Source of the DNA: Anaerohalosphaera lusitana
Lineage (GTDB): Bacteria > Planctomycetota > Phycisphaerae > Sedimentisphaerales > Anaerohalosphaeraceae
Length of the DNA: 64,000 nt
NCBI RefSeq assembly: GCF_002007645.1
Contig: NZ_CP019791.1
Location: 2,418,001-2,482,000, forward strand
Direction of reading: 5' to 3'
A program made the position numbers and the translations under genes. Every line of letters starts with the position of its first letter. The first letter of the stretch is position 1. Positions 1 to 64,000 of the stretch are shown here, piece after piece. The notes beneath the pieces were generated by a model. The model was not told the DNA's origin. It saw only the letters and a list, made by a program, of their open reading frames with translations, and did not search any database.

Positions 1-1
1 G

Positions 2-1411
2 GGAAAACCCAGAGTTCAGTTATACTATAAGAATGTGACTGCGGATATCATCGGACGCAAACACGGTATCAATGCGGAGCAGTTTCAGGAGCTCGCCAAC
101 CAGACCAAGCCGGTCATTTCTGAACTCAATCAGATGCGCGAGTCCGGTCAGGTCGCATACAGGGACCTGCCTTACAATGAAGATTATCCGCGTCAGGTCA
201 AGGAGATCGCGGGGGAGCTGGAAGGCAAGTACGAGAATTTCGTCGTACTCGGTATTGGCGGGTCCGCTCTTGGAAACATAGCGTTGCAGACCGCGTTGAA
301 TCCATATATGTATAACCTGGACGAGAAGCAGCGAGCAGGGCGTCCGCGTCTTTTCGTGTTTGACAATGTTGATCCCGCCCAACTGGCGAGTTTTCTGAAC
401 TGGGTCGACGATAAGCTCGATAAGACGGTATTCAACGTGATCAGCAAATCCGGCCGAACGGCTGAGACTGCTGCACAATTTTTGACCATACGCAATGTAC
501 TGCTGGAAAAGCTCGGTGAAAAGGGCTATCGTGAGCAGGTTGTTGCTACGACTGATTCGAAACAGGGTACGATGCGGACGATCACCGATGACGCTGGCTT
601 TAAGAGCCTTGAGGTGCCGGATGGTGTTGGCGGCAGGTGGAGCGTGCTGAGTCCGGTTGGTCTGCTGAGTGCGGCTGTGTGCGGAATCGATATCGATGAA
701 CTGCTCGAAGGGGCACGCTCGATGGACGAGAGGGTCAAGACCGAAGATTTCTTCAAGAATCCAGCAGCGATAAATGCGGCAGTTAACTGGAACTATTACA
801 ATTGCGGCAAGCGGATATCGGTTATGATGCCTTATTCGTATAATCTCAAGGACATGTCTGACTGGTACAGACAGCTTTGGGCCGAGAGTCTGGGTAAGAG
901 CAAGGATCTGCGGGGGCATGATATATTCGTGGGTCCGACACCGGTTAAGGCTCTGGGGACGACTGACCAGCACAGCCAGGTTCAGCTATACCGTGAGGGG
1001 CCTAACGACAAACTGTTCACATTCCTGCAGGTTAACGAGTTTGAAAACGATATAACTATCGGCGGTAATCCGGACTGTGCTCCGGAGCTGGGTTATCTGG
1101 GCGGGGCGAAAATGTCCAAGCTGCTCAACAGTGAGAAGATTGCGACTGAGTATGCTTTGCTCAAGGATAAGCGTCCGTGTATGACGGTAATGTTTGACAA
1201 GATCGATGCTCATGCGGTTGGTGAGTTTATTTATCTGTTTGAAGTGACCACGTCGCTTGCTGGTCTGCTTTTTGGTATCGATGCTTACGATCAGCCGGCA
1301 GTTGAGCTGGGCAAAGAGGCAACTTTCGCTTTGATGGGTCGTGAAGGCTTTACGGATATGGCGAAGGATATCAGCCCTGTTGCCGAGATCGATGACAGTT
1401 TTCTGATATGA
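2..1411 (+). CDS. pgi: Glucose-6-phosphate isomerase (5' end outside window)
   Basis: Interconverts glucose-6-phosphate and fructose-6-phosphate in the cytosol. Visible motifs are the sugar-phosphate SIS segment VLGIGGSALGN, VISKSGRTAET, the family signature GGRWSVLSPVGL and the C-terminal block with GTTDQHSQ and YREGP. A GTG at 35 would open the frame, but the reading frame stays open to the window edge and the upstream residues (VQLYYKN before VTADII) look like the usual N-terminus of this family. The true start is therefore judged to lie a few codons outside the window. It is followed 68 bp later by a GDP-mannose-type nucleotidyltransferase gene, so both may draw on the fructose-6-phosphate/mannose branch. 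Confidence 0.95.
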   Translation, partial: GKPRVQLYYKNVTADIIGRKHGINAEQFQELANQTKPVISELNQMRESGQVAYRDLPYNEDYPRQVKEIAGELEGKYENFVVLGIGGSALGNIALQTALNPYMYNLDEKQRAGRPRLFVFDNVDPAQLASFLNWVDDKLDKTVFNVISKSGRTAETAAQFLTIRNVLLEKLGEKGYREQVVATTDSKQGTMRTITDDAGFKSLEVPDGVGGRWSVLSPVGLLSAAVCGIDIDELLEGARSMDERVKTEDFFKNPAAINAAVNWNYYNCGKRISVMMPYSYNLKDMSDWYRQLWAESLGKSKDLRGHDIFVGPTPVKALGTTDQHSQVQLYREGPNDKLFTFLQVNEFENDITIGGNPDCAPELGYLGGAKMSKLLNSEKIATEYALLKDKRPCMTVMFDKIDAHAVGEFIYLFEVTTSLAGLLFGIDAYDQPAVELGKEATFALMGREGFTDMAKDISPVAEIDDSFLI

Positions 1412-1479
1412 TGACAATTTCCGGGATGACATGATTTCGCCCGGCGTAATGCTCACATTCTGTTGAAGAGGTCCATGCA

Positions 1480-2568
1480 ATGGATTACGCTGTAATAATG
1501 GCAGGAGGTACTGGGAAGCGGTTGTGGCCGTTGAGCCGTAAGTCGCGTCCGAAGCAGGTTCTGAAGCTTATCGAGGGCAATACGCTGCTCCGTCGATGTT
1601 ACGACAGGCTGATACCTCTTTTCGATCCGCGGAATATCCTTGTGCTGACCAATGCCGGGTATGCGGATATCGTGCGGGAGAATTTGCCGGATCTGCCGTA
1701 TGGGAACGTACTGGCTGAGCCGGCTGTGCGCGATACCGCCGGCGCGATCGGATTTGCTGCGACGGTCCTGAGCAAATATGATCCGAATGCCAGGATGGCC
1801 GTGGTCACTGCCGATCAACTTATAGAACCTACCGACGTTTTTCAGCAGGCTCTCAGTGATGGGCTTGAATACGTCAAAAAGAATCCTGATGCAATGATCA
1901 CTTTCGGCATCCAGCCGACCTTTCCGAGTACTCAGCTTGGTTATATCAAGGTCGGTGAGCCGCATAAATGCGAATCCTGCACGAATGAAATATTTGACGT
2001 GGACAGTTTTAGTGAAAAGCCCGACATCGCAACGAGCCGTGAATATCTGAGCTCGGGCGAGTATCTCTGGAACAGCGGGATGTTCATTTGGCAGGCGAAG
2101 ACGATCTTAAAGAATATCGAGAAATATCTGCCTGCTTCCAAGGAGCCGCTGAAACGGATTTTTGCGGCGTGGGACGGGCCCCGGCAGGAAGATGTACTCA
2201 AAGAGTGGTTCATAAAGATGCCCAAGATCAGCATCGATTATGGTGTTATGGAGCAGGCTGAAAATGTGAAGGCTATTCGGCTCAACTGCAGCTGGCGTGA
2301 TATGGGGTCTTTCTCAGCTTTGGCGGATATCATCAGTTCTGATGAGAACAATAATATCGTCGTTGCCGGGCAGAGCGAACTGATAGACAGCAAGAATAAT
2401 ATTCTCGTGACGGAGGATGAGGACCATCTTATCGCTGTTATCGGCCTGGAAAATATGGTTGTGGCTCATAGTCCGGATGCTACCCTGGTGTGTCCGATGG
2501 ATGAGGCGCATCGGCTTAAGGAACTGCTCGAAGTCGTCAAACAGCATGGTGGAGAGAAATACCTTTAG
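1480..2568 (+). CDS. manC: Mannose-1-phosphate guanylyltransferase (GDP-mannose pyrophosphorylase)
   Basis: 362 residues. Makes GDP-mannose from mannose-1-phosphate and GTP, a precursor for surface glycans. The N-terminal nucleotide-binding signature is MAGGTGKRLWPLSR followed by KQVLKL. FSEKP and WNSGMFIW are typical of this family. The length fits a single nucleotidyltransferase domain; the C-terminal phosphomannose isomerase domain found in bifunctional enzymes is absent. A purine-rich GAAGAGG precedes the ATG. The gene lies between pgi and ruvX on the same strand, with only 9 bp to ruvX. Specificity for GTP/mannose over another NDP-sugar is inferred from overall similarity, not from a diagnostic residue. 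Confidence 0.85.
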   Translation: MDYAVIMAGGTGKRLWPLSRKSRPKQVLKLIEGNTLLRRCYDRLIPLFDPRNILVLTNAGYADIVRENLPDLPYGNVLAEPAVRDTAGAIGFAATVLSKYDPNARMAVVTADQLIEPTDVFQQALSDGLEYVKKNPDAMITFGIQPTFPSTQLGYIKVGEPHKCESCTNEIFDVDSFSEKPDIATSREYLSSGEYLWNSGMFIWQAKTILKNIEKYLPASKEPLKRIFAAWDGPRQEDVLKEWFIKMPKISIDYGVMEQAENVKAIRLNCSWRDMGSFSALADIISSDENNNIVVAGQSELIDSKNNILVTEDEDHLIAVIGLENMVVAHSPDATLVCPMDEAHRLKELLEVVKQHGGEKYL

Positions 2569-2577
2569 GGATTTTCA

Positions 2578-2994
2578 ATGCGGTTTCTGGCAGTAGATTT
2601 CGGGGAAAAACGGACCGGGCTGGCGGTCTGTGATGAGAAGGAGACTATGGCATTTCCACTTACGGTCCTTGAAGGCCAGGGCGGGCTTGCGAATCGAATT
2701 GCGAAAATTGCTAAGGAGGAGCAGGCTCAGGGTTTCGTGATGGGGCTTCCTCTCAATATGGACGGCACTGAGGGCGATCGTGCCGCTAGAGTGCGTCATT
2801 TCACCGAAAAACTTTCGCAGGTTACTGATCTTCCGGTCTTTTTTCACGATGAAAGACTTAGCAGTTTCGAGGCGGAGAACAAGCTGGCAGGGCATCTTAC
2901 CCGGAAAAAGAAGAAAAAACATCTGGATGCTGTGGCAGCGGCGGGTATTCTCGAGTCATTTCTGCAGAAACGGCGAGAAATGCCGGAAGATTAG
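2578..2994 (+). CDS. ruvX: Putative pre-16S rRNA nuclease / Holliday junction resolvase-like YqgF
   Basis: 138 residues, the usual size of the RNase H-fold YqgF/RuvX family, which trims 16S rRNA ends. Conserved acidic positions are visible: FLAVDFGEKRTGLA at the N-terminus, GLPLNMDG, then DERLSSFEA, and a C-terminal HLDAVAAAGIL. A lysine-rich patch just before HLDAVAA (residues about 104-109) could contact RNA. Only 9 bp separate it from the preceding guanylyltransferase gene, suggesting cotranscription. A 165-bp gap follows before pgl. Confidence 0.85.
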   Translation: MRFLAVDFGEKRTGLAVCDEKETMAFPLTVLEGQGGLANRIAKIAKEEQAQGFVMGLPLNMDGTEGDRAARVRHFTEKLSQVTDLPVFFHDERLSSFEAENKLAGHLTRKKKKKHLDAVAAAGILESFLQKRREMPED

Positions 2995-3159
2995 AGGCTA
3001 CAAGCAGCTTTGCTTCATTTGCTCATTTTATGCCTTTCTTGTGGAGTTTTAAACAAATCAATACGTCTATGCATTTTAAGCTGGCGGTTGGCGAGCTTTT
3101 GCGTAATAATAAAAGAGTAGACGCAGAGCGGGAATTGTTGAGTTGAGAGAGGTGTAACA

Positions 3160-3924
3160 ATGGAAAAGACCAGACACGCCAAACTGAATCTCGACCGCGT
3201 TGATAATGCAGATCGGCTTGCTGAAAGGGCACTGGATGTCTTTTGTGAGGATGCAAGTCGGGCGATCCAGGAAAAGGGGGTTTTTACAGTCGCGTTATCC
3301 GGGGGGCACACACCTGTTCGTTTTTTCGAGCTTCTGGGAAGCAGCGAGCAGGCGAATTCTGTTAAATGGGACAGTGTGCATCTGTTCTGGGTCGATGAGC
3401 GTTTTGTTTCTCCCGATTCTGAAGATAGCAATTACGGGTTGGCTGCGAGCACGTTTTTGGATAAGGTCGGTATACCGGAGCAAAATATACACCGTATAAG
3501 CGGTGAAGAGACCGAGTACTCCAAAGCTGTCGATCAGTACGAAGACCAGATAAAGAGCGTGTTTGATCTTGCAGCGGGTGAGAAGCCGCAGTTCGACTTA
3601 CTGGTATTGGGAATGGGTGCAGACGGCCACATAGGGTCGCTTTATCCCAATTCTGTGGTGCTTTTTGATACCGAGGATATAGTCAGCCCGGTATATTTCA
3701 TGGGGGAAAACATCAATCGCATTACGCTGACTTATCCTGTGATCCGCAAAGCTGAGCATATTCTCATAATGATATCCGGCCGGGGGAAGGCGGAAACATT
3801 GCGAGATGTGCTTACGAGTGAGCCGGATGAGGTACGCTATCCGGTGCATACACTCTGGCCTATTCTGGAAAAGGTGACCTGGCTGGTGGATCAAGAGGCG
3901 GCTCAATACCTTGAGGATTACTGA
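3160..3924 (+). CDS. pgl: 6-phosphogluconolactonase
   Basis: 254 residues. Hydrolyses 6-phosphogluconolactone in the oxidative pentose phosphate pathway. Family features are ALSGGHTPVRFFELL, the VDERFV segment, and LGMGADGHIGSLYP, which carries the catalytic-region glycines and histidine. GAGAGGTG just upstream supports the ATG start. It is convergent with the LysM gene and the two stop regions overlap by 7 bp (3918-3924). Together with pgi it places hexose-phosphate metabolism at this end of the window. Confidence 0.9.
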   Translation: MEKTRHAKLNLDRVDNADRLAERALDVFCEDASRAIQEKGVFTVALSGGHTPVRFFELLGSSEQANSVKWDSVHLFWVDERFVSPDSEDSNYGLAASTFLDKVGIPEQNIHRISGEETEYSKAVDQYEDQIKSVFDLAAGEKPQFDLLVLGMGADGHIGSLYPNSVVLFDTEDIVSPVYFMGENINRITLTYPVIRKAEHILIMISGRGKAETLRDVLTSEPDEVRYPVHTLWPILEKVTWLVDQEAAQYLEDY

Positions 3925-4388
3925 GGTATCACCAGCTCCATGCCGGGTCGAACGGCTTTGGGATCATCGATGTCGTTGGATTCCTGGATGAGCTTCCATT
4001 TGGACTGATTGCCGTAGTAGTCGCGGGCAATAGAAGATAGCGTTTCGCCTTTGGTGACGACATGCACTTTTTCATTCTTTGGGTTGGCGGATTCTGAATT
4101 CCGCTTTGTCGTATCGAGCGAATCAAAGAGGTCGTCCTCAGCGACTGCAGGGTGATCTTCACTCAGACCCCATTTCAGCGAGTTTTCCTGTGACTCTTTA
4201 TCGTCCACGTCGGCAGGCATCTCATAGGTGCTGTGATCTATAGTGATCTCGTTGTTGCTTTGATTCTTTTCGAATGCCCGCTTCTGACGGCTTGCAAGGT
4301 CCTCGGTCGGCCACATGGATACTGTGACAGTAGCCGCAGTGGCGAACAGAAATCCTATGAGTATGCCGATTTTCAGATCACGTGGCAT
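3918..4388 (-). CDS. LysM-domain membrane-anchored protein
   Basis: About 156 residues. One N-terminal membrane segment (IGILIGFLFATAATVTVSMW) is followed by an acidic, probably disordered linker and a C-terminal LysM domain (VHVVTKGETLSSIARDYYG ... NDIDDPKAVRPGMELVIP). LysM binds peptidoglycan-type glycans, so a cell-wall-facing anchor is likely. The start at 4388 is preferred because the longer reading frame to 4418 would run through the secDF terminator hairpin. It sits downstream of secDF on the same strand, so it is expressed either by read-through or from its own promoter. Exact role unknown. Confidence 0.75.
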   Translation of the reverse strand: MPRDLKIGILIGFLFATAATVTVSMWPTEDLASRQKRAFEKNQSNNEITIDHSTYEMPADVDDKESQENSLKWGLSEDHPAVAEDDLFDSLDTTKRNSESANPKNEKVHVVTKGETLSSIARDYYGNQSKWKLIQESNDIDDPKAVRPGMELVIPQ

Positions 4389-4394
4389 GATAAT

Positions 4395-4431
4395 CAAAAA
4401 AGGGCCGCGGATCAGCATGACCCGCAGCCCT
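4395..4431 (-). terminator. Rho-independent terminator after secDF
   Basis: Read on the minus strand, AGGGCTGCGG pairs with CCGCGGCCCT (one G-U pair) around a 10-nt loop, followed by a run of six T. It lies 15 bp beyond the secDF stop and just before the LysM start. Confidence 0.85.
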
Positions 4432-4445
4432 TTGCGATAACTCTC

Positions 4446-7400
4446 TTATTTAGTTTCACTTTCGGATTCAGCCGAACCTGTGAGCAGGATCGGAGCAGCT
4501 ATTCCGATCGAAGAGTATGTACCCACGATAATACCGATCAGCATTGCAAAGGTGAAGCCTCGCAGACCTTCGCCGCCCCAGATGTACATAACAAGCACAA
4601 CGACGAATGTTGTGAACGATGTCAAAAGGGTTCGCGAGATAGTCTGGTTGATGCTGTTGGATACTACGTGCGGCGTGAGTTTGCCCTTGCCGCGATTTTC
4701 ACGGATACGGTCGAAGACAACGATCGTATCATTCAGCGAATAACCGATGATCGTCAGGAAGGCCGCGATCATTTCAAGATTGATCTTGAAGTCCATGATG
4801 CCGAGTGCTCTTCCAAGCGATGTTTTCGCGATGAAAGTACAGACCGTTACGGCACCGAGCGTTATGCACACGTCATGGATAAGGGCCGCTATCGCTGCAA
4901 ATCCGTAGCGTGCTGTTCCGAACCGGATCCAGATGTAGGCTACGATAGCTATGAGCGAGAGCACGATGGCGATGATCGCACGAACCTTGGCCTGCTGTCC
5001 GATCGACGGATCGACCTGTGTTACGCGTGAGAGCGATTCTTCCATCGATGCTGCTGTGAGAACCTTGGACTTTTCGCCTTCAATGAAGCTCTGCCATTCA
5101 TCTTCGCTGAACTCACGGTAACCAGCCTCGGGGTGTACGCTGACGTAGACAAATTCGCTCAGCTCTGTACCCGGCTCAGGTATGGTCATATCTTTCGCGA
5201 AGAGCTGCGAATTGTACCACTGCATGTTTGCCATTGTAGGCTTGAACCGAACATCAGCGAATCGGCTCTGGATCTCACCGAACGTGGCGGAATTGTCCAA
5301 TTCAACAGTGATCATGACCCCGCCGAGGTATTCGCTGAGTTCAGGTGTAGCTTCCGTGATCTGTTCAGCGGCTGTGATCTGGGGTTCAAGATTTTCACGC
5401 ACATCCAGCAGACCTTCGAAAGTATCACGGACTGCTTCACTGACTACCTCGTTGACTTCGATGCCCTCGATCGTGACGTTGTCACCGAAGGCTTCTTCGA
5501 TGGTCTGAGAAACCAGAGGCTTGTTCACTGTAGTCGTCTTGACTGTGAACTGAGAATCCTGTTTGTTAACCTGCAGATCGTAGAGCGTGCCGGTATCGGA
5601 CATCGCTTTTTGCAACTGGGCCTGCACGTTTTCGGTTGTGGCTTCAACGCCTTCGCCGAGTTCTATAGTTGCGACAGCATTGTTGGTTTCGGTGGTGCTG
5701 ATCTGGAACTGATCGCCGCTTTCGCCGACGGTGTAGACTTTGGCCGTCTGCAGTGCGGGGCTGCCGATCTCTTCGCCTTTTTGGTGAATCATGGCAGCGA
5801 TGTCATCGGTGGTAAGGCCGTGACCTTCCTTGAGATCGATCTGAACGCTTGTACCACCGGTGAATTCGATGTCGTACTTGCTGTTCGTCTGTTCGTCACG
5901 CAGGAAGAATACCGCAAGGCCGCCCACGATCAGGATAGTCGATACGGAGAAGAATACCTTCCGTACACTCATCCAGTTGATCTTTGGTGTGCCTACAAGC
6001 TGGAGCATGACCAGGTGGTCCTTGATAACCCGCTTGTCGAGCAGGAAGTTGAAGACGACCCGCGTTACGAACAGAGCCGTGAACATACTCGAGATGATAC
6101 CGAGCATGAGTACGATCGCAAAGCCCTTGATCTCTTCCGATGCAACCATGTAAAGGATCAGGGCAACGAAGAACGTGGTTATGTTTGCGTCGAGAATGGT
6201 TCGGAACGCTCGCTGGTAGCCGTTGGCAATAGCGGAGCGGAGGGACGATCCCTGCTTCTGCTCCTCGCGTATACGTTCGAAGATAAGCACGTTAGCATCC
6301 ACACTCATGCCGATCGTCAGGATCAGACCCGCGATACCAGGCAGGGTGAATGTCGCGTTGAGCGTTACCATCATAGCAAGGACGAACAGAATGTTCATCA
6401 GCAGGGCGATGTCGGCAATAGAACCGGCCAGCAGATAATAGACAAGCATGAAGACGGCGACGATAATGACGCCGTAGATGCCCGCCTTTATACCGCGGTC
6501 CCTGTTTTCCGTACCGAGTGTCGGCCCAATGGTCTGTTCGCTCGAAGGTGCCTCACTGAGACTTGCCTGGAACGAACCGGCATTGAGCTTGCTGATCATG
6601 TCATCACGTTCGGTGGGTGTGAACTCACCGGTGATGATACCGCTGCTGCGGATAGCGTCGTTGATCTTGGGTGCTGAGATGACCTTGTTGTCCAGCAATA
6701 TAGCAAGCGGGCGACCGATGTTATTGTTCGTCAGCCTGTAGAACATATTCGCTGCTATCTCGCCGTGCTCGAACCCGATGGCGCGACGGCCGTTTTGATC
6801 GACAGTCGGATAGGCCCTCTGGAGCGACCATTCCTCGTCACCAGTGTGAAGCATGGTTTCGCCTGGCTGGTCACTTGCGAGCACATAATGCTTTTCGCCA
6901 AAGGTGCCGGTTATGCCGGTACCCTGGCTGTAATTTTCCCAGTCTTCGACCTCGACCCACTTGTATTCATTGGTCGAAGCCAGTTGCGGTCCTCTGGTCT
7001 GCAGAGCTTCTACCAGTGCGCGGGCCTTGCTTTCGGCGATGGTGCCGTCTCGCATGGTTGGCAGTATCCTGAACTCGAGCTTACCGCTACCACGAAGCAT
7101 CCTCTTGAGATCCTCCGGATCATCGAGCCTGCCTGCACCCGGCGCATACTCTGCATAAGCCTCGATAACATTTTCGATCTTTTCTTCGCGGGCCGGGAAT
7201 CTTTCCTTAAGCTCGTTGAGCATCTCGGTGCGTTTGACAGAGTCCTCGGGCAGGTCAAGTATTTCCTTGAGGCGAGTGATGCTGAGATTCAGTTGGTTGA
7301 GACGCTGCTCAGCATCCTTGAAGGCGACTCTGGCACCGTCTTCCGGATCAGCGATCTGGTTAAGCTTATTTGCAAGCTGGCCGTACTTTTCGATGTACTG

Positions 7401-8084
7401 CTCGACAAAGGGTTTTGCTTCTTCAGTCTCGCCGACGAAGGTGTCGATACGATCCTGAAGTTCTTCGCCTTCGAGTTTGTTCCAGTATACTGCCTGGTTG
7501 CTCAGTCTTTCCCCGCTGAGCCCTGCAGCATCGACTTTCTTCTGCAGTGTCTCGAGTTCCTGTTCGAGCTGTTCGGTTTCAGACTGCAGTGCGGTAAGTC
7601 TGTCATATGTGCTTGCCAGCTCGGTAAGTATTTCGTTGCGTGTTTCGGAATCACCTGCGAATTCGGCAAAGACTTCCTGGCGTTCTTCTTTGTCTGCAGC
7701 AAGAGCACGCTTGACGCGCATGAGATTGAGGTTCTCATCCTCGAGCGAATCGAGAGCTTGCTGATAAGCTTTTCGCTTCTCGATGGTCTCCTTGCTCGCG
7801 AGCGGCTGCTGTATCTCGATACGTGTGTCCCCGAGAGGGCGGATGACGAGATTGGCCACGTTCTGAGGGTCAATACGTTTTCTCAGGATCGGTATCTGTG
7901 ACTCTGCAAGTCCTTCGGTTTCATCCGGAGACATTCCCTGCGTATTGAAGTCATAGATCAGCTTCGTACCGCCGGCAAGGTCCAGGCCCGGCTTGAGCTT
8001 GTCCTGTGGCGGATATACCTGGTAGAGTGCGAAAACTACAAGTGCCAGGATTAGAATAATTTTCCAAGTTTGATTTTTACCCAT
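4446..8084 (-). CDS. secDF: SecD-SecF fusion, protein export accessory membrane protein
   Basis: 1212 residues. SecD and SecF drive late steps of Sec-dependent export using the proton motive force. SecD half: N-terminal membrane segment, GLDLAGGT motif near residue 33, periplasmic domain, then a six-helix RND-type membrane block from about residue 515. SecF half from about residue 690, with its own FTGG motif and C-terminal six-helix block ending about residue 1200. Compared with usual fusions of about 750-850 residues it is much longer: residues about 75-330 form a charged, Glu/Leu/Gln-rich predicted coiled-coil insertion in the first periplasmic domain, and the SecF periplasmic domain is enlarged too. 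It follows yajC by 49 bp; the two encode one complex. Confidence 0.93.
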   Translation of the reverse strand: MGKNQTWKIILILALVVFALYQVYPPQDKLKPGLDLAGGTKLIYDFNTQGMSPDETEGLAESQIPILRKRIDPQNVANLVIRPLGDTRIEIQQPLASKETIEKRKAYQQALDSLEDENLNLMRVKRALAADKEERQEVFAEFAGDSETRNEILTELASTYDRLTALQSETEQLEQELETLQKKVDAAGLSGERLSNQAVYWNKLEGEELQDRIDTFVGETEEAKPFVEQYIEKYGQLANKLNQIADPEDGARVAFKDAEQRLNQLNLSITRLKEILDLPEDSVKRTEMLNELKERFPAREEKIENVIEAYAEYAPGAGRLDDPEDLKRMLRGSGKLEFRILPTMRDGTIAESKARALVEALQTRGPQLASTNEYKWVEVEDWENYSQGTGITGTFGEKHYVLASDQPGETMLHTGDEEWSLQRAYPTVDQNGRRAIGFEHGEIAANMFYRLTNNNIGRPLAILLDNKVISAPKINDAIRSSGIITGEFTPTERDDMISKLNAGSFQASLSEAPSSEQTIGPTLGTENRDRGIKAGIYGVIIVAVFMLVYYLLAGSIADIALLMNILFVLAMMVTLNATFTLPGIAGLILTIGMSVDANVLIFERIREEQKQGSSLRSAIANGYQRAFRTILDANITTFFVALILYMVASEEIKGFAIVLMLGIISSMFTALFVTRVVFNFLLDKRVIKDHLVMLQLVGTPKINWMSVRKVFFSVSTILIVGGLAVFFLRDEQTNSKYDIEFTGGTSVQIDLKEGHGLTTDDIAAMIHQKGEEIGSPALQTAKVYTVGESGDQFQISTTETNNAVATIELGEGVEATTENVQAQLQKAMSDTGTLYDLQVNKQDSQFTVKTTTVNKPLVSQTIEEAFGDNVTIEGIEVNEVVSEAVRDTFEGLLDVRENLEPQITAAEQITEATPELSEYLGGVMITVELDNSATFGEIQSRFADVRFKPTMANMQWYNSQLFAKDMTIPEPGTELSEFVYVSVHPEAGYREFSEDEWQSFIEGEKSKVLTAASMEESLSRVTQVDPSIGQQAKVRAIIAIVLSLIAIVAYIWIRFGTARYGFAAIAALIHDVCITLGAVTVCTFIAKTSLGRALGIMDFKINLEMIAAFLTIIGYSLNDTIVVFDRIRENRGKGKLTPHVVSNSINQTISRTLLTSFTTFVVVLVMYIWGGEGLRGFTFAMLIGIIVGTYSSIGIAAPILLTGSAESESETK

Positions 8085-8133
8085 CGCTTATTCCCAAACA
8101 AAACGAACTAGATTTTCAAGCAAATTCACGCTG

Positions 8134-8577
8134 TTATTTATTTTCAGATTTATCCGAAACTACCTCAGCGATAGCACCGGGTGATACCTTGATCTTTGCA
8201 TTTGTGTTCTCGTCGATCTTGATGGTGAGCTCATTGTCCTTGATGTCGATCACTGTGCCATAGATGCCGCCGATCGTACGGACGCGGTCGTTTTTCTTGA
8301 GCGAGCTGACCATCTTGCTGTGCTGCTGCTGGCGTTTCTTTGGTCCGCGGATGATCAGGAAATAGAAAACTACGAAAATAATGATCAGCGGAAGCAATTG
8401 ACCGAAGCCGAAGCCCGGCGCGTCGCCCTGACCTTCACCGTCTGCGGGGGGTGTTTGCTGACTGCCGTCTTCTGTTGTCATTTCTTCGGTCTGGCCTTCT
8501 TCAGCCTGGCCGCCCTGAATTACCTGACCTTCTTCACCCTCTGCTCCGTTAGCCGCCAGTATCCAATAAGTATTCAT
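8134..8577 (-). CDS. yajC: Preprotein translocase subunit YajC
   Basis: 147 residues. Partner of SecDF in the Sec holotranslocon. It has one membrane helix (QLLPLIIIFVVFYFLIIRGP, about residues 60-79) followed by the basic stretch PKKRQQQ and the conserved C-terminal beta-rich domain (VRTIGGIYGTVIDI ... NAKIKVSPGAIAEV). The N-terminal 58 residues are a long acidic Gln/Gly-rich extension ahead of the helix, unlike the short N-terminus of most YajC proteins. Gene order tgt-yajC-secDF is the classic arrangement. Confidence 0.93.
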   Translation of the reverse strand: MNTYWILAANGAEGEEGQVIQGGQAEEGQTEEMTTEDGSQQTPPADGEGQGDAPGFGFGQLLPLIIIFVVFYFLIIRGPKKRQQQHSKMVSSLKKNDRVRTIGGIYGTVIDIKDNELTIKIDENTNAKIKVSPGAIAEVVSDKSENK

Positions 8578-8729
8578 GTCAAATCCCTTCTTCTTCTAAT
8601 TTCGTGACGCTGTTGCAATATCAACCGATGCGGGTACATTCCCGCCTGCCGCTTCCGTATGGACGAAGTCGGCAAAATTTGCTATATGTTATCAGAAAAT
8701 ATCTGAGTGTGTCAGAAAAAATTGCAAAC

Positions 8730-9872
8730 TCAGGCTATTTTATACTCCGAAATTGATTCCGATTCCAGTGCGTTTGTGAGCTCGATGGATTCAAGAGCCC
8801 AGTAACTGAAAGTTCCAGCCTCGATACGCTCCCTTATTTCGGCCATCAGCCGCTGGTAGAACACTATATTATGGATCGTTACCAGTATCGGACCGAGCAT
8901 TTCACCGACATTGAAGAAGTGTCGCAGTGTTCCCCGGCCGAAATTTCGGCAGCAGTAACATGGGCAATCGGGGTCAATGGGGCCGGTGTCCTGCGCATGC
9001 ATTGAATTCCGCATTCTTATCGGACCATTCTTCGTGAACGCGAATGCATTTCGTCCGTTTCGCGTGGGCAGTACACAGTCGAACATATCCACACCGGCAT
9101 GGACCGCTGCGACAATATCCACGGGCATGCCGACACCCATGAGGTATCGCGGTTTATCGGACGGTAAAAGTGCCGCTGTGTGCTGTGTGGTGCGGATCAT
9201 ATTCTCGTGACCCTCACCCACGCTGAGGCCGCCGATCGCGTATCCGGGGAAATCAAGTTTTATCAGTTCTTCTGCGCACAAGGATCGCATTTCAGGATCG
9301 ACACCGCCCTGGACGATGCCGAAAAGGAGCTGATCATCACGGCTGTGCGTCTTTTTGCAGATCTCGGCCCAGCGTATGGTCCTGTCCACGGCGACCTGGA
9401 TCTGCTCGCGTTTTGCGGGGAAGGGGGTGCACTCGTCGAAGCACATGATGATGTCCGCACCGAGCTGATTCTGGACGGTGGTGGCAATCTCGGCGTCCAT
9501 ATATATTTTTCGGCCGTCAATGTGGCTCGCGAATTCCACGCCGTCATCGCCGACGCGGTTCAGTGTGCTGAGCGAGAATACCTGGTATCCGCCGCTGTCT
9601 GTTAGTATCGGTCCGTCCCAGCCCATCAGTCCGTGCAGGTCGCCGAGAGCATCGACGATCTCCGCGCCGGGGCGGATCATCATGTGATATGTGTTCGCCA
9701 GAACGATGCTCGAGCCGGTATCTTTCAGTTGCAGGGGGGTAAGACCCTTGACGGAGCCGCGGGTGCCCACGGGCATAAACACAGGCGTCTCGATGGTGCC
9801 GTGTGCGGTTTGGAGTCGGCCGCGTCTTGCAGAGCTGCCGTTATCATTAGTCAGAACTTCAAAAACACTCAT
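8730..9872 (-). CDS. tgt: Queuine/7-deazaguanine tRNA-ribosyltransferase
   Basis: 380 residues. Exchanges guanine-34 of GUN-anticodon tRNAs for a queuosine precursor. Visible: catalytic-region TDSGGYQVFSLS, the loop GGLSVGEG, CVLPTRNGRNA with the nucleophile-region aspartate just before it, and the zinc-binding C-x-C-x2-C ... H cluster (CPCYCC, then HN about 25 residues on). It begins 2 bp after the stop of the SpoIID-like gene, so the two are probably translated from one message. A 152-bp gap follows before yajC. Confidence 0.95.
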   Translation of the reverse strand: MSVFEVLTNDNGSSARRGRLQTAHGTIETPVFMPVGTRGSVKGLTPLQLKDTGSSIVLANTYHMMIRPGAEIVDALGDLHGLMGWDGPILTDSGGYQVFSLSTLNRVGDDGVEFASHIDGRKIYMDAEIATTVQNQLGADIIMCFDECTPFPAKREQIQVAVDRTIRWAEICKKTHSRDDQLLFGIVQGGVDPEMRSLCAEELIKLDFPGYAIGGLSVGEGHENMIRTTQHTAALLPSDKPRYLMGVGMPVDIVAAVHAGVDMFDCVLPTRNGRNAFAFTKNGPIRMRNSMHAQDTGPIDPDCPCYCCRNFGRGTLRHFFNVGEMLGPILVTIHNIVFYQRLMAEIRERIEAGTFSYWALESIELTNALESESISEYKIA

Positions 9873-9874
9873 GC

Positions 9875-11128
9875 TTAGTAAATCTTCACCAGATCAGAAT
9901 TCGGATAATAATAAGACAGCACTTCTTTGTAGCCGAATCCTTCTCTGGCCATTCCCAGTGCTCCGTATTGACACATTCCCACGCCGTGACCGAAACCACG
10001 CCCATTAGAAAATTTGAAACTGCCGTCGGGCTGTTTCGATATATTACACCATGTACTCTTGAGTACCTTTCCGCTGGGGTCGAGCGTCAGTCTCAGATCC
10101 TCGCCTCTCAGGATGCCGGTCTTTCCTTTATTGTCCACAACCTTCAGCATCGCGATTCGACCGGTACTGCCGTAATCACTTACGCGTGTCGGTACGATCT
10201 TATCTACGGTGGTCAGCCCTTCGAGACTGCTGTATCCCGAGGTGATCTTTGCGGTTACGACCGAAGAGGGTAGTACGACAGGCTTCCAGTTCATGTATTT
10301 TTCGCCTGCGGTCTTCTTGCAGTATTGACAGTCTACACCGCTGAGGGGTTTGTATGAATCGCCGAAGACGTTTTTGCTGTCTTCCGTGTGTCCGCCGCAG
10401 GTCGAACTGTAATACGTTGGGAATATTCCGCCTGGGCCGTCGCCGTTATCACAAGTCAGAACCTGTCCTGCGGTCGCGTCGAGTGCAGTTCTTACCATGG
10501 CGGATTCCGATTCCAGCCCGCCGTACATCTGGTTGGCTTCGGTAGCTTTGACGTCCCATTGCCGGTCGGTGCCGAACCTGTGTTTGATATACAGGCAGTA
10601 AGTTCGTGCAGCTACCGCCTGTGCCTTGAGCGCTTCGGGTTCCCAGTAGGCGGGCATCTCTTCACCGACGACACCGGCGAGGTAATTCTCAACATCGAGT
10701 TCATTGATGACATCCAGTCCGCCGCGTGCATCGATGATGATACGAACATCGCCGCGGTACTTACGTCCGTCGATCGTGACGAATGTGTCCTTTACCTGCA
10801 AATCTACATCGCCCGCGAATGAATGACGGCCCAGCCGTATCATTCCGTTCCAGGGTACGATGTCAACTTCACCGGGTGTGAAGTGGGCGGATGTTCCGTC
10901 GGTGCAGGCCACGTCGAAGCCGCCGGCAGTCGACAATTTGGCGGAATCTGCGTTGTTCTTCAAGAGCACACGAATATTGAGATCGCGAGCTTCAGCAGGA
11001 ACGACCTTTGGTTCGACAGTGGTTCTTTTTTGGCAGCTTCCAAGCACTGCGCATAAAAACGCCAGCGAGCAGACTGCCCATGCAGTGAAACTCTTGCTGG
11101 CGAAAATGTTTCTTAGATCCACGCGCAA
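9875..11128 (-). CDS. SpoIID/LytB-domain lipoprotein (putative peptidoglycan lytic enzyme)
   Basis: 417 residues. The N-terminal signal ends in AVLGSC, a good lipobox, so it is probably a lipoprotein. The SpoIID core is clear: NELDVENYLAGVVGEEMP with the conserved acidic pair, followed by EALKAQAVAARTY, then STCGGHTE and the C-terminal GRGFGHGVGMCQYGA. SpoIID cleaves peptidoglycan glycan strands denuded of stem peptides in spore formers. Here there is no sporulation context, so a wall-remodelling role is inferred. Extra cysteines (CQYC, TWC) may bind metal. Directly upstream of tgt. Confidence 0.85.
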   Translation of the reverse strand: MRVDLRNIFASKSFTAWAVCSLAFLCAVLGSCQKRTTVEPKVVPAEARDLNIRVLLKNNADSAKLSTAGGFDVACTDGTSAHFTPGEVDIVPWNGMIRLGRHSFAGDVDLQVKDTFVTIDGRKYRGDVRIIIDARGGLDVINELDVENYLAGVVGEEMPAYWEPEALKAQAVAARTYCLYIKHRFGTDRQWDVKATEANQMYGGLESESAMVRTALDATAGQVLTCDNGDGPGGIFPTYYSSTCGGHTEDSKNVFGDSYKPLSGVDCQYCKKTAGEKYMNWKPVVLPSSVVTAKITSGYSSLEGLTTVDKIVPTRVSDYGSTGRIAMLKVVDNKGKTGILRGEDLRLTLDPSGKVLKSTWCNISKQPDGSFKFSNGRGFGHGVGMCQYGALGMAREGFGYKEVLSYYYPNSDLVKIY

Positions 11129-11195
11129 ACCAAAGCCCCTGACGGTCCAAAATCCGATTGATCAGCAAACTGTTTCGAACCGATCCCTGCCATGC

Positions 11196-12494
11196 TTAGT
11201 CCAGCTTACGCAGGCCCAGGCCGAATTCCGAGAGACGCTCCTTGATCTCGTTAAGGCTCGTAACGCCGAAATTCTTACAGCCGAGAAGTTCAGCCTCTGT
11301 CCTTGCACACAGTTCGGCCAGTGTTCGAATGTTCAGCCGCTGCAGACACCTTCTGGCACGCACTGAAAGCTCGAGATCGTCGACAGTTTTGCCGAGCATC
11401 TCAGCGTCCGCGCCATCGACAGCCTCCGGTTCAACGGCCGGGGGCTTTTTGTCTTCAAGTGCCATACCGAGACGCAGTCCCTTTTGTTCGAGAATACGTT
11501 TGATTTCCGTCAGCGAGGTTTCGCCGAAGTTCTTGTACGAAAGCAGCTCTGCCTCGGTTATCCTCAAGAGATCGCCGATCGTGTGGATATTCATTTTCTT
11601 AAGGCAGTTTCGGCTACGGACTGAAAGCTCGAAGTCGGAGATCGGAATTTCGAGTATCTTGTTGCGTCGGCTCTTGAGCTTTTCCTTCTCTTCGTCATAG
11701 ACCATGTCCTGCGAGCTTAGGATGTCCTTGAGGAACAGTTGGGCACGCTTATGGTTCGGATGGCAGTTCAGTACCATTTCGACACAGCTTTCGGCCTTTT
11801 CGTATTCGCCTCGGTCCTCGTGAAGGACAGCGAGGTTCAAAAGGGCGTTGACATATACGGGAGAGCTGGCCTTGATCTGCTTGTAGTAGTCGATAGCTGC
11901 CTCGTCATCGCCCCGCAGGTCGCACGCGAAAGCGAGGTGGAAAAGTGCTCTGTGGTGATTGGGATCCAGCTCTGCTGCGATCTCGAAGTTGCTGATCGCC
12001 TCTTCGTACTTGCCCTGGTCGCTGAGCAGTCTGCCGAGCTGGTAATGGTAATCTGCACTAACCTTTGCAAAATTCGCACAAGTTTCTGCCTGCTTCTCTG
12101 CTTCTTCGAATTTTTTGGCCAGCCTGAGAGTGTCGATCTTTTCCAGTACAACCAGCAGGTTGTCGGCTTTTTGTTTAAGGGCCTTATCGAAGGCCTCCAG
12201 TGCCTCATCGTACTTCTCAGCGCCGCGAAGGGCACAACCCAGGAAAAAGAATTTCTCTTTGCAGTCCGAAGACTTTTTCAGCAGTTCCACAGCCTCTGCG
12301 TACCTGCCCAGAAACAACATTCCAATCCCGGCTGCGAGCTGGTTTGATTTGTTCTTATCAACTTCTTCTGCGAATTTTATCTTGTTATACTCACTGCTGT
12401 TGACGGAATTTTCGATCTTTCTAGCGTCAGCAAAACTGATCATTTGATTGCCGAATAGAGCTTCCGTAGCATCTGCGATTGATTCCATAACCAA
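11196..12494 (-). CDS. TPR protein with two tandem RNA polymerase alpha-CTD-like domains
   Basis: 432 residues. Residues about 45-265 form TPR repeats (for example AVELLKKSSDCKEKFFFLGC, EAISNFEIAAELDPNHHRAL). Two modules very like the C-terminal domain of RpoA follow at about 283-345 and 370-432, each with the pattern DxELSVRxRxCLxxxNIxTxxxL...TEAELL...KNFGxTSLxEIK. In E. coli alpha-CTD this helix-hairpin-helix fold binds UP-element DNA and activators. The key arginine of VRS is kept in both modules, the asparagine of NCL only in the first, and the lysine before SL is threonine in both. Function is not established; binding of DNA or a transcription factor is a reasonable inference. It has its own strong promoter. 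Confidence 0.8.
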   Translation of the reverse strand: MVMESIADATEALFGNQMISFADARKIENSVNSSEYNKIKFAEEVDKNKSNQLAAGIGMLFLGRYAEAVELLKKSSDCKEKFFFLGCALRGAEKYDEALEAFDKALKQKADNLLVVLEKIDTLRLAKKFEEAEKQAETCANFAKVSADYHYQLGRLLSDQGKYEEAISNFEIAAELDPNHHRALFHLAFACDLRGDDEAAIDYYKQIKASSPVYVNALLNLAVLHEDRGEYEKAESCVEMVLNCHPNHKRAQLFLKDILSSQDMVYDEEKEKLKSRRNKILEIPISDFELSVRSRNCLKKMNIHTIGDLLRITEAELLSYKNFGETSLTEIKRILEQKGLRLGMALEDKKPPAVEPEAVDGADAEMLGKTVDDLELSVRARRCLQRLNIRTLAELCARTEAELLGCKNFGVTSLNEIKERLSEFGLGLRKLD

Positions 12495-12637
12495 TTACTC
12501 TCCTGTAAACGTGACTGCTGCAATAAAGCCGACTACTTTCATTTCCATTTTTATGTTGTTGCCAAACCGCATGGCATAGCATACACTGTCGAAACAGGTT
12601 TGGCGCGGACCATGCCCGCTGAACCTGTAAACCGCAC

Positions 12638-12665
12638 ATTATAGGGAACTTGTGACATTTTGCAA
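12638..12665 (-). promoter_or_regulatory. Sigma-70 type promoter for the TPR/alpha-CTD gene
   Basis: Minus strand TTGCAA (12665-12660), 16-bp spacer, TATAAT (12643-12638). The expected start near 12630 gives a leader of about 135 nt before the ATG at 12494. The rest of the 12495-12794 divergent spacer shows no other convincing element; no clear promoter for the resB-like gene was found. Confidence 0.7.
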
Positions 12666-12794
12666 GGCCAATTTTTTGCACTAAATACGAAAAATGGGCT
12701 TCGAATGTCGCAAAGGTTTTTGGGGCCTGTTATGAGTGACCCGCGGCGGTATCCGAACGAACAGTATTTGTCCTGAAATGAATCGAATTAGAAC

Positions 12795-13868
12795 GTGTCA
12801 GTGGCTGAAAACCGCATGAGCAAATTGAGACAAATCATTTTCTGGCTGGTACTTACTGTGATCGCGGTGCTGATCGGCTGTTCCGTTTACGGAGCGTTTA
12901 TCGGTGCTGATCGGGCTGAGATCTTTTTCAATTCGCTGCCGCTGGCGTCTTTCTGGGTTCTTTTTCTGCTGCTGCTTGCTGCCGGGTTTGCTGTATTTCC
13001 CGCTCTATGGCGAAAGCCTGCTCTGCTGCTCTGTCATCTTGGGCCCATACTGGTTCTTATCGGCGGCCTGTGGGGATCACAAACCGCTCATGAGCTGCGG
13101 CGTGAATTCGGGCTGGCTGATAAGCTCTATAAGGGCAAGATCGCGGTTTTGGAGGGTGAAGCTGTAAATGAGGCACTGCTGCCGCCTGAATACGAAGAGA
13201 GCTTCGAGCTGCCTTTCAGTTTGCGGCTCAAGGACTTCAGAATCGAGTATTATCCGATCGGTTCTCTTGTTATTCAATCCAGACCTACCGAGACGCGACC
13301 GACCAAAACCTGGAACCTGCCCGCTGAGATCGGTAAAACCTATTCCCTGACGGACGGCGAAACTGTCGAGATAGTCAAGGTTTACCGCAATTTCAAGATT
13401 ACCATCGAAGACGGGCAGGTGCAGCCCAAAGACGTGCCCGGACCGGCTCAGAATCCGGCTGTAGAGGTGATTCTGCGGGATGAGGAAGGCAATGAGATGC
13501 GAAAATACGCCTTTCAGAACTTCCCGGGTCATATAAAGCCGGAGGACCAGTACGCATTGCGGTATAACCGGAACATAAAGGATTTTATAAGCGAAGCTGA
13601 CATACTGGTTGACGGCGAGGTCCAAAAGCAGGCCGAGATCGAAGTTAACCACCCGCTTTATTACGACGGCTACCATCTTTATCAGAGCGAGTATCGGCAG
13701 GTCGGCCCTGGTTCTTATATGAGTATACTGAGCGTAGTTTCCGACAGGGGGTTGTATTTTGTCTGGGCCGGCTACGCTGCTCTTTGCCTGGGGATCGTGT
13801 GGCAGCTCTGGTTCGTAAAGCTCGTTTCGAAAATAAGCAGGCGAAGGGGGGGCAACAGTGGAAATTAA
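12795..13868 (+). CDS. ResB-like cytochrome c biogenesis protein
   Basis: 357 residues. Three hydrophobic N-terminal segments (about residues 10-100), a large periplasmic ResB-like domain (FELPFSLRLKDFRIEYYPIG ... QKQAEIEVNHPLYYDGYHLYQSEY) and a C-terminal membrane helix (VWAGYAALCLGIVWQLWFV). ResB/Ccs1 delivers reduced apocytochrome c and haem to the synthase. The GTG at 12795 is the longest start; the ATG at 12816 is an equally likely alternative. It overlaps the ccsA-like gene by 11 bp, so the two encode a translationally coupled system II haem lyase pair. Confidence 0.85.
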   Translation: MSVAENRMSKLRQIIFWLVLTVIAVLIGCSVYGAFIGADRAEIFFNSLPLASFWVLFLLLLAAGFAVFPALWRKPALLLCHLGPILVLIGGLWGSQTAHELRREFGLADKLYKGKIAVLEGEAVNEALLPPEYEESFELPFSLRLKDFRIEYYPIGSLVIQSRPTETRPTKTWNLPAEIGKTYSLTDGETVEIVKVYRNFKITIEDGQVQPKDVPGPAQNPAVEVILRDEEGNEMRKYAFQNFPGHIKPEDQYALRYNRNIKDFISEADILVDGEVQKQAEIEVNHPLYYDGYHLYQSEYRQVGPGSYMSILSVVSDRGLYFVWAGYAALCLGIVWQLWFVKLVSKISRRRGGNSGN

Positions 13869-14643
13869 GACCAATCCACTTGGCATACTCATCTATGCTG
13901 CCATGTTCTGCTATCTGGCGGCCTTTGTGGTTTTTGTCGCCCGAAAGAGAAAAGAGGGCCGTTTAATATATGCTCTTGGCTTTGTTGTCGCCTGCACAGC
14001 ATTCGTGTACCGCTGGGTTGATGTGAACCATGTGCCCATGAAGAACCTTTTCGAAGTGTTTATTCTTATGGGTGTGTGCATATTCCCGATAACATATCTT
14101 TCTAAGCGATTTCTCGGCACCTCGGGCGAGGCGTTCGACATGGCTGTCGGTTTTATCGTCATGTTTCCGGCCGGGTTCGTGTTTGATGATTCTTCCATGA
14201 CCCTGATGCCCGCTTTGCAGAGTCCGCTTTTCGCACCGCATGTTGCTACCTATATGGTTTCATACATTTTTATGGCCAAAGCCGCGTGTCAGGCTGCAGC
14301 CCAACTTATCAAGCTCAAACCGGCCGGGAGGCTGGCAGATTATGAGAGGTCGAGCTATAACATGGTTTGCGCAGGTTTTCCTTTGATGACCCTGGGCCTG
14401 TTACTGGGCAGTGTCTGGGGTAAATTCGCATGGGGTGATTACTGGGGTTGGGATCCCAAGGAGCTGTGGGGGCTGATTTCGTGGCTGGTTTATGTGGGAT
14501 ATTTGCACTGGAGGTATATGTACGGCACGAAAAGGCCCAAAGCTAACAGTGTGTGGGTGCTTGCGGGTTTTGCAGCCATCATAATTACGCTTTTATGGGT
14601 AAATCTGTCACGGTTGTTCAGCGGGATGCACAGTTATGCATGA
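13858..14643 (+). CDS. ccsA: CcsA/ResC-type haem lyase component
   Basis: 261 residues, polytopic membrane protein. Contains the haem-handling tryptophan-rich motif WGDYWGWDPKELWGLISWL near residue 195-213 and flanking histidines (HVPMKNLFE, and GMHSY at the C-terminus), as in CcsA/CcmC/CcmF proteins that ligate haem to c-type cytochromes. GTG start preceded by GAAGGGGGG, overlapping the end of the ResB-like gene. Its presence implies c-type cytochromes made by system II. Confidence 0.9.
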   Translation: MEIKTNPLGILIYAAMFCYLAAFVVFVARKRKEGRLIYALGFVVACTAFVYRWVDVNHVPMKNLFEVFILMGVCIFPITYLSKRFLGTSGEAFDMAVGFIVMFPAGFVFDDSSMTLMPALQSPLFAPHVATYMVSYIFMAKAACQAAAQLIKLKPAGRLADYERSSYNMVCAGFPLMTLGLLLGSVWGKFAWGDYWGWDPKELWGLISWLVYVGYLHWRYMYGTKRPKANSVWVLAGFAAIIITLLWVNLSRLFSGMHSYA

Positions 14644-14669
14644 ATTTGGCGGGCTGGGTGAAAATAGCA

Positions 14670-14705
14670 AGACGGCGCAGCAGAATCGAATCCGCCGCAC
14701 CGTCT
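14670..14705 (-). terminator. Possible terminator of hisI
   Basis: On the minus strand AGACGG is perfectly paired with CCGTCT and the stem extends inward by further pairs that need three G-U wobbles; the following T content is weak (CTTGCTATTTT). It lies between the convergent ccsA and hisI ends and pairs better in the hisI direction. Confidence 0.45.
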
Positions 14706-14737
14706 GAATTGGCTGTGCTTATAGGACCTCTCGGGTT

Positions 14738-15151
14738 CTATTTTTTGTATGCTTCGTTGGGATCGTAGACTTTTTCAGCCACGAATTCCAGTTCGTTTGT
14801 CGTGCCCGGCTTTACCGCCCGATAGAAACATGACTGATAACCGACGTGGCACTGACCCTGGTCGACCTTGACCTTTAGGATCAAACAATCCTGGTCGCAG
14901 TCAACGAGTATCTGCTGAACTTTCTGCATGTGGCCGGATTGCTCGCCTTTTTTCCACAGTTTCTGTCGGCTTCGGCTGAAGAATACGGCATTGCCGGTTT
15001 CCAGAGTCAGCTTGAGGGCTTCGTCATTCATGTACGCCACCATCAGCACCTGACCGCTATCAGCGTCCTGTGAAATGGCTGTGATCAAGCCGTTTGCATC
15101 GAATTTTGGCTGAAACGAAAGACCTTCTTCGATTTTCTTGTCTGCTGCCAC
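14738..15151 (-). CDS. hisI: Phosphoribosyl-AMP cyclohydrolase
   Basis: About 137 residues. Opens the purine ring of phosphoribosyl-AMP in histidine synthesis. Motifs: [35 protein letters not shown], and the metal-binding [11 protein letters not shown] with [11 protein letters not shown]. No HisE domain follows, so it is monofunctional. The start is taken as GTG at 15151 because AAGGAG stands 9 nt upstream of it; a longer frame to 15220 has no such site. The other his genes are not in this window. Confidence 0.93.
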
Positions 15152-15192
15152 TTCTATTATCTCCTTAATTGTGTTAGTATCTCGGCCGATTA

Positions 15193-15220
15193 GTTTTACC
15201 TGTAAGAATCGATAACGCAA
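15193..15220 (-). promoter_or_regulatory. Candidate promoter for hisI
   Basis: Minus strand TTGCGT (15220-15215), 16-bp spacer, TAAAAC (15198-15193), about 35 nt ahead of the hisI GTG. The -10 matches the consensus at four of six positions; moderate support only. Confidence 0.4.
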
Positions 15221-15240
15221 GGATTTTAAGGGAAATTATA

Positions 15241-16305
15241 TTGTCGCCAGCCTGGACCAGCACCCATAAGCAGTTCATGACCGTCTCGATCCGGGTTTTG
15301 ATCGCTGCTGGAGCCCTGTATCTGGTTTTCAAAGGTGAAGATCTAACCGAGCTGGGCGATGTAATGCTTGGGCTCAACAAGCTCGTTTTTGCGGGTGCAC
15401 TGGGGCTTTATTTAGCAGGTCAGGCTGTTTTTGTACTTCGCTGGCGGCTCATTTCGAGTGTTCAATCCGTGCATTTTGGCTTTTTTGCAGGGCTTAAGCT
15501 GCACTTTCTTGGGCTTTTCTACAATAATTGCCTGCCCAGCGCGGTCGGAGGCGATCTGCTTCGGGCCTGGTACGTAACCAAGCATTGTGACCCTGATCGC
15601 AAGGTCGAAGCGGTTTTGAGTGTCGCTGTTGACAGAGCTGTAGGTCTGATCGGAATGATCCTGATGGCTGCGACTTTCTATTTTCTCTGGCCTGTAGAGA
15701 CGGCTGACGCCCAAACAGCTCCTGTAACCGCAGGTGAGGGGGGCGGCCAGCTTGTAGGATTTCTAAAATTCGGTGGTGTTCTGTTTCTCTGCGTACTTTT
15801 TGCTTTGGCGGTCCTTACAGCGTCAAAAAAGGGTCGTAATTGGCTCGTAAGTTTGGTCAGCAGGGTCGAGCATTTATTTATACATGTCGTCAAAACGTTC
15901 GTAACAGCCGTTGGTCTTTATTCCAGACGAATGCATGTAATACTGCTAGGGATCGTATTGACGTTTTTTTCGCAGGGCCTTTGCATACTGGGCTTCTGGC
16001 TGTGCGGACGGAACCTTGGTCTGGACGTTAATGTAAAGTATTACTATGTACTATTTCCGGTTTCGTGGATGATCGGTTCGCTTCCGATCAGTATCGGAGG
16101 GGTCGGGCTGATGGAGGGGTGGTTGAAGATAGCCTTCACCAAGCTTTCCGGTGGTCAGTCAGTGCTTGCAGCGGCAGTGGCTATCTGTCAGCGACTGATC
16201 TGGCTGATCGGCTCGATACCCGGCTTGCTGATACATATTTTTGGTGCACATCTGCCGACACACAAAGAAGAGATTTTTATTGACTCGGCCGAAGAGATAG
16301 ATTAG
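15241..16305 (+). CDS. Flippase-like membrane protein of the UPF0104/YbhN (LPG synthase TM) family
   Basis: 354 residues with about eight hydrophobic helices. Features typical of the lysylphosphatidylglycerol synthase TM-region family are visible: FAGLKLHFLGLFYNNCLPSAVGGD, then RAW, VDRAVGLIGM, and a C-terminal PISIGGVGLMEG. The soluble aminoacyl-transferase domain of MprF is lacking, so this is the stand-alone membrane version, generally thought to move or bind lipids. TTG start at 15241; AAGGG lies upstream at 15228-15232. Substrate unknown. Divergent from hisI. Confidence 0.8.
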   Translation: MSPAWTSTHKQFMTVSIRVLIAAGALYLVFKGEDLTELGDVMLGLNKLVFAGALGLYLAGQAVFVLRWRLISSVQSVHFGFFAGLKLHFLGLFYNNCLPSAVGGDLLRAWYVTKHCDPDRKVEAVLSVAVDRAVGLIGMILMAATFYFLWPVETADAQTAPVTAGEGGGQLVGFLKFGGVLFLCVLFALAVLTASKKGRNWLVSLVSRVEHLFIHVVKTFVTAVGLYSRRMHVILLGIVLTFFSQGLCILGFWLCGRNLGLDVNVKYYYVLFPVSWMIGSLPISIGGVGLMEGWLKIAFTKLSGGQSVLAAAVAICQRLIWLIGSIPGLLIHIFGAHLPTHKEEIFIDSAEEID

Positions 16306-16345
16306 TGTTGCATAATAAGGTATAAATTTACGCTTGAATGACGAA

Positions 16346-16368
16346 AAAATCACGTGTTAAGTGATTTT
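16346..16368 (+). terminator. Weak hairpin after the flippase-like gene
   Basis: AAAATCAC and GTGATTTT form an 8-bp inverted repeat around a 7-nt loop. The A/T arms could act as a bidirectional weak terminator, but the stem is AT-rich. Confidence 0.3.
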
Positions 16369-16405
16369 GAAAATACACCAGCGGCACTCCGCAAAGGACA
16401 GCGGT

Positions 16406-17119
16406 ATGCGGGCTTTGAAAAACTTTAGAACTTACTTTCTGCGGGGCTTGGCTGCCCTTTTGCCGACGATTGTAACCCTTTGGATATTCTTCCAATCCTA
16501 CATGTTCGTCGAGAACAGGGTCAGTGTGCACGTCAACAGATGGCTCGTGCAGACCATTCTGTTATTTACCGACAGGTACAGCAAGGAATTCCTGACCGAT
16601 TTCTGGGTTCACGGTCCCGGCAAGATTACCGGTTTCTTTGTTGCGATTGTCGGCGTAGTATTTATTGGAGCGTTCCTTGCGAGCGTAGTAGGCCGTTCGT
16701 TCTGGCACGTTATAGAACGTACCCTGATGAGGGCTCCGCTGATAAAAAAGGTGTATCCGTTTGTTAAACAGATCACTGATTTTCTTTTGACGCAGAAAAC
16801 GTTGTCTTTTACGAGGGTTGTGGCCCTTCAATACCCTCGAAGAGGTGTATGGTCGGTAGGTATGGTTACCGGAACGGGACTGAAAACGATCTCGAAGGCT
16901 AAAAACAAGGAATTTTTAACGGTTTTTGTGCCTACATCGCCTACACCTTTTACAGGATATGTTATAATGACACCCAGAGATGAAACGATAGAACTTGATA
17001 TGACGATAGAGGAAGCACTGAGATTTACTATTAGCGGCGGCGTTATCACGCCATCTGACCGTGAGACTTTCAAGCAGCTTTCTGAAAGCGATCAGAAGGC
17101 GATCGATAGCGAAAAATAG
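16406..17119 (+). CDS. DUF502 family membrane protein
   Basis: About 237 residues. Two N-terminal membrane helices (YFLRGLAALLPTIVTLWIFF and ITGFFVAIVGVVFIGAFLAS) and a cytosolic C-terminal part containing the family segments IPLIKKVYPFVKQ-like (APLIKKVYPFVKQITDF), FVPTSPTPFTGYV and MTIEEALRFTISGG. The ATG at 16406 is chosen since AAAGGA lies 8 nt upstream and the N-terminus then begins like relatives; a GTG at 16361 sits inside a hairpin. Function of DUF502 proteins is unclear; they are common in Gram-negative bacteria and plants. Confidence 0.85.
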   Translation: MRALKNFRTYFLRGLAALLPTIVTLWIFFQSYMFVENRVSVHVNRWLVQTILLFTDRYSKEFLTDFWVHGPGKITGFFVAIVGVVFIGAFLASVVGRSFWHVIERTLMRAPLIKKVYPFVKQITDFLLTQKTLSFTRVVALQYPRRGVWSVGMVTGTGLKTISKAKNKEFLTVFVPTSPTPFTGYVIMTPRDETIELDMTIEEALRFTISGGVITPSDRETFKQLSESDQKAIDSEK

Positions 17120-17152
17120 CTTCTGGTTTTTATGTTACACAGGGAGAGTAAA

Positions 17153-17506
17153 ATGCTTTTCACGATCACAGGTAAACACTTGGACGTTACAGAAGCAATG
17201 AAGGCACACGCTGAAGAGAAGACAGCTAAGCTGCCCCGATACTTCGACGGTATCAACCAGGTCGAAGTGGTTATCGAGGGTAACGAGGGAGGACGAACTT
17301 CGGTTGAGATCATCGCCCGCGGCGAACATAACAATATTTTCATTGCCAAAGAAGCCGGCGATGATACATATGCATGCATAGATATAGTCGTTCACAAGCT
17401 GCAGAGACAGCTTAGGAAGAAAAAACAGAAACAGCGTAACAATAAGCATATCCCAGGTCCATCTGCGGCAGGCATTCCTCCTGAATCAGAGGAAGAAGTC
17501 GCCTGA
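17153..17506 (+). CDS. hpf: Ribosome hibernation-promoting factor (short HPF/YfiA type)
   Basis: 117 residues, beginning MLFTITGKHLDVTEAMKAHAEEK, the usual start of HPF/RaiA proteins that bind the 30S decoding region and silence ribosomes. The C-terminus ends in a basic KKKQKQ stretch plus a short tail; it lacks the dimerising extension of long HPF, so it is the short type. AGGGAGAG precedes the chosen ATG; the frame upstream to 17132 has no such site. It sits directly before an EIIA-Ntr-like gene, as hpf and ptsN do in proteobacteria. Confidence 0.92.
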   Translation: MLFTITGKHLDVTEAMKAHAEEKTAKLPRYFDGINQVEVVIEGNEGGRTSVEIIARGEHNNIFIAKEAGDDTYACIDIVVHKLQRQLRKKKQKQRNNKHIPGPSAAGIPPESEEEVA

Positions 17507-17550
17507 GGCAGACTGGCTGGGAAGAATTAGTGGTGTGTTTAGGAGAAAAG

Positions 17551-18015
17551 ATGAAACTAAAGGATTTTATTTGCTTCGACGCTATTGTGCCCGAACTGGA
17601 TTCGAATGACCGTGACGCAGTTATATCTGAGCTGGTCAATTCGCTGGAAAAAGCCGGCAAGACACAGGGAATACCTGTTGATGAATTGATCGAGGCTGTA
17701 ATTAAACGAGAAAACGAAGCCAGTACCGGTATTGGCAAAGGTATTGCCGTGCCCCATGTGAAGCATTCAGGTATCAAGAAGCTGGTTGGCACGATTGGTT
17801 GCAGCAGCGCCGGAGTTGATTTTTCCGCTCTCGATAAACAGCCGACCTATTCTGTAATGCTTCTTCTCAGCCCCGCTGAGGATCCGGACAGGCATCTTCA
17901 GGCAATGGAGTGCATTTTCAAGAATCTGCAAAATGACGATTTCAGAAAGTTCCTTCGTCAGGCCCAGACAGCCGAGAAGATCAAAGAAGTCGTTGAGGAT
18001 GTTGGTGGTAAATGA
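17551..18015 (+). CDS. ptsN: PTS EIIA component, nitrogen-PTS (PtsN) type
   Basis: About 154 residues. EIIA domain with the phosphorylated histidine in GIAVPHVKH (about residue 69-71), preceded by ENEASTGIGKG as in PtsN/fructose-type EIIA. TAGGAG is placed 8 nt before the ATG at 17551. Followed by genes for HPr and enzyme I, while no EIIB/EIIC permease is present, so a regulatory phosphorelay and not sugar uptake is the likely role. Confidence 0.9.
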   Translation: MKLKDFICFDAIVPELDSNDRDAVISELVNSLEKAGKTQGIPVDELIEAVIKRENEASTGIGKGIAVPHVKHSGIKKLVGTIGCSSAGVDFSALDKQPTYSVMLLLSPAEDPDRHLQAMECIFKNLQNDDFRKFLRQAQTAEKIKEVVEDVGGK

Positions 18016-18062
18016 CCGAGAGAAGGTTCGCTTGCCATTACCAAACTTAGGAGATCTCCACG

Positions 18063-18380
18063 GTGGCCGAAAACATAAAGGACATCGAAGTTGAAATAAA
18101 GAATGCTGACGGGCTGCATATGCGTCCTGCTATGCAATTCGTTGATATTGCAAGTAAGTACGACAGTGGCATTACAGTGTCTAACGGTGAGTCCACAGTT
18201 GACGCTAAGAGCATCATGCAGGTTACGATGCTGGCGGCCACATGCGGGACAAGGTTGCAGATTCATATTGAAGGCGAAGATGCCGAAGACGCAGCAGAAG
18301 ATTTGCGACAGCTTGTTGAGGATAAGATGTTTGACGAGCCTGCTGGAGCACCTTCCGGCGACGACGGCCGAAACAACTAA
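18063..18380 (+). CDS. ptsH: Phosphocarrier protein HPr
   Basis: 105 residues. NADGLHMRPAMQFVDIA carries the catalytic histidine (normally His15), and DAKSIMQVTMLAA carries the regulatory serine (normally Ser46), so HPr kinase control is possible. GTG start with TAGGAGATC upstream. A C-terminal extension of about 15 residues (PAGAPSGDDGRNN) goes beyond the standard 85-90-residue HPr. It ends 9 bp before ptsI. Confidence 0.93.
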   Translation: MAENIKDIEVEIKNADGLHMRPAMQFVDIASKYDSGITVSNGESTVDAKSIMQVTMLAATCGTRLQIHIEGEDAEDAAEDLRQLVEDKMFDEPAGAPSGDDGRNN

Positions 18381-18389
18381 CGGAAACAT

Positions 18390-20126
18390 ATGGAAATAAG
18401 AAAAGGTATTGCTGTATCGCCCGGTATCGCTATAGCCGGGCCTCTTGTAATTGATTCGAAGGATTTCAGGATCCCTCGAAGATCAATTCTGCCTTCCCAG
18501 CGGGAGCAGGAAGTTCAACGTGTGCGCGATGCCTTTGCCGGAGCCATACACGAGCTGAGCAAGCTCGAAAAAGCCGAAGGCGTTCAAAAAGACAATATCA
18601 AGGATATTTTCGCCGTTCATCTTCGTTTCCTGCGTGACAAGAGCTTTCTGGCCAGGATCACCGATTTCGTATCAGAAGAGCTGGTAACGGCAGAATACGC
18701 TGTATCTACTATCCTGCGTGAGATCGCATCGCATTTCGCAAGCATAGACGATGTGTACATCAGCGAACGTGCGGCTGACATCTATGACATCGAGAATCGT
18801 CTGCTCACACAATTGCTGGGCAAGGTTCAGGAATCCGTCGAGCACACCAGCGAAGAGAGCGTCGTAATCGCCCACGATCTGACGCCGACGCAGACTGCCA
18901 GCTTCAACAAGGAATTCATCAAAGGTTTCGCAACTGAGGCCGGTGGGCGAACGAGTCATACCGCGATTGTAGCTAGAACGCTGGGCATACCGGCTGTTGT
19001 AGCTATCGAGGATCTCACGTCGGCTGTCACGCCAAACAGCACCATTATAATCGACGGTAATCGCGGCGTGGTGGTGGTCGACCCGGACGAGGAAACGCGG
19101 AGACAGTATGAGGATTATGCCCGCGAGTTCATACGGCTCGAGCATGAGCTGGACAACCTTCGCGACAAGCCCGCGGTAACTCGTGACGGTGTGGTTGTCA
19201 AATTGCTGGGCAACATCGAATTTCCTGCTGAAGCTGATATGGTTCTCGAAAAGGGCGGTGAAGGCATAGGCCTGTATCGAACGGAGTTCTTGTATCTTTA
19301 CAGCGGTTCCGAACCAACCGAAGAGGATCACTATGAAGCTTATGCCCAGACGGTTCGAAATTTCGGCGAAAAACCAGTCGTAATACGGACGATGGACCTG
19401 GGTGCGGATAAACTGCCTCATGACAGCCCTTATCCTGCCGATACTAATCCAGTGCTTGGTCTGCGGTCAATACGTTACTGCCTGCAGAATTTGACATTGT
19501 TCAAGACTCAGCTACGTGCGATACTGCGTGCATCTGTACTCGGTAATATTCGGGTGATGTTCCCGCTTATTACCAATTTGCAGGAGCTCCGCCAGGCCAA
19601 GATGATCCTGCGGGACGTCATGGAAGATCTTGACGAATACGAGGTGCCTTACAATCCAAGCATCCCTATCGGCATCATGGTCGAGACACCCAGTGCAGCG
19701 CTGACCGCGTCTCTGCTAGCCTCGGAAGTCGATTTTTTCAGTATCGGGACAAACGACCTGATACAGTATACGCTTGCGGTTGACAGGTCCAACGAGCGTG
19801 TTGCGACACTATCTACGGCGGCTGATCCGGCTGTCCTTCGACTGCTTCGAAGCGTAATACATGATGCCAATAAGGGTAAGATCGACCTGAGCATTTGCGG
19901 CGAGGTCGCATCTGACCCTGAATTCGTGATGCTGCTGCTCGGTATGGGAGTGCGGACGTTGTCTATGGCATCGCCTATGATACCTGAGATCAAACAGATC
20001 GTACGATCTGTAACCATAGAGGAATGTAATTATCTGGCCCGGAAAGTGGCGACTATGGATTCGCCTCGCCAGATAAAGAATTTCCTGAGAGATTCGGCAA
20101 CTAAAATTTTGCCCGAAGCGTTCTAG
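18390..20126 (+). CDS. ptsI: PTS enzyme I (phosphoenolpyruvate-protein phosphotransferase)
   Basis: 578 residues, full length. Transfers phosphate from PEP to HPr. The active-site histidine is in AGGRTSHTAIVARTLGIPAVV (about residue 190), the PEP-binding barrel contains GIGLYRTEFLY, GLRSIRYCL, MFPLITNLQEL, GIMVETPSAA and FFSIGTNDLIQYTLAVDR, and the catalytic cysteine is in LSICGEVASDP. Last gene of the hpf-ptsN-ptsH-ptsI group; 72 bp separate it from the next gene. Confidence 0.96.
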   Translation: MEIRKGIAVSPGIAIAGPLVIDSKDFRIPRRSILPSQREQEVQRVRDAFAGAIHELSKLEKAEGVQKDNIKDIFAVHLRFLRDKSFLARITDFVSEELVTAEYAVSTILREIASHFASIDDVYISERAADIYDIENRLLTQLLGKVQESVEHTSEESVVIAHDLTPTQTASFNKEFIKGFATEAGGRTSHTAIVARTLGIPAVVAIEDLTSAVTPNSTIIIDGNRGVVVVDPDEETRRQYEDYAREFIRLEHELDNLRDKPAVTRDGVVVKLLGNIEFPAEADMVLEKGGEGIGLYRTEFLYLYSGSEPTEEDHYEAYAQTVRNFGEKPVVIRTMDLGADKLPHDSPYPADTNPVLGLRSIRYCLQNLTLFKTQLRAILRASVLGNIRVMFPLITNLQELRQAKMILRDVMEDLDEYEVPYNPSIPIGIMVETPSAALTASLLASEVDFFSIGTNDLIQYTLAVDRSNERVATLSTAADPAVLRLLRSVIHDANKGKIDLSICGEVASDPEFVMLLLGMGVRTLSMASPMIPEIKQIVRSVTIEECNYLARKVATMDSPRQIKNFLRDSATKILPEAF

Positions 20127-20198
20127 CGGACCTCGATGAAGATGCCGGACTTATAAGACGGCAGTTTTGTCCGCAGGAGTGACGAACGCATTGATCAC

Positions 20199-20858
20199 AT
20201 GACAGCAACGGAAAATAAAACTTTGTTAATCTGGTTTCGGGTTGGGGGAAGCCTGAGATTTCTGTCGCACCGAGAGGGCGCGACAATGATAGAACGTGCG
20301 CTTATAAGAGCTGACATTCCCGTTAAATTCAGCCAGGGATTCAATCCTCGTCCCCGCCTTTCACTTCCCTTGCCCAGAAGTGTCGGTACTGCGTGCGAAA
20401 GAGACCTGGCCTGCGTTGGGCTCGATGCTGCCGAGCCCGATGAAAGGCTTATTGCCGAAGATTTAGCCCGGGAACTGCCTGCCGGAGCGGATCTGCTTGA
20501 AATAGAAATACGGGAGGGGCGCATTTCTCCGCACGCTTCAGCAGCCACCTACGTAATTCCTGCAGGAAAACTGATGGAGGACAGGGAATTCGTCGATGCG
20601 GTCGCTCTTTTGGAGGCCAAACTGCGTAAGGGTGAGCCGGTAGTGGTGATCCGTCGGAGCAAGAAAGGACGAACTGTTCAGAAGGATGTTTCTCAGTTCA
20701 TTGCACGGATCGAGAACAGAGGTGGTGAGATATGCATCGAAACGCTGATCACGGATGCCGGGTCGGTGCGCGTAGATGAACTTTTAACCCTGCTTGGCGT
20801 TGATATGACACGTCTGGCAGGTCCGATTACCCGCACGAATGTAGTGTGGGATATATGA
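20199..20858 (+). CDS. DUF2344 / TIGR03936 family protein
   Basis: 219 residues. Resembles the domain usually encoded beside, or fused to, a radical SAM protein (TIGR03960): WFRVGGSLRFLSHREG at the N-terminus, then FSQGFNPRPRLSLPLPRSVG and a C-terminal HVKREGL-like region replaced here by ARIENRGGEICIETL. The radical SAM partner is not adjacent. The gene precedes RNase E/G, a neighbour it also has in other bacteria. Role unknown; an RNA or tRNA modification function is a guess from context. Confidence 0.75.
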   Translation: MTATENKTLLIWFRVGGSLRFLSHREGATMIERALIRADIPVKFSQGFNPRPRLSLPLPRSVGTACERDLACVGLDAAEPDERLIAEDLARELPAGADLLEIEIREGRISPHASAATYVIPAGKLMEDREFVDAVALLEAKLRKGEPVVVIRRSKKGRTVQKDVSQFIARIENRGGEICIETLITDAGSVRVDELLTLLGVDMTRLAGPITRTNVVWDI

Positions 20859-20910
20859 GGGGGATGTTAATAACTATAATGATCACATTGAAAAATACGG
20901 ACTTTGAAAA

Positions 20911-22440
20911 ATGTCAAAAGAAATGCTAATTAACTCTGTGCAGGGCGAAGAATGCCGTGTCGCAGTAGTAGATAACAAAAAACTCGATGAACTATACATC
21001 GAACGCGCCAGCCTGGTCAGCCATGTTGGCAATATGTACAAAGGAAAGATCGTAAATATCGAACCCAGTATCCAGGCCGCTTTTATTGATTTTGGCCTGG
21101 CGAAGAATGGTTTTTTGCACATTAGTGACGTGCATCCGAAATACCTGTCCGGCAAAGCCGACAAATCCGAAAAGATCGGTCGTCGTCAGTCACTCAGCAA
21201 ACGCCCGCCGATACAGAGATGTCTCAAAAAGGGCCAGGAGCTGATCGTACAGGTTACCAAAGAGGGCATCGGAACGAAGGGGCCTACACTGACAACGTAT
21301 CTGTCCTTGCCAGGCAAACATATAGTTATGATGCCCGGTATGAGCAAGGTTGGAGTTTCGCAGAAGATCGAGGATGAGGATGAGCGAAAGCGGCTCAAGA
21401 AAATCATCGACAGCCTGGAGCTTCCCAAGGATTTCGGCTTTATTATTCGTACAGCCGCTATCGGAGCGACCAAGCGTTCATTGCGTAACGACGTAAATTA
21501 TCTCACGCGTTTGTGGAAGGCCATCCGCAAAAAGATGGAAACCTCAAAGGCGCCGGCCGAGATATATAAGGAATCCGATCTTGTCATCAGAACCATTCGG
21601 GACGTGTTTACGAGCAGTATCAGCAAGATCGTGTGTGACAGCGAGATTGTCTCAAAGAAAGCGCGGGATTTTCTCAGCATCATTCAGCCGAGACTGAAGC
21701 GCCGCGTGATATACTATGACGGCAAGACGCCGTTGTTCCACAAGTATGGGATCGAGCAGGAGATAACGAACATTCAGTCGAGCCGTGTCGAGCTGAACTG
21801 CGGCGGCTCGCTGGTTATCGAGCAGACTGAGGCGCTGGTCGCTATAGACGTTAACAGCGGGCGATACCGCAAGCATGAGAACGCCGAAGCGACCGCACAC
21901 AAGACCAACATGGAGGCGGCGAAGGAAATTGTACGCCAGCTCAAATTACGCGACCTGGGCGGCTTGATCGTGTGCGATTTCATCGACATGCGTGATCGCA
22001 AGAACAAGCGGCAGGTCGAGCAGATATTTCGCGATGAGCTAAAGAGCGACCGGGCCCGGTCGAAGGCACTGCGTATGAGTGCTTTTGGTCTGATCGAGGT
22101 CACAAGGCAGCGGATGCGGCCCTCATTGCAATCGACTACCTACTTGAAATGCCCGCGATGCGGAGGCAAGGGAATAATCAAAAACCTGGAGTCTCAGTCG
22201 CTCGAACTTATGCGGACCCTCAACCTTGCGGTTGCGCGTGGTGATATCAAGCGTATCGAAATGCTTGTCGAGCCCGATGTTGCCAGCTTCATGCTCAACG
22301 AAAACCGTGCCGCGATCACTCAGATCGAGACGCAAAGCGATAAGCAGATCCTTATTAAAGGGGATCCAAATGTGCTGGGTGACGACTTCAAGATCGATTG
22401 TTTCAATGAACGCGGGAGCAAGGTCCAGTTCATGGGCTGA
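20911..22440 (+). CDS. rng: Ribonuclease E/G
   Basis: 509 residues. S1 domain at about 38-130 (VGNMYKGKIVNIEPSIQAAFIDFGLAKNGFLHISDV, interrupted by a basic/serine insertion around 80-100), RNase E/G catalytic core with the metal-binding aspartates in VAIDVNSGRY and IVCDFIDM, and the zinc-link cysteines in KCPRCGGKG near residue 415. Processes rRNA and initiates mRNA decay. No long C-terminal scaffold, so it is of RNase G size. Confidence 0.93.
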   Translation: MSKEMLINSVQGEECRVAVVDNKKLDELYIERASLVSHVGNMYKGKIVNIEPSIQAAFIDFGLAKNGFLHISDVHPKYLSGKADKSEKIGRRQSLSKRPPIQRCLKKGQELIVQVTKEGIGTKGPTLTTYLSLPGKHIVMMPGMSKVGVSQKIEDEDERKRLKKIIDSLELPKDFGFIIRTAAIGATKRSLRNDVNYLTRLWKAIRKKMETSKAPAEIYKESDLVIRTIRDVFTSSISKIVCDSEIVSKKARDFLSIIQPRLKRRVIYYDGKTPLFHKYGIEQEITNIQSSRVELNCGGSLVIEQTEALVAIDVNSGRYRKHENAEATAHKTNMEAAKEIVRQLKLRDLGGLIVCDFIDMRDRKNKRQVEQIFRDELKSDRARSKALRMSAFGLIEVTRQRMRPSLQSTTYLKCPRCGGKGIIKNLESQSLELMRTLNLAVARGDIKRIEMLVEPDVASFMLNENRAAITQIETQSDKQILIKGDPNVLGDDFKIDCFNERGSKVQFMG

Positions 22441-22556
22441 TCAGGTCGATTGAAGCCGGTGGTCGCATTTCCGGGCTCGCGGGTCGAAGAAATTCACATC
22501 GCTGTTCCTGTTGACTATTTGTTCTTCAGATAGGATAATGGCGCGACTTTTACAGG

Positions 22557-23567
22557 ATGAAATCTAACTTTAACGGATTGGGTATCAAAGTGCAGTACGA
22601 TCTTGATTTTGCACGGACAGTTATAGAAGACGAAGCGAAAGCGGTTGGTTCGCTGGCCAGGATTATTGACGGCAGCTTTGAAAAGGCTGTCGATCTAATG
22701 TGCAATTGCACAGGTTCTGTGATCGTCAGCGGCATGGGCAAGGCCGGCATCATTGGAAATAAGATCAGTGCGACGCTTGCATCGACCGGAACGCCGAGCC
22801 ACTTTCTGCATCCGGCCGAGGGGATCCATGGAGATCTGGGGCGTGTGCAGGCAAATGATGTGGTTCTCGCACTCAGTCACAGCGGCGAAAGCGAAGAGAT
22901 AGTTCGTATAATCGAGCCTCTCAAACAGCGCGAAATAAAGCTGATCTCGATAACAGGCAATCCCAAGTCGAGTCTCGCAAAACACAGTGATGTCGTGCTC
23001 GCGATGGGCAAGCAGGTCGAGGCCTGTCCGCTGGGTATCGCACCGAGTGTTTCTACGACGTGCATGCTCGCTTTGGGCGACGCGCTTGCGTTTACGATCA
23101 TGAAGGCACGCGAATTCTCAACCGAAGATTATGCTCGGTTCCATCCGGGCGGTGCTATAGGCGCGAATCTGATCACCGTCGGTCAGTCGATGATGTTCAA
23201 GCCTGGCGAAAAACTGCCGCTTGCACAGACATCGGATACGATCGATGATATGTTCAAAAGGCTCGAAGGGGTCAAGCGTCGTGGTGCCGTAATGGTGGTG
23301 AATGACAAGGGCCAGCTCGCGGGGATTATAACGGATGCAGATCTGCGAAGGGCGATGGCGAAATTTGACGGCGAGCTTTTCGCAAAGGGCTGTACGGAAA
23401 TAATGACGCCGGACTGCAAGAGGGTTACCGCCGAGACACTGGCGGCTGAAGCGATGGCGATCTTCCACAAATATCGGATCGACGAGCTCCCTGTGGTTGA
23501 CGAAAATGATCGTCCGATCGGCCTGATCGACGTGCAGGACATTGTCGCGATAAAGATCGCAAGATAA
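22557..23567 (+). CDS. kdsD: Arabinose-5-phosphate isomerase (KpsF/GutQ/KdsD family)
   Basis: 336 residues. N-terminal SIS domain (GSVIVSGMGKAGIIGNKISATLASTG, HPAEGIHGDLG, LALSHSGESEE) and two C-terminal CBS domains from about residue 215 (TDADLRRAM, YRIDELPVVDENDRPIGLIDVQDI). Converts ribulose-5-phosphate to arabinose-5-phosphate, the first step to Kdo. The next gene encodes the Kdo-8-phosphate phosphatase, supporting the assignment. Confidence 0.93.
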   Translation: MKSNFNGLGIKVQYDLDFARTVIEDEAKAVGSLARIIDGSFEKAVDLMCNCTGSVIVSGMGKAGIIGNKISATLASTGTPSHFLHPAEGIHGDLGRVQANDVVLALSHSGESEEIVRIIEPLKQREIKLISITGNPKSSLAKHSDVVLAMGKQVEACPLGIAPSVSTTCMLALGDALAFTIMKAREFSTEDYARFHPGGAIGANLITVGQSMMFKPGEKLPLAQTSDTIDDMFKRLEGVKRRGAVMVVNDKGQLAGIITDADLRRAMAKFDGELFAKGCTEIMTPDCKRVTAETLAAEAMAIFHKYRIDELPVVDENDRPIGLIDVQDIVAIKIAR

Positions 23568-23591
23568 TAACTAAGATCGAATGGAGCCTAC

Positions 23592-24101
23592 GTGGATTTT
23601 TCAAACATAAAGATGCTCGTAATGGATGTGGACGGCGTGCTTACCGAGGGCACCGTCGTTATACATGAAGACGGATCGGAAAGTAAGTTTTTCAGTCTGG
23701 TTGACGGCCATGGGATCAAGATGTGGCAGCGGGCGGGCTTCAGAACCGCACTTATCAGCGGCAGAGCTTCCAACGCTACAACCGTGCGTGCTGAGCAGCT
23801 CGGTATAGAGCATGTGCAGCAGGGCTGTAAGAAGAAGCTTCCCGCATTTGAAAAGCTGCTCGACGATATGGACATGAATGCGGACGAGGTCGTTTACATG
23901 GGTGATGACCTGCTGGATCTGCCGCTGGTTCGCAGGGCCGCCTTCGGTGTTGCAGTTGCCAACGCTGTCAACGAATTAAAAGAACATGCTGATTACGTCA
24001 CCGACAAGCCGGGCGGCAGGGGCGCGGTGCGTGAAGTAATAGAACTGGTCCTGAAGAGCACCGGACACTGGGACGAACTTATGCAGCGGTATCTTGTCTG
24101 A
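23592..24101 (+). CDS. kdsC: 3-deoxy-D-manno-octulosonate 8-phosphate phosphatase
   Basis: 169 residues. Capless HAD-type phosphatase: motif I VMDVDGVLTEG with the nucleophile and acid/base aspartates, motif II ALISGRAS, motif IV YMGDDLLDLPLVRRA, and the C-terminal GGRGAVREVIELVL that closes the active site in KdsC. GTG start with GGAG 8 nt upstream. 24 bp after kdsD and 9 bp before the LptC-like gene, so the three form one transcription unit for lipopolysaccharide core supply and export. Confidence 0.93.
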   Translation: MDFSNIKMLVMDVDGVLTEGTVVIHEDGSESKFFSLVDGHGIKMWQRAGFRTALISGRASNATTVRAEQLGIEHVQQGCKKKLPAFEKLLDDMDMNADEVVYMGDDLLDLPLVRRAAFGVAVANAVNELKEHADYVTDKPGGRGAVREVIELVLKSTGHWDELMQRYLV

Positions 24102-24110
24102 GGCGTAAAT

Positions 24111-27029
24111 ATGGATATGCTCAGAAAACTTTTCATATTCGGGCTGACATTCGCGGCTGTTGTGCTTGTGTTTCTGGCACTGACACGGCTGACGGGAACT
24201 CCCCAGATCGATCCGACTGCGACCACAGGCGATGAAGAGATCGAGGTGCCGGATTTTGACAACCAGTCCGGGCAGATCGGTGATGTTAAAGTCGCTCCCA
24301 TCGAGCTTTCACGTTTTGTCAGGCGAGACGACGTGACCGGCGATATAGCAAGGATCTTTGGCTACCAGGAGATTCGCAACCCGGCCGAGGGCAAGGATCG
24401 ATGGCGTGTCGTTAGTCCCTATATGCAGGTTTTCGGCGACAAATTCACCTGTAATATCGATGCGGAGCGGGGTAACGTTGAGCTGGAGACAATAGCGGGC
24501 CGACCGACGCCGGGAGACGCTCAGTTATCGGGGAACGTGCAGATCAAGATTACGCCGAAGCCGGGCAGTTCGATGCCCGAGACAACCGTTTATCTCGATG
24601 TGCTGGATTACTACAGTGAACGTTCGGAGTTTTCAACGGATGGTCCCGTGAAGATCGTGTCGAGCCAGGGTGAGATGGCTGGTCACGGCATGGTTCTTAT
24701 CTATAACGCCAGGCAAGCTCGCATAGAGGATCTGCGGATCCGTGACCTGGACTATCTTCGTATATCGCGGCCTGCCGAGGCAGGGAGCGGTGACGAATCT
24801 TCGCAGGAGCAGCAGGTTGCAGATGCCGGGGACGAGCAGGTAAAGCAAGCTGATGAACAAGTAAAAGAACCTGTGGCGGCTCGGGTGGAAACTGGAAAGT
24901 CCGGCAGCGAAACAGCAGCAGGTAAAACGAATGACAAGCATGCCAATGTCTCTGAGGAACCCGAGCAGAAATCGAAGCAGGACGCAACGAGCTATCTTTG
25001 CCGATTCCTTAAAGATGTTAATGTTCGTTACGGCGACCGGCTCAAGGTGAGCAATGCCAATGAGATGAAGATCGTTAATCTGGCAATGTTAGATTCTGCT
25101 GGCAACCAGCAATCCGTTGATGCTGAAGATGATGCGGGTGGTGCTGTCGTTGAAGAATCCAGCGACTCTAAGATCATAACGAAGAACCCGGCTGACATAA
25201 AAAGCGGAACTGAAACAGCTAATCACGTTACAGACGAAAAGCCGACAGATAATGGCGGGCAGGTAGTCGCGTCCGCTCAGCACTCTGCATCTGAAGATAT
25301 CCTGATAACCTGCAGCGGCGGTGTGGTGGTTACACCCATCGATAAATTGCCCGTCGATCAAAAACCCGTTTCGGATGATCGTCTGCTGGTGCTTACCGGT
25401 GAGCCCGTTAGGGTCAGCGAGTTGGCTAGTGAAGGAGATAAGCAGGGCGAAACCATAGCGACATGCGGACAGATCGCCTACGACATTGACGAGGATGTTC
25501 TGGACCTCACAGCCGGTCCTTCGGAGAAATACGCAACTCTCACGATGGCAGGTGCGGCCGCCGGTTTGCATACCGAAGGCATGGTCAAATATAGAAGAAA
25601 CGATAATACCGCAACCATAACCGGACCGGGACGTCTGTGGCAAGCAGGGACAGAGGATGAGTCTGGCCAGTCGAACGGTGCAACGCTTGAGTTCGATGAT
25701 ACTATGGATCTTGCGTTTATTGATGCTGGGGACGATTCTGAGGCAGATATGCTTCTGGCTTCGGCAAAGATAACCGGCGGAGTTGCCGCGACCACCGAAA
25801 AAGACGATTCGATCATGTCCGCAGAGAATGCTGACTTTATCTTCGATGCTGACAGCAGTATCGAGCGGGCGGATCTTTCCAGGTCGGTCACTTTCTCCGA
25901 TCCTAATGGTCGGCTGAGCTGCGAATACGCCAGCATTTTCTTCGAGATCGATGACCTGGGGGATCCGTATGCTGTATCTTTGACGAGTTCTGGTGAGCCT
26001 GTTTTGGAAATGATACCCGAGGAAGATTCCGAGCCCGCAAAGATTATTTCTTCTAAACTGGATTATGATATAGTCAACGGAAATGCGGTTGCTTCCGGTC
26101 CTGTAGAATGTCATTTCTTCATGCCCGCCGACGAACAGGCGGAAGCGGTTGCAGAGCCTATTCCGATCATCATCACCTCCAGCAAAGACGCAAAATATTT
26201 TGCGGCTGGATCGGCTGAGTTCAATGGGGACGTAGTCGCGAAAAGCGAGAAAACGGCTGACGGCGTTCTGCAGGAGAGCAGCGTTTACGGCGACAGGCTC
26301 GAGGTGGCTTTCGATCCTGATGAGCAGGCACAGTCTGATGCAATCGTTCGAACAGTCGATGTGACAGGCGAAAGCGTTCGGCTGGAATCGATCAGGTCCC
26401 AGCAAGAGCAAAAGCTCAGCCACATCAGGCTCAATTGCGACAGCTTCCATTATGATGCGACTGAAGAAATCGTCCTTGCTGAGGGGCCGGGCGAGATCGA
26501 AGTGGATAACTCCAATGCTCCGGTTGCTGCGAAGGATCAAGAGGCCGACTCATCTGGTGGCCCTGATCTGAGCGGGCCGTGCTTTGCCAGCATATCAGGG
26601 TTTGAAAAACTCGAATGGTTCATCGATGATGCCCGTGTAATCGCGGATGGCGGCGATGAGCAGGTCAATATCGGCTATATTCCCGTTACCGACGGCAAGC
26701 CCGGTCCGCGGACCCTTGCTTCGGCGAGCGAGGTGCGTGTACAGTTCAAACCCAGCCCAGTCAATCAGAACAAGTTTGACCTGTCCAGACTTCTGGCCCT
26801 GGGAGGTGTTTACTACGAAGAAGCTGACGGGAACGTGTTCGCCGGCAGTGAGCTTGTTTACGACACGGCAGAAGGCTATATGGTCTTCGACGGCAGTGAG
26901 GACAATCCGTGTTTTGCGAACGGAGCACGCGTGCCGCGAGTGAAATATGACCTTGAAACGGGTGAGGTGGACACAAGTATTTCGTTTACACCCGGCTCGA
27001 TCGATGCAAGCCGCCCGGAAGGGCAGTAA
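24111..27029 (+). CDS. Giant LptC/LptA-like (OstA-type) envelope protein
   Basis: 972 residues. One N-terminal membrane helix (LFIFGLTFAAVVLVFLALT), then a region resembling LptC (about 60-220: VYLDVLDYYSERSEFSTDGPVKIVSSQGEMAGHGM). A low-complexity Glu/Gln/Ala linker (about 222-300) follows, then a long series of beta-rich segments of the OstA/LptA kind (for example ITCSGGVVVTPID, MLLASAKITGGVAATTE, AEFNGDVVAKSEK, ARVIADGGDEQVNIG). Normal LptC is about 190 residues and LptA about 180. The length suggests a single-protein periplasmic bridge carrying LPS from the inner membrane. This is inferred from kdsD/kdsC linkage and fold-like pattern; no lptB is seen next to it. Confidence 0.65.
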   Translation: MDMLRKLFIFGLTFAAVVLVFLALTRLTGTPQIDPTATTGDEEIEVPDFDNQSGQIGDVKVAPIELSRFVRRDDVTGDIARIFGYQEIRNPAEGKDRWRVVSPYMQVFGDKFTCNIDAERGNVELETIAGRPTPGDAQLSGNVQIKITPKPGSSMPETTVYLDVLDYYSERSEFSTDGPVKIVSSQGEMAGHGMVLIYNARQARIEDLRIRDLDYLRISRPAEAGSGDESSQEQQVADAGDEQVKQADEQVKEPVAARVETGKSGSETAAGKTNDKHANVSEEPEQKSKQDATSYLCRFLKDVNVRYGDRLKVSNANEMKIVNLAMLDSAGNQQSVDAEDDAGGAVVEESSDSKIITKNPADIKSGTETANHVTDEKPTDNGGQVVASAQHSASEDILITCSGGVVVTPIDKLPVDQKPVSDDRLLVLTGEPVRVSELASEGDKQGETIATCGQIAYDIDEDVLDLTAGPSEKYATLTMAGAAAGLHTEGMVKYRRNDNTATITGPGRLWQAGTEDESGQSNGATLEFDDTMDLAFIDAGDDSEADMLLASAKITGGVAATTEKDDSIMSAENADFIFDADSSIERADLSRSVTFSDPNGRLSCEYASIFFEIDDLGDPYAVSLTSSGEPVLEMIPEEDSEPAKIISSKLDYDIVNGNAVASGPVECHFFMPADEQAEAVAEPIPIIITSSKDAKYFAAGSAEFNGDVVAKSEKTADGVLQESSVYGDRLEVAFDPDEQAQSDAIVRTVDVTGESVRLESIRSQQEQKLSHIRLNCDSFHYDATEEIVLAEGPGEIEVDNSNAPVAAKDQEADSSGGPDLSGPCFASISGFEKLEWFIDDARVIADGGDEQVNIGYIPVTDGKPGPRTLASASEVRVQFKPSPVNQNKFDLSRLLALGGVYYEEADGNVFAGSELVYDTAEGYMVFDGSEDNPCFANGARVPRVKYDLETGEVDTSISFTPGSIDASRPEGQ

Positions 27030-27120
27030 GAGGGCAAAATTCGCACTCGCCCGGCAAAAAATGTGTTATTTGCCCTTGATTTCGGGCATGAAATATAGAT
27101 ACTAATGACTCTTTGAAATC

Positions 27121-27194
27121 GGGCGGTTAGCTCAGTTGGCTAGAGCATCTGGTCGACAACCAGAAGGTCACTGGTTCAAGTCCAGTACCGCCCA
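27121..27194 (+). tRNA. tRNA-Val (GAC), with C33
   Basis: Complete cloverleaf: acceptor GGGCGGT/ACCGCCC, D arm GCTC/GAGC, anticodon stem TCTGG/CCAGA, T arm ACTGG/CCAGT with loop TTCAAGT, discriminator A73. The 7-nt anticodon loop is TCGACAA, giving anticodon GAC at 34-36 (Val). Position 33 is C where U is nearly universal. CCA is not encoded. A24-nt part of it is repeated at 31736-31759. Confidence 0.9.
27158..27181 (+). repeat. Left copy of 24-bp tRNA-derived repeat (putative att core)
   Basis: Runs from the last two anticodon-loop bases through the T loop of tRNA-Val. It is identical at all 24 positions to 31736-31759, and identity stops abruptly on both sides. The pair brackets the IS-rich segment and the zinc-ribbon gene. 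Confidence 0.75.
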
Positions 27195-27447
27195 ATAAGA
27201 AGCCTGATTGTCAACTAAGGACAATCGGGCTTTTTTAGTGTCTCAGGGCCGATTTTCGGGGTGTATTTTGAATTCTTGAAAATTTGTGTGCTTGTAGCAG
27301 CGGTCTCCGGAATTGTCAGCCCCAGAAATGCCCCCATACTTCGCGAATTGTTCGCCAAGTTATCCGCGCCCCCCAAGCCCTAAACGCCCAGCAAAACCTC
27401 TGACAATTCAAAGTTGATCTTTGAGAGTGCACAGATATTGCATTATA
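27195..27447. other. Gene-free spacer between tRNA-Val and the IS630 element
   Basis: Holds the terminator at 27202-27236 and then about 210 bp in which no gene, repeat or structured RNA is recognised. In the ancestral layout, before IS630 insertion, this DNA would have adjoined the 3' end of the zinc-ribbon gene now starting at 30272. Confidence 0.6.
27202..27236 (+). terminator. Rho-independent terminator after tRNA-Val
   Basis: GCCTGATTGTC pairs with GACAATCGGGC (one G-U pair) around a 7-nt loop and is followed by TTTTTT. Confidence 0.9.
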
Positions 27448-27457
27448 CGCATTGTGA

Positions 27458-27913
27458 TTAATTCTCATGCTTAATCCATTCAGTATTGCATATTGAGCAG
27501 AACATTTCTGAGGTTATATTGTTCCATGCAACTGTTCCTGCGTTGAATATTTCCTCATAATTTTTGTAAACGCGGTTGCTCAAGTAGTGACTCTTCATAT
27601 AGGCCCAAAGACGTTCTATCGGATTCAATTCCGGACTGTATGCAGGCAGGTGAAGCAGGCTGATATTCTTCGGCACAACCAACTGTTTAGCGATATGCCA
27701 ACCAGCCTGATCAAGAACCAGAACCACATGTACATCTTTGCCTGCCTCCTCGCTTATAAATCTCAGGTGGTGATTCATATAATCAGTGTTAACAGTCGGA
27801 GTAATCACAGCCGACGATTTGCCATTGACAGGATTGACAGCTCCAAAAATATATACCCAATCATACTCGGTCTGCTTTACTGCTGTAGGCCTGGATCCTT
27901 TTGGAGCCCAAAC
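27458..27913 (-). pseudogene. IS630 transposase, C-terminal part (orfB fragment)
   Basis: Encodes from VWAPKGSRPTAV to the stop: includes the second catalytic aspartate (VLVLDQAGWH) and the glutamate in YSPELNPIERLWAYMK of the DDE domain. Residues read upstream of 27914 come from the end of the inserted IS1182-type element. Joining 29584 directly to 27913 restores the frame as ...TLTD-VWAPKG..., the sequence expected for an intact IS630 transposase. It cannot make an active protein as it stands. Confidence 0.88.
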
Positions 27914-27917
27914 ATCG

Positions 27918-29583
27918 GAGACTGTGTCGCTACTGCTGTCAGTTTTAGCTTTTCTGCTGTTTCTGCGTCTCTGTCCGAGAATCGCTGATGTTTCCATTTT
28001 TCATTCGTTCATTTGGCCGCATTTGGCTGCGATTTTGTAATAGCGCAGCAGTAAGCGGCCATTTTACTACTTCGCCAGCGTGCTGATCAGCCCTTCGACA
28101 CCCAGCAGACTCATCATCCGCGCAACATTGAAACAGCTAGCCAGCAAAGATGCCTCAGCTCTGACGCCTTCAAGCCCTCGAAGCAGGAAGCTGTCGACCT
28201 TCAGGTTCCGCTTTATATGTCCGAACGGCAGCTCCACCTTCTGCTTGCGACGCTTGTAAACCTCCTGCGCCCGCGGCTGTTCATACCTCGCCTCCAGCTT
28301 CTCCTGCACATCCGCGTTGAGCAGACGGGAGACGCTTCGGCCCCGTTGCTGATCCGTACACTTGCCGAAGTGACGGCATTTTCTACATGCCGCTCCGCCT
28401 CTATAAACTTTCGCTTTTTTAGTCTTATTAGTATAGCTGTATTTTAAAACATGTCCCTCGGGACATATAAAACAATCGTTCTTTTTATCATATTCAAACT
28501 TCGATCTGTCGAACGGATTATCGTCTTTCTTCTTCTTCTCTGCCTGCTTCTTTGAAGGAACAACCACCTCGATCCCTTTTTCGTCGATCTTCTCAAGCTC
28601 ATCCACGCTTGAATAGCCCGCATCCGCACAGGCTGTCTCGCAATCATTATCCAGTGTATCATTGGCTTTGTCCACCTGATCGGCGAACTGCTTATAGTCG
28701 TGATTGTCCGATACCACATCGCTGTTGACGATCAGGCCGTTCTCGTCATCCACCGCTGATTGCACGTTATAGCTCGAATGACTGCCCTGTATGCTGTGCA
28801 TCATCTTGCAGTCAGGATCGGTCATATTGGTCGATTTACTGTCCTCTGCCTGTATTTGCTCCATTATACTTTCGACCTTCGACCGCAGTTTCTTCTGATC
28901 GCTCAGCTCCTCGTCCATCTTTATCCACGAACCCTGATTCACCTCCTTGCGGTCGACTGTCTCGCATTCCGACAGTATCTGCTTGATGCGTTTGTCGATA
29001 CTTTTTAAGCGACGTTGGCACTTTTCCTTCGTCCAGGTATTCTTATTCGAGGCGTTCGCCCGGACCTTCGTACCGTCTATGAATAATGTGTTGCCTTTTA
29101 TAAGGTCCAGCTTTATACAAAGACGGGCACACTGACGCAGAACCTTTTTTAATGCGCCTCTGTTCTTGCGTCTGAACTCAGCGATCGTTTTATGGTCCGG
29201 CTTGAGCCCGCCGGTCAGCCAGATGAACGATATATTATAATTCGCTTCACGTTCCAACTTGCGGCTGCTGCGGACGCCGTAGCTATAGCCGTACAGCAGA
29301 AGCTTGAGCATGCTCACCGGGTCGTACTGCGGACAGCCGACCTTGCCGGTGTTTATCTCGATGCCCAGCTCATCAAAATCCAGCGAGTCGAGGAATGCAT
29401 CGTATGCCCGCACCGGAGAATCGGCTGGCACATAATCGTCGATACTCTGCGGAAATAGACTCCGCTGGTAGCGATCACCATAACGATATGCCATAAAAAA
29501 CCTTTCATTCGAACCACGAATGAATTTTAGCGCCATCACAATAAAACCGCAAGATCAATCAACGAGAATTGCGACACAGTCTC
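27918..29583 (-). mobile_element. IS1182-type element nested in IS630
   Basis: 1666 bp. The ends are perfect 13-bp inverted repeats GAGACTGTGTCGC (27918-27930) and its complement (29571-29583). Both sides are flanked by ATCG (27914-27917 and 29584-29587), a 4-bp target duplication. It contains one complete transposase gene on the minus strand. The intact ends, exact duplication and unbroken gene suggest recent insertion. Confidence 0.88.
28067..29494 (-). CDS. IS1182-family transposase
   Basis: About 475 residues. N-terminal DUF772 region (RYQRSLFPQSIDDYVPADSPVRAYDAF, then PQYDPVSMLKLLLYGYSYG and RKLEREANYNISFIWLTGG), DDE catalytic core with FIDGTKVRANAS and CADAGYSSVDEL, and a C-terminal cysteine cluster (CPEGH, CRKCRHFGKC) with a final RNLKVDSFLLRGLEGVRAE block. 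The ATG at 29494 has AAAGG 7-8 nt upstream; GTG 29539 and ATG 29536 are longer alternatives. No disruption is seen, so it may be functional. The IS1182 assignment is from overall architecture. Confidence 0.88.
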   Translation of the reverse strand: MAYRYGDRYQRSLFPQSIDDYVPADSPVRAYDAFLDSLDFDELGIEINTGKVGCPQYDPVSMLKLLLYGYSYGVRSSRKLEREANYNISFIWLTGGLKPDHKTIAEFRRKNRGALKKVLRQCARLCIKLDLIKGNTLFIDGTKVRANASNKNTWTKEKCQRRLKSIDKRIKQILSECETVDRKEVNQGSWIKMDEELSDQKKLRSKVESIMEQIQAEDSKSTNMTDPDCKMMHSIQGSHSSYNVQSAVDDENGLIVNSDVVSDNHDYKQFADQVDKANDTLDNDCETACADAGYSSVDELEKIDEKGIEVVVPSKKQAEKKKKDDNPFDRSKFEYDKKNDCFICPEGHVLKYSYTNKTKKAKVYRGGAACRKCRHFGKCTDQQRGRSVSRLLNADVQEKLEARYEQPRAQEVYKRRKQKVELPFGHIKRNLKVDSFLLRGLEGVRAEASLLASCFNVARMMSLLGVEGLISTLAK

Positions 29584-30176
29584 ATCGGTCAGTGTTCCTT
29601 GCTGGCCTATTCGCACTTCGTCCTGGAACCAGATCTCAATTTTCTTTTCGGGGTTTTCTGTTCGGACTTTTTGGACAAAAAGGGGGCTTGCTCCAACCAC
29701 TGCTGCATTTTTTCCGGATCGTTCTTTCGGTGCTTAGGCCTTGGTTTTAGACATGAAAGCCCCAATCTATGCATTAGATCATAGACGCCGAAGAGCGAAT
29801 ATTTTACGCCAAATTCTCTTTCAAGAATCCGTCTTATGTCTCTGCCGCGCAGCACACATACACCACCGTCTGAATCGGTTGGTCCATCTTGAATTCGCTT
29901 GATCAACTCAGGCTCTTTTTTGCGTGGCAGTTTTGTGGGCCTGCCGCTTTGACGTTTTGGTGCGATAGCCTCAATGCCGCCATCACGGTAGAAATAACAC
30001 CATCGCTGAACGAAGTTTTTGCTGCGATCAAGTTTTGTCATGATCGCTTTTGTTTGCCATCCCTCCAATGCCAGGGCTACCACCCGATATCGATCTCGCT
30101 GCTTTGCATTGGTTTCAATTCGAGCTTTTTCTTTTAACTTTTGCAGGTCACCGTACTTGATCTCACTGATGTGCAT
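29584..30176 (-). pseudogene. IS630 transposase, N-terminal part (orfA and start of orfB)
   Basis: orfA (ATG at 30176, AAAGGAA upstream, stop at 29607) carries the helix-turn-helix region (QTKAIMTKLDRSKNFVQRWC, GRPTKLP). Around 29667-29682 it holds two possible -1 slip sites, C-TTT-TTG and C-AAA-AAG (minus strand); shifting there enters a second frame reading VQKVRTENPEKK and the catalytic WFQDEVRIGQQGTLTD. That frame is cut at 29584 by the IS1182-type insertion. IS630 relatives commonly use such -1 frameshifting to make the full transposase. Confidence 0.85.
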
Positions 30177-30271
30177 GCCATATTTCCTTTCATTTTTTAG
30201 GAATTATGACACATCATTAGCGATGGCGCAAGTCTAAAACCGTGGCGCGCGAAAAATTTTCACAATGCGTA

Positions 30272-31402
30272 TTACCTGTTTTGAATCATGTCTTGGGGAA
30301 TCTGTAGTCGGAGCATCCCTTCGCCGCCAAAATTGTCTGCCGGTAATTCCAATTTTAGATGTTCTGCAGTGTCCACAGGCAATTCAAAAACAAGTACATC
30401 AATCAGTGACTTGCCAGGGTAAATTGAGTCTGACTTTGCATTACCTACAATTTCAGTTCCAAAACCGAAGCTAATCCGTTTGTATCTATTTCCAAAATTA
30501 TCTTCGAGAGTTGCATAGTCCCGAGAAAAAGAAATATCCTGACCCTGCCAGCTTTGATATTCAATTTTTTTGCTCTGGCTACCGTTTATTAGTTCTAAGT
30601 AAATTGCTAGAAGATCATCTCGCGAAGAACCCTGGCTTTCATCGAAACTATCTATGAGCGGCACTTTTCCTTTTACTGCCCCTTTTACCTGCAGTTGCAT
30701 ATCTCCCTGCCGCACTGGATACTTTGCAGAAACCCATTCTTCTGCTTCCTCAGAGTTGTTTGTGTTCGTCACGTTTGCTTCTTCGCTGTTATTACTTGTA
30801 GAATTTCCCGAACCACTGCTAGTCACAACTTCTTGTTTGGTTTGATCCGCTTTGGCAGCAGCTTCGTCAATAGCTTCTGCAGCTCCACCGATTACAGCTA
30901 CTTGGGTAAATGCAATAATTAATGCAAGCGCAGATACAACTCCTCCACCAATTGGCCATCCAATGCCTGAGCCCTTACGGAAAATCGCTATAAGAAAACC
31001 GATTACAGCAAAAAGGACGCCCAGCGAACTTACTGGAATGCTTAGAAGACCTAGTAGTGGAATCCAACAAATTAAGAATGCCAAGATGCCCATAATAAGC
31101 GAAACAACCCCTAAGCTTGATGTTCGTTTGGGCATGTTTACGTTAACGGAAGGAGCATTTGGTGAGTGGCCACTTTCATGAGGTTTCTGCCGAACTACAG
31201 CATTACCTGTCGCGTCTTTATGTGTGACTGGAAACCTTTCTTCAACCGGTCTTTGCACGGGAGATTCATCAATTAACTCGTCAAAATCTGGAGCTGGGAC
31301 TTCTAAGATGCAGCGACATCTCGGGCATTTGCCTTTTTTGCCAGCAGATTCATCTTTTACTCGAAGTTGCTTGCCGCACTTATTGCATTCAAATTCAATC
31401 AT
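30272..31402 (-). CDS. Zinc-ribbon, DUF4190-like membrane protein with C-terminal DUF4352-like domain
   Basis: 376 residues. N-terminal zinc ribbon with CNKCG ... CPRCRC, hydrophilic linker, about three membrane helices (LGVVSLIMGILAFLICWIP, VLFAVIGFLIAIF, GGGVVSALALIIAFTQVAVI), an Asn/Ser/Glu-rich linker, and a C-terminal beta-rich domain (YLELINGSQSKKIEYQSWQGQ ... LIDVLVFELP) like DUF4352 lipoproteins. Function unknown. Base composition is visibly more AT-rich than neighbouring core genes. The IS630 element sits directly against its stop codon. It lies between the two tRNA-derived repeats, so it may be cargo of an integrated element. Confidence 0.7.
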   Translation of the reverse strand: MIEFECNKCGKQLRVKDESAGKKGKCPRCRCILEVPAPDFDELIDESPVQRPVEERFPVTHKDATGNAVVRQKPHESGHSPNAPSVNVNMPKRTSSLGVVSLIMGILAFLICWIPLLGLLSIPVSSLGVLFAVIGFLIAIFRKGSGIGWPIGGGVVSALALIIAFTQVAVIGGAAEAIDEAAAKADQTKQEVVTSSGSGNSTSNNSEEANVTNTNNSEEAEEWVSAKYPVRQGDMQLQVKGAVKGKVPLIDSFDESQGSSRDDLLAIYLELINGSQSKKIEYQSWQGQDISFSRDYATLEDNFGNRYKRISFGFGTEIVGNAKSDSIYPGKSLIDVLVFELPVDTAEHLKLELPADNFGGEGMLRLQIPQDMIQNR

Positions 31403-31673
31403 TTTCTGTCTCCTCTAAATTGAATTCCCCCACAGTCATAATATAAACAGACATCGGACTGATGACAAGCTTTTTAAATAAATTTAGATGCTTTCTAGCG
31501 AGTTAATAACTGGGTTGCCAGTGTCGGCAATTGCTGTCTGGTAAAGGTTAGCATTTACCGGTTACCGTGAACTTCAAAATCTGTTAAGACCAGCAAGACT
31601 GCTTTGTTGTCCAAACCATTGATTTTTTAGCTAATGCAGGTCCAACTATGTGTATGCCGTTGGGATTTTTTGT

Positions 31674-31714
31674 ACATGTTAGAGTACATGCAGGAAACCG
31701 GGGACATGCTAGAG
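31674..31714. repeat. Short direct repeats beside the tRNA fragment
   Basis: ACATGTTAGAG (31674-31684) and ACATGCTAGAG (31704-31714) recur with a 30-bp period; a further ACATG lies between them at 31686-31690. The spacing and position 22 bp from the tRNA-derived repeat resemble arm-type protein-binding sites, but this is only a pattern. Confidence 0.4.
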
Positions 31715-31735
31715 GTTTGCATGGTAAGCGGTTAT

Positions 31736-31759
31736 AACCAGAAGGTCACTGGTTCAAGT
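31736..31759 (+). repeat. Right copy of 24-bp tRNA-derived repeat (putative att remnant)
   Basis: Exact copy of tRNA-Val positions 27158-27181. It lacks the acceptor stem and the 5' half, so it is not a tRNA gene. The identity ends inside the T loop; the sequence after it (ATACTG) no longer matches the tRNA. Confidence 0.75.
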
Positions 31760-31878
31760 ATACTGTTCAGTGCATAAAGCATGTGAAATACGATTTACGG
31801 GGATTATCTATTCGTTTTCGGCTTGATGTCTGCTTGTTTGGTAATCCTTTTGGCGAGTGGTGGCGGTCAGGCAATCCG

Positions 31879-32292
31879 CTATTCATTTTCGGACGGTTTA
31901 TCTTTGTGTTTGCCTCGGTGGAAGAGCGACCAGAGTTCCAGTTGCTGGCCCTCCCGGCTCTGTGTTGCGATATCATGCAGTAGGAAGTAGTTGAGGATGG
32001 TTCGTATCGCGATAATGGCTGCGAGCTGACCGATATCCGCCCAAGTCGGTGCCAGAGTCGTCTTCAGAATGCTAGCACCGATCAGAAAACCCAGAGCGAG
32101 GCTGAACGAGTAGCCCAGTTCCAGGCGTCCCTGCTTGACCGCGGCTTCGGATCGGCCGGGAGTCAGGACATCCGCGAAATAGATACGGGTTGCCTTGGCG
32201 ATCCCTACCATGATCACCACCATGGCGAGAAACTGGCAGATAATCACGATTACCGCATTTGCAGCCTGCAGCCAATTGTGCAAATTTTCCAT
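31879..32292 (-). CDS. DUF1622 family membrane protein
   Basis: 137 residues with three predicted membrane helices (ANAVIVIICQFLAMVVIMVGIA, YSFSLALGFLIGASILK, IGQLAAIIAIRTILNYFLLHDI). The pattern RLELGxSxxLALxFLIGASI...TW..IGQLAAII.IRT.LNYFL is that of DUF1622. AGGGAGGAATT stands directly before the ATG, a strong ribosome site. Charged C-terminal tail. Function unknown. It is the first ordinary gene beyond the tRNA-bracketed region. Confidence 0.85.
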   Translation of the reverse strand: MENLHNWLQAANAVIVIICQFLAMVVIMVGIAKATRIYFADVLTPGRSEAAVKQGRLELGYSFSLALGFLIGASILKTTLAPTWADIGQLAAIIAIRTILNYFLLHDIATQSREGQQLELWSLFHRGKHKDKPSENE

Positions 32293-32427
32293 AATTCCTC
32301 CCTATGTGCACGTTCTTCAAGGCAAAGACTTGCCGAAGTTGCTGCCTAAACCTGTCTCAATATTAAATTACTGGATTAGATTTGTCAACTGATGCTTTTG
32401 CGACCAATGCAACTCGGCTGGGTTTGC

Positions 32428-32456
32428 TTGACAGTGTAACAGGTTGGGCGTATTAT
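32428..32456 (+). promoter_or_regulatory. Sigma-70 type promoter for argH
   Basis: TTGACA (32428-32433), 17-bp spacer, TATTAT (32451-32456). The expected start near 32463 leaves a leader of about 45 nt before the argH ATG. Confidence 0.75.
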
Positions 32457-32507
32457 CTGGCAGTTGGTGCAGATATATCTGGAGCGTAACTTCTTGGAGT
32501 TTTAATA

Positions 32508-33896
32508 ATGGCAAAAGGCGAGAAAAGCTGGGAAAAGCGGCTTAGCGGCGAGGTTGATCAGTTGGCGGTGAATTATGTGGAATCGCTGTCGTATGACCGC
32601 AGGCTGTATAAATATGATATTCAGGGATCGATCGCGCATGCGCAGATGCTGTGTGCGAAGGGTTTTCTGACGGCCGATGAGCTCGATGCGATAAAAGGCG
32701 GGCTGGCCCAGATTCAGGACGAGATCGAGGCGGGGCAGTTCGAGTTCAACGTCCTGCAGGAAGATATTCATATGGCGGTGGAGGCGGCGCTGACCGAGAA
32801 GATCGGTGATCCGGGCAGGAAGCTGCACACCGGGCGGAGCAGGAACGATCAGATCGCGACGGATATGCGGCTGTGGATGCGTGAGGAGATCGACATACTG
32901 CGCAGCAAGGTTCGCGATCTGCAGGGGGCGTTCGTGGAGCTGGCGAGCAAATATACGAAGGACATGATGCCGGCCTATACGCATTTGCAGCGGGCCCAGC
33001 CGATAGCGATAGGGGCGTATCTGCTGAGTTTCGTCGAAATGCTGGAGCGGGATTATCAGCGGCTCGGCGATTGTCGCAAACGTGTTAACGTGTCACCATT
33101 GGGAAGCGGTGCGGTCGCGGGCAGTACGATACCGCTGGACAGGGCGATGACGGCTGAGCTGCTGGGGTTTGAAGGCGTGATGCGAAACAGCATGGACGGC
33201 ATGAGCGACCGGGATTTCTGCGCAGAATTTACGTTTGCGTGTTCGCTGGCGGCGGTGCATCTGTCACGGTTCGCTGAGGATTTCATTATCTACTCGTCCA
33301 GCGAGTTCGATTTCGTGCGGATCGATGACAAGTATTGCACTTCGTCGAGCATGATGCCGCAGAAACGCAACCCGGATATGCTGGAGCTGATGCGGGGCAA
33401 GACGGGCAACATCTTCGGCTCGCTCAGTGCGATGCTGATGATGCTCAAGAGCCAGCCATCCACGTACAATCGAGATATGCAGGAGGACAAGCTGCACATC
33501 TTCAGTGCTGCCGACGTTCTGCGGGCGTCGCTGGACATAGCGACGGCGATCGTGTCGAATACCCAGTTCAAGACGGCGGACATCGCGGCAGGGCTGGACA
33601 AGGGATTCCTGGATGCGACCTGTCTGGCGGAGTACCTGGTTCGAAAGGGTGTGCCTTTCCGCAAGGCGCACGGCATCGTCGGTGGACTGGTTGCGGAATG
33701 CGAAAAGCAGGGTCTCGCGAAGCTGGCGGATCTGCCTTTGGAGACCTTCACGGATGCGTGCGATGTGATAGAGAAGGATGTGTATGACAACCTCGGTGCG
33801 ACGAACGTGGTAAAACAGTACGCCTCTGCGGGGTCCGCGGGTACCAAGCAGGTCGAGGAGCAGGTCGCGTTCTGGCGGCAGGAGTTCGGGCAGTGA
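32508..33896 (+). CDS. argH: Argininosuccinate lyase
   Basis: 462 residues, full length. Splits argininosuccinate into arginine and fumarate. Fumarase/aspartase superfamily signature SSMMPQKRNPDMLELMRGK near residue 280, LHTGRSRNDQIATDMRLW near 105, YTHLQRAQPI near 155. GGAG upstream of the ATG supports the start. Its stop overlaps the thiL start (GTGA). argH and thiL are distinctly richer in G/C at third positions than the pilus genes downstream. Confidence 0.96.
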   Translation: MAKGEKSWEKRLSGEVDQLAVNYVESLSYDRRLYKYDIQGSIAHAQMLCAKGFLTADELDAIKGGLAQIQDEIEAGQFEFNVLQEDIHMAVEAALTEKIGDPGRKLHTGRSRNDQIATDMRLWMREEIDILRSKVRDLQGAFVELASKYTKDMMPAYTHLQRAQPIAIGAYLLSFVEMLERDYQRLGDCRKRVNVSPLGSGAVAGSTIPLDRAMTAELLGFEGVMRNSMDGMSDRDFCAEFTFACSLAAVHLSRFAEDFIIYSSSEFDFVRIDDKYCTSSSMMPQKRNPDMLELMRGKTGNIFGSLSAMLMMLKSQPSTYNRDMQEDKLHIFSAADVLRASLDIATAIVSNTQFKTADIAAGLDKGFLDATCLAEYLVRKGVPFRKAHGIVGGLVAECEKQGLAKLADLPLETFTDACDVIEKDVYDNLGATNVVKQYASAGSAGTKQVEEQVAFWRQEFGQ

Positions 33897-34813
33897 GCGG
33901 GCAGGGCGAGGACAAGGTCACTTCGTGGTTCGCGCAGCAGAGCCGGGCGAGGGAGGAGCGGTTTCCGATAGGAATCGGCGACGACATGGCGCAGGTGAAC
34001 ATGGGCGGGGGCTCGGTGCTGGTGACGACGGATATGCTGCTGGACGGTGTGCATTTCGACCTCGCGAGCGCAGGCGCGGAGCAGGTCGGGTATAAGGCGA
34101 TGGCGGCGAGCCTGAGCGATTGTGCAGCGATGGCGACCAGGCCTGTCTGTGCGGTGGTCGCGGTCGCGCTGCCGACAGGGTTCGGCGAGGACAAGCTAAA
34201 GGAGCTGCACGCGGGCATCGTGCGTGCGGGCGATATGTTCGACTGTACGCTGATCGGCGGCGATATTACCGCGTGGCGGGACAATGCCGGCAGATTCGTC
34301 ATAAACGTTACAATGCTCAGTGAATGCGTCGACTGCGTGGAGCCTGTAAAGCGGTCCGGCGCGAAGGTTGGCGATGCGGTATGCGTGACGGGAGAGCTTG
34401 GCGGCTCGATCGCGGGCAAGCATTTGACGTTCGTGCCGCGGGTGGAGGAAGCGATCGAGATCGCGCGGGCGGCGGATGTGCACGCGATGATGGATGTGAC
34501 GGACGGGCTTGTTAAGGACCTCAGCAGGATATGTGCCGCGAGCGGGGTTGGCGCGATCATCGAGGCGGAGAGGGTGCCGATGACTCACGCAGCTAAGGAG
34601 GGGAACGATCCGCTTGAGGCGGCACTATATGATGGCGAGGATTTTGAGCTGCTCTTCACGGTGTCGGCGGAGGATTATGAGACGTTGGCAGGGGAGCAAT
34701 CGATAAAAGCGGGAATTACGCGCGTTGGCCTCATCACGGATTCGGGCAGGATCGAGCTGCAGCGCGGCCGGGACCGCGAAGTCTTGGATGTTAAAGGATA
34801 CGATCATTTATAA
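33893..34813 (+). CDS. thiL: Thiamine-monophosphate kinase
   Basis: 306 residues. Phosphorylates thiamine monophosphate to the active diphosphate. PurM-like fold motifs: PIGIGDDMAQV, TTDMLLDGVHF, CTLIGGDITA, VCVTGELGGS, MMDVTDGLVKDLSRIC and DGEDFELLF. GTG start overlapping the argH stop by 4 bp, so it is probably translationally coupled. Confidence 0.93.
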   Translation: MSGQGEDKVTSWFAQQSRAREERFPIGIGDDMAQVNMGGGSVLVTTDMLLDGVHFDLASAGAEQVGYKAMAASLSDCAAMATRPVCAVVAVALPTGFGEDKLKELHAGIVRAGDMFDCTLIGGDITAWRDNAGRFVINVTMLSECVDCVEPVKRSGAKVGDAVCVTGELGGSIAGKHLTFVPRVEEAIEIARAADVHAMMDVTDGLVKDLSRICAASGVGAIIEAERVPMTHAAKEGNDPLEAALYDGEDFELLFTVSAEDYETLAGEQSIKAGITRVGLITDSGRIELQRGRDREVLDVKGYDHL

Positions 34814-34826
34814 GAGTATTTACGAA

Positions 34827-35306
34827 ATGGAAGAAAAGAAGACATTCGAAATTGTGACGCATGGGCCTAGTGAGACGATGGAAATCGGTGCGAAGATAGG
34901 TGAAAGCCTGCGGGGCGGGGAAGTGATATGCTTTGTGGGTAATCTCGGGACGGGCAAGACGCATCTTATTAAAGGTATCGCTCGCGGGCTGGGGGCCGAG
35001 GATACGGGTGTGAACAGTCCGACGTTCGTGCTGGTTAACGAATATATAGGAGAGGGCGTTCGGCTGGACGCGTATCATATAGATGCGTATCGGCTGGAAA
35101 GCGTCAAAGAGTTTGAGATGCTTGGCTTCGATGAGCTGTGCTATCCGGACAGCGTGGTTATGATCGAGTGGGCGGACAAGGTTGAGAGCTATCTGGAGGG
35201 CCTGGATTACGTGGAAGCCAGGCTTGAGCATGAGGGAGAGAGTGAGCGTAAAATTATTTTGAAGAATCTTCCCGGCTATTTGTATGAGGTACTGACGGCA
35301 GAATAA
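34827..35306 (+). CDS. tsaE: tRNA threonylcarbamoyladenosine biosynthesis ATPase TsaE
   Basis: About 159 residues. P-loop GNLGTGKTHLIKGIARGLG, then NSPTFVLVNEY, the DAYRL motif and VMIEWADKVESYL, all as in TsaE, which supports TsaB/TsaD in making t6A at tRNA position 37. The start is set at the ATG at 34827; the longer frame to 34725 would run inside thiL. Last gene before a strong terminator. Confidence 0.93.
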   Translation: MEEKKTFEIVTHGPSETMEIGAKIGESLRGGEVICFVGNLGTGKTHLIKGIARGLGAEDTGVNSPTFVLVNEYIGEGVRLDAYHIDAYRLESVKEFEMLGFDELCYPDSVVMIEWADKVESYLEGLDYVEARLEHEGESERKIILKNLPGYLYEVLTAE

Positions 35307-35387
35307 CTGATAGCTGACTGCCAGGGGCAGACTTATCGGTCCTTGCTGCTGCAATGCCAAATAAAACTGAATAGAAGCAAAAAATTG

Positions 35388-35418
35388 ACGCTCGTGCATT
35401 TGGCACGGGCGTTTTTTA
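35388..35418 (+). terminator. Rho-independent terminator after tsaE
   Basis: ACGCTCGTGC pairs with GCACGGGCGT (one G-U pair) and is followed by a run of T. It separates the argH-thiL-tsaE unit from the pilin leader. Confidence 0.88.
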
Positions 35419-35470
35419 TTTCTTATGTTTTGTGTGGTTCAAGTTTGATCATTGGAAACTAAATAATCCT

Positions 35471-35701
35471 GCATGGCGGGGAGCTCGGAAGGGCAGCCGG
35501 CAGTCACCGCAAAGAAAAGTTTGAATACCTGTTGCGAAGCTGACGCCGGTCGGAAGAGTTACCCGATTATCAGATAAATAGCCATGCCTTCAAGCCAGCT
35601 GGCAAAGAGGGCCGTCTTAATGATACTCCGGGGCGAAACCCCGAGCGAGGGACTGATGTCTCCTTCGGCCGGAAAACCCAGCTTTGTGAGAAGAGCATGG
35701 C
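35471..35701 (+). ncRNA. Structured leader RNA upstream of the pseudopilin operon (candidate riboswitch, class unknown)
   Basis: Between the terminator at 35388 and the first pilin ATG at 35829 lie two well-paired domains. Domain 1: GGGGAGCTC (35478) with GAGTTACCC (35556), CCGGC/GCCGG (35497, 35545), GTCA/TGAC (35503, 35541), CGCAA/TTGCG (35508, 35532). Domain 2: GCCATGCCTTC (35581) with GAAG-A-GCATGGC (35690), AGCTGG/CCAGCT (35597, 35778 minus 100 i.e. 35678), GGCCG/CGGCC (35610, 35666), and a GGGG/CCCC hairpin with loop CGAAA near 35630. GCATGGC also occurs at 35471-35477, so GCCATGC (35581-35587) can pair with either side, an exclusive choice. It was not matched to a known riboswitch; no intrinsic terminator follows, so any control might act on translation or RNA stability. 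Confidence 0.5.
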
Positions 35702-35828
35702 AGACGAGAGTGGAAAGTATCGGCAAAATTCAAGCATTAGATTTGAGTGGTTCAAATCAAAACAAGAAAAGTAAAAAGTAACGAGAGATAATGATCGAGT
35801 TCGATCGAAAAGAAAAAGGGAGAACATT

Positions 35829-36254
35829 ATGAGAGCTAGAAAAGGTTTTACACTGGTAGAAATTCTGATCGTTGTAGTTATTCTGGGTATCCTGGCAGCA
35901 ATCGTCATTCCTCAGTTCAGTCAGGCAAGTTCTGATGCAAAGCTTTCGAGTCTGAGAAGTAACCTCCAGACGATGAGGTCGCAGATTGCTTTGTACAAAG
36001 TTCAGAATAGTGACAATCTGCCCCCTGCAGATACACTGGCAAATTTCGAAGGTGCAATGTGCCCTGAATATCTGCAGTCAGTGCCCAACAATCCTTTTAC
36101 AGGTGGCAATACTATTACTCAAGGTGATAATACAGGTTTAGCCGGTGCTCCTGGAGATGGCAGCAGTGACTGGTATCTGAATACAACTGAAGGTATTGTT
36201 TATGCAAATGATACTGGCACACTTGATGATGGCACTGCCCATTCAACCTTCTAA
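35829..36254 (+). CDS. Type II secretion GspG-like / type IV pilin-like major pseudopilin (paralogue 1)
   Basis: 141 residues. Class III signal RARKG|FTLVEILIVVVILGILAAIVIP with prepilin peptidase site after Gly and Glu at +5, then an amphipathic helix (SSDAKLSSLRSNLQTMRSQIALYKVQN) and a short globular domain with a conserved VPNNPFTGG turn. The +1 Phe and the short C-terminal domain fit GspG/PulG. AAAGGGAG precedes the ATG. It is followed directly by a terminator and preceded by a long RNA leader, so it may be the most abundant product of the locus, as for a major pilin. Confidence 0.88.
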   Translation: MRARKGFTLVEILIVVVILGILAAIVIPQFSQASSDAKLSSLRSNLQTMRSQIALYKVQNSDNLPPADTLANFEGAMCPEYLQSVPNNPFTGGNTITQGDNTGLAGAPGDGSSDWYLNTTEGIVYANDTGTLDDGTAHSTF

Positions 36255-36277
36255 ATCACTTAAGATCTAATGCAATC

Positions 36278-36319
36278 GAAAGCTGGTCGGGTCCGGGGGG
36301 ACTGGCCAGCTTTCTTTTT
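36278..36319 (+). terminator. Terminator after the first pseudopilin
   Basis: GAAAGCTGG pairs with CCAGCTTTC around a G-rich loop, followed by TTTTTG. Likely makes the first pilin message more abundant than the downstream genes. The rest of the 36255-36493 spacer shows nothing else certain. Confidence 0.8.
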
Positions 36320-36493
36320 GTCTATACATAAATTACCGAAACTGTGTGGATTTCGGGTTCGGTAAGTTAAACTCCACTTTCAGATGCCCGATGTATTGAT
36401 GCAGGATTATTGTGAGCTGCCTTGACAGGCCGCTTGTTAGTCTCGTCAGCGTTGCTGATGAAGTAAAGCGATTAGTTCTTGTGAGAGAGAATT

Positions 36494-36931
36494 ATGATGA
36501 GAAGGAATGGAAAAGGAATCAGTATCCCGGAAGTTTTAATTGTCGGTCTTGTGATCTGCATCATTGGTGCTATCGTAGGACCTGCCTTTACCAAGGCGAG
36601 CGCGGAAGCCAAGCTGACGAACCTGGTGGACAGGCTCGAGCTCGTACGTAGCCAGATCGAACGGTACAAGGCAGAACACAACGGTCTGCTGCCAGGCCAG
36701 TTGAAGCATGGCTGTGGAATACGAAGCGATGATTTTGTGCAGGCATTGACCGAATCGACAAGTTCCACAATGCCTTACCTGAACGAAATGCCTGAGAATC
36801 CATTCAACGGCTCGAACGAAGTGAAGATCGGTGACGGCTCCAAGGGAACTATCGGTGGAGCCGGGTGGTTCTTCGACTTCAAGACAGGTGAGTTCAGGGC
36901 CGATAACAGCCGAATTCATGCGGCTTACTAG
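36494..36931 (+). CDS. GspG-like pseudopilin with divergent prepilin signal (paralogue 2)
   Basis: 145 residues. N-terminal RRNGKG|ISIPEVLIVGLVICIIGAIVGP keeps the Gly cleavage site and Glu at +5, but FTLVE has become ISIPE and the helix is less canonical. The rest parallels its neighbours: NLVDRLELVRSQIERYKAEHNGLLPGQ, MPENPFNGSN, and a terminal GGAGWFFDFKTGEFRA. The LLPGQ motif is shared with the third paralogue. Probably a specialised pseudopilin of the same machine. Confidence 0.8.
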   Translation: MMRRNGKGISIPEVLIVGLVICIIGAIVGPAFTKASAEAKLTNLVDRLELVRSQIERYKAEHNGLLPGQLKHGCGIRSDDFVQALTESTSSTMPYLNEMPENPFNGSNEVKIGDGSKGTIGGAGWFFDFKTGEFRADNSRIHAAY

Positions 36932-36994
36932 ATGCGGTTGCAATTGAGTGCAGAACGCATTGGAAAGGTATGAAGCCTTTCCGGGGGATATGAC

Positions 36995-37453
36995 ATGTAT
37001 AACAAAAAGAGCGGTTTTACGCTCGTCGAGATACTGATCGTGGTTGTGATCCTTGGCATACTCGCAGGGATCGTACTGCCCGGTCTTGGTCAGGCCAGTG
37101 AAGATGCTCACGAAACCAATCTAAAGAGCAATCTGCAAACGGTAAGGATGCAGATACAGCTTTATAAGACGCAGCACGACGATCTTCTGCCCGGCCAGAG
37201 TACAATTGGCGGCAATATAACTCAAGCCGATTTTAAGGCAGCCATCTTGAGCACCGATGCGCAGGGCTACGGTCCTTATATGCACGACATGCCCAAGAAT
37301 ATGCTGCTTAACGATGCCGCCAAACAGGACGATATAACGATAGTGAACAGCGACGGCGCGGTACCTACAGGTGCCGAAGGTACGGGCTGGTGGCTGAACG
37401 CTGCCAACGGTGATTTCCGTGCCTGCGACAGTGCTGATCATATAAACTGGTGA
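36995..37453 (+). CDS. GspG-like pseudopilin (paralogue 3)
   Basis: 152 residues. Class III signal YNKKSG|FTLVEILIVVVILGILAGIVLP, then NLKSNLQTVRMQIQLYKTQHDDLLPGQ and C-terminal GTGWWLNAANGDFRA. Closely parallels the genes at 35829 and 36494, so the three arose by local duplication. GGGGGATATGAC stands before the ATG. Begins a run of closely spaced minor pseudopilin genes. Confidence 0.88.
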   Translation: MYNKKSGFTLVEILIVVVILGILAGIVLPGLGQASEDAHETNLKSNLQTVRMQIQLYKTQHDDLLPGQSTIGGNITQADFKAAILSTDAQGYGPYMHDMPKNMLLNDAAKQDDITIVNSDGAVPTGAEGTGWWLNAANGDFRACDSADHINW

Positions 37454-37471
37454 GATTTGAAGATGTAGAAC

Positions 37472-37888
37472 ATGAATCCGTCAAATAAAAACAGAAACGG
37501 CTTTACGCTGATGGAATCAATGATGGCCACTGTAGTGCTCGCTATGGTGGCTGCCGGCGTTGCGCTGCCGTTATCGAGCGGAGCGAACGTCCAGATGGAA
37601 GGCGCAAGGCTGACGATGGCGGCGAAGCTGGCGAACGATTTGATGGCAGAGGTTGCTGCGACGGATTTCGATTCGATCTCGTCGACGTTTGATGGCTTAA
37701 GTGAAAGCTCGGGAGCATTGACGGAATATGACGGCGACTTGTTGAGCGGCCCTGCATATGAAGGATTCAGCAGAAGTGTCAACTGCAGCACGGCCACTGT
37801 CGGTAAGGTGGACATGCTGTGGGTGACTGTGAGCGTAAGTCATGACGGCGAAGAGCTTGTGGCACTTAAGCGTCTCTTTGGGCCATAG
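37472..37888 (+). CDS. GspI/PilV-like minor pseudopilin
   Basis: 138 residues. Prepilin signal NKNRNG|FTLMESMMATVVLAMVAAGVALP; the FTLxEsMxAtvVL pattern and size are those of GspI/PilV minor pilins, thought to cap the pseudopilus tip with GspJ and GspK. 18 bp after paralogue 3 and 5 bp before the GspJ-like gene. Confidence 0.82.
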   Translation: MNPSNKNRNGFTLMESMMATVVLAMVAAGVALPLSSGANVQMEGARLTMAAKLANDLMAEVAATDFDSISSTFDGLSESSGALTEYDGDLLSGPAYEGFSRSVNCSTATVGKVDMLWVTVSVSHDGEELVALKRLFGP

Positions 37889-37893
37889 ATAAC

Positions 37894-38487
37894 ATGAACA
37901 GGACAAGCAGACAATCCGGTTTTACGATGATGGAGCTGCTGGTCAGTCTCATGGTCAGCTCGATCATATTCGGTGCGATCGCGACGATCGCTCACGCTAT
38001 GTCTACCGCCAATACGCACATGGACGAGATGGGCAAGAGACAGGCTCATCTGCGGCATTCCAGTTTGCGTATCAGTTCGCTTATTCGTGACAGTATCGCA
38101 GCCTGGCGATTGGATTATAATGTTGCACTGTGGACAGGCGACAGCAATGCCGACGGCGGGATCAATGCTGACGAGGTGATTTATATCGAAACCAGTTCCG
38201 ATGGTGCGCGGATATCGCTGGTGGATTTTCCTGACGATAATCGAGCAGCTACGGTTTCTTCTGTAAAATCAGGCAATTTCAAGAGTCTGATGAAAAGCGA
38301 GAACAAGGCCCGGACTACCGATCTGATCACGGATTGCAGCAGTGTATGGTTCGAACTTGTCGGAGATGAATTCGTAAGCATAACCTTCAATATGGATGAT
38401 GGAGCGGGCAGTTGTAAATACCAGATATGTGAGACGCTTGCAGGTTCCGGTGCTCATTTGATCGATACAGAAGGGCTGATTAACTGA
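37894..38487 (+). CDS. GspJ/PilW-like minor pseudopilin
   Basis: 197 residues. Prepilin signal SRQSG|FTMMELLVSLMVSSIIFGAIATI followed by a helix with RQAHLRHSSLRISSLIRDSIA, as in GspJ/PilW proteins. It shares one base with the next gene, whose ATG overlaps the TGA stop, so translational coupling is likely. Confidence 0.82.
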   Translation: MNRTSRQSGFTMMELLVSLMVSSIIFGAIATIAHAMSTANTHMDEMGKRQAHLRHSSLRISSLIRDSIAAWRLDYNVALWTGDSNADGGINADEVIYIETSSDGARISLVDFPDDNRAATVSSVKSGNFKSLMKSENKARTTDLITDCSSVWFELVGDEFVSITFNMDDGAGSCKYQICETLAGSGAHLIDTEGLIN

Positions 38488-39674
38488 TGGTGAAATTGAT
38501 CCGCCAAAATCGAACGAATGAAAAAGGTGCCGCACTTCTGGTGGTGCTCTTTGTGGTTATGGCTGCGACCGTGCTTTCTATCGGTTTTCTAAGCAAAGCG
38601 GACAGCGAACTGGCAAGCGGATCGAATTTCATTGTCCGGACACAGATGGATTCTGTCGCGCAGTCCGGCCTTGAACATGCCAAAGCGTTGCTTAGCAACC
38701 CTCAGACGGTCGATACGTCTGTTTTGGATTACTGGACGGGCGGTACCGGGCTGCAGATCGAGTCCGGGGACGATTACTACGACGTTACTGTTACGCGGGA
38801 TGCGACGACTGCAGCTTATGAGTATGTGTACGACATCACAAGCGAGGCCTATCGACTTAACGGCAGTGACAAGGTGGGGCGAAGTAATGTGCAAGGGCGT
38901 TTACGGCTGCATCCAGTGATAGCGTATTGGCAGCATGACTCACAGACAATATCTACTGCTATGACTATTAACGGCAGCACTTACGTGTGGTCCGACTGCC
39001 GACTTGATGGAACGGTCAATGGCGATGCTTATGCTGCAGGGCAAATCTACGGAACAGGCACACTCAACGGCAGTGAACATGAATACGAAGCCGACCCTCT
39101 GGACCTGCCCGGCCTTTCAAGCAGCGACTACCAGATGTCTTACTACTATGACGGCGGCGGGGCGTACAGTGTGACTTCAATTGCAAATTCTTACACGGGC
39201 AGTTTTGCTTCGGCTGGGATGAATAATCCAGCAAAAGTTTATTATTGCAGCGGTGATCTGGCGTTGACTGACATTGTAGGCACGATCCAGGGAACCATTG
39301 TTGTTTCGAGTAATTTGCGTATTTCGAGCGGATGCAGTTTTACTATAGATCCTGTCAAGAATATGCCTGCTCTTATTGTGGGTGACGAAATACATATTGA
39401 AGGGTCCGATCAGAGCATAGCAATAAATGGTCTGGTTCAAGTCGCGGATCACATCGATATGCTGGGTAAAACAAATGTCCAGTTCCAGGTAGACGGGGCG
39501 ATGTATCTGCTAAGTGATGGCATTAAAAACCTTTGGGGCTCTGGCAGTAGTGTTACGGTAACTGCGGATCCCGTAGCGGCTTCGGTAGAAATATGGAGCA
39601 GCACCGAAAATTCGCGGCTTTGGAGCCCGGTAGGAGGAGCGGTTTTTGAGGCGATATCACGCCCGATGCCGTGA
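38487..39674 (+). CDS. GspK/PilX-like pseudopilin with large beta-rich C-terminal domain
   Basis: 395 residues. N-terminus NEKGAALLVVLFVVMAATVLSIGFLSKADSE matches PilX/GspK N-terminal segments (GxALLxxLxxxxxxS). The remainder is unlike GspK: a beta-rich domain with repeated short strands (VYYCSGDLALTDIVGTIQGTIVVSSNLRISSGC, IHIEGSDQSIAINGLVQVADHIDM), suggestive of a polymer-forming or beta-helical fold found in some pilus-associated proteins. Probably a tip or export-related subunit. Overlaps the preceding stop by one base. Confidence 0.72.
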   Translation: MVKLIRQNRTNEKGAALLVVLFVVMAATVLSIGFLSKADSELASGSNFIVRTQMDSVAQSGLEHAKALLSNPQTVDTSVLDYWTGGTGLQIESGDDYYDVTVTRDATTAAYEYVYDITSEAYRLNGSDKVGRSNVQGRLRLHPVIAYWQHDSQTISTAMTINGSTYVWSDCRLDGTVNGDAYAAGQIYGTGTLNGSEHEYEADPLDLPGLSSSDYQMSYYYDGGGAYSVTSIANSYTGSFASAGMNNPAKVYYCSGDLALTDIVGTIQGTIVVSSNLRISSGCSFTIDPVKNMPALIVGDEIHIEGSDQSIAINGLVQVADHIDMLGKTNVQFQVDGAMYLLSDGIKNLWGSGSSVTVTADPVAASVEIWSSTENSRLWSPVGGAVFEAISRPMP

Positions 39675-40024
39675 GCGTGAATGTCCTATAACTGTTGCAG
39701 TGCGAGTTTCATTGCTGCAAAAGGACGTGCAGGCCTCATTTCATTTCAATGATACCACCGTGATTTATGTATATGGCGTGTGTATCGGTCGTAAGGCTTA
39801 TCAGGAGTGCGCCGGGCTTTTTGAGTGCCTGAGACGGGCTTGACCGCTGATATTGTGAAAACTGAGGGTTTTGAAAACATGAAAGTGTTGCTTCGCGATG
39901 TAAGGATTTGTAAATGACCGACAATGAAACCTAAACCAGGCTTTTGTGGTTAAGGGTTGACTGGGTGATGTCGAAACAGAATTCGGACGTGTCTTATCAC
40001 GCTGGTACGAAAAGGATATGAATT
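39675..40024. other. 350-bp spacer inside the pilus locus
   Basis: No convincing gene: short frames here lack ribosome sites and family features. No clear terminator or good promoter pair was found either; a TTGACT at 39957 has no matching -10. It separates the GspI/J/K set from the GspH/pilM set. Confidence 0.5.
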
Positions 40025-40546
40025 ATGGTTATTGATAGAAGAATAGATCTGACGACTTGCAGATCGGGCGGCTTTACGCTGATGGAAATCCTGATGGTTG
40101 TCGTCATTATCTCCGTCGCGGCTGTGATAGCGGTTCCCATGATGGGTTCTGCGGCAACCAGTCAGATTAAGTCTGCTGGAAACGTCCTGGCTGCGGATAT
40201 TGAATACGCCAAGAGCATGGCCATCAGCAGGCAGAAGAATTATTCGATAGTATTTGATGCTGCCTCTGAATCATACAGCATAGAAGATGATTCCGGCAAC
40301 ACGATTACCCATCCCGTGAGGGGCGGAAATTATACGACCCAGCTTTCGAGCGGGTCCGACCTGGATCGAGTCAGTATATCGACCGCGAATTTCGATGATA
40401 CGCAGACGCTGACTTTCAACTATCTGGGCAGTCCCTTCAATGGCGACGGAACAGCGTTGAACAGCGGTCAGGTGGTTCTGTCGGCGGATGAGCTGACGAT
40501 GACAATAAGTGTTGAACCTGTAACCGGGTACGTAACGATTCAATAG
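40025..40546 (+). CDS. GspH/FimT-like pseudopilin
   Basis: 173 residues. Prepilin signal CRSGG|FTLMEILMVVVIISVAAVIAVPMM, then the GspH pattern LAADIEYAKSMAISRQKNYSIVFD and a beta-rich C-terminal domain. A longer-than-usual 15-residue leader precedes the cleavage site. It ends 10 bp before pilM, linking the pseudopilins to the assembly platform genes. Confidence 0.85.
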   Translation: MVIDRRIDLTTCRSGGFTLMEILMVVVIISVAAVIAVPMMGSAATSQIKSAGNVLAADIEYAKSMAISRQKNYSIVFDAASESYSIEDDSGNTITHPVRGGNYTTQLSSGSDLDRVSISTANFDDTQTLTFNYLGSPFNGDGTALNSGQVVLSADELTMTISVEPVTGYVTIQ

Positions 40547-40556
40547 AGGTATTGGT

Positions 40557-41666
40557 GTGGTTAGTCTGTTCAGGAAAAAGGCATTCCCAATAGGGCTGGA
40601 TATCGGGAGCAGTTCCATAAAGATGATCCAGATTGGAGGCTGCGGCAGCGGAGAAAGGATCATTGCTGCTGAGCAGGTGGACCTTACCCCTGATATACGC
40701 AATGATAATGAACTCAAACGTGACTTTGCAGTTTGTGCGATCAAAGAGATGCTTTCGCGCGGAGGATTTCAGGGCAAGGACGTCATCTCATGTCTGCCTA
40801 ACGGATCCGTCAAGAACAAAAGTATGCGAGTAACGATCGGGGAAGATGATGAGACGGATGACATCAATAGACAGTTAGCTGCCAGGCTTGGCCTTGATGC
40901 TGATAAGGATGAAATACGCCATTTACTGGCTGGACGTGTCATGCAGGGTGATGATGTAAAAAGCGAAGTAATCTGTTTTGGCGTGGGAAAAGAAACAATA
41001 GACAGCCATATCGATCTGCTGGAGGAGTCCGGCCTTGTTCCCGTAGGGCTCGATGCCGTGCCCTGTTCCATACTGAGAAGCGTAAGAAGGTCCCTCAGAA
41101 GGCAGGCGGACCGTGAGAAAAACAGATTCTACATTGATCTGGGAAGCAAATATACGACGGTTATCGCAGGCGGTGAGAATGGACTCAGCTTTATCAAACA
41201 GATACCCATGGGCGGCAACCTGTTGAACGAAGCAGTTTCGCGTTGCCTGGAGGTGGATATAAACAGGTCGATCGAGCTTCGACGAAAATTACAATGCGGC
41301 AACGATTCAATAAATTCCTCTACGCGACGCGCCCTGATCGATGCGATGAGGGATGTGAACGAAGAGCTCGCCAGAGAAATTTCCATGTGTATGCGTTACT
41401 ACGCCGTGACATTCAGGGGGCACAGTCCCGACGAAGCACTGTTGTCCGGTGGAGAAGCATATGAGCAGACACTGGTAAATGCATTGAAGCGTCGCCTTGG
41501 TGTAGACGTGGAAGTGGCTCATCCTCTGAGAGGATTTGATATAGAAAAGACTGATCTCACGATGTCCGGTGACGGCTCGATGTGTGAATGGGCCGTGGCG
41601 ATAGGTGCCGGTATCAAGGGCCGCGACAGTCTTGCAATAGGAAGTCAGAAATATGCAAGAAATTGA
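40557..41666 (+). CDS. pilM: Type IV pilus assembly protein PilM
   Basis: 369 residues. Actin-like ATPase fold: GLDIGSSSIKMIQI phosphate-1 motif at the N-terminus, FYIDLGSKYTTVIAGGENGLSFIKQIPMGGNLLNEAV phosphate-2 region, and LLSGGEAYEQTL adenosine motif. PilM is cytosolic and binds the PilN N-terminus. GTG start with AGAGG upstream. Its last 14 bases overlap the pilN start. Confidence 0.9.
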   Translation: MVSLFRKKAFPIGLDIGSSSIKMIQIGGCGSGERIIAAEQVDLTPDIRNDNELKRDFAVCAIKEMLSRGGFQGKDVISCLPNGSVKNKSMRVTIGEDDETDDINRQLAARLGLDADKDEIRHLLAGRVMQGDDVKSEVICFGVGKETIDSHIDLLEESGLVPVGLDAVPCSILRSVRRSLRRQADREKNRFYIDLGSKYTTVIAGGENGLSFIKQIPMGGNLLNEAVSRCLEVDINRSIELRRKLQCGNDSINSSTRRALIDAMRDVNEELAREISMCMRYYAVTFRGHSPDEALLSGGEAYEQTLVNALKRRLGVDVEVAHPLRGFDIEKTDLTMSGDGSMCEWAVAIGAGIKGRDSLAIGSQKYARN

Positions 41667-42297
41667 TTTTCTGCCAAAATGGTACACCACAGGACGCAAG
41701 AAGAAGGTTAACTACCGACGGCAATATTTTGCCCTCGGAGTTCTATTCTTCGTTCTGATGATATGGAGCCTTGCTGGGACTTACTCGGTTTCCGTAAGCA
41801 AGGGCCAGGTGCGGATCATGCAGCGTTCGCTGAAGAACAATGCGCCCATAGCAGCCAAATATTCAAATTTTGAAGAGGAACTTCGAAAGCTCAGATCTCA
41901 GATGGAAGTGATAGAAAAACTGAAACAAAAGACAAGATACAGTGCTGCACTTTCTGAACTGAGTTATCTGATCGATGAAGATGTGGTCCTGAAGGACCTG
42001 GTGATAGAGGCCAAGGAGATCAAGAGAAAGTCGGACGGGGGAGCGGATAAGGTTCGACTGGTCGGCAATACAGAAAAAGCCAGGAAGGACCTGAGCAACG
42101 AGCGAAAGCTCAAGGTTATTCTCAAGGGTGTCGCAGTTGCACCCTCTGATGTTGCGAACTTGATAAGCAGGTTGGAGCGGTCACAATATTTCTTCAACGT
42201 AATGCCCGGGTTTTCACGCAACAAGGTTATAAACGAAAACCCCGTTACTGAATTTGAGATCGTCTGTCATGTGGCAGATTACGTGGAAGGGGAATGA
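41653..42297 (+). CDS. pilN: PilN-like assembly protein
   Basis: 214 residues. Short cytosolic N-terminus starting MQEIDFLPKWY, which resembles the PilM-binding (INLLP-type) peptide of PilN, one membrane helix (YFALGVLFFVLMIWSLAGTYSV), a coiled-coil (EEELRKLRSQMEVIEKLKQK) and a C-terminal ferredoxin-like domain. Overlaps pilM and sits before pilO. Confidence 0.82.
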   Translation: MQEIDFLPKWYTTGRKKKVNYRRQYFALGVLFFVLMIWSLAGTYSVSVSKGQVRIMQRSLKNNAPIAAKYSNFEEELRKLRSQMEVIEKLKQKTRYSAALSELSYLIDEDVVLKDLVIEAKEIKRKSDGGADKVRLVGNTEKARKDLSNERKLKVILKGVAVAPSDVANLISRLERSQYFFNVMPGFSRNKVINENPVTEFEIVCHVADYVEGE

Positions 42298-42301
42298 TCA
42301 T

Positions 42302-42847
42302 ATGCAAATGTGCGAAAGACAACAGCTTTTGATCATTGCCGTCGCTCTGGGAATACTTGGTATATTCGGTGCAGCGATCTATGCTCCTCTTGCCCGGCAG
42401 ACCATGCGTTTGAAGACGACCAAGGCAAGCGTGCACGATGAGAACGGCAAGGTGAAATCGCAGATCGAGCGAATACCTTCTACCGTCCGAGAAAAAAGAG
42501 AGCTGGCTGCTGCGGTAGGCGATTTCGAAGCGAAAATACCCACGGAAAGACGCTTTGCTCAAGTCTGGGAACAGCTTGCAGAGGTAATGAACGAAGAGGG
42601 GTTGACCGATCAGTTGATCCAGCCCGGCGTGGAAGTGAAGGGTAAGGATGAGCTGGTATGTATACCCCTGAGCATCGAATGCACCGGTGATCTGGGCCAG
42701 ATTTATGCGTTCTTTCGATCATTGGAAGAACTCGAGCGTTTGATCCGAGTCGACAGACTGGAAATATCGGAAGACAAGGATTCCGATGGCAAACTGAAAA
42801 TGACCGCCAACGCCAAGATATTCTATCGTAGGAGCAAAACTACTTGA
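42302..42847 (+). CDS. pilO: PilO-like assembly protein
   Basis: About 181 residues. N-terminal helix (QLLIIAVALGILGIFGAAIYAPL), coiled-coil, then the PilO/GspM-type domain (PTERRFAQVWEQLAEVMNEEGL ... IPLSIECTGDLGQIYAFFRSLEELERLIRVDRL). Start taken at ATG 42302, 4 bp after the pilN stop, with AAGGGGAA upstream. Partner of PilN in the inner-membrane alignment complex. Confidence 0.82.
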   Translation: MQMCERQQLLIIAVALGILGIFGAAIYAPLARQTMRLKTTKASVHDENGKVKSQIERIPSTVREKRELAAAVGDFEAKIPTERRFAQVWEQLAEVMNEEGLTDQLIQPGVEVKGKDELVCIPLSIECTGDLGQIYAFFRSLEELERLIRVDRLEISEDKDSDGKLKMTANAKIFYRRSKTT

Positions 42848-42902
42848 GCTAAGGGGTTTTTCTTATAACCACCCCATGCTTTTGTTTCCTATGTTTTGAG
42901 TA

Positions 42903-43520
42903 ATGCATATGAATCAGCAGGCGATACATCTGAATAAAAAACCCGCAAGATCGCGGAAACACAGGGACCATAAGAAGATGGTTATGGCCTTTGGTCTGTT
43001 GGCGGTCATGGGATTCATGTGGGCGAGAGTTTTATTCTTTAGCGACGAAGGTCCTGAGAAGGCACAGGCCCAGGCTATGGCAGAACTTGAAGAACAGCAA
43101 AATAGTGAGAACCAGATAGAAATATCATATGTGCAGCTTCCGTTTGAGGGCGGCCGCCATGATCGGCTGGAGAACGACTTGTTCGGGCCGAGAAGCTGGC
43201 TTGAGCCGGAAACAAACGGCGAAGCCAAAGATGTCGCTGTGACCGTGAAGGAGCCGAGTGCTCAGGAGCGACAGCGAAGACTGGTCGAAAAAATGGCTGA
43301 GACGATAAAGGTCGAGGCGATAATTGTAGGCCAGGATGGTACTGAAAGTGAAGCATTCATTGGGAATAATATCGTGACTGAAGGCTCAACATTTTTGATT
43401 TCATACGACGGCAAGGAGTATGGGTTCACAGTTGCGGATATCTCAAGATCGAAGGTTATTGTTAAATGGAATGAATTTGAAGTGGCAATCGGAATGTCGC
43501 AGCCTGATGGACTTGAGTAA
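42903..43520 (+). CDS. PilP/GspC-like inner-membrane linker protein
   Basis: 205 residues. Basic N-terminus (ARSRKHRDHKK), one membrane helix (MVMAFGLLAVMGFMWARVLFF), a Pro/Glu-rich periplasmic linker and a small C-terminal beta domain (VEAIIVGQDGTESEAFIGNNIVTEGSTFLISYDGKEYGFTVADI) like the HR domain of PilP/GspC. Position between pilO and the secretin supports this role, but the sequence alone is weak evidence. No lipobox, in contrast with classical PilP. Confidence 0.65.
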   Translation: MHMNQQAIHLNKKPARSRKHRDHKKMVMAFGLLAVMGFMWARVLFFSDEGPEKAQAQAMAELEEQQNSENQIEISYVQLPFEGGRHDRLENDLFGPRSWLEPETNGEAKDVAVTVKEPSAQERQRRLVEKMAETIKVEAIIVGQDGTESEAFIGNNIVTEGSTFLISYDGKEYGFTVADISRSKVIVKWNEFEVAIGMSQPDGLE

Positions 43521-43539
43521 TTTCTAAAAAGGGGAAGTC

Positions 43540-45327
43540 ATGAAGAAGAATGGATTTGAAAGAATGAAAAGTAAAATGTCGCTGCTGGCGGCGAGCTTCG
43601 TGCTGGTTACGGTCGTGATCTCGCTGGCATGGGCCGAAGAAGGAGCACCTGAAGTCGAGGTGCAGATTGACGAAACAGTATTGACGGCAGAACAGCAGGA
43701 GGCTCAACAAAAACCAGAAGTAGCTGAACAGTATGAGTCATCAGAACAGGAAACTATAAGTGCGTCTTCGATACAGTCAATTTCCTTCAATAAGGATATG
43801 ACTATTAAGGATGCGCTGCGTTTTCTTGCGATGAAATACCACAAGAATATCGTTCCTACCGCAAAGGTAGACGGAATGATTACTGTTACGAATCTTTACG
43901 ATGTAACATTTGAAGAAGCTCTGCAGGCAGTGATCGGTCCCAACAAGTATGACGTTCAGGGCAACTTCATCATGGTTTACACACCCGAAGAGTTTGAGCA
44001 GTACAAGGATGACAAACGCAGGATGGAGTACAGAGTTTTCGAACTCTACTACATCAACGCTGAAGAGGCTAAGAAGCTGATCACTCCTCTTATGAGTGAA
44101 AATGGTCAACTGCAGTCCAGCACCGCTTCCGAGATCGGCGTAAGTGGTGGTGACGGACTGGACATCAGCGAGGGCGGCGATGCTCTTGCACTGCATGACT
44201 CTGTCGTAGTTAAGGATTATCCTGAGAACATCGAAGAGATCGATGCACTGCTGAAGGACCTGGATAAGAGACCCGTACAGGTCCTTGTCGAAGCTACGAT
44301 TCTCTCAGCGAATCTCAATGAAGGTATGGAATACGGTGTGAATCTCAATCTGGCTGGTGGACTTGCAATCGATGGTGGTGACAGTGATACTGTCGTCGAA
44401 CAGATCGCCAATTTCTCCGGCAAAGGTAATCTTGTCGAGACTGCAGGTTTCGCGAACGCAGGCGGCAACGGCTTAAGGCTTGGTATCCGTTCTGGTGATG
44501 TCTCAGCTTTCATTAGTGCACTTGAGGGCATCACGGATGTGACAGTTCTCGCTAATCCTAAGATCCTCGCTCTCAACAAGCAGGTTGGTACCGTATTCAT
44601 CGGTCAGAAACTTGGTTACAGAAGCAGCACGAGTGTCAGCGGCAGCGGCGTTGCAACGGAAGGACAGGTTGAATTCCTTAACTCTGGTACGAAACTCTCC
44701 TTCAGACCCTACGTCGGCAGTGATGGTTATGTAAGAATGGATATCTATCCCAAGGACAGTAGTGCAGCCTTGAATGATGATGGTGTTCCCACTGAAACGA
44801 CTGCTGAGCTCACATCCAACATCATGGTCAAAGATGGCCAGACAGTAGTTATCGGCGGACTGTTCCGTGATGATATCAGTTCTACCAGGTCGCAGGTTCC
44901 CGTACTTGGTGATATTCCTGTTATCGGTGCAGCATTCCGAGGTATCGAAGACGTCAGCGTTAGACAGGAAGTTATCGTAATGCTCACTCCTCACGTCATC
45001 GAAGATCCCAGTGAGGTCGAAGGCGAAGAGCGTGCCGAAGATATCGCACGCAAACGCTATGCAGCACGTGAAGGTCTGCAGAAGATCACAAGAACCAAGA
45101 GAGCTGAAAAGAGCTATATCGAAGCTGCAAAGCTGTACAGAAAGGGTTTGAAAGCAGAGGCGCTTCGTGAGGTTAACTGGGCTCTGCACCTCAGGCCCAC
45201 TTACCTTGAAGCACTTCGGCTCAGAGAGAGAATTCTTGATGAAACTGATGATAACGGCGAACCTCTCGAACGAATAATGATCGACGTGATCGAAGAAGAA
45301 GATACTGAAAAATGGATGAGACTATAG
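43540..45327 (+). CDS. pilQ: Secretin (PilQ/GspD family) with C-terminal TPR-like tail
   Basis: 595 residues. Signal peptide ending AWA at about residue 32. N0/STN-like domain (MTIKDALRFLAMKYHKNIVPTAKVDG), N1-like domain (FELYYINAEEAKKLI ... IEEIDALLKDLDKRP), and the secretin core (VLVEATILSANLNEGMEYGV, TVLANPKILALNKQVGTVFIGQKLGY, and terminal VPVLGDIPVIGAAF ... VIVMLTPHVIED). After the core, residues about 520-595 form a TPR-like helix pair (AAKLYRKGLKAEALREVNWALHLRPTYLEAL), not usual in secretins. It would form the outer-membrane ring. Codon use appears biased as in highly expressed genes. Confidence 0.93.
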   Translation: MKKNGFERMKSKMSLLAASFVLVTVVISLAWAEEGAPEVEVQIDETVLTAEQQEAQQKPEVAEQYESSEQETISASSIQSISFNKDMTIKDALRFLAMKYHKNIVPTAKVDGMITVTNLYDVTFEEALQAVIGPNKYDVQGNFIMVYTPEEFEQYKDDKRRMEYRVFELYYINAEEAKKLITPLMSENGQLQSSTASEIGVSGGDGLDISEGGDALALHDSVVVKDYPENIEEIDALLKDLDKRPVQVLVEATILSANLNEGMEYGVNLNLAGGLAIDGGDSDTVVEQIANFSGKGNLVETAGFANAGGNGLRLGIRSGDVSAFISALEGITDVTVLANPKILALNKQVGTVFIGQKLGYRSSTSVSGSGVATEGQVEFLNSGTKLSFRPYVGSDGYVRMDIYPKDSSAALNDDGVPTETTAELTSNIMVKDGQTVVIGGLFRDDISSTRSQVPVLGDIPVIGAAFRGIEDVSVRQEVIVMLTPHVIEDPSEVEGEERAEDIARKRYAAREGLQKITRTKRAEKSYIEAAKLYRKGLKAEALREVNWALHLRPTYLEALRLRERILDETDDNGEPLERIMIDVIEEEDTEKWMRL

Positions 45328-45347
45328 TCTCCAGTTAAATGATAGGC

Positions 45348-45393
45348 CTGAACGGCTGTTCTGTGACCGAGAGTTTCCAGTGCAGCCGTTCAG
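45348..45393. repeat. Inverted repeat between secretin and TPR gene
   Basis: CTGAACGGCTG and CAGCCGTTCAG are a perfect 11-bp inverted repeat around a 24-nt loop. No T-run follows, so it is more likely an mRNA stabilising or attenuating hairpin than a terminator. Confidence 0.55.
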
Positions 45394-45473
45394 TGCCACA
45401 AATAATGGGGTGGAAAATGTGTGGAGAGAAAATCGAAAAAGATAGAAGTTTCGCTTTTACGAAAGAAAGCTGT

Positions 45474-46673
45474 ATGCCAATGACACAAAGAATTTGTCTT
45501 GTTTTATGTTGCCTTGGACTTTTGACCGCTGGTCTTGGCTGTGCAACGCATGAAGAACAGCGGCAGGCAATGCATGATCGTTGGGAGAAAACCTCAGCAA
45601 AAGCGAAGATACCTCTGGGGCGGGAATTTCTGAACAATGGTAGGAACAAAGATGCCAGAAAGGTTCTGCAGAAATGTCTTGACGCAGATTCTGAAATGCC
45701 CGAGGCGCACATCCTGATGGGACGGCTTGAAGTAAAAGAAGGACGAATTGCAAAAGCGCAAGGCCATTTCGAGACGGCTTTGCAATCAGACGATACATCT
45801 GACGAAGCTTACTACTGGCTTGGCGTTATTACAGAGAGACAGGAGGAATACCAAAACGCTGCAGATCTATATGCAAAGGCATATGAAATCCAGCCTGATG
45901 AGATCAAATACATACGGTCATGTGCCGGCATGTACGTTGCGCTGGGAGAGGACGACAGGGCGATGGAACTTTTGACCTCAGCCAATTCGAGGCTTGCTTC
46001 TTCATTCGAGCTCAAGGTCGTAACCGCGGATCTGGCCCAGCGAATGGGGGATACAATCCGCGCCATCGATCTGTACCGAGAAGCATTGATGATCGAACCA
46101 CGTGATACCGATGTGATCGCAGCGCTGGGATACTGCTACATAGAAGAAAAAGAGTGGCAAAGCGCTTCGCAAATATTTGAACAGCTTCTTGATGATTCGA
46201 ATGGTGCAAGCAGACAGGCCTACCTGAACCTGCTCGCCATGTGCAGTGTCAACAGTGGAAACTACGGCAAGGCCGTGAAGTACTATGACGAACTCAGCGT
46301 TGAAAGACGTGACGATCCTGTGGTTTGGCTCAAAATGGGCCAGGCTGCATTGGGAGCAAAGGCAGCAAACAGGGCAATCGAATGTGCCGACAGGGCTCTG
46401 AGAATGAAGCCCGGTTATGCTGAGGCCTATGCACTTAAGGGCTGCGCATTGTATGTAAAGAAACGCTATGAAGAGTCAATAAGGGTATTCAAAAACATCC
46501 GTCGCGATAAGAGTCTCGGTGCTTTAGCCTGGATGATGACTGGCCGATGTTATGAGAAGTTGAGCATATTTGAAAAAGCAGAAAAAGCTTATGACATGGC
46601 CAGGGAACTTAATCCTGACAGCAAACTTTTGAGTTCTATTGGTGACAGCGGAGACAGTTTGCCCTGGCAATAG
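45474..46673 (+). CDS. TPR-repeat putative lipoprotein of the pilus locus
   Basis: About 399 residues. Hydrophobic leader ICLVLCCLGLLTAGLGC suggests export, and the final Cys could be lipidated although the residue three before it is not typical. The mature part is about nine TPR repeats (for example AHILMGRLEVKEGRIAKAQGHFETAL, VIAALGYCYIEEKEWQSASQIFEQLL). Similar in logic to PilF/PilW and Tgl pilotins that help secretin assembly; its place right after the secretin gene supports that inference. ATG 45417 is an alternative start. Confidence 0.7.
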   Translation: MPMTQRICLVLCCLGLLTAGLGCATHEEQRQAMHDRWEKTSAKAKIPLGREFLNNGRNKDARKVLQKCLDADSEMPEAHILMGRLEVKEGRIAKAQGHFETALQSDDTSDEAYYWLGVITERQEEYQNAADLYAKAYEIQPDEIKYIRSCAGMYVALGEDDRAMELLTSANSRLASSFELKVVTADLAQRMGDTIRAIDLYREALMIEPRDTDVIAALGYCYIEEKEWQSASQIFEQLLDDSNGASRQAYLNLLAMCSVNSGNYGKAVKYYDELSVERRDDPVVWLKMGQAALGAKAANRAIECADRALRMKPGYAEAYALKGCALYVKKRYEESIRVFKNIRRDKSLGALAWMMTGRCYEKLSIFEKAEKAYDMARELNPDSKLLSSIGDSGDSLPWQ

Positions 46674-46689
46674 TTTGAGGAGACAGCAA

Positions 46690-48114
46690 GTGCATCGATC
46701 ATGCTTATTTGTTTTACCGGTAGTCGCAATCACCGCAATCCTTGCGCAGGCAGCAGCATTCTTTATTGAGCCGGCTGCCTCAAAACTGATAATCGCCATA
46801 TCAGGTCTGACGGGGCTGGCAGCTCTTTCAGGCCTTTTGTTTTATCTGGTTATGGCGGGAAAATCGGTTTCTCATATTACGAAAACACTTAATAGCGGAA
46901 AGTCTATCGACCGTAAAGACTTCAAAGCGGGTGCATTGGGTGGACTTGTAAAAGCGGTCTCAGCGTACGTTGAGCAGTTGCAGCAAAGGGCGGATCAGGC
47001 AGAACATGATCTTTCGGATATGCAGGTAAGCGTAGGACTGCTCGAAAGACAGAAGAAAAATATCGAGGAGATAATTTACAGCATTCGTGATGCCGTGATC
47101 GTTTGCGATGATCGCGACCGGATAGTAATGGCCAATTCTGCCGCGGAAGAGGTACTCGACTTCGATGCAAATGAAAGCGGTATGCGGGCCCTGGACAAGA
47201 TAGTTGCATGGCCCGAGCTGGTCAAACTCGTACAGACCAGCAGACGCAGTAAACAGAGACACGTTAAGCATGAATTGAGTCTCGAATTACACGGCGAGCC
47301 CAAAACATACGACTGCATCATCTCCTGCGTGATCGATGACAACCAGGAGGTTGCAGGCATCGTTGCGGTTATGCATGACATAACGAAGGAGAAGGAAATA
47401 TCGCAGATGAAGAACGACTTCGTCAGCCATGTCTCGCACGAGCTCAAAACGCCTTTGGCTTCTATAAATGCCTACGCGGAAATGCTCGTGGACGGTGAAG
47501 CGGACGATCAGGAAACCATAACCCAGTTTTGCACTATCATTCAGAGCCAGGCGGACAGACTCAACCGGTTGATCGAGGAGATCCTTAACATTTCAAGGAT
47601 CGAGTCCGGACTGATAAAGGTGGATAAAGAAGACGTCAGCCTGACTATGCTCGTACAGGAAGCGGCGAAAATGATCAAGAGCTACGCAGGCGAAAAGAGC
47701 ATCGGCATCGATATGCCTGCTCCGATAATATACGATCAGGTCAACGCAGACAAAGATATGATGTCGCAGGTGATAATAAATTACCTGAGTAACGCCGTCA
47801 AATACACACCTGCAGGCGGCGAAGTAAGCGTTCAAAGCCAGGTAGATGAAGCTGACGGGTTTGTCAGGGTCACAGTGACCGATAACGGCGTGGGCATCCC
47901 CCCGGAAGATGTCGATCATGTGTTCGATAAGTTCTACAGGGTCGAATCCAACAAGAAATACGCCAAGGGTACCGGTTTGGGGCTTAATCTGGTCAAACAA
48001 ATAGTCGAAAAGGTTCATGGTGGACGAGTTTTCGTCACCAGTGAAGTCGGCAAGGGCAGCACATTCGGTTTCGAAGTGCCTTTGGCTGCCAAAGCGGCCC
48101 TGTCGCCAAAATAG
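46690..48114 (+). CDS. Membrane sensor histidine kinase
   Basis: About 474 residues. Two N-terminal membrane helices with almost no external loop, a coiled linker, PAS-like domain (about 120-230: IIYSIRDAVIVCDDRDRIVMANSAAEEVL), HisKA with phospho-histidine in FVSHVSHELKTPLASINAYAEML (about residue 263) and HATPase with NYLSNAVKYTPAGG, VTDNGVGIP and GTGLGLNLVKQIVEKVHGG. PhoR/WalK-like. GTG start at 46690 with GAGGAG upstream. Followed after 42 bp by a response regulator, its probable partner. Confidence 0.9.
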   Translation: MHRSCLFVLPVVAITAILAQAAAFFIEPAASKLIIAISGLTGLAALSGLLFYLVMAGKSVSHITKTLNSGKSIDRKDFKAGALGGLVKAVSAYVEQLQQRADQAEHDLSDMQVSVGLLERQKKNIEEIIYSIRDAVIVCDDRDRIVMANSAAEEVLDFDANESGMRALDKIVAWPELVKLVQTSRRSKQRHVKHELSLELHGEPKTYDCIISCVIDDNQEVAGIVAVMHDITKEKEISQMKNDFVSHVSHELKTPLASINAYAEMLVDGEADDQETITQFCTIIQSQADRLNRLIEEILNISRIESGLIKVDKEDVSLTMLVQEAAKMIKSYAGEKSIGIDMPAPIIYDQVNADKDMMSQVIINYLSNAVKYTPAGGEVSVQSQVDEADGFVRVTVTDNGVGIPPEDVDHVFDKFYRVESNKKYAKGTGLGLNLVKQIVEKVHGGRVFVTSEVGKGSTFGFEVPLAAKAALSPK

Positions 48115-48156
48115 TCATGAAGCACTAATAATTGTTTAGTGAGTGCGGAGATTACA

Positions 48157-48540
48157 ATGGATAAGAAAAAAGCTCTCGTTGTTGATGATGAGATCCATAT
48201 CGTTCAAGTCGTAGCCATAAAGCTGCGAAATAACGGATTCGAGGTTATGACTGCTGATAACGGGCAGAAGGCTTTGGATGTCGCTAAAGATTTTCAGCCT
48301 GATATCGTCGTCACCGATTATCAGATGCCCTTCATGGATGGCGTCGAACTGATCGAATCATTAAGGCAGAACGAGGATACGAAGCAAACGCCCGTTATCA
48401 TGCTGACGGCCAGGGGATTTGCGATCGAAGATGAAAGACGTGAAAAGCTCCAGATATCCGATTTCCTCAGCAAGCCCTTCAGTCCCAGACAGCTTCTGGC
48501 AAGTGTCGAGCAGGCTCTGGGCGAAACCGTCAAAGCATAA
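48157..48540 (+). CDS. Single-domain response regulator (CheY-like)
   Basis: About 127 residues, receiver domain only. Acidic pair in LVVDDE, phospho-acceptor aspartate in VVTDYQMPFMDG (about residue 53), signalling threonine in MLTARG and the lysine in LSKPFSPRQL. No output domain, so it acts by protein contact, as CheY or PilG/PilH do. Start at ATG 48157 preceded by GCGGAG. Likely paired with the kinase just upstream. Confidence 0.9.
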   Translation: MDKKKALVVDDEIHIVQVVAIKLRNNGFEVMTADNGQKALDVAKDFQPDIVVTDYQMPFMDGVELIESLRQNEDTKQTPVIMLTARGFAIEDERREKLQISDFLSKPFSPRQLLASVEQALGETVKA

Positions 48541-48567
48541 CAATTCTGACAACGGGGTTAATTCTTT

Positions 48568-50238
48568 ATGCCTGAGACAATCACAAAAACTCTGGCCGGT
48601 TCACAGCTCGAACACCTTACCAAACTCAAGCAGGGTGTCGAGCCCTTAGGCGCGCACGTCGCTTTGTTTGACCAGCACGGAAGTTGTCTGTACTCGTCAC
48701 AGTGCCGCGATGAAGCGGAGCAAATAGAAAAAATTAAGTATTGTGTCGACAAGACGCTTGAGGTTCAAAGTGATAGAGTGTGCGAATTTACTGAGTATCT
48801 GGGAACGCTCAGCAGCAGAGTCAATCTGGACGGCCAGCAAAACGGTGTTCTTATAGTAGATGCACAGGATTATATTGACAGACATAAGCATAAGACTGCA
48901 GCATTCTGTCATGAGCATGGCCTTGAGCCCACTCAATGCGAGCAGATCTTCGATATGTGGGACGGCACGAAGATAATACTAGGCGAGATGCTCCGGTCAG
49001 CAGCCGAAAGCATGGAAAGTGCTTCCCGTAATGATCAGCAGATCGAAATCGTCAGTACTGAGCTGGCTCAGACGTACGAGGAATTGGTGCTTCTCTACAA
49101 TATGAGCACCAACATGAAGGTTACCCAGTCAAACGCCACTTATCTGCAGATGGCCTGTGATCAGGTTACGCAGATGGTTGACGTGGAGGGAATAGCCGTA
49201 TTCATGGAGAAATCGGAAGGATTCACGAAGAGCTTCTGTCTGACTGCGGGCTCGGGCGTGGTAATGATCGACCAGGCACTGGCTGATATTGTCCAGGCCA
49301 GGCTGTCCGAAGAATTGAGAAGGGGTCAGGAAGCGCTGCTGGACAGTGATATAGACTCACCGTTCTCATATGACTGGCCCGAGAGCCTGAAGAATATTAT
49401 TGCTGTCCCGCTGCAGAACAGCGAACGCATGATCGGTTTTATGGTCGCTACCAACATTATAAACAAAAGCGATTTCGACAGCAACGAGGTCAAACTCTTC
49501 AATTCCGTTGCAAATCAGTGTGCGGTTTTCATTGACAACGGCAGACTGTTCGGCGACCTCAAGGAGCTCTTCATGGGAGCCCTGAAGGCACTGACGAATA
49601 GTATCGATGCGAAGGATCAGTACACCCGAGGCCATTCGGAAAGGGTCGCATTCATTTCCCGTTGGATCGCGGAGAGGCTGACTGAGAAAAAAGGTCTTAG
49701 CCAGGCTGAGATCGACAAGATATATCTGGCTGGCCTGCTCCATGACATCGGTAAAATTGGTATCGATGAAAAGGTGCTTCGTAAGAACAAGGCCCTGACT
49801 GATTCAGAGAGGGGCCAGATCATGTCGCATCCTCGGATCGGCTCGATGATACTGGCAGACATTAAGCAGATGAAGGACATTGTCCAGGGCGTTCTCTGCC
49901 ATCACGAACGATATGACGGAAAAGGCTACCCCGAGGGCCTGGCCGGTGAAAACGTACCGCTCATGGGGCGCATAATCAGCGTTGCGGACAGCTTCGATGC
50001 AATGACCTCCAAACGTGTATACCGCGATGCGATGGGGCTTGAAAAGGCATTATCCGAGATCGAAAAGGGCAGCGGCACTCAGTTCGACGCGGACGTTGTA
50101 GAAGCATTCATAAATAGCGACATAAGACAATTGTGGCGAGTCATTCAGGACGGCTACCAGGACGGATTTATCGAGGCCTGGGATTATGACAGCTTCCTTG
50201 AGTATGGTACTCGTGCGGTAGGAACATTGCTGCGATGA
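48568..50238 (+). CDS. GAF and HD-GYP domain protein (putative cyclic di-GMP phosphodiesterase)
   Basis: 556 residues. N-terminal region with a Cys/His-containing segment (about 20-130), GAF domain about 185-335 (LVLLYNMSTNMKV ... NSVANQCAVFIDNGRLF) and HD-GYP domain about 345-520: HSERVA, LLHDIGKIGIDEKVLRK, MSHPRIG, CHHERYDGKGYPEGLAGE and DSFDAMTS. All HD-GYP metal and substrate motifs are intact, so c-di-GMP hydrolysis is expected from family knowledge. Its stop overlaps the STAS gene start by 4 bp. Confidence 0.9.
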   Translation: MPETITKTLAGSQLEHLTKLKQGVEPLGAHVALFDQHGSCLYSSQCRDEAEQIEKIKYCVDKTLEVQSDRVCEFTEYLGTLSSRVNLDGQQNGVLIVDAQDYIDRHKHKTAAFCHEHGLEPTQCEQIFDMWDGTKIILGEMLRSAAESMESASRNDQQIEIVSTELAQTYEELVLLYNMSTNMKVTQSNATYLQMACDQVTQMVDVEGIAVFMEKSEGFTKSFCLTAGSGVVMIDQALADIVQARLSEELRRGQEALLDSDIDSPFSYDWPESLKNIIAVPLQNSERMIGFMVATNIINKSDFDSNEVKLFNSVANQCAVFIDNGRLFGDLKELFMGALKALTNSIDAKDQYTRGHSERVAFISRWIAERLTEKKGLSQAEIDKIYLAGLLHDIGKIGIDEKVLRKNKALTDSERGQIMSHPRIGSMILADIKQMKDIVQGVLCHHERYDGKGYPEGLAGENVPLMGRIISVADSFDAMTSKRVYRDAMGLEKALSEIEKGSGTQFDADVVEAFINSDIRQLWRVIQDGYQDGFIEAWDYDSFLEYGTRAVGTLLR

Positions 50239-50570
50239 AGATACAAAGACAGGACTATGACGAAGTAAGCGTTATCGACCTGCAGGGTGAATTTGTAAGT
50301 GATTATATAAAACCCTTTCAGGATACCGTCAGCAGTGCGCTGGCAGACGGCTCGGCAGGAATTGTGCTCGATCTGTCAAGTATCACCTTCATCGACAGTC
50401 ACTGCCTTGAACAGTTGCTTTGGCTCAGGGACTATTGCCTGGAAAATCAGAGCCAGCTCAAGATAGCCGGCCTGGACGAAACCTGCGCGAAGATACTCGA
50501 AATAACTCGGCTCGATGCCGAATTTGATTCTTACGATGAGGTCAGCAGAGCGGTCAAAAGCTTTGTCTGA
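50235..50570 (+). CDS. STAS-domain protein (anti-sigma factor antagonist-like)
   Basis: 111 residues. One STAS domain: VSVIDLQGEFVSDYIKPF, GIVLDLSSITFIDSHCLEQLLWLRDYC, LKIAGLDETCAKILEITRL. In SpoIIAA-type proteins the loop reads DSSGL and the second serine is phosphorylated; here it reads DSHCL, with histidine at that place. The protein may therefore not be switched by a SpoIIAB-type kinase. Starts within the end of the HD-GYP gene and ends 11 bp before the ATPase gene. Confidence 0.82.
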   Translation: MKIQRQDYDEVSVIDLQGEFVSDYIKPFQDTVSSALADGSAGIVLDLSSITFIDSHCLEQLLWLRDYCLENQSQLKIAGLDETCAKILEITRLDAEFDSYDEVSRAVKSFV

Positions 50571-50581
50571 ATAATCTCAAA

Positions 50582-52300
50582 ATGTCTGATATCTGTACTA
50601 CAAATAAGTTCCAGATAGGTCAGGTTCTTCTCGAAAGGGGACTTATCTCCGACGAGCAGATAGCCGAGGCGCTTTCGGTGCAAAAGGCCGAAGGGCATCG
50701 AAAACTTCTCGGCGAGATCCTCGTCGAACTTAATTTCTGCACGGAGAACCAGATATCCTCGGCTCTCGCTGAGGCGTATGGAGTTCCCTATGCGCAGGTC
50801 ACTCCGAAACTTTGCGACCCTGCCGTAGTTGAAACACTTCCTCGTGATTTCTGCGAGGAGCATGTCGTACTGCCCCTTTTCAGGGTTTACGATGTCCTGA
50901 CCGTTGCCGTCAGCGAGCCGTCCAATGTATTCATGCTCGATGAGATCGAACGGATCAGCGGCTGCAAGGTCCAGATGGTCTGCGGCACAGCCAAGGACAT
51001 TCACGCGACGCTGCAGACTTATATGCCCGCTGCGAATGTCTTCGTGATCGACGATATCATCGAAGATCAGACGCTTGAGGACTTTTCCCTAATCGAAACG
51101 ATGGCCGAGGACATCAGTAACCTCGAAGAGGTTGCCGGTCAGTCGCCCGTCGTCAAGCTGGTGAATTATCTGATCTATTCAGCCGTTCAGGAAAATGCGA
51201 GCGATATCCATATCGAGCCTGACGACAAGCGTTTGCGCGTTAGATACCGCGTTGACGGCCGGCTGTACGAAAAGATGAGTCCGCCTTATCAGATGCACCC
51301 CGCGGTCGTCTCGCGTATTAAGATCATGGCAGAACTCGATATTGCGCAAAGACGTTTACCGCAGGACGGAAGCATTCACGTTCTGATGGAAGGGCGTTCA
51401 ATCGACCTGCGTGTTTCTGTAATGCCCGGCAACTACGGTGAGAAGGTCGTCATACGTATTATCGACGCCCGGAACATGCTCAAGAGCCTTGAATCACTTG
51501 GGTTCAGTTACAACAATCTCGAACTGTTCCGTGAGCAGATCAATTCGCCCAACGGTATAGTACTCGTGACAGGCCCCACCGGTTCGGGTAAGAACACCAC
51601 TCTCTACGCGGCCCTAAGCGAGATCAACGGTGAGGACGTCAATATCTGCACAGTCGAGGACCCGGTCGAGTGTAATATCTCCGGGATCAATCAGTTCCCT
51701 GTAACCGAGATGGCCGGCTTCAATTTCTCCAGTGCACTCCGAAGCCTGCTCAGACAGGACCCCGACGTTATCATGGTGGGTGAGATTCGCGACAAGGAAA
51801 CGGCAAAGATCGCGGTGCAGGCAGCACTGACAGGGCACCTCGTTCTTTCCACTTTGCACACTAATGATTCACCCGGTGCGGTTACGCGGCTCATTGACTT
51901 GGGTGTGCCCCCTTATTTGGTCAGTGCTTCTCTGATTGCTGTACTCGCTCAGCGTCTTGTGCGTAAGATATGTCCGGACTGCAAGGAAGAATACGATGCA
52001 CCTTCGAACATAAGAAAGGTACTCGACCGCTGGGGCGTTGAGGACCAGCGTTTCTATCGCGGCGTCGGTTGCAGAAAGTGTCGCAATACCGGTTATGTCG
52101 GAAGAATCGCGGTTCATGAGCTGTTTGCACCAAAGGCCGAAATACTTGACAGAGTGACCCAGGGCATAACGCTTAAAGAATTGCGAAAGCTTGCCGTTGA
52201 GCAGGGCATGGTCCCTCTGCACCTGGACGGTGTCGAAAAGGTCAAAGCCGGCATAACGACCATTGATGAAATTTTGAGAGTTACAAACTATTCTGAGTGA
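50582..52300 (+). CDS. pilB: Pilus/pseudopilus assembly ATPase (PilB/GspE family)
   Basis: 572 residues. N-terminal GspE-N domain (about 1-150), then N2 and the RecA-like domain: VKLVNYLIYSAVQENASDIHIEP, the arginine-rich RLRVRYRVDGRL, Walker A GPTGSGKNTTLYA near residue 335, Asp box and Walker B LRQDPDVIMVGEIRD, His box GHLVLSTLHTND, and the tetracysteine zinc site CPDCKEEY ... CRKCRNTGYVGR. The Walker A residue after the lysine is Asn, not Thr or Ser. The enzyme powers pseudopilus extension at the inner membrane. Confidence 0.95.
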   Translation: MSDICTTNKFQIGQVLLERGLISDEQIAEALSVQKAEGHRKLLGEILVELNFCTENQISSALAEAYGVPYAQVTPKLCDPAVVETLPRDFCEEHVVLPLFRVYDVLTVAVSEPSNVFMLDEIERISGCKVQMVCGTAKDIHATLQTYMPAANVFVIDDIIEDQTLEDFSLIETMAEDISNLEEVAGQSPVVKLVNYLIYSAVQENASDIHIEPDDKRLRVRYRVDGRLYEKMSPPYQMHPAVVSRIKIMAELDIAQRRLPQDGSIHVLMEGRSIDLRVSVMPGNYGEKVVIRIIDARNMLKSLESLGFSYNNLELFREQINSPNGIVLVTGPTGSGKNTTLYAALSEINGEDVNICTVEDPVECNISGINQFPVTEMAGFNFSSALRSLLRQDPDVIMVGEIRDKETAKIAVQAALTGHLVLSTLHTNDSPGAVTRLIDLGVPPYLVSASLIAVLAQRLVRKICPDCKEEYDAPSNIRKVLDRWGVEDQRFYRGVGCRKCRNTGYVGRIAVHELFAPKAEILDRVTQGITLKELRKLAVEQGMVPLHLDGVEKVKAGITTIDEILRVTNYSE

Positions 52301-52305
52301 TAACG

Positions 52306-53424
52306 ATGAATCCCGGTACGCTTGCAATAAAACATGCGACGATATCTAAAAAGGCTGAAGTTTCGCCCATCAAGGTAAAGCAGTCTGACCTGATATTGTT
52401 CACTACGCAGCTCTCAGTTATGCTCGACAGCGGCGTAGTGCTCAGCGATGCGCTTGAGGCTATAAGTGTGCAGGTTGGCCCCGGTGCGTTTCAGGATATG
52501 ATCGAGGATATTGCAGAACGCATAAAAAATGGTGAATGCCTTTCAAATGCGCTCGCATGCTACCCCAGAACTTTTAATGCCATGTTCATCAGCATGGTAA
52601 AAGCATCCGAAGCGTCCGGCAATATGTCGCACATGCTCGAGGTCCTCAGCGGCTATCTCAGCTCCGATGCACAGACTCGCAAACAAGTCAAGGGCGCGAT
52701 GATATATCCGTTTGTAATGCTCCTGACCGCCGTCGCCGCAACCGGCTCTCTGATGTTTTTCGTCCTTCCAAGGTTCACCAAAATTTACGCAGCCAAAGGC
52801 GCCGCACTTCCCGGCATGACGCAGGCTCTGGTCAACTTCAGCAAGTTCATGGGCAATACAACCGTAATGGCCGCGACAACAACTCTCATAATTTGTGCTG
52901 CGATATTTATTCACTACTGGAAACAGACGGTCAATGGACAGAAAACCCTGGACTGGATTAAGGTACACACACCTATCTTCGGGCCGATGTTTGTCGATCT
53001 TATAGTTACGCGAAGCATGCGAATTCTCGCTACGATGGTCAATACAGGCGTCAGCCTGCTCGATTCTCTTGAAGTGATGCAGATGTCGTGCGGCAACTAC
53101 TATTTCCGCAGGCTCTGGCAGGCCACGGACAGTAAGATTCGCGATGGTTACCAGCTCAGTGAAGCGATTACGGTTGCTCCTAATAGTGACCTTATCGCGC
53201 CTGGTATATTGCAGATGCTCAAGGCCGGCGAAAAGAGCGGCAAGATCGGAAGCGTCTGCGAAAAGGTGTCCATCTTCTACGAAAAAAAGTTGCAGAACTC
53301 TATAAAAACTGCGACTGCACTCATAGAGCCGGTCATGATCCTCGTCATGGGCGGGATCATCGGCACCATCGCTATCGCTTTGCTGCTGCCTGTCTTCCGC
53401 ATATCAAGTGTGATGGCCCATTAG
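52306..53424 (+). CDS. pilC: Inner-membrane platform protein (PilC/GspF family)
   Basis: About 372 residues. Two T2SSF domains: LILFTTQLSVMLDSGVVLSDALEAI (about 30) and LIVTRSMRILATMVNTGVSLLDSLEVM (about 230), three membrane helices and a C-terminal ALIEPVMILVMGGIIGTIAIALLLPVF. It anchors the pseudopilus base and couples to the ATPase. A GTG at 52297 overlapping the pilB stop is an alternative start. Last gene of the locus. Confidence 0.93.
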   Translation: MNPGTLAIKHATISKKAEVSPIKVKQSDLILFTTQLSVMLDSGVVLSDALEAISVQVGPGAFQDMIEDIAERIKNGECLSNALACYPRTFNAMFISMVKASEASGNMSHMLEVLSGYLSSDAQTRKQVKGAMIYPFVMLLTAVAATGSLMFFVLPRFTKIYAAKGAALPGMTQALVNFSKFMGNTTVMAATTTLIICAAIFIHYWKQTVNGQKTLDWIKVHTPIFGPMFVDLIVTRSMRILATMVNTGVSLLDSLEVMQMSCGNYYFRRLWQATDSKIRDGYQLSEAITVAPNSDLIAPGILQMLKAGEKSGKIGSVCEKVSIFYEKKLQNSIKTATALIEPVMILVMGGIIGTIAIALLLPVFRISSVMAH

Positions 53425-53483
53425 ACGCCACTTCCAGTCCGGTTTGGACCGATTCTGGTCATCTGATTCGAAGCATGATCGAC

Positions 53484-53511
53484 TTGCATTAAGCTCCCCA
53501 TTTGGTACAAT
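53484..53511 (+). promoter_or_regulatory. Sigma-70 type promoter for the Gfo/Idh/MocA gene
   Basis: TTGCAT (53484-53489), 16-bp spacer, TACAAT (53506-53511), about 100 nt before the TTG start. Same spacing and -35 type as two other promoters in the window. Confidence 0.65.
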
Positions 53512-53613
53512 AAGCACTTATCGTGTATCAGTGCATGCCTGTACTACGGTGTTCTGACATGTGGGCGTTGCGGTTTAACCACTTTTACCAATATTCAGCG
53601 GGAGATATTTGTT

Positions 53614-54819
53614 TTGGCAAAGCAGGGTAGAATAAACGGCAAAGAAAAAATAAGGATCGGGGTCGTCGGTTGCGGAGGTCGTGGGTGGTATGATTCGGAC
53701 CGAAGTCTGAAAAGTGACCCCAACGTCGAAATATACGCTATGGCTGATCTGTTCCAGGACAAGCTGGATCATACGTTAAAAGGATTGAAGAATCAGTATG
53801 GCGACCGTATCAATGTCGCTAAGAACCGCCAATTCGTCGGCTTTGATGCATATAAGCAGCTCCTGGAGTGTGATCTCGACCTGGTTATATTGACGACCCC
53901 GCCGTCATTCAGACCCGAGCATCTGCGGGCAGCAGTGGAGGCGGGCAAACACGTATTCATGGAAAAACCCGTTGCAGTAGACCCCGTGGGTGTCCGTTCG
54001 GTCATCGAATCGTCGGAACTCGCTGACAAGAAGGGCCTGACAATCATGGCCGGCACTCAGGCCCGTCAGATGAGCCACAGGGTCGAACTAATGAAGCGGA
54101 TTCACGACGGCCAGATAGGTGATATCGTTACCGGCCAGTGCTTCCGGGTTGGCGGTGCAATGCGGGGATGGGGCGTGGAAGAACGCAAGGCCGACTGGTC
54201 CGACATGGAGTGGCAGATACGCAGATGGCTGTTCAATACCTGGCTCAGCGGTGATTTTATCTGCGAAATGCACATCCACGAACTGGACATCGTTAACTGG
54301 GCAATGGGAGGGCCTCCCGTCAAATGTATGGCCATGGGCGGCCGTGAGGCACGCACGGATGAACTTTACGGAAATATCTTCGATCATTTCAGTGTGGAAT
54401 ATGAATATGAAAACGGCGTCCGCATTTTTTATGCCGGAAGCCAGATAGATGGCGCAACGGTCCGAACCAACGAGCGTATTGTCGGTACTAAGGGTATTGC
54501 ATACACCGACTGGGCTAGAAGCTATATTGAAGGCGAGAATCCTTTTAAATACGACGGACCCAACCCTGACCCATGTATAAGTCAGCATAATCTCCAGTTT
54601 CAGGCTATGCGAAATGGCGAAAAACTCAACCAGGGCGTTCGGGTGGCCCATAGCACCCTTACCGCGATTATGGGCAGAATGAGTGCGTATACCGGCAAGG
54701 AGTTGTCATGGAAATGGGTTTTGAACGCTTCAAAGCTCGATTTGAGCCCTGATAAATACGAGTTTGGAGATATGCCCAAACCCGAAATAGCAGTTCCCGG
54801 AGAAACGCCTTTAGTGTAG
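53614..54819 (+). CDS. Gfo/Idh/MocA family oxidoreductase
   Basis: 401 residues. N-terminal Rossmann fold with IRIGVVGCGGRG, then the family motif AGKHVFMEKPVAVDP near residue 115 and a C-terminal substrate domain with the LSGDFICEMHIHELDIVNW segment whose histidine is in the usual catalytic region. No Tat signal, so it is cytosolic. TTG start with GGGAG upstream. Substrate unknown; such enzymes act on sugars or inositol-type compounds and are numerous in planctomycetes. Confidence 0.88.
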   Translation: MAKQGRINGKEKIRIGVVGCGGRGWYDSDRSLKSDPNVEIYAMADLFQDKLDHTLKGLKNQYGDRINVAKNRQFVGFDAYKQLLECDLDLVILTTPPSFRPEHLRAAVEAGKHVFMEKPVAVDPVGVRSVIESSELADKKGLTIMAGTQARQMSHRVELMKRIHDGQIGDIVTGQCFRVGGAMRGWGVEERKADWSDMEWQIRRWLFNTWLSGDFICEMHIHELDIVNWAMGGPPVKCMAMGGREARTDELYGNIFDHFSVEYEYENGVRIFYAGSQIDGATVRTNERIVGTKGIAYTDWARSYIEGENPFKYDGPNPDPCISQHNLQFQAMRNGEKLNQGVRVAHSTLTAIMGRMSAYTGKELSWKWVLNASKLDLSPDKYEFGDMPKPEIAVPGETPLV

Positions 54820-54944
54820 AAGCCACATCGCACGTTGGGTTTTATTGGATTCAGAGGGTAGATGTAACCGATGAAATGTGCGAAGAAGATGGAACTTTGT
54901 GCTGTTTTGTTGCGTAACCTTCACATAAATACGCAAAAAAAGAA

Positions 54945-54972
54945 TTGCAAAGTTGCTCAATTCCTATATAAT
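54945..54972 (+). promoter_or_regulatory. Sigma-70 type promoter for rpsO-pnp
   Basis: TTGCAA (54945-54950), 16-bp spacer, TATAAT (54967-54972), leaving a leader of about 85 nt before rpsO. Confidence 0.78.
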
Positions 54973-55066
54973 CGCGCAACTGTGTAGTGTATTATCGGTT
55001 TATAATGTATTTAAGATTTTATTTGGCGATATGACGCCGGGATTTGTTTAGAGGTAATTCAGAGAA

Positions 55067-55333
55067 ATGTTAGCAAAGGAAAAGAAGACACAGATCATTG
55101 ATGATTACAAGACAGGCGACAACGATACTGGATCTCCTGAGGTTCAGATCGCAATTCTAACAAGTCGGATCAATGAACTGACAGAACATCTCAAAAAGCA
55201 CAAAAAAGACCACTCGTCCCGCCGTGGCCTTTTGAAGATGGTAGGTACAAGATCATCGCTGCTCAAATACGTTAAGAGCCAGGATCTTGACCGCTACAAA
55301 GAAATAATCTCCAAGCTCGGCCTGCGTAAGTAA
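55067..55333 (+). CDS. rpsO: 30S ribosomal protein S15
   Basis: 88 residues, complete. [37 protein letters not shown] and the C-terminal [26 protein letters not shown] are diagnostic. Binds 16S rRNA early in 30S assembly. The leader of about 85 nt could allow autogenous control, as in E. coli, but no specific structure was worked out. Followed by pnp, the classic pairing. Confidence 0.97.
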
Positions 55334-55441
55334 CGCGGCCGGCTCGCAGAGCAGCTACCCCTTTATACGGGCCTTTGAGGTAGTTTGGATTTATTAGCAT
55401 TGATATGGGCCTGAGTTGAAAGAAGGAAGAATAAATTAGAT

Positions 55442-57550
55442 ATGTTTGATGTTCATAGAGTAGAGAGAGAAATAGGGGGAAAGCTCCTATCAATCGAGAC
55501 AGGTAAGATCGCAAGACAGGCAGACGGAGCAGTTACGGTTCAGTGCGGCGAGACAGTCATACTGGCCGCAGCAACAAGCTCCAAGGCCCGAGAGGATATT
55601 GATTATTTTCCGTTAAGCGTTGATTATCGCGAAAAACTAAGTGCTGCCGGCAAGTTCCCAGGCGGTTTCATGAAGCGCGAAGGACGCCCGAGCCAGAAGG
55701 AAATCCTGACCGCGAGAACGGTGGATCGTCCGATCCGCCCGCTTTTCCCTGATGAATACAATGACGAAGTCCAGATCATGATCTCGGTACTCAGTGCCGA
55801 TCAGGAGAATGACCCGGATATTCTGGCGATGATCGGTGCCAGCGCGGCCCTTTCCATCAGCAAGATCCCGTTCATGGGCCCGCTCGGTGCATGCAGGCTG
55901 AGCATCGTCGAAGGCAATCATGTCATCAATCCAACACATGAAGAGCGTGAACGCAGTACGTTCAATCTGATCCTGGGCGGCAGGAGCGATGCCATCAACA
56001 TGATCGAGGTTGATGCAAAGCAGACTCCTGATGATACTGTTGCTGATGCTATCGAAGAAGCGCACAAAAGCGTTAAAGCGACCTGCGAGCTGATCGAAGA
56101 GCTCGTTGCGAAGGTTAATCCGGAAAAGATTGTCGTCGAGCCGCTCAATACAGAAGACATTGAGGCTGAGCTTAAAGATAAGGTCTGGAACGATTTCAGA
56201 GAAGCTTATCAGATCGTGTCTAAGGGCGATCGGTCAGCAAAGCTCAAAGAGATCCAGGATGCAGTAAAAGAAGAGTACCTCAAGCCCGAAGACGGCTCTG
56301 AGCCCAAATACGAAGCAAAGGCGTTCACCAAGGCCCTCGGAAACGTAGAGAAGAATGTTGTCCGCGAATTGCTGCTTGAAGGCAAGCGTCCGGATGGCAG
56401 AGGATACGATGACGTCAGACCGATCGAGTGTGAAGTCGGCTTGCTGCCGCGTGCACACGGTTCGGCACTGTTTACTCGCGGCGAGACTCAGGCGCTGGTT
56501 TCCGTAACGCTCGGCACAACCCGTGACGTTCAGACCGTCGACGGCCTGCTCGAAGAATACGGCCAGAGCTTCATGCTCCACTATAATTTCCCGCCTTACT
56601 CAGTAGGCGAGTGCAGGCCTATAAGGGGCCCAGGCAGGCGTGAGATCGGCCACGGCGTATTGGCTGAAAAGGCGCTGGAGCAGGTCCGACCCTCTGAAAA
56701 GGACTTCCCCTACACCATCAAGATCGTTTCGGACATAACGGAATCGAACGGTTCCAGCTCGCAGGCTTCGATCTGCGGCGGTTGTCTGGCTATGCTTGAT
56801 GCAGGTGTCCCGCTCGCCAAGCCCGTTGCCGGTATCTCTATCGGAATGATCAGCGACGGAGGCCGATATGAACTCTTGACAGACATTCTCGGCGACGAGG
56901 ACCACTTCGGCGACATGGATTTCAAAATTGCCGGTACCGATGAGGGCATAACAGCGATACAGCTCGATATTAAGGCCGAGGGACTGCCTTTCGACCAGAT
57001 GCGTGCTGCGATCAAAAAGGCCAGGACCGCAAGGATGAAAATCCTGGACAGCATGTCCAAGGCTATCGAAAAGCCGCATGAACTTAGTGAATACGCTCCA
57101 AGGATCGTCAAGATCAACATCGATCCTGACAGCATCGGCAAGATCATTGGCCCTGGCGGCAAAACCATCAGGAACATCCAGGAAGAAACCAACAGCACGA
57201 TCAATATCGAAGAAGACGGTGAAGTTACGATCAGTTCTGTCGGCGGCGACGGCCATATGCTTGCCAAAGAGATCATTGAAGCTATGACTACGCCACCAGT
57301 AGTCGGTAAGATATACAAAAATTCCAAGGTTGTTTCGGTTAAAGACTTTGGAGTTTTCGTTGAAATATGTCCAGGCGTTGAAGGTCTGTGCCATATAAGT
57401 GAGCTTGCGGAGGGCTTTGTTAAGAATGTTGAGGACATATGCAAAGAGGGAGATGTTATCCCGGTGAAGTTGCTTCTGATTGATGATCAGGGACGCTTCA
57501 AACTGTCTCGCAAGGCAGCTTTGGCTGACATGGAAAAAAGCGAAGAATAG
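55442..57550 (+). CDS. pnp: Polyribonucleotide nucleotidyltransferase (PNPase)
   Basis: 702 residues. Two RNase PH domains (first with FMKREGRPSQKEILTARTVDRPIRPLF; second with LFTRGETQALVSVTLGT and the catalytic GDEDHFGDMDFKIAGT), an all-alpha linker, a KH domain (IDPDSIGKIIGPGGKTIRNIQEE, about residue 560) and an S1 domain (SKVVSVKDFGVFVEICPGVEGLCHISEL). Degrades RNA 3' to 5' by phosphorolysis. AAAGAAGGAAG before the ATG. Confidence 0.97.
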   Translation: MFDVHRVEREIGGKLLSIETGKIARQADGAVTVQCGETVILAAATSSKAREDIDYFPLSVDYREKLSAAGKFPGGFMKREGRPSQKEILTARTVDRPIRPLFPDEYNDEVQIMISVLSADQENDPDILAMIGASAALSISKIPFMGPLGACRLSIVEGNHVINPTHEERERSTFNLILGGRSDAINMIEVDAKQTPDDTVADAIEEAHKSVKATCELIEELVAKVNPEKIVVEPLNTEDIEAELKDKVWNDFREAYQIVSKGDRSAKLKEIQDAVKEEYLKPEDGSEPKYEAKAFTKALGNVEKNVVRELLLEGKRPDGRGYDDVRPIECEVGLLPRAHGSALFTRGETQALVSVTLGTTRDVQTVDGLLEEYGQSFMLHYNFPPYSVGECRPIRGPGRREIGHGVLAEKALEQVRPSEKDFPYTIKIVSDITESNGSSSQASICGGCLAMLDAGVPLAKPVAGISIGMISDGGRYELLTDILGDEDHFGDMDFKIAGTDEGITAIQLDIKAEGLPFDQMRAAIKKARTARMKILDSMSKAIEKPHELSEYAPRIVKINIDPDSIGKIIGPGGKTIRNIQEETNSTINIEEDGEVTISSVGGDGHMLAKEIIEAMTTPPVVGKIYKNSKVVSVKDFGVFVEICPGVEGLCHISELAEGFVKNVEDICKEGDVIPVKLLLIDDQGRFKLSRKAALADMEKSEE

Positions 57551-57557
57551 ATACAGA

Positions 57558-57591
57558 GCCGACTTTCCACTAGGAGAGTCGGCCTTTTTTT
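57558..57591 (+). terminator. Rho-independent terminator after pnp
   Basis: GCCGACTTTCC pairs with GGAGAGTCGGC (one G-U pair) around a 4-nt loop, followed by a run of seven T. Confidence 0.92.
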
Positions 57592-57691
57592 ATTCAGCCA
57601 TGAAGGGAGGCATATCCTCAGCGGCAGATCGCCAGTTGCATATGCAGATTTGCTAATTTGTGAGGATAATGAAGTTTGAGGGAGGCGCTCT

Positions 57692-57946
57692 ATGGCGAAG
57701 GGTAAAGTTAAATGGTTTGACCCGAAAAAAGGGTACGGGTTTGTTCTGAACGACGAGGGGGAGGACGTCTTCGTGCATTACACCAGCATCATCGGCGATG
57801 GTTTCCGGTGTCTGCGCAATGGGCAAACAGTAGAGTATGATGAGATCGAGTCGGACAAGGGCCTGCAGGGAAGACAGGTTCGGATCGATGAACTTAAGCA
57901 GGCTATGTCTGAGCGGTCCGTTCCCGAGCCCGAGTTCGAGGAATAA
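57692..57946 (+). CDS. Cold-shock domain protein
   Basis: 84 residues. KGKVKWFDPKKGYGFVLNDEGEDVFVHYTSI contains the RNP1 (KGYGFV) and RNP2 (VFVHY) RNA-binding motifs of CspA proteins. An acidic tail of about 18 residues (AMSERSVPEPEFEE) extends beyond the standard CSD. GAGGGAGG lies before the ATG. Probably an RNA chaperone; single-gene unit after the pnp terminator. Confidence 0.92.
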   Translation: MAKGKVKWFDPKKGYGFVLNDEGEDVFVHYTSIIGDGFRCLRNGQTVEYDEIESDKGLQGRQVRIDELKQAMSERSVPEPEFEE

Positions 57947-58386
57947 TCTGCACGGGTTTACTACAGTCCAGCTAATAATATTCAGACGGGGGAATGCGGG
58001 TTATATGCAGCCATGCTGCTATCTTCCGCATTAAGTGTTGGTGTGCATGCGTCCAATGGTTGTCTGATCAGTGTCGCAATGGTACCGGCTTGTACTTTGA
58101 ACCGGGCTTAGATCGGGTAATTCATGTTGAAAAGGGGGGCTGGGGGATTTTTAACCCTGACGGTTTCAAACATCGCTGCATTGATACTATAATCGCATTT
58201 AACGCCATCTCTCACGATACCGGCGGCTTCGAGAGTCTTGCAATCTCATCTCAGAAACAGTGGGATGTTCTTGGCAAGATCAAGGATTTTTATTATACTG
58301 CCTCATTCTGAAGTAGTAATATCTATGGGTATCAGTTCCGGTTAGTCGCACGCCGGGCTTCAAGATTGCAGGAAAGCAACTGGAAT
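57947..58386. other. 440-bp spacer between cold-shock and sigma-54 activator genes
   Basis: Contains a candidate promoter (58165-58193). A 105-codon frame at 57994-58311 is open but has a Cys/His/Trp-rich start without a ribosome site or family likeness and is crossed by that promoter, so it is not called as a gene. Confidence 0.5.
58165..58193 (+). promoter_or_regulatory. Candidate promoter for the sigma-54 activator
   Basis: TTCAAA (58165-58170), 17-bp spacer, perfect TATAAT (58188-58193), giving a leader of about 190 nt. The -35 is weak. Confidence 0.45.
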
Positions 58387-59754
58387 ATGAACAAGACCAA
58401 AGGCAAAGTTCTCATCGTAGATGATGACAAGGACCACGCTGATCTTCTGGTAGAATCTCTACAGAAGCAGTGTTCCAACGCCATCGCTGCGTATACCGCC
58501 GCCAGCGCCAAGTCAGCGATCGATCGCGATGGAATTGACGTGGTGATAGTCGATTACGATCTCAGGTCCGACACTGACGGCCTGGACATATTACAGTACG
58601 CCAAGCAGGCCAAATCTTCCACCAAAGTTATTTTAATTGCCGACCAGAACAACACAGTTGCCTGCGAACAGGCTATCCGCATGGGCGCTTATGAGGCCTT
58701 GACCAAGCCCGTTGACGTCGACAGCCTCCGACTGATGGTCAGCAAGATCCTGCCCACCAGGGGCGACGGCAAAGCTGTCGAGGACTTCGAATTCCCTGGT
58801 GTGATCAGCAGAAGTCATTACATGCAGGGCATCTATAAGGTGCTGCGGAGGGTTGCTCCGACTAACATCAGTGTGCTCATCGAGGGCGAGTCGGGTACAG
58901 GAAAAGAACTCCTCGCCCGTGCGATCCACGAAAATTCCGACCGGCGTGACAATGCGTTCAAGCCCATCAATTGCGCCGGCCTTACCGAGAGTCTGCTCGA
59001 AAGCGAACTGTTCGGCCACGCCAAAGGCGCCTTCACCGGCGCGACCGCTGACCGCAAAGGCATACTGGAGCAGGCCGACAAGGGTACGCTCTTTCTAGAC
59101 GAAATAGGCGATATGCCTTTATCGATGCAGGCCAAACTCCTTCGTGTCCTTGAAGACGGCATCGTCGTCCCCGTCGGCGCGACAAAAGCCGTTGTGGTGG
59201 ACGTTCGTGTAGTCGCCGCAACCAATCACGATCTCGCAAAGCTCGTCGAAGAAAAGAAATTCAGGCAGGATCTGTATTTCCGCATCAAGGGCGTCAGCCT
59301 GACGATACCCCCTTTACGAAAGCGCGCCGAGGACATTCCGGAACTGTTCGGTTTTTTCCTGCGTCAGGCCTGCGAAGAGCTCGGCCGTGACATTCATCGG
59401 ATCACCGAGTCAGCCATGAGCATATTGCAAAGCTACCACTGGCCGGGCAATATTCGTCAGCTTCGGCACGTCATTCGCACTATGGTTGTAATGTGTGATG
59501 GCGACACGCTCGACGTCGGCGACATCCCGCCCGATGTTCATCTGGTCAAAAGGCTCTCAGGCCGGGTCGAAGGTCAGCCCGATATGAGCCAGGACTTCGT
59601 CGCCCAGTTCACCGGCAGATCCCTTGAAGAAGTGGAGCGGGAGCACATCAGACGAACGCTCGATTATACTAACGGCAACAGGGCCGAAGCGGCCAAGATA
59701 CTGAAGATCGGCGAACGGACCCTCTATCGCAAGATCAAGGAATACGACCTGTAA
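58387..59754 (+). CDS. NtrC-family sigma-54 activating response regulator
   Basis: About 455 residues. Receiver domain (VLIVDDDKDHADLL, phospho-aspartate region VVIVDYDLRSDTDG, TKPVD), AAA+ domain with Walker A GESGTGKE, the sigma-54 loop GAFTGA intact (GHAKGAFTGATADRKG), Walker B TLFLDEIGDMP and arginine finger region FRQDLYFRI, and a C-terminal Fis-type helix-turn-helix (RAEAAKILKIGERTLYRKIKEY). The acceptor loop reads DYDLRSD, normal for this family. Targets unknown; no cognate kinase is adjacent. ATG 58387 is used; a TTG at 58366 is possible. Confidence 0.93.
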   Translation: MNKTKGKVLIVDDDKDHADLLVESLQKQCSNAIAAYTAASAKSAIDRDGIDVVIVDYDLRSDTDGLDILQYAKQAKSSTKVILIADQNNTVACEQAIRMGAYEALTKPVDVDSLRLMVSKILPTRGDGKAVEDFEFPGVISRSHYMQGIYKVLRRVAPTNISVLIEGESGTGKELLARAIHENSDRRDNAFKPINCAGLTESLLESELFGHAKGAFTGATADRKGILEQADKGTLFLDEIGDMPLSMQAKLLRVLEDGIVVPVGATKAVVVDVRVVAATNHDLAKLVEEKKFRQDLYFRIKGVSLTIPPLRKRAEDIPELFGFFLRQACEELGRDIHRITESAMSILQSYHWPGNIRQLRHVIRTMVVMCDGDTLDVGDIPPDVHLVKRLSGRVEGQPDMSQDFVAQFTGRSLEEVEREHIRRTLDYTNGNRAEAAKILKIGERTLYRKIKEYDL

Positions 59755-59785
59755 AAAAGGCCGCAAGCTGCAAAGCTCACGGCCC
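59753..59785 (-). terminator. Rho-independent terminator after the aldo/keto reductase gene
   Basis: On the minus strand GGCCGTGAGCT pairs with AGCTTGCGGCC (two G-U pairs) followed by TTTTTT (59758-59753). The stem pairs poorly in the plus direction, so it serves the minus-strand kbl/tdh/reductase group and abuts the activator stop. Confidence 0.8.
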
Positions 59786-59810
59786 ATAGGATTTTAGAGC
59801 GTCTAAATTC

Positions 59811-60803
59811 TTACTTCGCCAGAATCGAATCGATCTTTTTCAGCTCGTCGTCTGTAAGTTCCAGATTGTCAAGCGTCTTAACATTCTCCTCGATCTGCTC
59901 TACGCGGCTTGCGCCGATCAATACAGAAGTCATTCGCCTGTCCTTGAGCACCCAGGCCAAAGCTAGCTGCGCCAGACTCTGTCCTCGACCGGCTGCCAGA
60001 TCATTCAGTTCTCTCATCTTGCCGATCAACTCATCGGTAACTGTCTCTTCCTTTAAAAAGCCCCAAGGCTTAGAAGCCCGTGAATCTTCCGGAATGCCGT
60101 CAAGATATTTCTTTGTCAACAGTCCCTGTGCCAACGGACAAAAAGCGATTCCGCCGATTCCTTCATCTTCCAGAACATCCAGCAGGCCATCTTCGACCCA
60201 CCTGTCGAGAATAGAGTATCGAGGCTGATGTATCAGGCAGGGCGTGCCGAGATCTTTCAATATAGCTGCAGATCTTTTAGTCTGCTCGGCGGAATAATTG
60301 GAAAGTCCAACATAAAGAGCCTTACCCTGTTGAACCGCGGTTGCCAGTGCGCCCATCGTCTCTTCCAGAGGCGTGTCCGGATCGGGCCGATGGCTGTAGA
60401 AGATATCCACGTAATCGAGTCCCATACGTCCAAGCGACTGATCGAGACTGGCAAGTACATACTTGCGGCTGCCCCATTCGCCGTACGGGCCCGGCCACAT
60501 GTAATAGCCCGCTTTCGTCGATATCACCATCTCATCGCGGTAAGCAGCCATATCCTGAGCTAGTACCTTGCCGAAAGTCTCTTCCGCTGAACCGGCAGGG
60601 GGACCGTAATTGTTCGCCAGGTCAAAATGTGTGATCCCCAGATCGAACGCACGGTGGATCATTTCCCGGCTGTTCTCAAGCGTATCAACCCCGCCGAAAT
60701 TGTGCCACAACCCTAACGAAACAGCCGGCAGCTTGAGCCCGCTCCGGCCGCAGCGATTATATTTCATATTTTCGTAGCGTGCTTCAGTAGGTGTATAAGC
60801 CAT
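59811..60803 (-). CDS. Aldo/keto reductase (YghZ-like)
   Basis: 330 residues. TIM-barrel reductase with catalytic Asp/Tyr in ITHFDLANNYGPP, Lys in EMVISTKAGYYMWPGPYGEWGS, His in VDIFYSHRPDPDTP, and NADPH-binding C-terminal SVLIGASRVEQIEENV. The YMWPGPYGEWGSRKY stretch is characteristic of the YghZ/L-glyceraldehyde-3-phosphate reductase subgroup. Third gene in the order tdh-kbl-reductase, where it could reduce aldehydes such as those from threonine breakdown; this link is inference. Confidence 0.88.
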   Translation of the reverse strand: MAYTPTEARYENMKYNRCGRSGLKLPAVSLGLWHNFGGVDTLENSREMIHRAFDLGITHFDLANNYGPPAGSAEETFGKVLAQDMAAYRDEMVISTKAGYYMWPGPYGEWGSRKYVLASLDQSLGRMGLDYVDIFYSHRPDPDTPLEETMGALATAVQQGKALYVGLSNYSAEQTKRSAAILKDLGTPCLIHQPRYSILDRWVEDGLLDVLEDEGIGGIAFCPLAQGLLTKKYLDGIPEDSRASKPWGFLKEETVTDELIGKMRELNDLAAGRGQSLAQLALAWVLKDRRMTSVLIGASRVEQIEENVKTLDNLELTDDELKKIDSILAK

Positions 60804-60820
60804 TCTTAAGCTCCATTCAA

Positions 60821-62005
60821 CTAAACGCCTAGTTCTTCTTTTACTGCCGCGAACTGCTTGACCGCATAGTCAAGATCCTCTCTGCTGTGAGCCGCGGATA
60901 TCTGGCACCGGATACGTGCCTGACCCTTGGGAACCACCGGATAGAAGAAGCCTATAACATAAATACCCTTTTCCAGAAGCTTCTCAGCCATCTTCTGCGC
61001 AACTACAGCATCACCGAGCATGATAGGCACGATTGGATGCTCGCCCGCAATGATGTCGAAGCCCAGACTGCTCATCTGCGAGCGGAAATAGTTCGTATTC
61101 TCCCACAGCTTGTCGCGCAGATCTGTATTGCGTGAAAGCAGTTCGAGGACCTTTATCGAAGCTGAAGCGATCGTCGGCGAAAGTGTGTTCGAGAACAAAT
61201 AAGGCCGGCTTCTCTGGCGAAGCATTTCCACGATTTCCTTACGTGCCGAGGTATACCCGCCGCTTGCTCCGCCCAGAGCCTTGCCGAGTGTGCCGGTAAT
61301 GATGTCCACCCTGTCCATTACGCCGCAGTACTCGTGTGTGCCGCGACCCTTTTCGCCCATAAAGCCAACCGCATGCGAATCGTCGACCATCACGAGTGCG
61401 TCATATTTCTCAGCGAGATCACATATCTTGTCCAGCTTGGCAATTGTTCCGTCCATCGAGAACACGCCGTCTGTGGCGATCAGGCGGAAACGTGCGGACT
61501 GAGCCTGCTTTAGCTGTTCTTCAAGATCAGCCATGTCGCAGGTCTTGTAACGGTATCGCTGAGCCTTGCAGAGTCGAATGCCGTCGATGATGCTAGCGTG
61601 GTTCAACTGATCGCTGATAACCGCATCCTCGGCTGTGAGCAGCGTCTCGAAAAGACCGCCATTGGCATCGAAGCACGAACTGTAAAGGATCGTGTCCTCG
61701 GTCCCGAGAAACTCGGTTAGCTTTGCCTCCAGGTCCTTATGAACAGCCTGCGTACCGCATATAAAGCGAACAGAGCTGAGCCCAAAGCCCCATTTGTCAA
61801 AACTTTCGCGAGCAGCTTCGATTACCTCAGGGTTGTCCGCCAGCCCGAGATAATTATTCGCACAAAAATTGAGTACCTTCTGTCCGCTCTTGACCTCGAT
61901 CGAGGCGTCCTGCGGGCTGGTTATGATACGTTCGGACTTGTATAGCCCGGATTCTTTTATCTTCTGTAGTTCGCTGTTTAGATGATCTTTCATTGCGCCA
62001 AACAT
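60821..62005 (-). CDS. kbl: Glycine C-acetyltransferase (2-amino-3-ketobutyrate CoA ligase)
   Basis: 394 residues from the ATG at 62005, chosen because GGAAGGAG precedes it closely. PLP alpha-oxoamine synthase: [52 protein letters not shown] and the PLP lysine in [17 protein letters not shown]. Splits 2-amino-3-oxobutyrate with CoA to glycine and acetyl-CoA. Lies directly after tdh, which makes its substrate. Confidence 0.96.
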
Positions 62006-62040
62006 CTTCACTCCTTCCATATGCATAAAGCGGTTCTTTG

Positions 62041-63066
62041 TTAGCTTGTCCAGTCCAGCACTACCTTGCCCGATTTGCCGGACTTCATCGCTTCGAATCC
62101 TTTTTCGAATTCGGTATAGTGGTAACGATGCGTGATGATCGGTGTTATGTCAAGGCCCGACTGTATGAGCGTGGTCATTTTGTACCATGTCTCATACATG
62201 CGTCGGCCGTAGATGCCTTTTATTGTCAGACCGTTGAATACGACAGCATCCCAGTCGATAGACGTCTCCGGCAGTATGCCCAGCAAAGCTATCTTACCGC
62301 CGTGAGCCATATTGTGGATCATGTCATTGAAAGCGGTCGGATTGCCCGACATCTCGAATCCCACATCAAAGCCTTCTGTCATTGCCAGTGCCTTGATCGC
62401 GTCTTCGATCTTCTCACTGCGTACGTCAACCGTATGATCCGCGCCCATCGCCTTCGCCATTTCGAGACGGTGAGGATTGACATCGGTCACTACCACATAG
62501 CGGGCACCTGCTTTTTTGGCGATCGCTACACTCATTATTCCGATAGGACCTGCCCCCGTAATGAGCACATCCTCACCTACCAGATCATATTCCAGGGCGG
62601 TATGGGTCGCATTGCCCAGCGGATCGAAACATGACAGAACATCGGTCGGGATATTCGGATCACACAGCCATACGTTGGTGACAGGTATGGCCAGGTACTC
62701 CGCATATGCACCCGTACGATTCACGCCGACGCCCTTAGTGTCCTTGCACAGATGACGCCTGCCCGCAAGACAGTTTCTGCATCGGCCGCAGACGATATGC
62801 CCTTCGCCGCTGACCAGATCGCCTTTTTTCAGATCATGAACATTGGAGCCCATATCGACGATTCGGCCGACAAATTCGTGACCGACCGTCATCGGTGTTT
62901 TGATCGTCTTCTGGGCCCATTCGTCCCAGTTATAGATATGGACGTCGGTACCGCAAATCGCAGTTTTTTCGATCTTGATCAGAACGTCGTTGATGCCAAT
63001 CTCCGGTTCGGGAACATCATCGAGCCACAGACCCGGTTCAGGATACTTCTTTACTAGGGCTTTCAT
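62041..63066 (-). CDS. tdh: L-threonine 3-dehydrogenase
   Basis: 341 residues. Zinc-dependent medium-chain dehydrogenase: catalytic zinc Cys in [25 protein letters not shown], structural zinc cysteines in [15 protein letters not shown], and the NAD-binding [23 protein letters not shown] is typical of Tdh. Oxidises threonine to 2-amino-3-oxobutyrate, the substrate of the following kbl product; 35 bp between them. Confidence 0.96.
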
Positions 63067-63128
63067 TATTTTCGAGACTCCAATGTCAAAAGGGCGATTA
63101 TCGGCATAAACGGCCGCTCTCTCTGCTG

Positions 63129-64000
63129 CTATTTCTTCCTGGCAGCCCGCCGGCGGTCCGCTTCCTTGAGCAATCTTTTGCGTATTCTAATGGATTTGGG
63201 ACAGATTTCAACAAGTTCATCGTCCTGAATATATTCCAGCGTAGCTTCCAGGCTCATAACGCGCGGAGGCTTGACTCGGCTTGCATCATCTTTGCTCGAT
63301 GCACGGACATTTGTGAGCTGTTTTGTTTTGGTAACATTTACCAGGCAGTCATCATCCTTACAGTGTTCACCGACTACTTGACCTCCGTAGACCTGGTCAC
63401 CTGGCTTCACGAAGAAAACGCCTCTTTCAAAAAGCGAATCCAGCGCATACGCGGTTACGGGCCCAGTATCAGTTGCTATCATCACCCCCGCCTGTCTCTG
63501 CGGGATGGAACCCCGCATAGGGCCGTAACGTTCGAACGTGTGATGCATGATCGCTCTGCCCTGAGTTGCGGTTAGAAGTCTGGCATGCAGCCCGAACAGT
63601 CCTCTCGCCGGAATAAGGAATTCCATATGAACGAAATCACTCGCACCGCTTTTCGATTCCATATTGAGCATTTCACTGCGGCGGTCACCAAGAAGACTCA
63701 TCACGGAGTTCTGGCAATCCATCGGGCAGTCAATGGTCAGCAGCTCCAGCGGTTCCTGCTTGATGCCCTCCCTTTCGCGGAAAATCACGTTGGGCTTGCC
63801 CACGCAAATCTCGTAACCTTCACGCCGCATATTCTCCAGCAGAATGCCCAGGTGCATCAGCCCTCGCCCCGATACCATAAACTCCTCACCGGTCTGCCCC
63901 GGCTCTACTCGCAGAGCCACATTCGTCTGCAGCTCCTTGTCAAGGCGTTCCTTAATCTGGCGACTGGTAACATATTTGCCTTCTTTGCCGGCAAATGGAC
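63129..64000 (-). CDS. typA: GTP-binding protein TypA/BipA, C-terminal part (N-terminus outside window)
   Basis: About 289 C-terminal residues are visible and the frame stays open to the window edge (upstream residues include [18 protein letters not shown], typical of TypA). Present: domain III ([26 protein letters not shown]), domain V-like region and the TypA-specific C-terminal domain ([31 protein letters not shown] ... [15 protein letters not shown]-like [22 protein letters not shown]). A ribosome-associated translational GTPase. The G domain is not in view. The basic [15 protein letters not shown] end is usual. Confidence 0.95.

Follow-up and report, generated by a model that had tools for sequence, protein, structure and literature searches.

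A conserved three-way-junction RNA and a boxA-like element in the leader of a pilin operon of Anaerohalosphaera lusitana and its family

Processive antitermination by structured RNA is represented by the EAR and put RNAs, boxA elements are known from the literature at CRISPR arrays, and pilin genes are classic targets of c-di-GMP riboswitches. In the E. coli rrn operons, boxA acts mainly on Rho-dependent termination (cf. the excerpt of PMC4807359). For protein genes of gamma-proteobacteria, the excerpted text of PMC5725501 counts 36 gene functions with a boxA in front in one genus or more, most commonly suhB, and pilin operons are not among the boxA genes named in that excerpt. Among the matches listed, the open-licence PMC literature showed neither boxA at pilin operons nor the leader RNA described here.

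The window, that is, the whole 64-kb stretch of Anaerohalosphaera lusitana DNA that was analysed, carries an operon for TsaE, N_methyl pilins, PilM, PilN, PilO, a secretin, a TPR protein, a histidine kinase, a GAF-HD (HD-GYP-like) protein, T2SSE and T2SSF. The HD-GYP protein that the preliminary description placed at this locus is encoded at 48568-50238 and is of HD-GYP type, with GAF and HD_5 domains. Pilin homologues were detected in 57 of 59 genomes, the window genome included. The reading preferred here, with a probability of about one half, is that of an rRNA-style boxA/Nus-type antitermination leader placed on a pilin/type II secretion-like operon and combined with a new structured RNA. 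The parts of the locus are a promoter, a boxA in most relatives, a covarying junction RNA, a first pilin gene and a terminator-like hairpin. Their positions in the window are as follows:

35400-35429, plus strand: sigma-70-like promoter TTGGCA-18-TATGTT, from a consensus scan
35445-35465, plus strand: degenerate boxA-like element TTGATCATTGGAAACTAAATA, from the rRNA-leader boxA matrix
35467-35580, plus strand: domain 1 (35471-35580 within it), an insertion-like spacer of modest structure, not seen in relatives
35581-35701, plus strand: domain 2, whose closing helix 35581-35591/35690-35701 surrounds the core
35597-35602/35678-35683, plus strand: helix P1a, from the predicted fold of the window
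35610-35670, plus strand: three-way-junction core, from covariance models R1 and R2
35610-35614/35666-35670, plus strand: core helix P1b, GGCCG/CGGCC
35615-35625, plus strand: core junction strand J1/2
35626-35633/35639-35645, plus strand: core helix P2
35646-35648, plus strand: core junction strand J2/3, CGA
35649-35653/35658-35662, plus strand: core helix P3, GGGAC/GUCUC
35663-35665, plus strand: core junction strand J3/1
35740-35758, plus strand: hairpin GATTTGA-GTGGT-TCAAATC, from the leader comparison
35829-36254, plus strand: first pilin-like gene, N_methyl (Pfam PF07963), GFTLVEILIVVVILGILAAIVIPQFS
36278-36322, plus strand: intrinsic-terminator-like hairpin GAAAGCTGG...CCAGCTTTC followed by TTTTTGTC, located behind the first pilin gene and ahead of the remaining genes

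Of the two structured domains proposed in the preliminary description, the second is borne out by both folding and covariation, whereas the first is not. The predicted fold of 35578-35703, covering domain 2, has a z value of -3.89, with none of 200 shuffles equally good; the fold of 35466-35580, covering domain 1, reaches only -1.41, and 17 of 200 shuffles match it. Read from the leaders of relatives, the common core is CCGU-nnUAAnGnUA-CUUYG..CGAAG-CGA-AGAAC..GUUCU-CU-ACGG, and its counterpart in the window is 35610-35670. Covariance models of this core were built from 6 sequences (R1) and from 13 (R2). A MAFFT alignment of the 6, made without fitting to the structure, shows two-sided changes at 10 of 23 pairs and has 90.6% of its cells paired; neither value is reached by any of 500 shuffles, and further pair types do not rise above the shuffles (219/500). 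RNAalifold on this alignment recovers the helices of the core and adds one P3 pair, and 11 of the resulting 24 pairs show two-sided changes. The model-fitted alignment of the 13 sequences raises this count to 17 of 23 pairs, with 90.8% of the cells paired (0/500 shuffles); the compensatory changes that had been proposed as a check on related leaders are therefore present in domain 2. Bearing on P1a, helix 1 of the models shows two-sided changes at all 8 of its pairs among the 13 sequences, the window itself fitting poorly there. In a tree-keeping covariation test of our own design, the top four of 4049 column pairs are predicted pairs; with 13 sequences no single pair attains E < 0.05, and E < 1 is found for four predicted and two unpredicted pairs. 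Collectively, these data support a structured and evolutionarily conserved RNA, without an Rfam family, in the leader before the pseudopilin operon.

Domain 1 behaves differently. BLASTN with 35460-35720 against 59 genomes, its own included, hit the window itself and otherwise only 25 nt in G005, a match that resembles coding sequence and is taken as chance. In the leaders of relatives, boxA is joined to P1 by a short or unrelated spacer. Domain 1, which folds little better than shuffles and has no counterpart in these leaders, thus drops out of the conserved element to which it had been assigned; a conserved aptamer at this place is rejected for want of any relative in the BLASTN search, and the domain appears to be a spacer inserted in the window genome.

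The core was searched for in the groups that contain the window genome, with 39 genomes at the level of the family, 161 of the order and 397 of the class; a GTDB-based collection, which may omit the window genome's own record, was scanned as well. R2 finds the core in 14 of the 39 family genomes, with one strong match each and 12 of 16 genera represented. Thirteen of these matches have E of 3.7e-10 or better and are the sequences from which R2 was built; the fourteenth, G060, has E of 0.0097. In all 14 the core lies 104-188 nt upstream of the pilin motif, and five of the genomes hold a second, weak match (E 0.43-3.96). The R1 search of the order is clear in 10 of 161 genomes (E 0.0095 or better), six of them being the R1 seeds. 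Outside the family, R1 gives weak matches in two of the 161 genomes (G145, E 0.25; G153, E 0.23) and R2 in 14 genomes of the class set of 397 (E 0.0019-0.157). All of these loci lack the pilin motif and the matches, near chance for the number of genomes searched, were set aside. The pattern scan of the GTDB-based collection yields 33 matches. Six of them, above 60 bits and on Planctomycetota contigs, lie 150-162 nt from the pilin motif and add no member, because around the core they agree with six family genomes letter for letter; the other 27 reach at most 23.3 bits, at loci without the motif. No relative of the core outside the family thus emerged from the order, class and GTDB-based searches. 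Descent of the core from an rRNA leader is likewise ruled against, since R2 has no match in 15 rRNA loci.

Rfam offers no name for this RNA. At gathering score the whole window contains one tRNA and nothing else, so the existing family that the preliminary description had asked about does not cover the leader. With E up to 10, eight weak matches appear in 35300-35900; they are confined to the terminator region, ahead of 35467, and none lies over either domain. In 20 loci of relatives, nothing reaches gathering score. The core of the leader is a real structured RNA family missing from Rfam. Elsewhere, locus L176 of a family genome shows an Acido-Lenti-1 RNA match at 2683-2727 (Rfam RF01687, 44 bits).

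Upstream of the folded RNA, the promoter and the boxA-like element deserve to be considered together. The strong terminator said to precede the leader is found as a terminator-like hairpin at 35387-35413, and its 3' arm carries the -35 box of the promoter, which relatives share. A TTG-type -35 box stands at a like distance in 22 of 23 family leaders chosen by their TTCTTA-like -10 block, the exception being G007. Shortly past the promoter, most pilin leaders of the family carry a GTTCTTTGACAAGCGAATA-like sequence, and the rRNA leader of the window genome has GATCTTTGAAAAGTTAACA before 16S; this boxA sequence is common to the pilin leaders and the rRNA leaders of the same family genomes. The matrix used to score it was drawn from 17 rRNA-leader sites of family genomes and is independent of the pilin leaders; three of 20 rRNA leaders (G028, G025, G011) were left out, their boxA ending in TTCATA instead of AACA and escaping the extraction pattern. 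From 25 pilin leaders given, including G017 without a usable pilin start and G060 without a promoter match, 24 were obtained with scores and 23 with offsets, counted from a TTCTTA-like motif chosen by pattern. The best site falls 21-38 nt past the start of this motif in 19 of 23 leaders, and a score above 10 occurs within 24-51 nt of it in 14 of 23. G060 scores 17.2 and G007 has a low-scoring site only; a convincing site is absent from G014, G005, G008, G018 and G009 in the matrix scan of 24 leaders.

In the window, the site starts 25 nt downstream of the first base of the TTCTTA motif and 16 nt downstream of the last base of the -10 box, and scores 7.0 versus 27.8-35.1 for the rRNA sites. It is the best site of the 409-nt leader (5/200 shuffles are as good) and the second best of 127,960 window positions, one other place scoring 7.1. 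Taking into account that the best scores in 14 leaders of other families range from -7.3 to 8.6, a value of 7.0 alone is no proof, and it is the position that speaks for the window site; the boxA of this pilin leader appears partly decayed. The core is absent from 10 of the 24 scanned leaders, eight of which have a good boxA. The two elements are separable, and the retention of boxA in these eight suggests that it is the older and more general part.

A strict boxA pattern matches 43 times in the 39 family genomes versus twice for the reversed control. Fifteen matches lie before 16S, two before 23S, five before pilin genes and two before CRISPR-like arrays, and 19 are unassigned; the 23S assignments were made by Rfam, and two matches at contig ends were placed by sequence (G033, with 16S) and by promoter (G034 C87, with the pilin group). 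The window genome has two strict matches, one before 16S and one before 23S, which is the E. coli layout according to the excerpt of PMC10250234. The matches at CRISPR-like arrays (L185 and L202, in G027 and G001) stand about 120 nt ahead of them, and some of the 19 others were seen by eye near phage- or transposase-like genes (L187, L196, L198).

Behind the first pilin gene, the terminator-like element consists of a hairpin at 36278-36314 and a T-run. Of the 23 family genomes that have sequence at this place (25 given, G030 and G015 having no downstream sequence), 22 show such a hairpin, as do 9 of 10 genomes from other families (11 given, G052 yielding no pilin start), by a loose test that 96 of 798 background tiles also pass. 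The arm sequence is partly conserved (AGCYGRYCGG..), other families of the order included. Being found across the order, the terminator is independent of boxA or core; it is wider than the family, while the core is found in the family alone. Within the leader, the hairpin at 35740-35758 is shared by 8 of the 24 family leaders compared (window included) and by three leaders of another family. Ten aligned sequences show two-sided changes at 4 of 7 pairs, and only these changes carry weight, since the sequences were selected as hairpins. In the pilin leaders of family f5 (L041, L042, L030, L043), a short hairpin running into the ribosome-binding site, e.g. GTGCCTTAAGGGCACCGGAGG, is recognisable by eye and sets the leader design of this sister family apart. 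Upstream of the locus, translations inspected by eye indicate transposase-like ORFs of 490 aa and 189 aa at 28067-30176.

Several other functions may be envisaged for this leader. The preliminary description saw a two-state switch in which 35581-35587 chooses between two copies of GCATGGC. The heptamers are located where it placed them (GCATGGC at 35471-35477 and 35695-35701, GCCATGC at 35581-35587) and are perfectly complementary. In the predicted fold of the leader 35437-35860, however, the 35471/35581 helix has a pairing probability of 0.000 and the 35581-35587/35695-35701 helix one of at least 0.998, so that the supposedly mutually exclusive helices hardly compete. The first can be imposed only at a cost of 11.8 kcal/mol in minimum energy, or 10.2 in ensemble energy; it becomes about half populated (0.45-0.50) only in transcripts cut at 35590-35600, where it may exist as a passing co-transcriptional state. 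In the 64-kb window there are 11 cases, some of them overlapping, of heptamers arranged as X..rc(X)..X within 240 nt; 20 dinucleotide shuffles contain 5.3 on average (range 2-11). Because they are common window-wide, the three copies are no sign of design. On these energies and this commonness a switch by partner choice is rejected, domain 1 is not seen in the leaders of relatives, and the two-state switch is considered extremely improbable. A riboswitch, with the three-way junction binding a small molecule such as a cyclic dinucleotide and controlling the pilin gene, is unlikely, although it finds some favour in the conserved nucleotides around the junction. Covarying stems and a conserved junction are present but not specific to riboswitches, no known Rfam class is matched at gathering score, and the core showed no recognisable terminator or SD-blocking partner. 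How open the SD is predicted to be differs among the leaders without pattern, giving no consistent sequestration, and with the "competing" helices not competing, the full window leader is left without a competing structure. The sole argument for a nucleotide second messenger as ligand was a gene of HD-GYP type lying some 12 kb further downstream; the analogy brought no evidence for a ligand.

A further alternative regards the leader as an element of a strongly expressed pilin transcript that binds a protein or stabilises the mRNA, working through translation control or RNase protection, with boxA only keeping Rho off. This is conceivable, though we would not favour it. The sequence of P3 (GAAC/GUUC) and the junction strands are strongly conserved in an otherwise variable leader, no expression platform is seen next to the core, and a high pilin share is already explained by the terminator after the first gene. 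On its own, however, this explanation fails to account for boxA in core-less leaders, and it names no candidate protein. In the antitermination reading, NusB/S10 and other Nus factors would load at boxA, and the folded RNA would serve the Nus complex or act on RNA polymerase itself. Transcription would thereby pass the long untranslated leader, and perhaps a controlled share of it would also pass the terminator behind the first pilin gene. Since rrn boxA is mainly Rho-directed, the most doubtful of these steps is passage through an intrinsic terminator. The second NusG match found in many family genomes, the window genome included, gives no support to a NusG paralog as a required partner, since three core-bearing genomes (G013, G030 and G008; 99, 98 and 93% complete) show a single NusG match each. 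In the window genome, this second NusG-family match, additional to the main one, lies at G000:C1:3050941-3051177 and is probably LoaP/RfaH-like.

Only tentatively can the proposal be extended to a new class of processive antitermination, in which an rRNA-type boxA and a three-way-junction RNA would set the transcription of a pilus/secretion operon past the terminator of its first pilin gene, in one Phycisphaerae-like family of Planctomycetota. If true, boxA antitermination would reach beyond rRNA to a pilin/secretion operon, and this outside Proteobacteria; boxA would have a structured RNA partner open to mutation and probing, and one could ask by what means a bacterium with a single promoter balances major pilin against assembly machinery. 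Whatever the mechanism, the analysis defines an RNA family absent from Rfam.

Among the known systems, GEMM/c-di-GMP riboswitches often precede pilin genes, as does the window leader, but no such match appears in 35300-35900 at E up to 10. With EAR and put RNAs there is a possible likeness in mode of action, namely a folded RNA near the operon start that would help polymerase pass later terminators; at gathering score, Rfam gives no match for the leader. The E. coli rrn boxA/Nus system is alike in having a boxA-type sequence soon past the promoter, followed by untranslated folded RNA, and unlike in that the present boxA stands on a pilin operon and is degenerate in the window genome. As far as the excerpt of PMC5725501 goes, the gamma-proteobacterial boxA elements are also alike in lying within an mRNA 5' UTR; the search there was limited to gamma-proteobacteria and to positions no more than 50 bp from the start codon, and for suhB the element is repressive. 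The pilin-leader boxA, by contrast, is separated from its start codon by a long distance (about 364 nt in the window) that includes a structured RNA.
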